DNA from: Burkholderiales bacterium
GTDB taxonomy: Bacteria; Pseudomonadota; Gammaproteobacteria; Burkholderiales; Burkholderiaceae_C
Assembly: GCA_947462065.1 (NCBI GenBank)
Contig: CANHNO010000004.1
Location: forward strand, 1 to 41,395
Direction: 5' to 3'
Length of the DNA stretch: 41,395 nt
The notes under the pieces are model-generated. The model saw only the letters and a program-made list of their open reading frames with translations, did not search any database and was not told the origin of the DNA. Positions 1-41,395 of the stretch are shown here, in pieces. Numbering within the stretch: position 1 is the first letter of the stretch; the number at the start of each line of letters is the position of its first letter. The translations under genes and the position numbers were made by a program.

Positions 1-1641
1 GAACTTGTAGCCGCGGCGGTATTCGAACTTGTCGACCGCCTTCATCAGGCCGATGTTGCCTTCCTGGATCAGGTCGAGAAACTGCAGGCCGCGGTTGGTG
101 TACTTCTTGGCGATGGAGATGACCAGCCGCAGGTTGGCCTCGATCATTTCCTTCTTGGCATCGCGCGAAGACTTCTCGCCCTCGTTCATGCGCTTGTTGA
201 TCTTTTTCAAATCGTCGAGCGGTACGACAGCGCGGGCCTGCTGGTCGGTCAGCTTCTTCTGAAGTTCCTGCACGGGGGGCAGATTGCGCGCCAGCACGGC
301 GCTATAGGGCTTGTTGGCGGCGATCTCTTTTTCTGCCCACTTCAGATTCAGCAGGTTCGGCGGGAAATGCTTGATGAAGTGATCCTGCGGCATGCCGCAC
401 TTGTCGACCAGGATCTTGCGCAGCTCACGCTCGTAGCGGCGCACATCGTCCACCTGCGAACGCAGGATTGCGCACAGCTTTTCGATTGTCTTGACGGTGA
501 AGCGGATCGTCATCAGCTCGGCGCTGATGGCCTGCTGCGCCTTGCTGTAGGCGGGCGATTGATAGCCCTCCTTCTCGAAGGCCTTGCGCATCTTGTCGAA
601 GTTGATGCGCAGGTTGGCAAACTTCGCCAGCGCCTGGGTCTTCAACTCTTCAAGCTTCTTGGTCAGCGCCTTGCTGCCGCCGTTGCCATCGTCATCGTCT
701 TCTTCGTCGAAGAAGTCAACGTCTTCCTCGGCTACATAGTCGTCTGCTTCGCCTTCCGAGACGAAGCCATCGACCACTTCGGAGATCGTCATTTCGCCAG
801 CGCCGATGCGGTCGGCATAGGCGAGGATCTCGGCGATCGTCGTCGGCGAGGCGCTGATGGCCAGCATCATGGACTGCAGACCACCTTCGATGCGCTTGGC
901 GATTTCGATCTCGCCTTCACGGGTCAGCAGTTCGACCGTGCCCATCTCGCGCATGTACATGCGCACCGGGTCGGTGGTGCGACCGAACTCGGAGTCGACG
1001 GTGGACAGCGCCGCCTCGGCTGCTTCCTCGGCCTCTTCCTCGGTCGCGGTGGTGGTGCCGCCGCCGGCAATCAGCAGCGTTGCTGCATCCGGAGCCTGTT
1101 CATAGACCGCTATGCCCATGTCGTTGAGCATCGACACGATGGCTTCGAGAATTTCGTTGTCGACCAGCTTTTCCGGCAAATGGTCGTTGATTTCCTGGTG
1201 TGTCAGGAAACCACGCGTCTTGCCCATCTTGATGAGCGTCTTCAGCTCCTGGCGACGTTTGGCGACTTCCTCTTCGGTCAGCGCCGTCTCGTCGAGACCG
1301 AACTCGCGCATCAGCGCGCGCTCCTTGGCGCGCGAGACCTTCATGCGTAGCGGTTTGGCCTTGGCTTTCTCGGCGTCGTCAACCGCCTCGACTTCAGGCT
1401 CGCCTTCAAGGTCGCCTTCGATGTCAGAGAAGTCTTCCTCGACCAGCTCAGCTTTTTTAGCCTTTGCGTCGGCCTTCGCAGGCTTGCGGCTTTTTTTGGC
1501 CTTGTCGTCAGCTGCACCGGTCTTGGACGCTGCAGGCTGCTTGACTGCAGCAACCTTTTTGTCACCGGATTTCTCTGTGGCAGCCTTTGCAGGGGTGGCC
1601 GGTTTGCCAGCCGCCGTCGGCGCGCTTTTCTTTGCAGTCAT
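1..1641 (-). CDS. rpoD: RNA polymerase sigma-70 factor RpoD, 5' part (gene continues beyond window start)
   Basis: Minus-strand frame open from ATG at 1641 to the window edge; Lys/Ala-rich N-terminus, then [31 protein letters not shown] typical of sigma-70 region 1.2. Confidence 0.97.
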
Positions 1642-1816
1642 GCAATTCCTAAATGGGGCGGAAAAACACCGCCATGGTCTCTACAGATGGAGTCAAACGC
1701 GTAGTTCGACAAGCTCGGCATTCAGCGAATTGAAGTCACAACCCACCGACCATGTCGCCGGAATACCTCGGCAATCACGCCCGTAACTGGGTTGTCAGGG
1801 TGAATGCTGCCGCAGT

Positions 1817-1842
1817 CGCTGAGAAATGCAGCGATTTCAGCG
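1817..1842 (-). other. Imperfect hairpin in the rpoD leader
   Basis: CGCTGAGAAAT-gcagcg-ATTTCAGCG with a 2-nt bulge, immediately downstream of the putative rpoD -10 on the minus strand. Confidence 0.4.
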
Positions 1843-1851
1843 CAGCTGAGG

Positions 1852-1860
1852 ATTATACCA
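1852..1860 (-). promoter_or_regulatory. Extended -10 promoter element for rpoD (TGGTATAAT)
   Basis: Minus strand reads TTGGTATAATCC: perfect TATAAT with TGn extension, in the dnaG-rpoD intergenic gap; no good -35 at 17 bp. Confidence 0.6.
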
Positions 1861-1914
1861 ATTTGCAAGCTCGATTGACGGTCTGGCTAGGCTCTCCGCG
1901 AGGCGCGGCGTGTC

Positions 1915-3756
1915 CTAGATGGGCTGAGGCGGGGCCTTTGTCAACATGGCTTTCAGGCGCGCTCGGCTGTGCATCAAGGCGGCACTGCGCGCCTGGATGT
2001 CTGGCGACATCAGGCCCGATTCGAACAGCAGTTTGAGCTCATGATCGACCTCCTGCAATCGCAGCTGATCTAGCAGCAGATCCATCTGCAGTTTGAGGTC
2101 TGTCTGCGTCTCCGGAGTGTGAAATCGGGCGATCCGATCGAGCGTGTCCCGGGCACGCTCGTCGTCCCCTACGCAGCGAGCGATCTCATCGTGCAACGCC
2201 GCGGAATTCATCGGTCCATGGTCGTGCAGGGAACGCTCGACACAAGCGAACAGCGTGGCATAGGGCTCGGTCTGGTCGGCCAGCAGGTTGTGCGCATCGC
2301 CATCGAGCTCCCACCACAGTTCAGCGCGATGCAGCATCAGCCACAAGACGCGATCCAGTTGGTTCGCCATGCCCTGGCGCGCGGCCCGCACCAATCGTCG
2401 AGGCGGCGTTGCAATAGCGTCCCCAGCACTTGATCGAGCTTTCGGCCTTCCGGCCTGCCAAAGGGTAGTCAGTTCGCTGGCTTCCAGCGTGGCGATGCTG
2501 GCCAGTTCGCCGAGCAACTGACGCTTCAAGGCGCCGTCGGGCAGCGCTGCCCAGAGCGGACGTGCGATCGCGAGAAAGCGTGCTCGGCCTTCCGCCGCAG
2601 CCATGTCGCAGCCTTCCTGTGCGACGGCGACCAACTGGCGCGACAGCGGCACTGCTTGCGCAATGCAGCGCCTGAAATCCTCAGTGCCGTGCTCTCGCAC
2701 ATAGGAGTCGGGGTCGTGCTCAGCAGGAAGAAACAGATAGCGGATGCTGCGCACATCTGTCGCATGGGGCAATGCAGCCTCCAGCGCGCGACCGGCTGCA
2801 CGCCGTCCTGCTGCGTCGCCGTCGAAACTGAACACCACCGCATCGGTAAAACGGAACAGCTTTTGCACATGCTCGGCGGTGCAGGCGGTACCAAGGGTTG
2901 CGACTGCGTTTGGGAAGCCCAACTGGGCCAGTGCTACCACGTCCATGTAGCCCTCGACGACCAGCACGAAGCCATGCTGGCGGATGGCGGTCCTCGCCTC
3001 GAAGAGCCCGTACAACTCGCGGCCCTTGCTGAAAACTGGAGTCTCGGGTGAATTCAGGTACTTCGGCTCGCCGCGGTCCAGCACTCGCCCGCCGAAGCCA
3101 ATCACATCGCCTTGCACGGAGCGGATCGGGAACATGATGCGGTCGCGGAAGCGGTCGTAGCGCTTCCCATCCGCAGAGGGATCTTCGGCCTCGTGGGCGA
3201 TTACCAGGCCGCTCTCCTCAAGCAGCGGGTCGTCATACCGTGGAAAGGCGCTAGCCAGCGCGCGCCAGCCGTCAGGCGCGTAGCCAATCGCGAAACGCGC
3301 GGCGATCTCGCCGCTGAGGCCGCGCTGCTTCAGGTAGGTGATCGCGCGAGGACTGGTCTTGAGTTGCTGGCGATAGTGGTGCGCTGCCTTCGCCAGCACA
3401 TCGGACAAGGTGCTCTGCCGGTCCTTGAGCTTGGCCGCGCGCTCGCGCTCTTCGGGAGTGCGATCGTCTAGCGGTACGGTCATGCCGACCTGCTGTGCCA
3501 GATCGTTGACCGCATCGACGAAGCCCATGCCGGAGTGCTCCATCAGAAACCCGATGGCGTTTCCGTGCACGCCACAGCCGAAGCAGTGATAGGTTTGGCG
3601 ACTCGGGCTGACCGCGAAGCTGGGGGACTTTTCGCCGTGGAATGGGCACAAGCCCATGTGGTTTGCGCCCGCTTTTTTCAGCGTGACGTGTCGGCCGACC
3701 ACCTCGGCGATGTCGACGCGGGAAAGCAAGTCCTGAAGGAATGAAGGCGCGATCAC
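1915..3756 (-). CDS. dnaG: DNA primase DnaG
   Basis: 613 aa; N-terminal zinc-binding motif CPFHGEKSPSFAVSPSRQTYHCFGCG, TOPRIM EGYMDVVAL; adjacent to rpoD. Confidence 0.98.
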   Translation of the reverse strand: MIAPSFLQDLLSRVDIAEVVGRHVTLKKAGANHMGLCPFHGEKSPSFAVSPSRQTYHCFGCGVHGNAIGFLMEHSGMGFVDAVNDLAQQVGMTVPLDDRTPEERERAAKLKDRQSTLSDVLAKAAHHYRQQLKTSPRAITYLKQRGLSGEIAARFAIGYAPDGWRALASAFPRYDDPLLEESGLVIAHEAEDPSADGKRYDRFRDRIMFPIRSVQGDVIGFGGRVLDRGEPKYLNSPETPVFSKGRELYGLFEARTAIRQHGFVLVVEGYMDVVALAQLGFPNAVATLGTACTAEHVQKLFRFTDAVVFSFDGDAAGRRAAGRALEAALPHATDVRSIRYLFLPAEHDPDSYVREHGTEDFRRCIAQAVPLSRQLVAVAQEGCDMAAAEGRARFLAIARPLWAALPDGALKRQLLGELASIATLEASELTTLWQAGRPKARSSAGDAIATPPRRLVRAARQGMANQLDRVLWLMLHRAELWWELDGDAHNLLADQTEPYATLFACVERSLHDHGPMNSAALHDEIARCVGDDERARDTLDRIARFHTPETQTDLKLQMDLLLDQLRLQEVDHELKLLFESGLMSPDIQARSAALMHSRARLKAMLTKAPPQPI

Positions 3757-3876
3757 GCCTTCAGTTTAGCGGCGGCCTTCCGTGCAGTGACGGCCGGCAC
3801 CCATCTGCTCTGGCGATGTCAATCGTCTGCATCTGTAGTCTGGCCGGAGAGTGGCAGCCATGGGGCTGCGCTTGAA

Positions 3877-4185
3877 TCAAACCGCGAAATCGCTGAGTTG
3901 ACGGCCCGAGGCCAGAGCAGCTTTCAGCCATTTTGGCTGCAAGCCGCGGCCACTCCAGGATTCGCCGGTGGCAGAGTTACGGTACTTCGCGGCGACCTTG
4001 CCACCCTTGGCGGCGCTCGGTGCACGCGTGGATGACTTCACCGAGATATCGGCAATGGTCAGGCCGTATTCCTGCATCAGACTCTTGACTTGTGCAATCG
4101 CGTTGGCAAGTTCTTCCTTGCGCGTCGACTCGATCACTTTGTCCAATTCTGCTTTTTGATTCAGCAATTCTTTCAGCGTCGACAT
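3877..4185 (-). CDS. H-NS family histone-like nucleoid-structuring protein
   Basis: 102 aa; N-terminal coiled coil, C-terminal KYRNSATGESWSGRGLQPKWLKAAL characteristic of H-NS family DNA-binding domains. Confidence 0.93.
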   Translation of the reverse strand: MSTLKELLNQKAELDKVIESTRKEELANAIAQVKSLMQEYGLTIADISVKSSTRAPSAAKGGKVAAKYRNSATGESWSGRGLQPKWLKAALASGRQLSDFAV

Positions 4186-4242
4186 GAGCTTTCCTTCGAA
4201 CGTAGATGAAATGGGGCACCTGCTTAACAGTCAGGCGATCTG

Positions 4243-4268
4243 AGTATACAAAATATGTGCTACGTCAA
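4243..4268 (-). promoter_or_regulatory. Candidate promoter of the H-NS gene (TTGACG-N14-TATACT)
   Basis: Minus strand TTGACGTAGCACATATTTTGTATACT about 58 nt upstream of the ATG; the 14-bp spacer is short, so the -35 assignment is uncertain. Confidence 0.4.
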
Positions 4269-4298
4269 ACCGGCGAGCCATTAATCAATGTGAATCAG

Positions 4299-4317
4299 AA
4301 CGCAAGAAGAACGCAAG
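4299..4317 (-). repeat. 11-bp-spaced direct repeat AACGCAAG-aag-AACGCAAG upstream of H-NS gene
   Basis: Plus strand aacgcaag at 4299-4306 and 4310-4317. Confidence 0.6.
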
Positions 4318-4359
4318 CCACTTTGATTTCATGCGTAAATCGACTTCACAGAGAAATAC

Positions 4360-4632
4360 TCATGCTGACGGTGGGACGTAACCGGCCACCTGTTCCGCAC
4401 CGCTGCCGAAAAAGAAATTCTCCATCTGTCGTGCCAAATATTGACGAGACCGCAGGTCGGCCAGATTCAAACGGTTTTCGTTGACCAGCATCGTCTGGTG
4501 TTTCATCCAGAGAGCCCAGGCTTCTTTGCTGACCTCGTTGTAAATCCGCTTGCCGAGTTCGCCAGGGTAAGGCGAGTAGTCGAGCCCCTCGCCGACCTTC
4601 TTCAGATGAATGCAATTGACAGTGCGTGCCAT
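4360..4632 (-). CDS. yggX: Oxidative damage protection / Fe(2+)-trafficking protein YggX
   Basis: 90 aa; [56 protein letters not shown] matches the YggX family. Confidence 0.96.
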
Positions 4633-4698
4633 GGGGATGTCTCCGATCAGGACGTTCGATGAATGAGCCGCATGAGGCGGCGAGCAAGATGGCTGTGA

Positions 4699-6039
4699 TC
4701 AGGCCAGTGTTTTCACCAGCACCTGCGAGCGCCGGTCCCAGTTGTATTTTCTTTGTCGCGCTTCGGGCAACCATTCAGGCGAGACCTGCGCGAAGCCTCG
4801 CTTGATGAACCAGTGCATCGTCCTGGTGGTCAACACGAAGATGCTCTTCAATCCCATCGCACGAGCGCGCTGCTCGATGCGTTTCAGAATCCGCTCGCCG
4901 TCGCCTTGTCCCTGTACTTCCGGCGACACCGTCAGTGCAGCCATCTCGCCAGTGTGTTTCTCTGGATAAGGGTATAGCGCCGCGCAACCGAATATCACGC
5001 CATCGTGTTCAATGACCGTGTAGAAATCGATGTCGCGTTCGATTTCGGTGCGATCCCTCTTGACCAATGTGCCGTCGTTTTCGAATGGCACGATCAACTG
5101 CAACACACCACCAATGTCGTCGGCCGTGGCCTCGCGCAGACTTTCCAATTTTTCATCCACGATCATCGTGCCCACACCATCGTGGGTGAATGATTCCATT
5201 AGCACCGAGCCATCCACAGAAAACGGAATGATGTGAACGCGCACGACACCGTTGCGGCTGGCTTTCACTGCATGCTGCAAATAGAAAGCGGTATCGGTGG
5301 GCTGCTGAGGATTGGGCAGAGCTGCCAACAGTTTCTCGGCGTCGGCGAGCGCCAGTTCCTCATCGATCGCGCTCTCAGGATCGGTGATATCCAGAGGTAT
5401 GCCCTTGACCTCGGTGACGTAGATCAGCTTGTCGGCCTGCAGTGAAATTGCGGCACTCGCGGCGACGTCTTCCATGCTCAGGTTGAAGGCCTCACCAGTG
5501 GGTGAAAAACCGAAGGGCGAAAGCATCACCAGAGCGCCAAAGTCGACGGCGCGGCGGATGCCGACTGCATCGATCTTGCGCACCAGCCCTGTGTGCTGGA
5601 AGTCCACGCCGTCGATCACACCGACCGGCTTGGCGGTGATGAAGTTGCCCGACACCACACGGATCTGGCTGCCTGCCATGGGCGTGTTGGGCAACCCTTG
5701 CGAGAACGCTGCCTCGATCTCGTAGCGCAGTTGCCCGGCCGCCTCCTGTGCGCAGTCCAGAGCGATCGCGTCGGTGACGCGCATGCCGTGGCTGTATTGA
5801 GAGACATGCCCTTTGGCCTTGAGCTGCTCCTCGACCTGCGGCCGAAAGCCGTGCACCAGTACGACCTTGATGCCCATCGCGTGGATCAGCGCCAGGTCCT
5901 GGGCGAAGGTGTTCAGCTTGCCCGCAGCTATCAACTCACCGGCGATTGCGACGACAAAGGTCTTGCTGCGGTGTGCATGGATGTACGGCGCGACCGAGCG
6001 GAACCACGGTACGAACGTGTGAGGGAAAACCAGGCTCAT
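4699..6039 (-). CDS. argA: Amino-acid N-acetyltransferase (N-acetylglutamate synthase)
   Basis: N-terminal amino-acid kinase-like domain (VVLVHGFRPQVEEQL), C-terminal GNAT domain (GEMAALTVSPEVQGQGDGERIL). Start taken at ATG 6039, not the longer ORF start. Confidence 0.95.
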   Translation of the reverse strand: MSLVFPHTFVPWFRSVAPYIHAHRSKTFVVAIAGELIAAGKLNTFAQDLALIHAMGIKVVLVHGFRPQVEEQLKAKGHVSQYSHGMRVTDAIALDCAQEAAGQLRYEIEAAFSQGLPNTPMAGSQIRVVSGNFITAKPVGVIDGVDFQHTGLVRKIDAVGIRRAVDFGALVMLSPFGFSPTGEAFNLSMEDVAASAAISLQADKLIYVTEVKGIPLDITDPESAIDEELALADAEKLLAALPNPQQPTDTAFYLQHAVKASRNGVVRVHIIPFSVDGSVLMESFTHDGVGTMIVDEKLESLREATADDIGGVLQLIVPFENDGTLVKRDRTEIERDIDFYTVIEHDGVIFGCAALYPYPEKHTGEMAALTVSPEVQGQGDGERILKRIEQRARAMGLKSIFVLTTRTMHWFIKRGFAQVSPEWLPEARQRKYNWDRRSQVLVKTLA

Positions 6040-6081
6040 CGTTGCGCTTTGAAATAATGCCCGATTTTGCATGAAGGCCCG

Positions 6082-9000
6082 ATGACGTCTGCCCCGCGAG
6101 CCCGCCCGACGCCCCGCTTTGCGCCCCGTGCGAATGCGACGCCCGCGAACCCGATTCCTGAGATCACCTTTGGCGACACGCTGCCGGTCTCGGCACGGCG
6201 TGATGACATCGCGACGGCTATTGCGGCGCATCAGGTCGTCATAGTCTGCGGTGAGACTGGCTCGGGCAAAACCACCCAACTGCCGAAGATTGCTCTCACC
6301 CTCGGCCGCGGTCGTGGTGCCGGCGGCCGCGGCCTGATCGGCCACACGCAACCGCGCCGCATCGCGGCGTCCAGCGTGGCCACGCGCATTGCGCAGGAGC
6401 TGAATTCGCCGTTGGGCGAGATCGTTGGCTTCAAGGTAAGGTTCCATGATCGGCTGTCGCCCGGCGCCAGCGTCAAGCTGATGACCGACGGCATCCTGCT
6501 GGCCGAGACGCAGACCGATCCGCTGCTGCGCGCCTACGACACGCTGATCATCGATGAGGCGCACGAACGCAGCCTGAACATTGACTTCCTGCTCGGTTAC
6601 CTACGGCAGTTGCTCCCGCGGCGGCCAGATCTGAAGGTGATCGTGACCTCGGCCACCATCGATGCGGATCGTTTCGCGCAGCATTTCGCCAATCAGAACG
6701 GCCCTGCGCCGGTGATCCAGGTATCGGGTCGGTTGTTCCCGGTCGAGCAGCGCTGGCGTCCGTTCGAAGACAGCCGTGAATACGGCCTGAACCAGGCGAT
6801 CGCGGATGCCGTCGACGAACTGTGGATGAGCGGCGCTGCAGGATCCAGCGGCGACGTGCTGGTATTCCTGCCCGGTGAACGCGAGATCCGCGATGCGGCA
6901 GATCATCTGCGGCGTCACCATCCGCCCGGCGTCGAAGTGGTGCCGTTGTTCGCGCGGCTCAGTCAGCTGGAACAGGATCATGTCTTTGAGCCTCACAGTG
7001 CGCGGCGCATCGTGCTCGCGACGAATGTGGCCGAAACCTCGCTGACGGTGCCCGGTATCCAGTACGTGATCGATGCCGGCACGGCGCGCGTCAAGCGCTA
7101 CAGCTACCGCAACAAGGTCGAGCAACTGCAGATCGAACCGACCAGCCAGGCTGCGGCCAACCAGCGCGCGGGTCGCTGCGGTCGAGTCAGCAATGGCATC
7201 TGCATCCGGCTTTACGACGAGAAGGACTTCGCTGGGCGGCCGAAATTCACCGATCCGGAGATCATGCGGTCCTCTCTGGCCGGCGTGATCCTGCGGATGA
7301 AGTCCCTGAGCCTGGGGCTGGTCGAGGACTTCCCGTTCATCGAACCGCCGCCGCGCCGCGCGATCGCTGACGGCTACCAGTTGCTGGCCGAACTCGGTGC
7401 CGTCGACGACCGCAACGAGCTGACGTCCATTGGCCGGGAGCTGGCGCGTCTGCCGCTGGATCCCCGCGTGGGCCGGATGATCCTGGAGGCGCGCGCCCGC
7501 CAGGCCCTCGCCGAGGTGCTGGTCGTCGCCAGTGCGATGAGCGTGCAGGACGTGCGCGACCGGCCACTGGAAGCGCAGCAGGCTGCCGACACGGCGCACA
7601 AGCAGTTCGACGATGAGCGCTCGGAGTTTCTTGGCACGCTGAAGCTGTGGAAGTGGCTAGAAACCTCGCGTGGCGTAGTTCTCGGTGAAGCACAGCCCGA
7701 ACACAAGCTCAGCGTGCGCAAGCAGGAGCAGCTGCTGCGAGAGCATTTCATATCGCCTCGCCGGGTACGCGAGTGGCGCGACATCCATTCGCAATTGCTT
7801 ACGGTCGTTGCAGAGAACGGCTGGCGACTTAATGCATCACCGGCCACCTACGAGCAGCTGCACTTGTCGCTGTTGGCTGGATTGCTGGGCAACATCGGTG
7901 TGAAGAGCGACGAGGACGAGTGGTACCTCGGCGCACGCAGCATCCGCTTTTATCGCCATCCGGGCATCAATCTGTCGAAGAAGCCCGGACGCTGGATCGT
8001 GGCTGCGGAACTCGTCGACACAACGCGGCTGTATGGCCGCGGCATCGCGGCGATCGAGCCGCAATGGCTGCCGCAGATTGCGGCGCATGTGATCAAGACC
8101 CAGTTGCTCGAACCGCACTGGGAGAAGAAGGCGGCCGAGGTCATCGCGCTGGAGCGTGCCACGCTGTACGGTATCGTGGTCTACAGCAATCGCCGCGTGA
8201 ACTTCGGTCTGCTGAACCCGGCCGAGGCGCGCGCGATCTTCATCCGCGAAGCGCTGGTCGCGGGCGAGTGGGAAACACGGCTGCCGTTTCTGGCCGCCAA
8301 CCGCAAGCTCATTGCGCAGGTCGAAGATCTCGAACACAAATCTCGCCGCCAAGACGTGCTGGTCGACGACGAACTGATTCACGCGTTCTATGACCAGCAA
8401 CTGCCCACCGAGGTTTGCAGTGGTGCGGCGCTGGAGCGGTGGTATCGCGACGAGGTCAAGCGCGAGCCCAAGCTGTTGATGCTGACGCGCGAAGAGCTGA
8501 TGCGCCACGAAGCCGCTGGCATCACCACCGCCGCATTCCCTAAGACGTTGCGCATGGGCGGTGTCGATTGCCCCGCGGTCTACCTTCACGAGCCAGGCGA
8601 CGCCAAGGACGGCGTGACAGTGACGGTGCCGATCTATGCCCTGAACCAGGTCAGTGACGAACGCTGCGAATGGCTGGTGCCGGGCATGTTGAAGGACAAG
8701 GTGCTGGCGCTGGCGAAAAGCTTGCACCAGCGGCCGCGCTCGCGGCTGGTACCTCTGCCAGACTACGTCGCTGACTTCATTGCTGACATCGACCCGGCGC
8801 ACGGTTTTGGCAGCGGCAGTCTGGTCGATGCCTTGCTGAAGCATGTACGAGGCAGGACGCAACTGGACGTTAAGCGCGGAGACTTCAAGACCGAGCAGGT
8901 ACCTGCACACCTCTTCATGAACTTCCGCGTGGTCGACGAGCATGGCCGTCAGCTCGGCACGGGCCGCAATCTGGCGACGCTGAAAGCCGAGCTTGGCAGC

Positions 9001-10017
9001 CAGGCGCGCACAGCCTTCCAGGCGCTGGCGCAGTTGAAGGTCGTTGCAACGGTGACGCCGTCCATCAACGCGTCCGCACCGAGCGAGGCGAAGCTCGTCG
9101 AGCCGCTACGTGCCCGTGGCCGTGCGGAGCCAGTCGATACGCAGCTTGCTGCATCGGTTTCCAGTGCGGAGGCGCTGTACACCGACTGGACTTTCGGCGA
9201 GCTTCCGGAACTGATGGAGGTGCGCCGTGGCGCGCAAGCCATGGTGGGCTTTCCGGCGCTGATTGACCGCAGCACCGCGGTTTCGATCGAGGTGTTTGAC
9301 GAGCCCGCCGTCGCGTCATCTCGCCACCGTGAGGGCCTGCGCCGGTTGGTCGCGCTGCAGATTCGCGAGGCGCTGAAGTACCTGGAGAAGAACATCCCTG
9401 ACCTCCAGAAGATGTCGGTGCTGTACCTTGCCTTGGGCTCGACCGAGGAACTGCGTGAGCAGATCATCGGCCTGGCCATCGACCGCGCCTTCCTGATTGA
9501 TCCACTGCCCACCGATGCATGCACATTCCGGCGTCGCATCGACGAAGGGCGAGGGCGCCTGACGCTGATTGCCAACGAGATCGCGCGCACGTCGCATGCG
9601 GTGCTGGTGGATCATTCTGCGGCCGTGCGCAAGCTGAAGGATTCAAGGGCATCCAAAGAGGTGTCGGAAGACATCGAGGCGCAACTCGCCCGATTGGTGC
9701 CCAAGCGCTTTCTGCAGGCGACACCGTGGCCTCAGCTGGCCCACCTGCCGCGCTTTTTGAAGGGCGTCGTGATGCGGCTCGACAAGTGGCGCGCCGACCC
9801 GGCGCGAGACGCCGCGCGGTTGGCCGAATTGCGACCGATCGAGCAGCGTTACTTGCGCGCTGTGGCCGAGCGCAAGGGAGTACGGGATGTGCGGCTCGAT
9901 GAGTTCCGTTGGCTGATCGAAGATCTGCGCATCAGCCTGTTTGCGCAGGAACTGCGAACTCCGCAGCCGGTCAGCGCCAAACGGCTGGAAAAGGCGTGGT
10001 CTCAGATGACGCGGTGA
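6082..10017 (+). CDS. hrpA: ATP-dependent RNA helicase HrpA
   Basis: About 1310 aa; Walker A GETGSGKTTQLPK, DEAH box, QRAGRCGR, DUF3418-type C-terminus. ATG 6082 preceded by GAAGG; the ORF track start at 6067 is TTG. Confidence 0.96.
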   Translation: MTSAPRARPTPRFAPRANATPANPIPEITFGDTLPVSARRDDIATAIAAHQVVIVCGETGSGKTTQLPKIALTLGRGRGAGGRGLIGHTQPRRIAASSVATRIAQELNSPLGEIVGFKVRFHDRLSPGASVKLMTDGILLAETQTDPLLRAYDTLIIDEAHERSLNIDFLLGYLRQLLPRRPDLKVIVTSATIDADRFAQHFANQNGPAPVIQVSGRLFPVEQRWRPFEDSREYGLNQAIADAVDELWMSGAAGSSGDVLVFLPGEREIRDAADHLRRHHPPGVEVVPLFARLSQLEQDHVFEPHSARRIVLATNVAETSLTVPGIQYVIDAGTARVKRYSYRNKVEQLQIEPTSQAAANQRAGRCGRVSNGICIRLYDEKDFAGRPKFTDPEIMRSSLAGVILRMKSLSLGLVEDFPFIEPPPRRAIADGYQLLAELGAVDDRNELTSIGRELARLPLDPRVGRMILEARARQALAEVLVVASAMSVQDVRDRPLEAQQAADTAHKQFDDERSEFLGTLKLWKWLETSRGVVLGEAQPEHKLSVRKQEQLLREHFISPRRVREWRDIHSQLLTVVAENGWRLNASPATYEQLHLSLLAGLLGNIGVKSDEDEWYLGARSIRFYRHPGINLSKKPGRWIVAAELVDTTRLYGRGIAAIEPQWLPQIAAHVIKTQLLEPHWEKKAAEVIALERATLYGIVVYSNRRVNFGLLNPAEARAIFIREALVAGEWETRLPFLAANRKLIAQVEDLEHKSRRQDVLVDDELIHAFYDQQLPTEVCSGAALERWYRDEVKREPKLLMLTREELMRHEAAGITTAAFPKTLRMGGVDCPAVYLHEPGDAKDGVTVTVPIYALNQVSDERCEWLVPGMLKDKVLALAKSLHQRPRSRLVPLPDYVADFIADIDPAHGFGSGSLVDALLKHVRGRTQLDVKRGDFKTEQVPAHLFMNFRVVDEHGRQLGTGRNLATLKAELGSQARTAFQALAQLKVVATVTPSINASAPSEAKLVEPLRARGRAEPVDTQLAASVSSAEALYTDWTFGELPELMEVRRGAQAMVGFPALIDRSTAVSIEVFDEPAVASSRHREGLRRLVALQIREALKYLEKNIPDLQKMSVLYLALGSTEELREQIIGLAIDRAFLIDPLPTDACTFRRRIDEGRGRLTLIANEIARTSHAVLVDHSAAVRKLKDSRASKEVSEDIEAQLARLVPKRFLQATPWPQLAHLPRFLKGVVMRLDKWRADPARDAARLAELRPIEQRYLRAVAERKGVRDVRLDEFRWLIEDLRISLFAQELRTPQPVSAKRLEKAWSQMTR

Positions 10018-10023
10018 TTCATG

Positions 10024-10052
10024 TTCGCAAGCTCCATTGTTCGACGTACAAT
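10024..10052 (+). promoter_or_regulatory. Candidate tRNA-Pro promoter (TTCGCA-N17-TACAAT)
   Basis: Spacing 17 bp; -10 TACAAT at 10047-10052, about 10 nt upstream of the tRNA 5' end. Confidence 0.4.
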
Positions 10053-10060
10053 GGAGAGCT
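10030..10060. other. Dyad AGCTCCATTGT-tcgacgt-ACAATGGAGAGCT in the hrpA / tRNA-Pro gap
   Basis: 9-bp perfect core CTCCATTGT/ACAATGGAG plus flanking AGCT; overlaps the candidate tRNA promoter -10. Confidence 0.6.
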
Positions 10061-10061
10061 T

Positions 10062-10138
10062 CGGGGCGTAGCGCAGCCTGGTAGCGCACCTGGTTTGGGA
10101 CCAGGTGGTCGTGAGTTCGAATCCCACCGCCCCGACCA
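10062..10138 (+). tRNA. tRNA-Pro(TGG)
   Basis: 77 nt; CGGGGCG/CGCCCCG acceptor, anticodon loop TTTGGGA, TTCGAAT T-loop, encoded CCA. Confidence 0.97.
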
Positions 10139-10240
10139 ACTTCCATCGCTCAGTGCCACGCACTGGGTCCTTTCTGGCGACGCATTCCCGCTACGGCGAA
10201 TTCGGCTCCATCGGATTCGATGCGGCGGTCACAGTCAACG

Positions 10241-10314
10241 GTGGCGGTAGCTCAACCGGATAGAGCACCAGCCTTCTAAGCTGGGGGTTACAGGTTCGAT
10301 TCCTGTCCGCCGCG
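10241..10314 (+). tRNA. tRNA-Arg(TCT)
   Basis: 74 nt without CCA; acceptor GTGGCGG/CCGCCGC, anticodon loop CTTCTAA, T-arm ACAGG-TTCGATT-CCTGT. Confidence 0.95.
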
Positions 10315-10403
10315 CCCCACGAATAAACTGGCTGAGCCATGTTTGCCGCATCCGCGTCGATCCTCCCCACCCTTCGCACGCGAGCCGCGTACGCAGCGAT
10401 TGC

Positions 10404-11156
10404 ATGCTGTCGTTCCTGAAGCGTTGGTGGGCCCGCAGCAGGGGCCGCGCCGGCGGCGGCTTTGATGCGATCGAGGCCTGGGCTGCGCGGTCAGGCCTGC
10501 GCTACCGCGCTGACGAGGGTGGGCTGCGTTTCGTCATCGAAGCACCGTGCGCTGGTCAGATGCTGCGCATGGAATGGGGCCCATCGCAGCGCAGCTACAT
10601 CGCTGGCGACGAATTGCGCATCCGCGTCGATCTGAACCTGCCCGGTGCGTTGCAACTGCTCGCGATGACCCGCCCCCTCATGGAACGTCTGGAACAGGAA
10701 ACCTTTGAGCGTTATACGCAGGAGGCGCAAACCATCATCGACATGTCGCACCCCGAAGAGATGCGCTGGCTGGCGATGTTCCCGAAAATCGATCTGTCGT
10801 TCGACAAGGTGCTACATGCTCGCTATGGCGTGCTTGGCGTGAACACGGTTCTAGGAATGGCATGGATCAATGGGCCTTTGGGCGAACAACTCGCCAAGTC
10901 CACACAGAACCTGCTGGCCAACCAAGATCCTTTCCTGTTGATGGCCATGCGCGGCAAGATGTACCTGCGGCTGCAACTGGCCCAGCCTGGACCGGAGTCG
11001 CTGTCGCACTGTCTTTCGGTGTTCGATGCTGCGGTGCAGTCTGCGCTGCAATTGACCGGGCAGATGCCACTCGGCGGTGGCGAATGGGCATCCACGGCCA
11101 GCAGCTCCTGGCTCACACCCAGCGCCCTCGATGACCCTTCGCCTGGTCGTCGCTAG
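10404..11156 (+). CDS. Hypothetical protein (250 aa)
   Basis: Long ORF with ordinary protein composition between the tRNAs and the fimV-like gene; no family recognised. Confidence 0.75.
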   Translation: MLSFLKRWWARSRGRAGGGFDAIEAWAARSGLRYRADEGGLRFVIEAPCAGQMLRMEWGPSQRSYIAGDELRIRVDLNLPGALQLLAMTRPLMERLEQETFERYTQEAQTIIDMSHPEEMRWLAMFPKIDLSFDKVLHARYGVLGVNTVLGMAWINGPLGEQLAKSTQNLLANQDPFLLMAMRGKMYLRLQLAQPGPESLSHCLSVFDAAVQSALQLTGQMPLGGGEWASTASSSWLTPSALDDPSPGRR

Positions 11157-11251
11157 ACCCCCGCCTTTCAGGCCCTTGATTCGGCGATCCGCCGTGGGGT
11201 CGCATGCTAGAGTGACTTTTCGTTACGTTTTATGGACCTGAGTCCCTGAGC

Positions 11252-13168
11252 ATGCGCATCACCTTCCCGGCGTTCGCCGCCATTGCTCTGCTTGCATTTG
11301 CAGCGCAGCCGTCGATGGCCGTTGGGTTCGGCCGGGTGGTCAATGCCACCATGCTGGGACAGCCACTGGACATCACGGTGTCGGTCAGCGCTGATCCAAA
11401 CGAGCAGATCACCGCTGAATGTGTCTCGGCCGAGGTGATCGTCGGCGACAGTGTGCTGCCGCCGCCGGCGGTTTACTTGTGGCTCGCCCCATCCCCCGAC
11501 AGTGCTGTGCAATGGCTGCGCATTCAGAGCAGCGTGCGCATTTCCGAGCCCGTTCTCAATCTCACGGTGTCTGCCGGATGTACTTCGCGCGTCAGCCGCC
11601 AGTTCGTCGTGTTTGTTGATCCGCCGCTCACCGCGTTTGAGACCAGCGTGCCCACGGCCATCGAGCCAGCCACCGCTGCGACAGCCCTGGAGGTCGGCCT
11701 AGGTGGCGCCGCAGCTCTATCTGTGGCCGCCGCCAGCGAAGGTTCTACACGAGCCGATGGATCAACGGCGCCGCCCCAACCCGAGGCATCGCGCCAACAA
11801 CGCCGCGAGGCGCGCCAGCCGGTAGCGGGTCGCGCCGCGACCGAGACCCGAGACGCACGCGAACTCGCACGCAAATCCCGAAAGGTCAGTTCGGCGACCG
11901 CCAGCGCGCGCACTCCAGCGTCTCGCCTCCAACTCGAGCGGGGTACGACCCAGACCGCAGCTCCAGCCATGGCTGCGATCTCGTCGTCACCCACGGCCGC
12001 CGATGTCGCGGCTTCTGCTGCGGCGATCGTCGCTGCTGCCGCCTCGGCGGTGTCCGAAGCCGGGCGTGCCAGCGAGTCCCAGCGCCAGCAGATTGCCGAA
12101 CTGCAACGGCAGCTGGTGCAGTCAAAGATCGACACCCAGGCCTCCAATGCGGCGGCAGCGAAACTGCAGGCCAGATTGCAGGCCGCCGAAGCCTCGCGGT
12201 ATTCCTTGCCTTGGCTGGTGGCGCTGACCGTGGCGGTGGCGGTGCTGCTGTTCGGCATCGGTGTGCTGTTGGATCGCCGCCGCCTGTCGCGGAGACCTCG
12301 TCGGCCCTCCTGGAGCGCCGAGCGGTCGCAGGGGCGGCCTGCGCCGAGCACGCTGGAGGCTGTGCCCTCCACCACGATGGGGTCAGCACGCGCAACGGCG
12401 CGGCTGGAGGACGACGATCCGCGCGAGTCACTGGCAAGCCCCGGCCCCTTGCCGTTCAGTCGCACTTCGACACCAACGGTTGCGGCCCCTGCCAACGTGC
12501 CCTCTCTGTCGTCGGTCGCCGAATCCCCCTTTGTCGAAACTTCGGTCGTGACCGGCACCCGCACGAGGGCGGAGCCGCTACGGTTGGCCTTGCCGGTCAC
12601 CGCCGATGCGTTGATTGACCTGGAGCAGCAGACCGAATTCTTTGTCGCGTTGGGCCAGGAGGACACGGCAGTCGACTTGCTCGATGGTTTTTCACGCGGT
12701 GCAGGCGGTGCCTGTCCGATGCCCTACTTGATGTTGCTCGCCATCCATCGCCGCCGAGGTGACCGTGCTGCTCACACCGAGGTTCGCGAGCGCTACGAAA
12801 AGCGCTTCAACCGTTCGTCGCCTGCGTGGGATGGTCAACCGGCCGTGGCCACGTCGATTGCCGACCATGTGGACGAGATGCGGCGCATCGAGTCGGTGTG
12901 GGGCGATCCACCGGCGGCGATGCGGTTGGTCGAGTCCCTGCTGGTCGATGGCGGTGCGCCGGCAGAGGCCTTTGACCTGCACTGCCTGGGCGAGTTGCAG
13001 TTCCTCTACCTGCTGGCCCGCGAACACAGCGAGATCGAGCCGCCGCCTGCCGAGCAGGTCGATTTGCTGCTGCCTTTGTCGCCACTGATCATGGCGAAAT
13101 CAGGCGGTACAGCTGTCGATCTGGAGCTGGACTTCCTGGAGCCCGAGCTCTCCTCACAGTCAAAGTAG
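11252..13168 (+). CDS. FimV-like protein (signal peptide, FimV N-terminal domain, coiled coil, single TM)
   Basis: N-terminus LLAFAAQPSMAVGFGRVVNATMLGQPLDITVSV...VVFVDPP resembles the FimV N-terminal domain; coiled coil QQIAELQRQLVQSK; TM YSLPWLVALTVAVAVLLFGIGVLL. Confidence 0.8.
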   Translation: MRITFPAFAAIALLAFAAQPSMAVGFGRVVNATMLGQPLDITVSVSADPNEQITAECVSAEVIVGDSVLPPPAVYLWLAPSPDSAVQWLRIQSSVRISEPVLNLTVSAGCTSRVSRQFVVFVDPPLTAFETSVPTAIEPATAATALEVGLGGAAALSVAAASEGSTRADGSTAPPQPEASRQQRREARQPVAGRAATETRDARELARKSRKVSSATASARTPASRLQLERGTTQTAAPAMAAISSSPTAADVAASAAAIVAAAASAVSEAGRASESQRQQIAELQRQLVQSKIDTQASNAAAAKLQARLQAAEASRYSLPWLVALTVAVAVLLFGIGVLLDRRRLSRRPRRPSWSAERSQGRPAPSTLEAVPSTTMGSARATARLEDDDPRESLASPGPLPFSRTSTPTVAAPANVPSLSSVAESPFVETSVVTGTRTRAEPLRLALPVTADALIDLEQQTEFFVALGQEDTAVDLLDGFSRGAGGACPMPYLMLLAIHRRRGDRAAHTEVRERYEKRFNRSSPAWDGQPAVATSIADHVDEMRRIESVWGDPPAAMRLVESLLVDGGAPAEAFDLHCLGELQFLYLLAREHSEIEPPPAEQVDLLLPLSPLIMAKSGGTAVDLELDFLEPELSSQSK

Positions 13169-14323
13169 GCGCAGTCTTTCAAGCGCCAGCGTCAGCGTCG
13201 CGTCTTCCTTCGCAAAGCAGAAACGGATCAGTCCCTGCTGGATGGGCTGCGTGTAGAACGCCGACATAGGGATCGCTGCGACGCCAATCTCCCGCGTCAG
13301 TCTTTCGCAGAAAGTGTGGTCGTCTTCGCGGCTGACCCCGGAGTAATCGACGCACTGAAAATAGGTCCCGGCACAAGGAAGTGGCCGCAGCCGCGTGCCT
13401 TGCAAGCCCTGAGCGAACCGGTCGCGCTTGCGCTGGTAGAACGCGGCCAGCGCCAGGTGAGGTTGCGGGTCGTGCAAGTAGTCGGCCAAGCCGTTCTGCA
13501 TCGGTGTGTTGACCGCGAACACGTTGAACTGGTGCACCTTACGGAACTCAGCGGTCATCGCCGCCGGCGCGGCGACGTAACCGATCTTCCACCCGGTCAC
13601 GTGGTAGGTCTTGCCAAAGCTCGACACCACAAAGCTGCGTGCAGCCAGTTCCGGCCATCGCGCGATGCTCTGATGCGGCACGCTGTCGTAGACCATGTGC
13701 TCGTAGACCTCATCGCCGATCACCAACACGTCGGTGGGCCGCAGCAGATCGGTCAGTCGCTGCATGTCGGCACCGCTCCACACGGTGCCGCTGGGGTTGT
13801 GCGGCGTGTTGACGATGATCAGACGCGTGCGCGGCGACAGCGCCTGCGCGATGCGGTCGAAGTCGGGCGCGAAGGTGTCGGATGCGAGCGGTACGTGCAC
13901 TGCGATGCCACCTGCCAGTGCGACATTGGGCGCATAACTGTCGAAACAGGGGTCGAGCAGGATCACTTCGTCGCCTGGGCGAACGACCGCCATCACCGCC
14001 GTCAGGATCGCCTGAGTGGCGCCCGCGGTGATCGTGATCTCGCGGTCCGGGTGATAGTGCCTACCGTACAGCGTCGCGATCTTCTCGGAAATGCCTTCTC
14101 GCAAGGCCAGCACGCCGGCCATCGGCGCATACTGGTTGTGGCCGTTGCGCATGGCCTGATTCACGGCATCGAGCAGGCGCGCATCGCAGCCGAAATCCGG
14201 AAAGCCTTGTCCGAGGTTCACCGCGCCATGCTGCTGTGCCAGCGCCGACATCACGCTGAAGATCGTCGTGCCGACTGCCGGCAAGCGGCTGGTCAGCGCC
14301 GGGGTGCGGCCCGTCGGGTTCAT
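13160..14323 (-). CDS. PLP-dependent class I/II aminotransferase (methionine aminotransferase-like)
   Basis: 387 aa; VNLGQGFPDF, NTPHNPSGTVW, SSFGKTYHVTGWKIGY (PLP lysine). Confidence 0.93.
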   Translation of the reverse strand: MNPTGRTPALTSRLPAVGTTIFSVMSALAQQHGAVNLGQGFPDFGCDARLLDAVNQAMRNGHNQYAPMAGVLALREGISEKIATLYGRHYHPDREITITAGATQAILTAVMAVVRPGDEVILLDPCFDSYAPNVALAGGIAVHVPLASDTFAPDFDRIAQALSPRTRLIIVNTPHNPSGTVWSGADMQRLTDLLRPTDVLVIGDEVYEHMVYDSVPHQSIARWPELAARSFVVSSFGKTYHVTGWKIGYVAAPAAMTAEFRKVHQFNVFAVNTPMQNGLADYLHDPQPHLALAAFYQRKRDRFAQGLQGTRLRPLPCAGTYFQCVDYSGVSREDDHTFCERLTREIGVAAIPMSAFYTQPIQQGLIRFCFAKEDATLTLALERLRLL

Positions 14324-15261
14324 TCGCCAGACACCGCCGATCCGCCGAGGCTTCGGGTGATCAGCGCGCGGCTCAGCCGTTCGGAAATCATCTCGGCGAA
14401 CACATAGACGAAGTTACGCAGATAGGCCCCGCGCTTGAAGGCGATGCGTGCGACGTTCTGGCCGAACAGCTGGCCGGCTGGCCGCCACACCAGATCGCCG
14501 CTCGGTGGGTCGTCACGCACCGCCATCTCGGCCACGATGCCGATGCCCAGGCCCAGCCGCACATAGGTCTTGATGACGTCGGAGTCGATCGCTTCAAGCA
14601 CCACGTTCGGCTTCAGTCGCCTCGACTCGAAAGCCTGGTCGATGCGGGTGCGGCCGGTGAAGGTGGGGTGGTACGAGATCAACGGCTCGGCGGCGAGTTG
14701 TTCAATGGTGAGCCGCTCCACCTGGGCCAGTGGGTGGCCGGCCGGCATCACGATAACGTGCTGCCACTCGTAGCAGGGCAGGGTGACCAGTTCGTCGTAA
14801 CGGTCCAGCGATTCGGTGGCCAGCCCGACCTCGGCCACTTCCTCGATGACCATGCGTGCGACTTGTTGTGGATTGCCCTGGTGCAGGCTGACGTTCACCT
14901 TCGGGAAGCGCTTGCGAAGCCTTGCCACCGGTTCGGGCAGCACATAGCGAGCCTGCGTGTGGGTGGTCGCAATCGACAGCGTGCCCGCATCCTGGTTGGA
15001 AAACTCGTCACCGATACGCTTGAGGTTGTTGACCTCTCTCATGATGATCTCGATCGCCTTGAGCACTTCTGCGCCCGGCTCGGTCACACGGCGCAGCCGC
15101 TTGCCGTGACGAGCGAAGATGTCCACTCCCAGTTCGCCTTCCAGTTCGAGGATTGCCTTTGACACGCCTGGCTGGGAGGTAAAAAGCGCCTTGGCGGTTT
15201 CCGTCAGATTCAGGTTCTGGCGGACCGCTTCTTGGACGAATCGGAACTGATGCAAGTTCAT
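14320..15261 (-). CDS. cysB: LysR-family transcriptional regulator CysB
   Basis: MNLHQFRFVQEAVRQNLNLTETAKALFTSQPGVSKAILELEGELGVDIFARHGKR is a CysB-type HTH; start at 15261, internal to the longer ORF. Confidence 0.93.
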   Translation of the reverse strand: MNLHQFRFVQEAVRQNLNLTETAKALFTSQPGVSKAILELEGELGVDIFARHGKRLRRVTEPGAEVLKAIEIIMREVNNLKRIGDEFSNQDAGTLSIATTHTQARYVLPEPVARLRKRFPKVNVSLHQGNPQQVARMVIEEVAEVGLATESLDRYDELVTLPCYEWQHVIVMPAGHPLAQVERLTIEQLAAEPLISYHPTFTGRTRIDQAFESRRLKPNVVLEAIDSDVIKTYVRLGLGIGIVAEMAVRDDPPSGDLVWRPAGQLFGQNVARIAFKRGAYLRNFVYVFAEMISERLSRALITRSLGGSAVSGE

Positions 15262-15650
15262 GGCGTGAGTGCAGATTCTGGGAGCCGCAGGGCGGCGGTC
15301 GCCATCGCTTCGATGACACCAGGCGCCTCTCCGATCGACGGCTGAAGGGTCCAGGTCACCTGGGGATGGGCTTGACGCAGCTTGTCGATCAACAGCGGCA
15401 GATCCTTGCGTACATGGCCTCCGGTACCAAGGAACAACGGCACGATGTCGACACGTCTGCAGCCGGCATCCGCCAGCGTTACCCCCGCATCGACCAGGGT
15501 CGGCGCCATGAATTCGAGGAAGCTCAAGGTCACCGCGATCCCAGGCGCCTGCTCGCGCACGCGGCGCAGCACCGCTTCGAAGGGCAGCGCCCAGTTCGGA
15601 TCGCGTGCGCCGTGGGCAAACAGCAGTAGGCCGTCGTTCGCTATGCTCAT
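15258..15650 (-). CDS. CbiX/SirB-like sirohydrochlorin chelatase
   Basis: MSIANDGLLLFAHGARDPNWALPFEAVLRRV...VDIVPLFLGTGGHVRKDLP; CbiX family motif. Confidence 0.92.
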   Translation of the reverse strand: MSIANDGLLLFAHGARDPNWALPFEAVLRRVREQAPGIAVTLSFLEFMAPTLVDAGVTLADAGCRRVDIVPLFLGTGGHVRKDLPLLIDKLRQAHPQVTWTLQPSIGEAPGVIEAMATAALRLPESALTP

Positions 15651-16774
15651 CGGTAACGCACCAGCCAGGCGAAAGCACCCATCGACAACAGCAGGAACAG
15701 CACACTCGGCGCGGCGGCAGCGATCCAGGGCGTCCAGTTGCGCAGCAGCCCCAGATGCCCGGCGAGGCTGTTGAGCAACACGAAGGCAATGCCCAGCATG
15801 ATGCCGCCGAACACCTTCAGGCTGATGCCGCCCGCTCGTGCGTGGAGGTAGGCGAACGGCAACGCCAGGCACACCATCACCAGGCAGGCGAACGGGTACA
15901 GGGCGCGCTTCCAGAACTGGATTTCATAGGCTTGAATCGCCTGTTCGTTGGCATCCAGGTGGCCGATGTAGCGCCACAGTTCCACCGTCGACATGGTGGA
16001 GACCGGCAGAAGCGCTGACGCGACCACCTCGGCGGAGGGTCCGCTTGTCCATTGCCAGGACTCCATCGATTCACTGCTCACGCGTGGGGTCTGGCTGGCA
16101 TCGCTGGTGATCCATCGTGTCATGTTGACCTCGGACAAAGCCCAGTGGCCCTGATTGTCGATGCGTCCAGACGCGGCGGTGATCTGTCGCACCAGCCTGC
16201 TGTCGTCATCAAACTCGAAGATGTTCACTTCGAGCATGCCGCCCTGCGACCCGGAGCGTCCGATCTTGATGGAGTAGGAGCGATCGCCATCAGGCGTGCT
16301 CTGTCGATCCTTGATCCACACGCCGGAGCGACCATGGCTGAGACTGCCGCGCATCGCCGCCCGCACGTCGACGCCCTTGTTTTCCGAGTAGGGAGCGAGA
16401 TAGTCCCCGACCAGGAAAGTCAGCGCGGCGAACGCCAGGCCCAGAGTCGCCAGCAGGCGCAGCGCTCGCCAGGGACCCAGACCGCTGGTGCGCAGGATGG
16501 TGAACTCCGACGATTGCGACATCCTCGACAGCGTGTAGATCGTGCCGATGAGCACCGCGATCGGCGCCAGCTCATAAAAGTGACCGGGGACGTCCAGAAG
16601 GCTGACCAGTGCAGCCAGCCCGATCGACCCGCCCAACTTCGCCATATCCGACAAGGCTTCGACGAGATCGATGAACAGGAACAAGGACAGGAAGGCCAGC
16701 GACACGAACACCACCGACACGGTGATGTCGACATAGAACAGGCGGCGTACCGTTTTCATCGGAGTCAGGCGCAT
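15647..16774 (-). CDS. lptG: LPS export ABC transporter permease LptG
   Basis: YjgP/YjgQ-family membrane protein; ATG 16774 overlaps the lptF stop. Confidence 0.94.
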   Translation of the reverse strand: MRLTPMKTVRRLFYVDITVSVVFVSLAFLSLFLFIDLVEALSDMAKLGGSIGLAALVSLLDVPGHFYELAPIAVLIGTIYTLSRMSQSSEFTILRTSGLGPWRALRLLATLGLAFAALTFLVGDYLAPYSENKGVDVRAAMRGSLSHGRSGVWIKDRQSTPDGDRSYSIKIGRSGSQGGMLEVNIFEFDDDSRLVRQITAASGRIDNQGHWALSEVNMTRWITSDASQTPRVSSESMESWQWTSGPSAEVVASALLPVSTMSTVELWRYIGHLDANEQAIQAYEIQFWKRALYPFACLVMVCLALPFAYLHARAGGISLKVFGGIMLGIAFVLLNSLAGHLGLLRNWTPWIAAAAPSVLFLLLSMGAFAWLVRYR

Positions 16775-17865
16775 CAGGTGCCCGCGGCTGCAGTGCGGCG
16801 TGGCATGCGTTTTGCGGATTCCTGTCGCCACATCAGGTAGATCGCGAGCAACAGCGCGGCACCGTGCGTCAGCAGCAAGGCCGAGCCCATTCCCATCTTG
16901 CCATTCGACACCCAGGCGCGCGACAGGCTGATCAGGTTGTAGTAGATGATGAAAGTCAGCAGCGCAAACATGAGGTTCCAGTTGTTGGCCCGACGAGGAT
17001 TGATCGCTGCTAGTCCGAGCGCCAGCAGAACCATGTTGGTTGCCGCCAGGATCAGTCCCAGGCGCCAGGTCAGCTCGCCCAAATGTTCGGGTGTTGGCTT
17101 GCTCACCAGCGCCATCGTGGAGCGAGCCTTCGGTGGCAACTTGTCTGTGGGCGATGCGAGCCGGTCGCCGACGATCACGTCGTAGCGATCGAAGCGCGAC
17201 AGTGTCCTTTCCGCAGAGTTGCGATCGACCTCATTGCGCTGGCCATCTCCGAGGCGCAGATAGCGAGTGTCATTCTCCACGTCGACACGTCCCGTTCGCG
17301 ATGTGGTGACCGATTCGCTGTCCTTCAATCGGCCGTAGATGAACACATTGCGCCCGTCGTTGCCGTCAGGCGAGTTGCGCTCGATGAAGAAGACTCGGCT
17401 GCCGTCGGCAGATGCCTCGAACTGACCGGGAGTGACTCGCGACAGATTGGACCGGCGCTCGAACTGATCCTTCAGGACTGCAGTGCGTTCGTTGACCCAG
17501 GGCCACACGAGCAGTGACATCAGCAGCACCACGAGAAGCACCGGCCAGGTGGTTCGAAGCACCGGCCGGATGAAGCGCCACAGGCTCACGCCGCAGGAAA
17601 ACCATATCGCCATTTCGCTGTCGCGGTACATCCTCCCGAGTGTGCCCATGACGGCGATGAACATCGAAAGGGCCAGCATGGTGGGCAGGTGTGCCAGCGC
17701 GGTATATCCGAGCAGCAGCACCACGTCCTGCGGCGCCGCCTTGCCACCCGCAGCCATGCCCAGGGTACGGATCAGCATCATCGTCAGCACGATGGTCAGA
17801 ATGACGACCAACGTCGCGCCAAAGGTGCGCGCCAGGTCACGACGCAAGGTCGAATCGAATAACAT
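16774..17865 (-). CDS. lptF: LPS export ABC transporter permease LptF
   Basis: 363 aa YjgP/YjgQ-family permease (MLFDSTLRRDLARTFGATLVVILTIVLTMMLIRTLGMAAGG), upstream of lptG. Confidence 0.95.
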   Translation of the reverse strand: MLFDSTLRRDLARTFGATLVVILTIVLTMMLIRTLGMAAGGKAAPQDVVLLLGYTALAHLPTMLALSMFIAVMGTLGRMYRDSEMAIWFSCGVSLWRFIRPVLRTTWPVLLVVLLMSLLVWPWVNERTAVLKDQFERRSNLSRVTPGQFEASADGSRVFFIERNSPDGNDGRNVFIYGRLKDSESVTTSRTGRVDVENDTRYLRLGDGQRNEVDRNSAERTLSRFDRYDVIVGDRLASPTDKLPPKARSTMALVSKPTPEHLGELTWRLGLILAATNMVLLALGLAAINPRRANNWNLMFALLTFIIYYNLISLSRAWVSNGKMGMGSALLLTHGAALLLAIYLMWRQESAKRMPRRTAAAGT

Positions 17866-17892
17866 CGTCAGCCCAATTGATCAGCAGGCATT

Positions 17893-19353
17893 ATGGACTT
17901 CAGACACCTTGTTGCGACCCCCGCGTCCCTGTCCGAAATCAACGCCGACGCGCTGGTGCTTGTGGTTCATGGCAGCGTCATCGATGGTGCTCTGGCTCCT
18001 GCGATCTCCTCGCTGATCGGCGAGGCAGTCGAAGCGGGCGACCTGCAGCTGAAGGCGGGGCGCAGTCTTTACCTGCACCGACCGACTGGCGTGAAGGCCT
18101 CGCGGCTGCTGGTGGTCGGTGCTGCCGCTGCGAGCGTGAAATCTTTCAAGACCGCTGTGGCTTCGGGCCTGGCCCAATTGAAGGGCAGCGGCGCGAAGCA
18201 CATTGTGGTGGCCGTGGCAGATGCCAACCCGCTGACGGCGTTGCACGGGGAGGCACTTGCCACCGCCGCTGCCGATGCCACCTACCTATATCGCCATACC
18301 AAGCCCAGCGCAGCGAAGGCGCCTGCGATGTCCCGCTTCACGCTGGCGTGTGGCAAGGGTCAAGCGAGCGATGTCGCCGCCGGCCTGCAACGCGGCGCGG
18401 CGATTGCCGCCGGGGTCACCTTGGCGCGCGAATGCGCTAATCGACCGGGGAACCACTGCACGCCGACATACCTGGGCGAGCAGGCCAGGCGCCTGGGCAA
18501 GGAGCACGGGTTGAAGGTCGAGGTGCTCGACCGCAAGGCGGTCGAAAAGCTCGGCATGGGCGCGTTCCTCGCAGTGGCGCAGGGCTCGGCGGAGCCGCTG
18601 CGCTTCATCGTCGCGCGCTACGAAGGGGCTGCGAAAGCGCAGGCGCCAGTGGTGCTGGTGGGCAAGGGCATCACCTTCGACACCGGCGGCATCTCGATCA
18701 AGCCCTCGGCCGAGATGGACGAGATGAAGTACGACATGGGTGGCGCTGCCAGCGTGCTGGGAACCTTGCGCGCGATCGCCGAGATCAAGCCCAAGCTCAA
18801 TGTGATCGGCATCATCCCGAGTTGCGACAACATGCCCAGCGGCAAAGCAGTCAAGCCTGGCGATGTGGTGACCAGCCTGTCCGGCCAGACCATCGAAATC
18901 CTGAATACCGATGCCGAAGGCCGGCTGATCCTGTGTGATGCGCTCACCTATGCCGAGCGCTTCAAGCCGGCGGTTGTGGTCGACGTTGCCACCCTGACTG
19001 GAGCATGCGTGGTCGCACTGGGCCACCACCGCTCGGGACTCTTCACAGCCGATGATGCGCTGGCCGCCGAGTTGCTGAACGCGGGCGACGCGGCGCTTGA
19101 CCCCTGCTGGCGCATGCCGCTTGACGATGAGTACGACGAAGGCCTGAAGAGCAACTTCGCCGACATGGGCAATGTCGGCGGCCGAGCCGGAGGTGCGATC
19201 ACTGCGGCAATGTTCCTGAAGCGCTACACCGCCCGATACCGCTGGGCGCACCTCGACATTGCAGGCACCGCCTGGAAGTCTGGTGCCGCCAAAGGCAGCA
19301 CAGGGCGGCCGGTGGGCTTGTTGACCCACTTCGTGCTGGCGCAGATCAAGTGA
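17893..19353 (+). CDS. pepA: Leucyl (cytosol) aminopeptidase
   Basis: 486 aa; VGKGITFDTGGISIKPS and NTDAEGRLILCDAL active-site motifs. Confidence 0.98.
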   Translation: MDFRHLVATPASLSEINADALVLVVHGSVIDGALAPAISSLIGEAVEAGDLQLKAGRSLYLHRPTGVKASRLLVVGAAAASVKSFKTAVASGLAQLKGSGAKHIVVAVADANPLTALHGEALATAAADATYLYRHTKPSAAKAPAMSRFTLACGKGQASDVAAGLQRGAAIAAGVTLARECANRPGNHCTPTYLGEQARRLGKEHGLKVEVLDRKAVEKLGMGAFLAVAQGSAEPLRFIVARYEGAAKAQAPVVLVGKGITFDTGGISIKPSAEMDEMKYDMGGAASVLGTLRAIAEIKPKLNVIGIIPSCDNMPSGKAVKPGDVVTSLSGQTIEILNTDAEGRLILCDALTYAERFKPAVVVDVATLTGACVVALGHHRSGLFTADDALAAELLNAGDAALDPCWRMPLDDEYDEGLKSNFADMGNVGGRAGGAITAAMFLKRYTARYRWAHLDIAGTAWKSGAAKGSTGRPVGLLTHFVLAQIK

Positions 19354-19378
19354 TCGCCGGCTGGCTGCACGCGCCCCG

Positions 19379-19807
19379 ATGACCGACGTGCAGTTCCACG
19401 TCAATGTGCCTGACCCGGTGCACTACGCGTGTCGACTGCTGCGCAAGGCCCTGCGCCAGGGGGCAAGGCTCGCGGTGACTGGATCGGCTGCAACGCTCGC
19501 CGAACTAGACCGCGCGCTTTGGGTGTTCGAGGCAGATGAGTTCCTGCCGCATGTGAAGCTTGAGGGTGACAAGCTCACTGCCGTGCAGTCGCGCGCTCCG
19601 GTGTGGCTGGTCGAGGATGCTCGCCATGGCACCGCAATGCAGGTGCTGGTGAACATCGGAGCGCCAGTGACGGCTGGTTTCGACGCCTACCCGCGCATCA
19701 TCGAAATCGTGTCCGACAACGACGAGGACCGCAGCGCGGGCCGCCAGCGCTGGCGCGATTACTTGGCACGCGGCTGTGCGCCGGTGAGGCGCGAGGTCAC
19801 CGCTTGA
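19379..19807 (+). CDS. holC: DNA polymerase III subunit chi
   Basis: 142 aa; MTDVQFHVNVPDPVHYACRLLRKALRQGARLAVTG; downstream of pepA. Confidence 0.93.
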   Translation: MTDVQFHVNVPDPVHYACRLLRKALRQGARLAVTGSAATLAELDRALWVFEADEFLPHVKLEGDKLTAVQSRAPVWLVEDARHGTAMQVLVNIGAPVTAGFDAYPRIIEIVSDNDEDRSAGRQRWRDYLARGCAPVRREVTA

Positions 19808-19827
19808 GCGTGCCCACCCTGCCACCC

Positions 19828-20313
19828 ATGCGAGTGCCCACTCTGACCGAGGTGGTCGACTGGCCTCCTGTGCAGCTGGTTGTGGTTGAGGGGACAGCGC
19901 TTGTGCAGCCTCACGCACATGCGGAGGATGCGGTCGAAGTCTGCATCGACGAAGCTGCAGAACTGGCCAGGGCAGAACCGGACGTTGAGCCCCCGAACGA
20001 GCCCACGCCGTCCCTGGCTGACGTGCCGATGAGCGACGCACCTCTCCACGAGCCGCCGCCTACGCCACAGATCGATGAAGCAGCGCTGGCCCGGCGCATC
20101 TTCACCGACCTGCAGCACCAGATCGATTCGATGCTGGACCAGCAGCTCCGCGTGGCGATGCAGCCGCTGCTGAACCGCCTGGCCGACACATTTGCGCTGC
20201 AGGCGCGTGAGGAATTGGCATCGGCCTTGCGTGACATGGTGGCGCTGGCGGTGTCACGCGAGATGATTCGGTTGCGTGCTGCAGCGCCGCCCAGCGACTC
20301 AGCTGGCCCCTGA
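19828..20313 (+). CDS. Hypothetical protein (about 161 aa)
   Basis: In-frame ATG at 19828; helical C-terminus IDEAALARRIFTDLQHQIDSMLDQQLRVAMQPLLNRLADTFALQAREELASAL; close behind holC. Confidence 0.65.
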   Translation: MRVPTLTEVVDWPPVQLVVVEGTALVQPHAHAEDAVEVCIDEAAELARAEPDVEPPNEPTPSLADVPMSDAPLHEPPPTPQIDEAALARRIFTDLQHQIDSMLDQQLRVAMQPLLNRLADTFALQAREELASALRDMVALAVSREMIRLRAAAPPSDSAGP

Positions 20314-20356
20314 AGCCGCCGTGCAGACCTCTTACTTTTTCTCGTGGATGGATGAC

Positions 20357-21511
20357 ATGCGAACCCAACAGAACATGCGGATGCTCGCGCTAGCGGCGGC
20401 CCTGACGGTAGCCTTCTCCGGACCGGCTTGCGCGCAGGAATTGGTCGTCAAGATCGGGCATGTCGGACCGATCAGTGGTCCGGACGCCCACCTGGGCAAG
20501 GACAACGAGCTTGGCGCCAAGATGGCCATCGACGAGCTGAACGCCAAGGGCATGGTCATTGGCGGCAAGAAGGCTAAGTTTGTCCTGCTCGCTGAGGACG
20601 ATGCGTCCGATCCGAAGCAGGGCACGGCCGTCGCGCAGAAGCTGGTCGATTCCAATGTCAACGGCGTCATTGGTCACCTGAATTCAGGCACGTCGATCCC
20701 CGCGTCAAAGATCTACAGCGATGCCGGCATCCCGCAGATCTCGCCCTCGTCGACCAATCCGAAGTTCACCCGGCAGGGCTACAAGACCACCTTCCGTGTG
20801 GTCGCGGACGATGTGCACCTGGGCAGCACCTTGGGCCGCTATGCGTCGCAGACGATCAAAGGCAAATCGATTGCCGTCATCGACGACCGCACTGCCTACG
20901 GCCAGGGCGTCGCCGAGGAATTCGAGAAGGGCGTGGCTGCCAGCGGCGGCAAGGTCACCGGCCGTCAGTTCACCACCAGCAAGGAGACCAACTTCACGTC
21001 GATCCTGACCGCCATCAAGTCAGGCAAGCCCGATGTGGTGTTCTACGGCGGCATGGACTCGGTGGCCGGGCCGATGCTGCGCCAGATGAAGCAGTTGGGC
21101 ATTACTGCCACCTTCATGGGTGGCGACGGCCTGTGCACCGCGGCCTTGCCGGGCCTGTCGGCCGGGGCGATGAGTGACGGGCAGGTGGTGTGCGCCGAGG
21201 CGGGTGGCGTGGTGGGCGAACAGAAGAAGGCCCTGGATGAGTTCCGCGTCGCCTTCAAGAAGAAGTTCAACGTTGAGGTACAGCTCTATGCGCCCTACGT
21301 CTACGACTCGGTCAACTTGATGGTCGCCGCGATGGTCAAGGCCGGCTCGGCCGACCCGGCCAAGTACCTGGCGACGCTGGCGAAAACCGACGGCTACAAG
21401 GGCGTGACCGGCACGATTTCTTTCGATAGCAAGGGCGACATCAAGAACGGTGCACTGACGCTGTACACCTACAAGGGCGGTGTGCGCGAGCAGATTGCGG
21501 TGGTGCGCTGA
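20357..21511 (+). CDS. Branched-chain amino acid ABC transporter substrate-binding protein (LivJ/LivK-like)
   Basis: Signal peptide MRTQQNMRMLALAAALTVAFSGPACAQ then VVKIGHVGPISGPDAHLGKDNELGAKMAIDELN, periplasmic binding protein type 1. Confidence 0.93.
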   Translation: MRTQQNMRMLALAAALTVAFSGPACAQELVVKIGHVGPISGPDAHLGKDNELGAKMAIDELNAKGMVIGGKKAKFVLLAEDDASDPKQGTAVAQKLVDSNVNGVIGHLNSGTSIPASKIYSDAGIPQISPSSTNPKFTRQGYKTTFRVVADDVHLGSTLGRYASQTIKGKSIAVIDDRTAYGQGVAEEFEKGVAASGGKVTGRQFTTSKETNFTSILTAIKSGKPDVVFYGGMDSVAGPMLRQMKQLGITATFMGGDGLCTAALPGLSAGAMSDGQVVCAEAGGVVGEQKKALDEFRVAFKKKFNVEVQLYAPYVYDSVNLMVAAMVKAGSADPAKYLATLAKTDGYKGVTGTISFDSKGDIKNGALTLYTYKGGVREQIAVVR

Positions 21512-21531
21512 ATCGGCTGTCACCCAAAGGG

Positions 21532-21556
21532 AAAGGGCACCGCTGTGTGCCCTTTT
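21532..21556. terminator. Rho-independent terminator (probably bidirectional)
   Basis: AAAGGGCAC-cgctgt-GTGCCCTTTT in the convergent gap between the binding protein and the lipoprotein. Confidence 0.85.
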
Positions 21557-21576
21557 CTGGCCATCGACCGATGGGG

Positions 21577-21888
21577 TTACTTGCTCGTGTTTTGTATCAA
21601 GCCAGCAGCTTCCTGCCGCAACTGCACCGACTTCTGATCAATCGCATCCAGCTCAGCGCTGGGCTCCTTGACGCTGTCCTTGGCCTTCAGATAAGCCGCC
21701 TGCCACTCCATCGAATTGCACTCGGGGATTCCGGCGTCGCCTTGCTGCGCCTTCATGTGATCGACGCACTTCTGCAGTGCTGCGTTCATCTTGTTGCCGG
21801 CAGCGACGGCGTCGCCAACCCGATCGCAGGCCGACAGCATCAATGCCATGACCACAATGAAGATGCTTTTCAAGGTTGGGCTCCGCAT
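21577..21888 (-). CDS. Small lipoprotein, hypothetical
   Basis: MRSPTLKSIFIVVMALMLSAC lipobox; the start may be TTG at 21873 (see findings). Confidence 0.75.
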   Translation of the reverse strand: MRSPTLKSIFIVVMALMLSACDRVGDAVAAGNKMNAALQKCVDHMKAQQGDAGIPECNSMEWQAAYLKAKDSVKEPSAELDAIDQKSVQLRQEAAGLIQNTSK

Positions 21889-21889
21889 G

Positions 21890-21913
21890 TAAAAACAGGC
21901 CCGAAGGCCCGTG
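21890..21913 (-). terminator. Rho-independent terminator downstream of tRNA-Ser
   Basis: Minus strand ACACGGGCC-TTCG-GGCCTGTTTTTA: GC stem, TTCG loop, T-run. Confidence 0.85.
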
Positions 21914-21925
21914 TTCACTGGTTGT

Positions 21926-22017
<92 letters not shown>

Positions 22018-22081
22018 GAAGCCATAGAGTTTAGCCGACGGGCTGGCCCGCGACCTTCGGGGAGAACGGTCTCAATTGTGA

Positions 22082-22297
22082 TCAGCGCGGCGTGAACGCT
22101 GCCTTGACTTCCGCAGGGAGCGAATCGAAGTCGTCTTCCCGCACCTGCAGGCCGCATTTCAAGTCGCTAGACGAGTCGAACCAACCGCGCAGGTCCGACA
22201 CCGTGTCCTGGAAAGCGCCGTCAGTGCCTGAGGGTGTTGCGCCGGGCCGGGCCGTGGAGTCCGATGCTGTGGGGCGAAGGAAAGGAAACGGCCGCAT
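22082..22297 (-). CDS. Small hypothetical protein (71 aa)
   Basis: ORF between tRNA-Ser and the DUF2237-like gene; C-terminus RGWFDSSSDLKCGLQVREDDFDSLPAEVKAAF looks coding. Confidence 0.55.
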   Translation of the reverse strand: MRPFPFLRPTASDSTARPGATPSGTDGAFQDTVSDLRGWFDSSSDLKCGLQVREDDFDSLPAEVKAAFTPR

Positions 22298-22466
22298 GGC
22301 AATCCTTTGACGAGGTGCCTGAATTTGCGTGGTGAACGACGGTTCATCCCGTTTCGGGACACCCCCAATCTAGCGACATCAGCGGATGAGCAACACCCCG
22401 TGAATCGGTGGTGGGCGCTGCGCGGCTTGGGTCTCATTTGTGCACTGCATCACGCAGATTCGGGAT

Positions 22467-22832
22467 TCAGCGTGACCCTAGCGCATGGGCCTCCAGGGTG
22501 GCCAGCGGCACATGATCGAGTGCCTTGCGGTGTGTGCTCTCCAGCACTACCGGCGGCGCGACGCCGGCCTTCAGTGCTTCGGCCCAGCGCGAGACGCACA
22601 GGCACCATCGGTCGCCGGGCTTCAAGCCGGCGAAGCGGTACTCGGGGTGCGGCGTGACGAGGTCGTTGCCGCGCTCCAACGAAAACGCCAGGAATTCCGC
22701 GGTGACCTTGGCGCACACCACATGCGTGCCCAGATCGTCTGACCGAGTCTTGCAGCAGCCATCTCGGAAGAAGCCGGTCAGCGGGTCGTAGGAGCAGGGT
22801 ACAAGCTCGGTGCCGAGGACGTTCAAGGCCAT
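22467..22832 (-). CDS. DUF2237-family protein
   Basis: NVLGTELVPCSYDPLTGFFRDGCCKTRSDDLGTHVVCAKVTAEFLAFSLERGNDLVTPHPEYRFAGLKPGDRWCLCVSRW. Confidence 0.9.
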   Translation of the reverse strand: MALNVLGTELVPCSYDPLTGFFRDGCCKTRSDDLGTHVVCAKVTAEFLAFSLERGNDLVTPHPEYRFAGLKPGDRWCLCVSRWAEALKAGVAPPVVLESTHRKALDHVPLATLEAHALGSR

Positions 22833-22835
22833 GAT

Positions 22836-23753
22836 TCAGTTTGCTCCCGGGGGCTTGGATTTCAGCAGCGCCATCGCGGTGCCGATCAGCGCCGACACCT
22901 CGCTCATGTTGCCGGGCACGATCATCGTGTTGTTCTTCTGCGCCAGCTGCGCGTACGCCTCGACGGCCTTCTCGGCCACCTTCAACTGCACCGCCTGCTC
23001 GCCGCCGGGAGAACGGATGGCTTCGGCGATCTTGCGGATGGCTTCGGCGCTGGCCTCCGCCACCGCCAAGATGGCCGAAGCCTCGCCTTGGGCCTGGTTG
23101 ATCTCGGCCTGACGCTGGCCTTCCGATCGTGCGATGAAGGCTTCGCGCTCGCCTGTCGCGATGTTGATCTGCTCCTGCTTGCGGCCTTCGGAGGCGGCGA
23201 TCAGCGCGCGCTTCTCGCGCTCGGCGGTGATCTGCGCCTGCATGCTGCGCAAGATCTCCGCCGGAGGTGTCAGATCCTTGATTTCGTAGCGCAGCACCTT
23301 CACGCCCCAGTTGGCGGCGGCTTCGTCAAGCGCGTTGACGACCGAGGCGTTGATGGTGTCGCGCTCCTCGAAGGTCTTGTCGAGTTCCATCTTGCCGATG
23401 ACCGAGCGCAGTAGCGTCTGCGCCAACTGCGTGATGGCGAAGATGTAGTTGCTCGACCCGTAACTTGCGCGCATCGGGTCGGTGATCTGGAAATAGATGA
23501 TCCCGTCGACCTGAAGCTGCGTGTTGTCACGGGTGATGCAGACTTGGCTGGGCACGTCGAGCGGCACCTCTTTCAGGGAATGCTTGTAGGCCACCCGCTC
23601 GATGAAAGGCACGACGAACTTCAGTCCCGGGGTCAGCGTGCGGTCGTACTTGCCCAGCCGCTCAACGACCCAGGCGTGCTGCTGCGGCACGATCTTGAAG
23701 GTCTGCGAAATGAAGATGACCGCGATGACGGCGAGGACGATGGCAAGTTCCAT
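22836..23753 (-). CDS. SPFH/band-7 domain protein (stomatin-like, QmcA-type)
   Basis: 305 aa; IVPQQHAWVVERLGKYDRTLTPGLKFVVPFIERVAYKHSLKE. Confidence 0.95.
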   Translation of the reverse strand: MELAIVLAVIAVIFISQTFKIVPQQHAWVVERLGKYDRTLTPGLKFVVPFIERVAYKHSLKEVPLDVPSQVCITRDNTQLQVDGIIYFQITDPMRASYGSSNYIFAITQLAQTLLRSVIGKMELDKTFEERDTINASVVNALDEAAANWGVKVLRYEIKDLTPPAEILRSMQAQITAEREKRALIAASEGRKQEQINIATGEREAFIARSEGQRQAEINQAQGEASAILAVAEASAEAIRKIAEAIRSPGGEQAVQLKVAEKAVEAYAQLAQKNNTMIVPGNMSEVSALIGTAMALLKSKPPGAN

Positions 23754-23789
23754 GGGGTGCTTTTCAGATGACGCAATGAGGTTGACGAA

Positions 23790-24254
23790 TCAGGGCGGCG
23801 AACTTGGCGCTGACGCAGCCTGCGTGTGCGAAAGCGGAGCCAGCACCAGCCAGTTGCCTTCGACCGCGATCACTTGATGCGCGCCCGGGACGACAGCGCA
23901 GCCGGGCTGCAGGCGTGCCGTCCAGCCACTGCCGCGGTAGGTGACACGGGCTGTGCGGTCTGTGCCCCATTTGGTCACGTGCACGGATTCACCGATGTCC
24001 AGGTTGACATCGCGGTTCTCGCGCGCCGGAAGGCTGTGCGGATGTCGCTTGCGCGACCAGTGCCACAACGCGGTGGCGCCGCTTCCGACGATCGCGGCCA
24101 CTGCGATCTGCGCCGCTCCGCTCAAGCCGATATGGGCAGCCATGGCCCCGCTGGCCAGACCGAGCGCAATCATCAGCAGGTAGAAGGTGCCGGTGCCCAG
24201 TTCAAACGCCACGGCGACGCCTGCTGCGATCCACCAGAACGTGGCCTGTGTCAT
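23790..24254 (-). CDS. NfeD-family protein
   Basis: TM N-terminus plus OB-fold C-terminus (WGTDRTARVTYRGSGWTARL); upstream of the SPFH gene, the usual partner. Confidence 0.88.
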   Translation of the reverse strand: MTQATFWWIAAGVAVAFELGTGTFYLLMIALGLASGAMAAHIGLSGAAQIAVAAIVGSGATALWHWSRKRHPHSLPARENRDVNLDIGESVHVTKWGTDRTARVTYRGSGWTARLQPGCAVVPGAHQVIAVEGNWLVLAPLSHTQAASAPSSPP

Positions 24255-24262
24255 GTCGATCT

Positions 24263-24279
24263 CGCCTTCAGCGAAGGCG
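24263..24279 (-). promoter_or_regulatory. Hairpin CGCCTTC-GCT-GAAGGCG just upstream of the nfeD start
   Basis: Perfect 7-bp stem, 3-nt loop; its 3' arm contains a Shine-Dalgarno-like GAAGG 10 nt before ATG 24254. Confidence 0.45.
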
Positions 24280-24425
24280 GAATTGAAGATATTCGACTCA
24301 GTGTAGTTCGCGCTCGACGGTCACTGTGCGGCATGGACTGAACTTGGCCGCAGTGCGGCGTGGTCTTTTGGTCACGGCAACGCCCTAAACTTCGCGCTCC
24401 CTCCACGCTGCCCACTGGGACTGCC

Positions 24426-26687
24426 ATGCTGCGATTTCGCTTTCCGATCGTGATCATTGACGAGGACTACCGCTCGGAAAACACTTCTGGTCTGGGCATC
24501 CGTGCGCTTGCGCAGGCCATCGAGAAGGAAGGCTTTGAGGTGCTGGGCGCCACGAGCTATGGCGACCTGAGCCAGTTCGCGCAGCAGCAAAGCCGCGCCA
24601 GCGCCTTCATCCTGTCGATCGACGATGAAGAGTTCACGCCTGGTCCCGAGCTCGACCCAGCGGTGCTGAACCTTCGCAAGTTCATCGAGGAGATCCGCTT
24701 CAAGAACGCCGACATCCCGATCTACATCTATGGCGAGACGCGCACCTCGCAACACATCCCGAATGACATCCTGCGCGAGCTGCACGGCTTCATCCACATG
24801 TTCGAGGACACTCCGGAGTTCGTGGCTCGCCACATCATCCGTGAGGCCAAGAGCTACCTGGGTGGCTTGCCGCCGCCGTTCTTCAAGGCGCTGATGGACT
24901 ATGCGCAGGACGGCTCGTACTCCTGGCACTGCCCCGGCCACAGCGGCGGCGTGGCGTTCCTGAAGAGCCCGGTCGGCCAGATGTTTCACCAGTTCTTCGG
25001 CGAGAACATGCTCCGAGCCGATGTGTGCAATGCAGTCGAGGAACTGGGTCAACTGCTCGACCACAACGGCGCCATCGGTGCGTCGGAACGCAATGCAGCG
25101 CGCATCTTCAATGCCGACCACTGCTTCTTCGTCACCAATGGCACCAGCACCAGCAACAAGATGGTCTGGCACCACACGGTGGCGCCGGGCGATGTGGTGG
25201 TGGTCGACCGCAATTGCCACAAATCTATCCTGCACGCCATCATCATGACCGGCGCGGTGCCAGTGTTTCTGCGGCCCACGCGCAATCACTACGGGATCAT
25301 CGGGCCGATTCCCGAGTCCGAGTTCTCGCCCGACGCAATCCGCGAGAAGATCGCCGCGAATCCGCTGCTCAAGGGTGTCAACGCGAAGACGGTGAAGCCG
25401 CGCATCCTCACGCTGACGCAGAGCACATACGACGGCGTGCTCTACAACACCGAGACCATCAAGCACGAGCTCGATGGCTACATCGACACGCTGCATTTCG
25501 ACGAAGCCTGGCTACCGCATGCGGCCTTCCACCGTTTCTATGGCAGCTACCACGCGATGGGCAAGAAGCGCGCGCGGCCGAAGGATCAGATCGTCTTCGC
25601 GACGCAGTCCACGCACAAGCTGCTGGCCGGCATCAGCCAGGCCAGCCAGGTTCTGGTGCAGGACGCGGTCGATCGCAAGCTTGACCGCCACCTGTTCAAT
25701 GAGGCGTATTTGATGCACACCAGCACCAGCCCTCAGTACGCGATCATCGCCAGCTGCGATGTGGCAGCAGCCATGATGGAGGCGCCAGGAGGGCCTGCCC
25801 TGGTCGAGGAAAGCATCAGCGAAGCGCTCGATTTCCGCCGTGCGATGCGCAAGGTCGACAAGGAGTTCGGCAAGGATTGGTGGTTCAAGGTCTGGGGCCC
25901 GGATAAGCTGTGTGCCGAGGGCATCGGCAAGAGCGACGACTGGGTGCTGAAGGCGGGCGACAAGTGGCACGGCTTTGGCGACCTCGCCGAGGGCTTCAAT
26001 CTGCTCGATCCGATCAAGAGCACCGTGATCACGCCGGGGCTCGACATGTCGGGCAAGTTCGCCAAGACAGGCATCCCTGCCTCCATCGTCACCAAGTACT
26101 TGGCCGAGCACGGCATCGTGGTCGAGAAGACCGGGCTGTACTCCTTCTTCATCATGTTCACCATCGGCATCACCAAGGGCCGCTGGAACACGATGGTGAC
26201 CGCGCTGCAGCAGTTCAAGGACGACTACGACCGCAACCTGCCGATGTGGAAGATGCTCCCGGAGTTCGTTGCCAAGTACCCGCGCTACGAGCGGATGGGG
26301 CTGCGCGACCTGTGCCAGAGCATCCACGCGATGTACGCCAAGGGCGACATCGCGCGCCTGACCACCGAGATGTACCTGTCCGACCTGCAGCCGGCGATGA
26401 AGCCGAGTGACGCCTACGCCTGCATCGCGCACCGCAAGACCGAACGGGTCGAGATCGAAGCGCTGGAAGGCCGCATCACCACGACGCTGCTGACGCCATA
26501 CCCGCCGGGCATCCCGCTGCTGATCCCGGGCGAGGTGTTCAACAAGAAAATCGTCGATTACCTGCGCTTCACCCGCGACTTCAACGCGGCCTTCCCGGGC
26601 TTTGACACCGATGTGCACGGACTGGTCGAGGAAGAGATCGAAGGTGGGGGCAAGCGCTACGGGATCGACTGCGTTCGGGAAGACTGA
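24426..26687 (+). CDS. Class-I Orn/Lys/Arg decarboxylase (PLP fold type I)
   Basis: N-terminal wing domain (MLRFRFPIVIIDEDYRSENTSG), PLP-lysine motif ATQSTHKLLAGISQAS, ornithine/lysine/arginine decarboxylase C-terminal domain. Substrate not resolved. Confidence 0.95.
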   Translation: MLRFRFPIVIIDEDYRSENTSGLGIRALAQAIEKEGFEVLGATSYGDLSQFAQQQSRASAFILSIDDEEFTPGPELDPAVLNLRKFIEEIRFKNADIPIYIYGETRTSQHIPNDILRELHGFIHMFEDTPEFVARHIIREAKSYLGGLPPPFFKALMDYAQDGSYSWHCPGHSGGVAFLKSPVGQMFHQFFGENMLRADVCNAVEELGQLLDHNGAIGASERNAARIFNADHCFFVTNGTSTSNKMVWHHTVAPGDVVVVDRNCHKSILHAIIMTGAVPVFLRPTRNHYGIIGPIPESEFSPDAIREKIAANPLLKGVNAKTVKPRILTLTQSTYDGVLYNTETIKHELDGYIDTLHFDEAWLPHAAFHRFYGSYHAMGKKRARPKDQIVFATQSTHKLLAGISQASQVLVQDAVDRKLDRHLFNEAYLMHTSTSPQYAIIASCDVAAAMMEAPGGPALVEESISEALDFRRAMRKVDKEFGKDWWFKVWGPDKLCAEGIGKSDDWVLKAGDKWHGFGDLAEGFNLLDPIKSTVITPGLDMSGKFAKTGIPASIVTKYLAEHGIVVEKTGLYSFFIMFTIGITKGRWNTMVTALQQFKDDYDRNLPMWKMLPEFVAKYPRYERMGLRDLCQSIHAMYAKGDIARLTTEMYLSDLQPAMKPSDAYACIAHRKTERVEIEALEGRITTTLLTPYPPGIPLLIPGEVFNKKIVDYLRFTRDFNAAFPGFDTDVHGLVEEEIEGGGKRYGIDCVRED

Positions 26688-26720
26688 CACCAGCCGGACC
26701 GAGTCCGCAGACGTTCCGAT

Positions 26721-26726
26721 AGGAGG
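26721..26726 (+). promoter_or_regulatory. Consensus Shine-Dalgarno AGGAGG of the VOC gene
   Basis: AGGAGG 6 nt upstream of ATG 26733. Confidence 0.75.
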
Positions 26727-26732
26727 GTGTAC

Positions 26733-27155
26733 ATGTTCACCTACGTCTGTCTCGGTACCAACGACCTGCCACGTGCGGTCGCGTTCTACGACCCAGTGAT
26801 GGCGGCCCTTGGCCAGCAGCGTTGCGACACCAGCAGCGAACCCGACTGGGACGGTTGGGTCGGCTGGGGCACCTACATCGACGAAGGGCGCATCGAGGTG
26901 GCACTGTGGTTGTGCGAGCCGTTCAACGGCCAGCCTGCTGGCGTCGGGAATGGAACGATGGTCGCGTTCGCTGCCAGGTCATGGGAACAGGTGCAGGCGT
27001 TCCACCAAGAGGCCTTGGCCCACGGCGGAACCTCCGAAGGTGAACCAGGCTTGCGCGTTCACTACGGCCCCGACTTCTATGCAGCCTATGTGCGCGATCC
27101 GGATGGCCACAAGCTGGCCGCGGTGTGTCGCGGCGCCCGATCGCCGGTGGTCTGA
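26733..27155 (+). CDS. VOC-family (glyoxalase/bleomycin resistance-like) protein
   Basis: MFTYVCLGTNDLPRAVAFYDPVMAALG...FYAAYVRDPDGHKLAAVCR; ATG 26733 has an AGGAGG SD. Confidence 0.92.
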   Translation: MFTYVCLGTNDLPRAVAFYDPVMAALGQQRCDTSSEPDWDGWVGWGTYIDEGRIEVALWLCEPFNGQPAGVGNGTMVAFAARSWEQVQAFHQEALAHGGTSEGEPGLRVHYGPDFYAAYVRDPDGHKLAAVCRGARSPVV

Positions 27156-27185
27156 CCGAGTCCCAAATCCTTGAAGTCAGCGCGT

Positions 27186-27314
27186 GAGCGCTGTGGCGGG
27201 CCACTGTGTTGCGTTCATGTCCTCCGGGCCGGTTCACCCGCCATTCGCTTCGGCTGAATTTCCGCCGGCCCTCCCCCTTTACTTCACTCCACACAGCGAC
27301 CCACCACAGCGCTC
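27186..27314 (-). repeat. Left copy of a structured intergenic element (element sense on minus strand)
   Basis: 24-nt outer arms 27186-27209 / 27291-27314; conserved blocks 27216-27232 (CATGTCCTCCGGGCCGG) and 27265-27285 (CCGGCCCTCCCCCTTTACTTC) separated by 32 nt. Confidence 0.88.
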
Positions 27315-27372
27315 CAACAATCACCGAAGTGTTCGGGGTTTGAAGGCCCAGCATGCGACAGCGGTGCTGGCC

Positions 27373-27499
27373 GCCGAGGGCGTGGGGTGACCGGCGTAGC
27401 GAAGTAAAGGGGGAGGGCCGGATGGGTCTTGCCGGAAACGCTCGGATCGTGATCCGGCCCGGAGGACATGAGCGAAGCCGGTCACCCCGCGCCCTCGGC
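27373..27499 (+). repeat. Right copy of the same structured intergenic element, inverted
   Basis: 23-nt outer arms 27373-27395 / 27477-27499; conserved blocks 27401-27421 (GAAGTAAAGGGGGAGGGCCGG) and 27454-27470 (CCGGCCCGGAGGACATG) separated by 32 nt; exact reverse complements of the left-copy blocks. Confidence 0.88.
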
Positions 27500-27548
27500 A
27501 GCCTCTCAAAGCCGAGACTGCGTAAGACGCGACGGTGAGATCAGCCGA

Positions 27549-29453
27549 TCACTGGTGCACAGCCGGCCGCACCAGTGCCGGGCGGCCGCCGAAGCGTTTC
27601 AGGATCGATTGCTCAATGCCGGCTGAATCGAGCCCGCAGCGTGACATCAGCACCGCTGGGTCGCCGTGCTCGATGAACTCGTCGGGGAGGCCCAGCACCA
27701 GCACCGGCATCGCGATGCCGGCCTGTTGCAGCGCTTCGAGCACGGCCGAGCCTGCGCCGCCCATCGTGCAGCCGTCTTCAACCGTGACCAACGCATCGTG
27801 CGTGCGCGCCAGCTCGGCGACCAGTGTCACGTCGAGCGGCTTGGCAAATCGCATGTTCGCCACCGTGGCGTCGAGGCGCTCGGCGGCGTCCAGCGCAGCG
27901 TGGAGCAGGGTGCCGAAGGCCAGGATGGCGATACGTTTGCCGTGTGTCCCAGCGATCTGTCCGGATTCGCGGCGCACTTCGCCCTTTCCGAGCGGGATTG
28001 CGGTCATCGCGGTTTGCACCTCGACGCCCACGCCCTTGCCGCGCGGGTAGCGCACAGCGGTCGGGTGATCTTGCAGGAAGGCGGTGTACAGCAACTGCCG
28101 GCACTCGTTCTCGTCGGCCGGTGTCATCACGCTCATGTTCGGGATACAGCGCAGGTAGGCGATGTCGTAGTTGCCTGCGTGCGTTGCGCCATCGGCACCC
28201 ACCAAGCCTGCGCGGTCGAGCGCGAACACCACCGGCAGGTTCTGGATCGCCACGTCGTGGATCAGCTGGTCGTAGCCCCGCTGCAGAAAGGTCGAATAGA
28301 TTGCGACCACCGGCTTCAATCCCTCGCAGGCGATACCGGCTGCGAAGGTCACCGCATGTTGCTCGGCGATGCCGACATCGTGGTATCGATTCGGGAAGCG
28401 GCGCTCGAACTCGACCATGCCTGAGCCTTCGCGCATCGCCGGCGTGATGCCCACCAACCGCTCGTCCTGTACGGCCATGTCGCATAGCCAGCTGCCGAAC
28501 ACCTGGGTGAAGGTTGGCTTGCCCGGTGCCGCGGCCTTGATGCCCACGGCCGGGTCGAACTTGCCTGGCCCGTGGTAGTTGATGGGGTCGTTCTCGGCCA
28601 GCTTGTAGCCCTGGCCCTTCTTGGTGACCACGTGCAGAAACTGCGGCCCCTTCAGGTTACGCAGGTTCTCGAGCGTCGGGATCAGCGCGTCGAGGTCATG
28701 ACCGTCGATCGGGCCGACGTAGTTGAAGCCGAACTCTTCGAAGATCGTGCCTGGCACGACCATGCCTTTGGCATGCGACTCGAAGCGCCGCGCCAGTTCC
28801 AGCAGCGGCGGTGCGTTCTTCAGCACCGACTTCGCGGTGTCGCGAGCATTGGCATAGAAGCGCCCGCTCATCAGCCGCGCCAGGTAGCGGTTGAGTGCGC
28901 CGACCGGCGGTGAGATCGACATGTCGTTGTCGTTCAGGATCACCAGCACGTCGGCACCGGCGACGCCGGCGTTGTTCAGCGCCTCGAAGGCCATGCCAGC
29001 ACTCATCGCGCCGTCGCCGATCACGGCGATCGACTTGCGGTGTTCACCCTTCAGCGCTGCACCGACGGCCATGCCGAGCGCTGCCGAGATCGAGGTGCTG
29101 CTGTGCGCGGTGCCGAAGGTGTCGTATTCGCTTTCATCACGGCGCGGAAAGCCGCTAATGCCGCCGAGCTGTCGCAGTGTGCCCATGCGGTCGCGGCGAC
29201 CGGTCAGGATCTTGTGTGGATAGGTCTGGTGACCGACGTCCCAGACAATGCGGTCGCTCGGCGTCTTGAACACATGGTGCAGCGCGATCGTCAGTTCCAC
29301 CGTGCCAAGGTTCGACGACAGGTGGCCGCCGGTCTGCGAGACGCTGTGCAGCAGGTAGTCCCGCAACTCGTCGGCCAGTGTGTACAGTTCGCTGCGCGAG
29401 AGCCGCCGCACATCGGCGGGTGATTCGATCGATTGGAGTAATGCTTTTTTCAT
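27549..29453 (-). CDS. dxs: 1-deoxy-D-xylulose-5-phosphate synthase
   Basis: [59 protein letters not shown]; start ATG 29453. Confidence 0.98.
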
Positions 29454-29455
29454 CG

Positions 29456-30361
29456 TCAACGGTCCCGTTCCACCACCTTGTCGGCCAACAGGCCCAGCCA
29501 CACCGTGTCGCGCAGCGCCGAGCGTTCCAGCGCCGAGTGCGCCTGATCGCGCAGTTCATGCGCGTGTCGCCGCGCTGCATCCAGCCCCATCAGGCTGACG
29601 TAGGTCGGCTTGTTCGCATCGACGTCCTTGCCAGCCGTCTTGCCGAGCTTGTCTGACGCCTGGGTCACGTCGAGCACGTCATCGATGACCTGAAAGGCCA
29701 GCCCGATCGAATCGCCGTAGACCTCAAGCGCAGACCATGCCGTTGCGTCGCTGTCGCCGCAAGCCGCGCCCATCATCACGCTGGCCCGCAGCAGCGCACC
29801 GGTCTTGCGGTGGTGCATGTCGCGCAGGCTTTGCTCATCGAGCGGCCGACCGACACTCGCCAGATCGATAGCCTGGCCACCCGCCATCCCGGCGTGTCCG
29901 GCCGCGCGAGCAAGCAAGCCACACAACTTCGCCTGCAGGGCCGCAGGAACAGTCGCCTCAGGATTCGACTGTGCGTCAGGGGTCAGCACTTCGAAGGCCA
30001 ACGCCTGCATCGCATCGCCAGCCAGCATGGCTGGCGCTTCGCCAAACTTCACATGGACGGTCGGTTTGCCACGTCGCAGCACGTCGTTGTCCATGCAGGG
30101 CATGTCGTCGTGCACCAGCGAATAAGCGTGGATCAACTCCACGGCACAGGCCGCACGCAGCGAAGCGATGCGCAGGCCACCCACCGCATGCGCTGCGGCC
30201 AAGGTCAACAGCGGCCGGAGGCGCTTGCCTCCATCAAGTACTGCGTAGCGCATGGCGGTACCTAGATGGGCCGGTGCGTCGGCGGGCACCCACTGGCCCA
30301 GGCAGTCTTCCACCGCCGCCAACTGGGCACCTGCCCATGCATTGAAATCAGCAGCTGTCAT
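29456..30361 (-). CDS. ispA: Farnesyl/geranyl diphosphate synthase (polyprenyl synthetase)
   Basis: 301 aa; first Asp-rich motif DDMPCMDND, second DDVLD; between dxs and xseB. Confidence 0.96.
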
Positions 30362-30648
30362 GTCGGGTTCCAGGGCTTGAGCTGGCCGTCTTCCAGCACC
30401 TTGACCTGCTGTTCGACCGCATCGAGGCGAGTGCGGCAGAAGTTCAGCAACTCGGCACCGCGCCGGTAAGTGCCGAGCAAGCGGTCCAGCGGCAATTGTC
30501 CGGCTTCCATGGCGCCGACCAGTCGCTCAAGTTCTGAGAGCGCTGCCTCATAGGTTTCCGGCAGCGGTTCAGTCAGAGGCATGGGCGACGTTGCTGAAGC
30601 GGGAGCGGCGGGCGCGGATGCCGCGTGGGCGGATGGGGTCTTGGCCAT
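30358..30648 (-). CDS. xseB: Exodeoxyribonuclease VII small subunit
   Basis: 96 aa; [59 protein letters not shown]. Confidence 0.96.
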
Positions 30649-30806
30649 GAACGATTGGAGTACCAGTTCATTGTAGTCAGCGGTCTTTTGCCGTGTCGGC
30701 GCCTTAAAATGAGCACCTACCAGCGTTCCTAACGAGGCGCCGAGGCTGCGGCGCCGTCATCGTTTGCGCCGGATTGCCCACTGTTTACCAGGAGAGACTC
30801 CCGGCC

Positions 30807-32051
30807 ATGTCCGATCTGTTCGTCGAGCGCGGCACTGCGGTGTCTGACGCGAGACACCCTGTGCGACCCCGCGCCGCAAACAACGAGCTGCCCCTGGCTG
30901 CATCCGCCTATTTCGACGAAGCGCTCTTCCAGCGCGAGGCGGACACGCTTTTCTGCCATGGGCCGCGCTACCTGGGACACGAACTGTCGGTCCCTCAACC
31001 GGGCGACTACTACACCTTGCCTCAGGAAGGCGATGGCCGTGTGCTGGTGCGCACGCCGAACAGCGTCGAGTTGATCTCCAACGTGTGTCGTCACCGCCAA
31101 GCGCTGATCCTCCATGGTCGGGGCAATACCCGCAGCAACATCGTCTGCCCGCTGCACCGCTGGACCTACGACCTCACAGGCCAGCTGATTGGCGCTCCGC
31201 ATTTCGCTGAGTCGCCGTGCTTGCACCTGAACAACTACAAGACACGCAGCTGGAATGGCCTCGTGTTTGAGGACAACGGCCGCGACATTGCCGCTGACCT
31301 GGCCGCGCTCGGGCCTCGGGCCGACCTCGATTTCACCGGCCATGTGCTCGACCGCGTGCACGTGCACGAATGCGACTACAACTGGAAGACCTTCATCGAG
31401 GTCTACCTTGAGGACTATCACGTGGGTCCGTTCCACCCCGGTCTCGGCAACTTCGTGACCACCGACGATCTGCGCTGGGAGATGGGCTCGAACTACTCGG
31501 TGCAGACCGTGGGTGTTGCCACCGCGGCGGGCGAGGCGCTCGGCAAGCCAGGTTCCAGCGTCTACAGCCGCTGGCACGACGAGGTACTGCGCTACCAGCA
31601 GGAGCACCACGATGGCCTCCCGCCCAAGCATGGTGCCATCTGGCTGACGTATTACCCCGGCGTGATGGTCGAGTGGTACCCGAATGTGCTGGTGGTGTCG
31701 ACGCTGTACCCGCGAGGCCCACGCCACACCACCAACGTCGTCGAGTTCTATTACCCGGAAGAGATCGCCGCTTTCGAGCGCGAGTACATGGACACCCAGC
31801 AGGCTGCCTACCTGGAAACCTGTGTCGAGGACGATGAAATCGCCATGCGCATGGACCAGGGCCGTGCGGCCCTGTGGCAGCGCGGTGACCACGAGTCCGG
31901 CCCATACCAGAGTCCGATGGAAGATGGCATGGAGCAGTTCCATGCCTGGTACCGCGGCGCCATGGGCGAGTCGCTGGTGCCGGCCAGCGATGGGTCTTCC
32001 AGTTCGTCGCATCGCGCGCTGAACCCGGCGATCGCTGTGGCCCGATCATGA
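30807..32051 (+). CDS. Rieske-type aromatic ring-hydroxylating oxygenase alpha-subunit-like protein
   Basis: Rieske motif C-R-H-x16-C-P-L-H (CRHRQALILHGRGNTRSNIVCPLH) and mononuclear Fe motif YLEDYHVGPFHPGL. Confidence 0.94.
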   Translation: MSDLFVERGTAVSDARHPVRPRAANNELPLAASAYFDEALFQREADTLFCHGPRYLGHELSVPQPGDYYTLPQEGDGRVLVRTPNSVELISNVCRHRQALILHGRGNTRSNIVCPLHRWTYDLTGQLIGAPHFAESPCLHLNNYKTRSWNGLVFEDNGRDIAADLAALGPRADLDFTGHVLDRVHVHECDYNWKTFIEVYLEDYHVGPFHPGLGNFVTTDDLRWEMGSNYSVQTVGVATAAGEALGKPGSSVYSRWHDEVLRYQQEHHDGLPPKHGAIWLTYYPGVMVEWYPNVLVVSTLYPRGPRHTTNVVEFYYPEEIAAFEREYMDTQQAAYLETCVEDDEIAMRMDQGRAALWQRGDHESGPYQSPMEDGMEQFHAWYRGAMGESLVPASDGSSSSSHRALNPAIAVARS

Positions 32052-32926
32052 TCGGCGAGCCGAGGTTGCCTCGCGTCGACAGCGCGCTGATCAGCGCGCA
32101 GGCATTGCAGGGCTTGATCGAAAGTGGCTCGTCAACCGTCGTGCTCGATGCCAGCTTCGACCTGACCGACACGTTTGCCGGAGAGCGCGCCTACCTCGGT
32201 GCTCACCTGCCCGGGGCCTTGTATGTGCATCTGGACCGGGACTTGTGCGGTCAGAAGACCGGTCTCAACGGTCGCCATCCACTGCCGGATCGAGCGGCGT
32301 TCGCCGCCACCGTCGGGCGCCTTGGTGTCACACCGAGGATGCAAGTCGTTGTGTACGACCGCCAGGACGCGATGTTTTCGTCGCGGCTGTGGTGGATGTT
32401 TCGCTGGCTTGGTCACGAGGCGGTGGCGGTACTCGATGGAGGGTTTGCGGCATGGCAGTCGGTCGGTGGCGCCGTCCAAGGCGCTGCAGTCAGCGTGAAG
32501 CCGCAATCGGCCTACCCGATTGGTGCCGAGGTATCGCCGCTGGTGCGCACCGTCGATGCAGACATGCTGCAGGCGCAGCTTGGTCGTATCAGCTTGATCG
32601 ATGCACGGGCACCCGAGCGCTTTCGCGGCGAGTTTGAGCCGCTCGACGCGCAGTCTGGGCACATCCCGGGCGCGAGCAACCGTTTCTTCAAGGACAACCT
32701 CGCTGCCGACGGATGCTTCAAGCAGGCCGAAGTGCTGCGCGCTGAACTGCTGACGCTGATCGGTGCGCGTTCCGGTAGCGAGGTCGTGCACCAGTGTGGC
32801 TCGGGTGTCACGGCCTGCCACAACCTGCTGGCGATGTCGGTGGCCGGGATCGACGGCGCGGCGCTTTATCCTGGTTCCTGGAGCGAATGGTCGTCTGATC
32901 CCTCGCGCCCGGTCGCCCGCGGCTGA
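32048..32926 (+). CDS. Two-domain rhodanese / 3-mercaptopyruvate-type sulfurtransferase
   Basis: 292 aa; active-site loop CGSGVTA, GHIPGASNRFF; overlaps the Rieske stop by 4 nt. Confidence 0.93.
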   Translation: MIGEPRLPRVDSALISAQALQGLIESGSSTVVLDASFDLTDTFAGERAYLGAHLPGALYVHLDRDLCGQKTGLNGRHPLPDRAAFAATVGRLGVTPRMQVVVYDRQDAMFSSRLWWMFRWLGHEAVAVLDGGFAAWQSVGGAVQGAAVSVKPQSAYPIGAEVSPLVRTVDADMLQAQLGRISLIDARAPERFRGEFEPLDAQSGHIPGASNRFFKDNLAADGCFKQAEVLRAELLTLIGARSGSEVVHQCGSGVTACHNLLAMSVAGIDGAALYPGSWSEWSSDPSRPVARG

Positions 32927-33008
32927 GCAACTCTGAAGCGATTCGGCATGCCCTGTGCGGGCCCACCGCGCTGGTCGCAGCGTCACAGTTTTCCCCGACA
33001 ATGATTTG

Positions 33009-34562
33009 ATGGATTTGACTCTGGCTGCACGGACTGCCTCTTTTGACACAGCCGGCACCCGCTGGCGCGGATTGCTGGCAGCCATCGACATGGGCTCGAA
33101 CAGCTTTCGACTCGAGCTCGGCCAGCTCGACGGCGCGCGCTATCGCCGAGTCGACTACCTGAAGGAAACCGTTCGGCTTGGCGCGGGACTCGATGAAAAC
33201 GGCCTGCTGACCGAAGAGGCCATCCTGCGCGGGCTCGCTTGCCTGGCGCGCTTCGCAAAACGGTTGGAGGGCGTGTCTTCATGGCAGGTTCGCGCGGTGG
33301 CCACACAGACCCTGCGCGAGGCGCGCAATCGCAATGCCTTCCTGGCGCGTGCCGAAACTGTGCTCGGTCACGCGATCGAAGTGATTTCTGGTCGCGAGGA
33401 AGCCCGGCTGATTTACGCTGGGGTGGCACGGCTGCAGCCGTCGACGCAGCCTCGCCTGGTTATCGACATCGGCGGGCGCTCCACCGAGATGATCCTGGGC
33501 CATGGCCGCAAACCGGTTCTTGCCGAGTCGTTCCAGGTCGGCAGCGTCAGCCTGTCGATGAAGTACTTTGGCAATGGCCGCTATACCGAGGCCGCGTTCC
33601 GGGCCGCGCAGGTGGCCGCGGGTGCGGAGCTTGAAGAGGCGCTGCAACCATTTGCACCTGAGCATTGGGCCGAGGCCCTGGGCTCGTCGGGCACGGTCGG
33701 CGCCGTGTCGCAACTGCTGCAGGCCAATCGCATCACCGACGGACGGATCACACCGGGCGGCTTGCGCTGGCTGATGGAGCAGTGCATTGCCGCTGGCCGG
33801 GTCGAACGTCTTGCGCTGGCTGGGTTGAAGGAAGACCGCCGCGCGATCATTGCCGGCGGGCTGTCCATTCTCTACACGCTAGCCACACATTTCGGCATCG
33901 ATGCGCTGATGCCCGCGCGAGGCGCACTGCGCCAGGGTGTGATCTTCGACCTTGACGAACGTCTCAACGCCAGCCAGCAATCGAATGACGGTGAAGACAT
34001 GCGCGACAGCTCGGTGCGCGAGTTGCAGCGCCGGTTCCTGGTCGATGAGCCGCAGGCCCTGCGCGTGGCACAGGTCGCGGAACAGCTGTACCACCACGTG
34101 CAGCCCGATGCCAGCCGCGATTCGCGTCGCGAGTTGCAGTGGGCCTGCGCCTTGCACGAGATCGGCATGATGGTGTCGCACCACGATCACCATCGCCACA
34201 GCGCCTACATGCTGGGCCATGTCGATGCGCCGGGTTTTTCGCAGTCGGAGCAGCGACGCCTGGCCGAACTGGTGCTGGCGCAGCGTGGTGGCCTGCGCAA
34301 GGTCGAAGCCAGTCTGACGCAAGCCGACTTCGCCTGGCAGACCTTGTGCCTGCGGCTGGCCATCATCAAATGCCATGCCCGCGGCACGGTGGACAAGCAT
34401 GCGCTCGCCCTGCGGCGCAGCGGCTCCGCGGCCGAGTTGAGTTGGCAGCCCGGCTGGCTGGAGAACCACCCGCGTACCCATTACCTGCTGACCGAGGAGG
34501 CCGGGATCTGGCAGCGCAGCGGGCCACTGCAGCTCGAACTGCCGCGCACAGCGGGTTATTAG
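33009..34562 (+). CDS. ppx: Ppx/GppA-family phosphatase (exopolyphosphatase)
   Basis: AAIDMGSNSFRLELGQ, VIDIGGRSTEMILG, C-terminal HD-like region. Start ATG 33009 chosen over the ORF track start at 32955. Confidence 0.94.
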   Translation: MDLTLAARTASFDTAGTRWRGLLAAIDMGSNSFRLELGQLDGARYRRVDYLKETVRLGAGLDENGLLTEEAILRGLACLARFAKRLEGVSSWQVRAVATQTLREARNRNAFLARAETVLGHAIEVISGREEARLIYAGVARLQPSTQPRLVIDIGGRSTEMILGHGRKPVLAESFQVGSVSLSMKYFGNGRYTEAAFRAAQVAAGAELEEALQPFAPEHWAEALGSSGTVGAVSQLLQANRITDGRITPGGLRWLMEQCIAAGRVERLALAGLKEDRRAIIAGGLSILYTLATHFGIDALMPARGALRQGVIFDLDERLNASQQSNDGEDMRDSSVRELQRRFLVDEPQALRVAQVAEQLYHHVQPDASRDSRRELQWACALHEIGMMVSHHDHHRHSAYMLGHVDAPGFSQSEQRRLAELVLAQRGGLRKVEASLTQADFAWQTLCLRLAIIKCHARGTVDKHALALRRSGSAAELSWQPGWLENHPRTHYLLTEEAGIWQRSGPLQLELPRTAGY

Positions 34563-34566
34563 CCCG

Positions 34567-36072
34567 GTGGACTGTTCAGCGCAGCAGTCCCCTCAGCCCA
34601 GGCCGCGCATCAGCGCAAGGCGACAGTCGCTGACTTTCGCGCTGCTCCTGTCTCTGCTGATCCACGCGCTGTTGTTGAGCCTGACCGTTGGCGGTCAGGG
34701 TTGGGGTCTCCCAGGGTTCTCATTTCCCTGGCAACAGCGACGGGCCGAGGCCCCCGACCTGCGCATGTTGCTGATACCAGCTCGCGAAAAGGTTGCGGCG
34801 GCAGCGGTGGTCACGGCGGTCGAGCCCTGGCAAGCGACATCGACCACTGCCACCTCCGCGGTGGGCGAGGCACCCCCGGCCCCAGCGACCGAGTCGATTA
34901 CTTCGACGAGCGAATTGACCGTGGCGGTCGAATCGACGTCCGAGCGCGCACCCGAACCCGCGCTGCCGCCACAAGCTGATGTGGCGCCAGCTGCCGCGCC
35001 CGCCCCAGCTGCGTTGCCCTCTGAAGCGCCCAGCGAGGTCGGGCCAGCCACTCCCACGCCGCCGACCGTGATGGCCGTGGAGCAAACCGACATGGCCACG
35101 TGGGTGGTGGCCCCTGCCGCCTCCGCTCCGATAACTGCGTTGGCCGTGGCATCCGCCGCATCAAGTCCGGAAGCCGCTGCATCGGCGCCAACGGAAGTGG
35201 TCGTCGAAAAGCCAGACCCAGCCATGGAACGGGTCGTGGTCGATCCTCTGGCCGAGGAGGCCCAACGACAGGCTCTGTTGTTGGAGGCCGAGCGGCTTGA
35301 GAGTGAACGCAAGGAGGTGGCCCGCCAGGAAGCGCAGCGCGTCGAGAGCGCGAGACTGGAAGCTGAGCGCCAACAGGTTGCGCGACAGGAGTTGGCTCGA
35401 CAAGAGTCTGCTCGCCAGGAAGCTCAGCGGATCGAGAGTGCGCGCGTGGAGACCGAGCGCCAACAAGCGGCACGGCAGCAGGCCGCTCGACAGGAATCCG
35501 AGCGCCAACAAGTCGCGCGACAGGAGGCGGCCCGGCAGGAAGCTGCTCGGCAGGAGGCAGGGCGTCAGGAGGCCGCTCGTGCCGAGGCCGCACGGGACGA
35601 CGCAAGACGCGAAGCCTCGCGGCGCGCGATGGGACGCCAACTGGATGAAGAAGTTGCCCGGCGCGCAGCAGCGTCCGAGGCTGCGAACCTCGCTTCCAGG
35701 CTGGAGCCATCCTCACGCGGTGCGCGTCGAGGCAGGCTGTTCGGGCGCATCGATCCCAATTCCGAGCTCGTGCTTTATGCCGAAGCGTGGGCACGGAAGA
35801 TCGAACTGAACATGACGGTCGATCGCATCCGCGACGTGGCGAAGCGCCCCCACACAGACCCCCTCGTGACGGTGGCCATCCGGAGCGACGGCTCGGTGGA
35901 GTCCGTGACCTTTCTGTTGTCAAGCGGCGTCGCGGAGATGGATGAGGGGATACGACGGATCGTGGAGAGCCTCCTGCCTTATCCGGCGTTCCCGCCAGGA
36001 CTCGCCCGCGAGTTCGATGTGATCGAAATCCGCCGGACGTGGGTCGTTGACACCGCCGTTCGCTTGTATTGA
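34567..36072 (+). CDS. TonB/TolA-like protein with long Arg/Glu/Gln/Ala coiled coil
   Basis: N-terminal TM SLTFALLLSLLIHALLLSLTV, about 120-aa RQEAARQE coiled coil, C-terminal TonB-like domain (VTVAIRSDGSVESVTFLLSSGVAEMDEGIRRIVESLLPYPAFPP). GTG start. Confidence 0.85.
   Translation: MDCSAQQSPQPRPRISARRQSLTFALLLSLLIHALLLSLTVGGQGWGLPGFSFPWQQRRAEAPDLRMLLIPAREKVAAAAVVTAVEPWQATSTTATSAVGEAPPAPATESITSTSELTVAVESTSERAPEPALPPQADVAPAAAPAPAALPSEAPSEVGPATPTPPTVMAVEQTDMATWVVAPAASAPITALAVASAASSPEAAASAPTEVVVEKPDPAMERVVVDPLAEEAQRQALLLEAERLESERKEVARQEAQRVESARLEAERQQVARQELARQESARQEAQRIESARVETERQQAARQQAARQESERQQVARQEAARQEAARQEAGRQEAARAEAARDDARREASRRAMGRQLDEEVARRAAASEAANLASRLEPSSRGARRGRLFGRIDPNSELVLYAEAWARKIELNMTVDRIRDVAKRPHTDPLVTVAIRSDGSVESVTFLLSSGVAEMDEGIRRIVESLLPYPAFPPGLAREFDVIEIRRTWVVDTAVRLY
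35323..35580 (+). repeat. Intragenic degenerate repeat encoding the coiled coil
   Basis: CGCCAGGAAGCKCAGCGS.TCGAGAGYGCG at 35323 and 35413 (90-bp period), followed by shorter CAGGAAGCxGCxCGG units. Confidence 0.7.
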
Positions 36073-36103
36073 CCGATGTTCGAGGCGATGCGGAGCGGCC
36101 GCC

Positions 36104-36433
36104 TCAGCCCAATGGTGTACCGAGGCCAAGTCGTCGCAGACGGGCGTTGAGCGCATCGACCTCGTCGAGCAGATCGAGCACCAATGCCACGCTGGCGGCA
36201 TTCAGGTGCAGATCGCGCGCCAGGCGCAGCGCGGTGCAGGCGCGGCTGAACGCGCTGCCGTCAAAGCGCCAATTCGAGGCATCGCTGCCCCGTGGCTCCA
36301 ACGCGCCTTCTTCCACCAGCTCGACCAGTTGCGCGCTGTCGGCTTTGCAAGCCTGGCTCAATTCGATCAGCGTGAACTGCAGGTTGTTTTCGACGATCAC
36401 GCCGTGCGTGACCATCACCTCGTGCTTGGCCAT
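36104..36433 (-). CDS. cbpM: Chaperone modulator CbpM (MerR-like)
   Basis: MAKHEVMVTHGVIVENNLQFTLIELSQACKADSAQLVELVEEGALEP; directly downstream of cbpA. Start at 36433. Confidence 0.88.
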   Translation of the reverse strand: MAKHEVMVTHGVIVENNLQFTLIELSQACKADSAQLVELVEEGALEPRGSDASNWRFDGSAFSRACTALRLARDLHLNAASVALVLDLLDEVDALNARLRRLGLGTPLG

Positions 36434-36435
36434 GC

Positions 36436-37380
36436 TTATCCCTCCAGTGCCTGTCGCGGGTTGAAATCCGCAAACGCCGTGGCGAGTTGGGTCCAGGCCT
36501 CGCGAGCGGCCGTTGTCTCGCTGGGCGGCAGCGCGATCGTCAGCACAGCGTAAAGGTCGCCGGGTGGCTGGCTCGGAATGCCCTTGCCCTTCAGGCGCAG
36601 TCGCCGTCCGCTGGCCGAGCCTGGAGGTATGGACAGCTGCACATTGCCGTCGGGCGTTGGCAGCATGACACTGGCGCCGAGCACAGCCTCCCATGGTGCT
36701 ACGGGCAGGTCGATCGCGACATCCCGGTCAATGACACGAAAGCGCGCGTCGGGCGCGATCTGAATTTCAAGGTACAGGTCGCCCGCCGGACCTTCGCCGA
36801 AGCCTGCGCCTCCCTGGCCTGCCAGGCGCAGATGCTGTCCACTGCGCACGCCCTTCGTGATGTTGACCGTCAGCTGCCGCGTTGTCAGGGTCATCCGTCC
36901 ATCGGCGTCCACCTGCGGTGTGCGCAGGGTCACGGTGCGGCTTGCGCCGCGGTAGGTGTCCTGGAGCTCGATCTCCACCTTGGCGTGGTGATCGCCGCCT
37001 GCCTGGCTGGGGCTGCGGCGCGGTCCGCGCGCCCCAGCGGCCTGATGGCCGAACAGCGTTTCGAAGAAGTCGCTGTGGTCGCGCGCATCGTCAGCGCCGC
37101 CGCGGCCGCTGTATTCGAAGCCGCTGTCCCAGCCGGGAGGCGGCGTGAACGATCGGCCATCTCGATGATCTGCCCCCAGCGCGTCGTACGCTGCGCGTTT
37201 CTCGGGGTCGTGAAGCGCCTCGTAGGCCTCGGCCACATCCTTGAAACGGGCCTCGGCATCAGCCGCCTTGTTCAGGTCCGGGTGGTACTTGCGGGCCAGC
37301 TTGCGATAGGCACGCTTGATCTGGTCGGTGGTGGCCGTCTTCTCGACACCGAGTGCGGCGTAGTAGTCCTTGAACTCCAT
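36436..37380 (-). CDS. cbpA: DnaJ-like curved DNA-binding protein CbpA
   Basis: J-domain MEFKDYYAALGVEKTATTDQIKRAYRKLARKYHPDLNK and DnaJ C-terminal domain; no Cys-rich zinc finger. Confidence 0.95.
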   Translation of the reverse strand: MEFKDYYAALGVEKTATTDQIKRAYRKLARKYHPDLNKAADAEARFKDVAEAYEALHDPEKRAAYDALGADHRDGRSFTPPPGWDSGFEYSGRGGADDARDHSDFFETLFGHQAAGARGPRRSPSQAGGDHHAKVEIELQDTYRGASRTVTLRTPQVDADGRMTLTTRQLTVNITKGVRSGQHLRLAGQGGAGFGEGPAGDLYLEIQIAPDARFRVIDRDVAIDLPVAPWEAVLGASVMLPTPDGNVQLSIPPGSASGRRLRLKGKGIPSQPPGDLYAVLTIALPPSETTAAREAWTQLATAFADFNPRQALEG

Positions 37381-37573
37381 GGCTCATGGGCCCGCACAGT
37401 GGCTGACAGCGACATCGGGTGAATATCGGCGTTGCGGTTGGCGCTGTCTCATCAGCCATCGTGCGCCGCATCTTGCTGCGGCGTCTGTTCGACGCCGCAC
37501 CGACAGGACGCCCCGATCTGGTTCTGGAAAATCACGTGGCACCTGGACATGCCATGCCCCACCAGGCAGCCGC

Positions 37574-38692
37574 TCAGGGAACCACTGTCAGGAAAAGAAA
37601 GGCCGCGAAGAGCACCAAGTGAACGGCGCCTTGCATCACGGTGGCGCGACCGCTGCCCAAGGTCAGCGTACCCACCACCAGCGTCAGCATCAGCAGCACG
37701 ATGTCGACGGGGCGCAGGCCCAGCACCAGCGGGAACGGAAACCACGGTGACAGGGCGGCCACCACCGGGATCGTCAGGCCGATGCTGGCCAAGCCAGAAC
37801 CCAGCGCGAGGTTTAGGCTGCTCTGCATGCGGTTGCCGCGCGCCGCCCGCAGCGCAGCGCCGGTTTCCGGCAGCAGAACGATCAGCGCGATCAACACGCC
37901 GACCACCGCCTTCGGGGCGCCGGCCGCAGCCACGCCCGCCTCCAGAGCCGGTGCCAGCGCCTTGGCGAGGCCGACCACGCCGACCAGTGACACCAGCAGC
38001 AGGGCCAGGCTGGCCCAGGCGACCCAGTTCGCCGGAGGCGCGGCGTGGCTGTCTTCGTCGGTGTTGTCGACCGGCAGGAAGTAGTCGCGGTGGCGCACTG
38101 TCTGCACGAAGACGAACACGCCGTACAGCGCCAGTGAGGTAACGCCTGCAAACACCAGCTGCGAGCCGCTGTAGGTGGGCCCGGGAGTGGTGGTGGTGAA
38201 GCTCGGCAGCACCAGCGCGAGGCCGGCCAGAGCGGCCAGCGACGCCAGGGCCGGGCTGGTGCCTTCGACGCGAAACGCCAGCACGCCATGGCGCAGGCCT
38301 CCCACCACCAGGCACAGGCCGACCACGCCATTGCAGACGATCATCACCGCCGAAAACACGGTGTCGCGCGCCAGCGTGTTGGCGCCCGCCCCACCGGCCA
38401 GCATCAGCGCGACGATCAGGGCCACCTCGATGATCGTCACGGCGACCGCCAGCACCAGCGTGCCATAGGGCTCGCCGACGCGGTGCGCCACCACCTCGGC
38501 GTGGTGGATCGCGGACACCACCGCCAGGAGCAGCGAAGCGATGAGCACCGCGCCCAGAACCGGGCCGAGCGGCGTGCCCCAGCTCAGCGCCATGGTCAGC
38601 AAGGCCAGCAGGGGCAACGCGAGGCTCCACAGCGGCAGGCTGTGTACGCGCCACCAGGCGTTGGGGGAGGGCCGTTCAGCGCTTCGTGTCAT
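37574..38692 (-). CDS. chaA: Calcium/sodium:proton antiporter (ChaA-type)
   Basis: 372 aa multi-TM; HHAEVVAHRVGEPYGTLVLAVAVTIIEVALIVALML and VLIALIVLLPETGAALRAA repeats. Confidence 0.92.
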   Translation of the reverse strand: MTRSAERPSPNAWWRVHSLPLWSLALPLLALLTMALSWGTPLGPVLGAVLIASLLLAVVSAIHHAEVVAHRVGEPYGTLVLAVAVTIIEVALIVALMLAGGAGANTLARDTVFSAVMIVCNGVVGLCLVVGGLRHGVLAFRVEGTSPALASLAALAGLALVLPSFTTTTPGPTYSGSQLVFAGVTSLALYGVFVFVQTVRHRDYFLPVDNTDEDSHAAPPANWVAWASLALLLVSLVGVVGLAKALAPALEAGVAAAGAPKAVVGVLIALIVLLPETGAALRAARGNRMQSSLNLALGSGLASIGLTIPVVAALSPWFPFPLVLGLRPVDIVLLMLTLVVGTLTLGSGRATVMQGAVHLVLFAAFLFLTVVP

Positions 38693-38835
38693 CGATCGAT
38701 CCTAACGAAGGCCGCTGCGTCAGCTGCAGGCGGGAAACAGAGCGCGGATTTCGGCTACAACCTGAGCAGGCTGTGCGGGGGGCTGAGCAGTGGCAGCAGC
38801 GGCAATCGACCACTCACGTTCCAAGGGAGTTCCGG

Positions 38836-39642
38836 ATGAACATCGAATCGATGCAAACCTTTCTCGGGGCCACCGCGATCGACATCGCGCTCAAGGTCCT
38901 GGCGGCGCTGGCGTTCTGGATCATCGGACGCTGGCTGATCGGCCGGGTAATCGGACTGATGCAGGCGGCGATGAACCGCAACCACGTCGATCCGACGCTG
39001 ACCAAGTATCTCGGCTCGATCATCGCCATCGCGCTGAACATCGCACTGGTGCTCGGCATCCTGGGCTACTTCGGCATCCAGACGACATCGTTCGCCGCCA
39101 TGCTGGCTGGCGCGGGTGTGGCGATCGGTGCGGCGTGGAGCGGGCTGCTGGGCAACTTTGCCGCTGGCGCGTTCATGCTGATCCTGCGGCCGTTCAAGGT
39201 CGGCGATTTCGTCAGCATCGGCGGTGTCGTCGGCACGGTGCATGAGTTGGGCCTGTTTGGCACCACCATCGTCACGCCGGACAACGTGATGACACTGATC
39301 GGCAACGGCAAGATCTTCGGCGACACGATCCAGAATTTCTCCGTGCTCCCGGTGCGCCGCGTCGAACGGGTCGCGCAACTGGCCAACGGTGTCGATCCGC
39401 TGGACGCCATCGCGCGTTTGAGGGCCGCGGTGGCGCTGATCCCCAATGTGTCGAAGGAGATGCCGGCCGAAGTCAATCTGCTTGACATGAAACTCGAAGG
39501 CCCGCAGATCGCCGTGCGGCCCTACACCCACACCGATCACTACTGGCAGGTCTATTTCGACACCAACGAAGCCATCATCAAGGTCTGCCAGGAGGCCGGC
39601 TGGCCGGTACCCTCGGCACTGCACCAGATCCGCCAGATCTGA
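38836..39642 (+). CDS. Small-conductance mechanosensitive channel (MscS family)
   Basis: MscS pore region LAGAGVAIGAAWSGLLGNFAAGAFMLILRPFKVGDFV; start at ATG 38836. Confidence 0.95.
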   Translation: MNIESMQTFLGATAIDIALKVLAALAFWIIGRWLIGRVIGLMQAAMNRNHVDPTLTKYLGSIIAIALNIALVLGILGYFGIQTTSFAAMLAGAGVAIGAAWSGLLGNFAAGAFMLILRPFKVGDFVSIGGVVGTVHELGLFGTTIVTPDNVMTLIGNGKIFGDTIQNFSVLPVRRVERVAQLANGVDPLDAIARLRAAVALIPNVSKEMPAEVNLLDMKLEGPQIAVRPYTHTDHYWQVYFDTNEAIIKVCQEAGWPVPSALHQIRQI

Positions 39643-39660
39643 GTGGAGAGGGCGGCACCG

Positions 39661-41310
39661 ATGAAGTTCGTCAAGCGTTTGGGGTGGGCAATCGGGCTGT
39701 GGTCAGTCGCAGTGGCCGTGTGGGCGCAGCCCGCGCCAGCGACAGACACGCAAGCGCCTGGCGCTGCAACGACCGAGGTGCCCGTCGTGGTCGCCAACCG
39801 CACGGTCACCGTCTTCCGTGCACCGTACCTGGGCGTGCCACCCGAGCGTCGCGCGCAACGAACCGAGGCGATCCTGAGCGAGTTGCTTGACCGGGCGGTG
39901 CAAGGCGAGGTGACGGTCCAGGTCGAGCCCCAAGGACATGTGTTGCTGGTCGATGGCGAACTGGCATTGGTACTGGTGCCCGCCGATGCGGACCCGCTCC
40001 GCGCGCAGACGCTCGCGCAGGCCAGTGCGGCCGCACGAGACGCCCTGCGGTTGTCGCTGGCCGAGACGCGCGAAGGACGTGACAGTCAGCGTCTGCTGTG
40101 GGGCCTGGGGCGAAGCGCGCTGGCGACACTGATCGCGCTGGCCATCGGGATGGCGGCATGGCGCGCGCGCCGCTGGGCAACGGTCCGCCTGGAGAGATTC
40201 GTCACGCAGAGTGCTCCCGGTGTGCGGTTGGCCGGTGCGGAGTTGTTGCATACCGAGCGATTGGTCGGGGCGGTGCGACTCGCCGTGCGTGCACTCTGGT
40301 GGACCCTGGCGCTGGTGCTGGCCTACGAGTGGCTGGGCTATGTCTTGCGCCAGTTTCCGTACACCCGACCCTGGGGCGAGCAACTCACTCGCTACCTGCT
40401 CGATGTGGCGGACCGCATCGGCCACGGCGTCTTGGGCGCGCTGCCCAATCTGGTGATCGCCATCGTCATCTTCCTGATCGCACGCGGCGTGATCGCGCTG
40501 TTCCGCCCGTTCTTCACCCGGCTGGCTGCCACCGACGACCGTCAAGGCGGTTGGCTGGACGCCGACACCGCTCGCCCCACCCAGCGCCTGTTCGGCATCG
40601 CTGTGTGGCTGTTCGCTGCCGTGATGGCCTACCCCTACCTTCCAGGCGCGCAGAGCGAGGCCTTCAAGGGCCTGTCACTGCTGATCGGCTTGATGGTCAC
40701 GCTCGGTGGGTCCAGCCTGTTCGGTCAGGCAGCGAGCGGGCTGGTGCTGATGTACTCGCGCACCTTGCGTGTCGGCGAGTACGTGCGGATCAACGAGCAT
40801 GAGGGCACCGTCACCGAGATGGGAGCTTTCATCACCCGCATGCGTACCGGGCTGGGCGAAGAGCTGACCTTCCCGAACTCGCTGGTGCTCGGCAGTGTCA
40901 GCAAGAACTACTCGCGCGCCGTGCATGGGCGGGGATTCGTCGTCGACACTACGGTGACCATCGGCTACGACACGCCATGGCGACAGGTGGAGGCCATGCT
41001 CATCGAGGCCGCGCGGCGCACGCCGGGCGTGCTGGCGGTGCCGGCGCCACGCGTTTTTCACATCGCCTTGAGCGACTTCTATCCCGAGTATCGTCTGGTC
41101 TGCCAGGCGATCCCCAGCGAGCCGCGGCCGCGCGCAGAGGTGCTGAGTGCGCTGCACGCCAACATTCAGGATGTATTCAATGAATGCGGCGTGCAGATCA
41201 TGTCGCCGCATTACCTGGCGGACCCGGCCGAGGCGAAGGTGGTGCCACCCGGGCAGCCTTACACCGAGCCTGTGCGAGGCGCGGATGCGCACACTTCGGC
41301 GCCGCGTTGA
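39661..41310 (+). CDS. MscS-family mechanosensitive channel with signal peptide and extra N-terminal region
   Basis: Signal peptide MKFVKRLGWAIGLWSVAVAVWAQ; MscS domain GGSSLFGQAASGLVLMYSRTLRVGEYVRINEHEGTVTEMGAFITRMR. Confidence 0.93.
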   Translation: MKFVKRLGWAIGLWSVAVAVWAQPAPATDTQAPGAATTEVPVVVANRTVTVFRAPYLGVPPERRAQRTEAILSELLDRAVQGEVTVQVEPQGHVLLVDGELALVLVPADADPLRAQTLAQASAAARDALRLSLAETREGRDSQRLLWGLGRSALATLIALAIGMAAWRARRWATVRLERFVTQSAPGVRLAGAELLHTERLVGAVRLAVRALWWTLALVLAYEWLGYVLRQFPYTRPWGEQLTRYLLDVADRIGHGVLGALPNLVIAIVIFLIARGVIALFRPFFTRLAATDDRQGGWLDADTARPTQRLFGIAVWLFAAVMAYPYLPGAQSEAFKGLSLLIGLMVTLGGSSLFGQAASGLVLMYSRTLRVGEYVRINEHEGTVTEMGAFITRMRTGLGEELTFPNSLVLGSVSKNYSRAVHGRGFVVDTTVTIGYDTPWRQVEAMLIEAARRTPGVLAVPAPRVFHIALSDFYPEYRLVCQAIPSEPRPRAEVLSALHANIQDVFNECGVQIMSPHYLADPAEAKVVPPGQPYTEPVRGADAHTSAPR

Positions 41311-41395
41311 GCGGACGCGACGTCCAGTTCTGGCGCCGGCCCTGACGCGCTTTCGGCGACCGCCGGGCATTCTTGACACTCGGAAGAGCTTGAGC

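What the first reader, a model, noticed from the sequence alone, without database searches (positions are those of the whole stretch)
27186..27499. Compound inverted repeat: two oppositely oriented copies of one structured intergenic element between convergent VOC and dxs genes
CATGTCCTCCGGGCCGG (27216-27232) and CCGGCCCTCCCCCTTTACTTC (27265-27285) recur as exact reverse complements at 27454-27470 and 27401-27421. In both copies the blocks are separated by exactly 32 nt of dissimilar sequence and enclosed by a long outer stem. Identical blocks, fixed spacing and a diverged loop imply selection on architecture, not a fresh duplication. Placement at the 3' ends of convergent genes resembles REP/BIME-type elements, but I do not recognise the motif as a named family. 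No transposase or terminal duplication is visible here.
Basis: partly seen in the sequence, partly recalled or inferred. Interest (0 to 1): 0.85.

Follow-up and report, generated by a model that had tools for sequence, protein, structure and literature searches.

The report
Unnamed paired hairpin repeat in Burkholderiales
The feature is one copy of an apparently undescribed family of large paired hairpins scattered through some Burkholderiales genomes, usually just after genes, whose folded shape evolution preserves; it resembles known bacterial palindromic repeats but has no known mover, tag or function.

Summary
It is one copy of a dispersed repeat family, unmatched in Rfam and in the papers searched. 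Two folded units of about 110-140 nt lie in inverted order around a 47-nt spacer, between a VOC gene and dxs. The own genome has about 27 units, 12 of 14 sampled congeners carry them, and they occur patchily in three families of the order (8 of 135 genera sampled). Each unit has a 25-30 bp outer stem, a conserved purine-rich internal loop and an inner stem with a variable end. Across genera 28 of 30 stem pairs show compensatory change. G-U far exceeds A-C (174:23), so the purine strand is the one that folds. A purine-purine pair in the loop is A/G or G/A in 131 of 137 units and never G/G. Paired units are almost always '-/+' and lie 3' of genes, enriched between convergent genes. No Y1/RAYT transposase passes the curated cut-off in the genus; there is no GTAG/CGTC tag and the size differs, so it works like REP/BIME but is not a REP. 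Best reading: a REP/BIME-like repeat with an unknown mobiliser, whose resident copies stay under structural selection, probably as 3'-end RNA. RNA versus single-stranded DNA is unresolved.

The parts
27165..27520 (.). whole compound element (edges approximate)
   Evidence: similarity to other genomic copies fades about 10-17 nt outside the outer stems
27181..27319 (-). unit 1, stem type A; folded (purine) strand is the minus strand
   Evidence: CM R1 hit 142 bits; fold -76.6 kcal/mol, z -7.1
27186..27214 (-). unit 1 outer stem, one arm
   Evidence: pairs with 27286-27314; covarying stem
27286..27314 (-). unit 1 outer stem, other arm
27272..27285 (-). unit 1 conserved loop strand GAAGTAAAGGGGGA; covarying purine at 27275
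   Evidence: near-invariant columns; R-R covariation
27216..27225 (-). unit 1 conserved loop strand GGAGGACATG; covarying purine at 27223
27226..27271 (-). unit 1 inner stem GGGCCGG/CCGGCCC with variable 32-nt loop
27320..27366 (.). central spacer, variable between copies; cargo can lie here in other loci
27367..27505 (+). unit 2, stem type B; folded (purine) strand is the plus strand
   Evidence: CM R1 hit 140 bits; DNA fold z -5.9
27369..27400 (+). unit 2 outer stem, 5' arm
   Evidence: pairs with 27472-27503
27472..27503 (+). unit 2 outer stem, 3' arm
   Evidence: covariation
27401..27414 (+). unit 2 conserved loop strand GAAGTAAAGGGGGA; covarying purine at 27411
27461..27470 (+). unit 2 conserved loop strand GGAGGACATG; covarying purine at 27463
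27415..27460 (+). unit 2 inner stem GGGCCGG/CCGGCCC with variable 32-nt loop
26727..27155 (+). flanking VOC/glyoxalase-fold gene, stop 26 nt before unit 1
   Evidence: Pfam PF00903, E 8e-8
27549..29501 (-). flanking dxs gene (DXP synthase), stop 43 nt beyond unit 2
   Evidence: Pfam PF13292, E 5e-124

Best explanation
This is one resident copy of an unnamed, dispersed, REP/BIME-like palindromic repeat family. SHOWN: the family unit is a hairpin of about 110-140 nt with a long covarying outer stem, an almost invariant purine-rich internal loop (GNAGY-GAAGTAAAGGRGGA / GGRGGACATGA-RCGNA) and a covarying inner stem with a variable end. The strand carrying GAAGTAAAGG is the one that folds. Two units are nearly always joined in '-' then '+' order around a variable spacer, just after gene stop codons. 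Structure is kept within sites shared between species. INFERRED: copies spread, or once spread, as non-autonomous elements by a mobiliser that is not a Y1/RAYT transposase and that I did not find. Once seated, a copy acts as a folded RNA at the shared 3' end of neighbouring genes. Each gene's read-through RNA carries the near unit in pyrimidine form and the far unit in purine form, so the inverted pair gives each convergent transcript one functional purine hairpin near its end, most likely blocking 3' exonucleases and read-through transcription or binding a protein at the purine loop.
For: Copy number and spread. Structure: 35-pair model 95.6% paired versus 75.6% in shuffles and 39-42% when slid; across genera 28 of 30 pairs with double changes, covariation 0.80 versus 0.23. 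Strand: G-U 174 versus A-C 23, 57 versus 7 as pair types within orthologous sites, 30 versus 3 in carriers outside the genus. Purine-purine pair: 95 A/G, 35 G/A, 6 A/A, 0 G/G, plus 1 variant (Fisher 4e-27), with A/G-G/A swaps at 7 orthologous unit-sites. Within orthologous sites one-sided changes keep pairing 50 times and break it 20 times. Order '-/+' 41 of 41. Placement: 36 distinct loci, 16 convergent, 18 tandem, 2 divergent, against 10% convergent background, p 5e-8; median gap from stop to unit 49 nt.
Against: No transcript or protein-binding data. G-T also beats A-C in single-stranded DNA, so RNA is not proven. Gene conversion between copies could restore pairing and swap A/G with G/A without function at the site; one site carries different subfamilies in two species. 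Several elements lie beyond an ordinary intrinsic terminator, so termination is not their only possible role. Lone units, decayed remnants and empty sites show that copies are dispensable. In some tandem or lone sites the purine strand is antisense to the adjacent gene. No mobiliser was identified.
Confidence: 0.5

Rival explanations
1. Purely selfish DNA: the hairpins are recognition ends of a non-autonomous transposable element (REPIN/MITE-like) processed as single-stranded DNA; resident copies do nothing for the host and sit after genes because that is harmless.
For: Dispersed, patchy distribution, empty sites and decayed copies, avoidance of divergent (promoter) gaps, strict inverted order like transposon ends, cargo between units in a few loci.
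Against: Structure is kept within orthologous sites, which dead relics should not show unless conversion is frequent. No Y1_Tnp in the genus above cut-off; no plasmid or phage hit. No target-site duplication could be defined.
Confidence: 0.3
2. Bidirectional transcription terminator for convergent genes.
For: Placement between convergent stops; at VOC/dxs no strong terminator is found; element-adjacent 3' ends carry an intrinsic terminator less often than convergent controls (4/57 versus 5/14, p 0.01).
Against: No T-tract; no intrinsic terminator is detected in the three elements scanned. The comparison is biased by shorter search windows and loses significance with all controls (p 0.12). Some copies follow a normal terminator. 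A terminator would not need the conserved purine loop.
Confidence: 0.1
3. An att-like integration hotspot: the spacer is a recombination site where accessory cassettes integrate between the two units.
For: Three loci carry cargo genes between a '-' and a '+' unit (L071, L164, L162); in L164 both cargo flanks resemble the full spacer.
Against: Only a handful among dozens of pairs; spacer sequence is not conserved between genera; insertion of DNA between REP dimer partners is already described (PMC3733652); no recombinase family was found in the cargo.
Confidence: 0.05

Closest known systems
REP / BIME / REPIN (GTAG- and CGTC-tagged palindromes)
   Same: Dispersed intergenic palindromes; inverted pairs with variable spacers, including hetero-pairs; lie downstream of genes, mostly between convergent or unidirectional ORFs (PMC3733652); folded strand with conserved non-paired bases, as in the E. 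coli REP bulge (PMC8266576).
   Different: Units of about 110-140 nt with 25-30 bp outer stems versus stems of 5-13 bp; large conserved homopurine internal loop; no GTAG/CGTC tag; no RAYT over cut-off in the carrying genus.
MITEs / non-autonomous transposons with terminal inverted repeats
   Same: Short, dispersed, inverted ends, occasional cargo.
   Different: The two ends have unrelated outer-stem sequences and are conserved as folded structures rather than as double-stranded binding sites; no parent transposase or target duplication found.
Integron attC sites
   Same: Folded single-strand hairpins with a variable terminal part.
   Different: No R/L box sequences seen by eye; nearly always paired and inverted; no cassette array. 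This comparison rests on memory, not a test.

Membership tests
REP (GTAG or CGTC superfamily) | short palindrome, 20-50 nt, stem 5-13 bp | tested here: not met
   units roughly 90-140 nt with 20-30 bp outer stem against values in PMC3733652 and PMC8266576
REP (GTAG or CGTC superfamily) | conserved terminal GTAG or CGTC tag | tested here: not met
   no such conserved tag beside the stems in the alignments; GTAG inside the window's unit 2 is not conserved
REP (GTAG superfamily) | RAYT (Y1 HUH transposase) in the genome | tested here: not met
   PF01797: no hit over cut-off in 15 genus genomes; a RAYT since lost cannot be excluded, and CGTC families apparently lack one
BIME/REPIN | two units in inverse orientation with variable linker | tested here: met
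   41 of 41 pairs '-/+'; one '+/+' exception L243
BIME/REPIN | intergenic, downstream of genes | tested here: met
   34 of 36 distinct loci have a gene 3' end facing the element
Rfam RNA families | match to a curated covariance model | tested here: not met
   only sub-threshold microRNA chance hits
MITE / TIR transposon | target-site duplication and parent transposase | tested here: inconclusive
   empty sites found but flanks too diverged to define a duplication; only PF01797 was searched as transposase
Functional 3'-UTR RNA | transcription and effect on mRNA | not testable with these tools
   no expression data available

The most novel reading that the evidence does not exclude
A new class of structured RNA (or single-stranded DNA) module with a homopurine internal loop, in which A-G/G-A exchange, sometimes C-G, is kept by selection. 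It has been amplified through genomes in inverted pairs by a mobiliser that is not a RAYT, and serves as a 3'-end module for convergent genes.
Probability: 0.35. Interest if true: 0.8.

Novelty: new variant of a known kind. Interest (0 to 1): 0.55.

Why it matters
It adds a repeat family with an unusually large, well-defined core to the REP/BIME kind, in genomes where the transposase that explains REPs was not found. That makes two open questions testable: what else can spread palindromic repeats, and whether resident repeats are kept as RNA. The purine-purine covariation is a sharp target for structural work.

Tried and rejected
Rfam match: none. RAYT/Y1 transposase: none over cut-off in the genus. 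Plasmids, phages and IMG/VR viral contigs: no match. Literature: the core string and several term sets gave nothing relevant. An ORF between units in L071 has no Pfam family over cut-off and nothing that looks like a transposase; cargo in L162 and L164 likewise, apart from an ORC-CDC6-like AAA ATPase, with at most weak PADLOC hits. Flank clustering that included repeat DNA lumped unrelated sites and was redone on coding flanks. Target duplications could not be read because most empty sites come from diverged relatives. A G-quadruplex in the GGRGG/GGRGG loop was considered; the nested covariation fits a purine-purine helix at least as well; neither was tested.

Full report
OBSERVATION. The two outer stems are 29 and 32 nt long. 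The units and the whole region fold much better than shuffled sequence. The flanking genes are a glyoxalase/VOC-fold protein and dxs, converging on the element.

FAMILY. The 331-nt segment gives 45 matches in its own genome, from full copies to fragments. I built a covariance model from 18 units. It finds 27 distinct units in the own genome (the 28th row is a reverse-strand echo), and units in 12 of 14 congeners, in three other genera of the same family and in one genome of another family. An exact core pattern in named GTDB contigs hit only MAGs labelled Burkholderiales, Rubrivivax or Rhizobacter. A second, broader model found carriers in 13 of 300 genomes of the order, 8 of 135 genera, in three families. 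Rfam has no match.

ANATOMY. Read on the purine strand, a unit is: outer stem of about 25-30 bp; two conserved G-A mismatches flanking one covarying pair; loop strands GAAGTAAAGGRGGA and GGRGGACATGA; inner stem of 6-7 bp; terminal loop from a few to about 32 nt. Two stem types, A and B, share the loop but not the stem. In the genus, 23 of 35 pairs show double changes; across genera 28 of 30. By eye, some genera replace the tandem G-A/A-G step next to the outer stem with G-C/A-U, and the next A-U with G-C.

WHICH STRAND FOLDS. A G-U pair on one strand is an A-C mismatch on the other. In the outer stem the purine strand has 174 G-U and 23 A-C cells, and 30 versus 3 in carriers outside the genus. 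Counted once per site and column inside orthologous groups it is 57 versus 7. The purine strand is therefore the folded one. This does not separate RNA from single-stranded DNA.

A PURINE-PURINE PAIR. The middle letters of GGRGG and GGRGG are A/G in 95 units, G/A in 35, A/A in 6 and never G/G (Fisher 4e-27; relatedness makes this p too small). Two units have C/G, and two others have A and T at the next position. At seven orthologous unit-sites both A/G and G/A occur. Repeated compensatory change or gene conversion explains this; drift does not.

ARRANGEMENT. All 41 detected neighbouring pairs are '-' then '+'; one tandem '+/+' pair appears in another family (L243). On either strand the 5' unit is in pyrimidine form and the 3' unit in purine form. 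In 36 distinct loci, 16 are convergent, 18 tandem and 2 divergent, against 19 of 199 convergent among neighbouring gene pairs in the same loci. Genes were called with a simple codon-usage script, not a standard gene finder. The unit usually begins 30-75 nt after a stop codon.

HISTORY. The dxs copy is shared by at least seven congeners and absent or displaced in more distant ones. In G008 and G004 unit 1 is lost by deletion in its stem region. Other sites are empty (L084, L060 and lysS-like sites), decayed, or carry a different subfamily in a sister species. Within orthologous sites, single-sided changes keep pairing 50 times and break it 20 times.

MOBILISER. Y1_Tnp (PF01797) has no hit over the cut-off in 15 genus genomes; two sub-threshold hits exist. 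Phage, plasmid and viral-contig searches were negative. The REP papers describe the same kind of behaviour (inverted dimers, 3' placement, DNA inserted between partners) but much smaller tagged units. So the family works like REP/BIME and fails REP membership on size, tag and transposase.

MECHANISM. My preferred reading is a REP/BIME-like repeat whose resident copies act as folded 3'-end RNA. Dispersal, folding, strand and placement are shown; RNA action, the benefit to the host and the mobiliser are inferred. The strongest rival is a purely selfish single-stranded DNA element with gene conversion between copies. A terminator role is weakly suggested but the controls are small and biased, and some copies lie behind ordinary terminators.

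Noticed in passing
L162:1081-3907 (G020): About 2.8 kb between a '-' and a '+' unit encodes an ORC-CDC6-like AAA ATPase with zinc ribbon and a second protein of unknown family.
   Followed up: partly
L164:738-2169 (G013): A 415-aa protein without a Pfam family lies between the two units, and both its flanks resemble the normal spacer, as if the spacer were duplicated.
   Followed up: partly
L071:1657-2103 (G003): 148-aa ORF of unknown family between inverted units about 0.9 kb apart.
   Followed up: partly
L230:941-1132, L231:995-1186, L241:999-1188, also own-genome L008, L009, L012: A subfamily carries an extra stem-loop insert of about 70 nt exactly inside the conserved internal loop (GGGGGA / CATGA).
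   Followed up: no
L053, L006, L055 flanks: The subfamily with the shorter spacer is often flanked by another inverted repeat, GGCCCTTTGCGGTC..TTCGC; this second repeat is absent from the window.
   Followed up: partly
L256 (G007): At the site between an enoyl-CoA-hydratase-like gene and a lysS-like 3' end (both judged by eye), one species has a toxin-antitoxin-like pair where others have the element and G003 has almost no gap.
   Followed up: no
window 35323-35579: Tandem repeats of 30-90 bp.
   Followed up: no
L003 and L011 (own genome C16 and C196): Two versions of the same locus in the MAG, one with a deletion between two AACGCAACA repeats at the element edge, suggesting strain mixture.
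   Followed up: no
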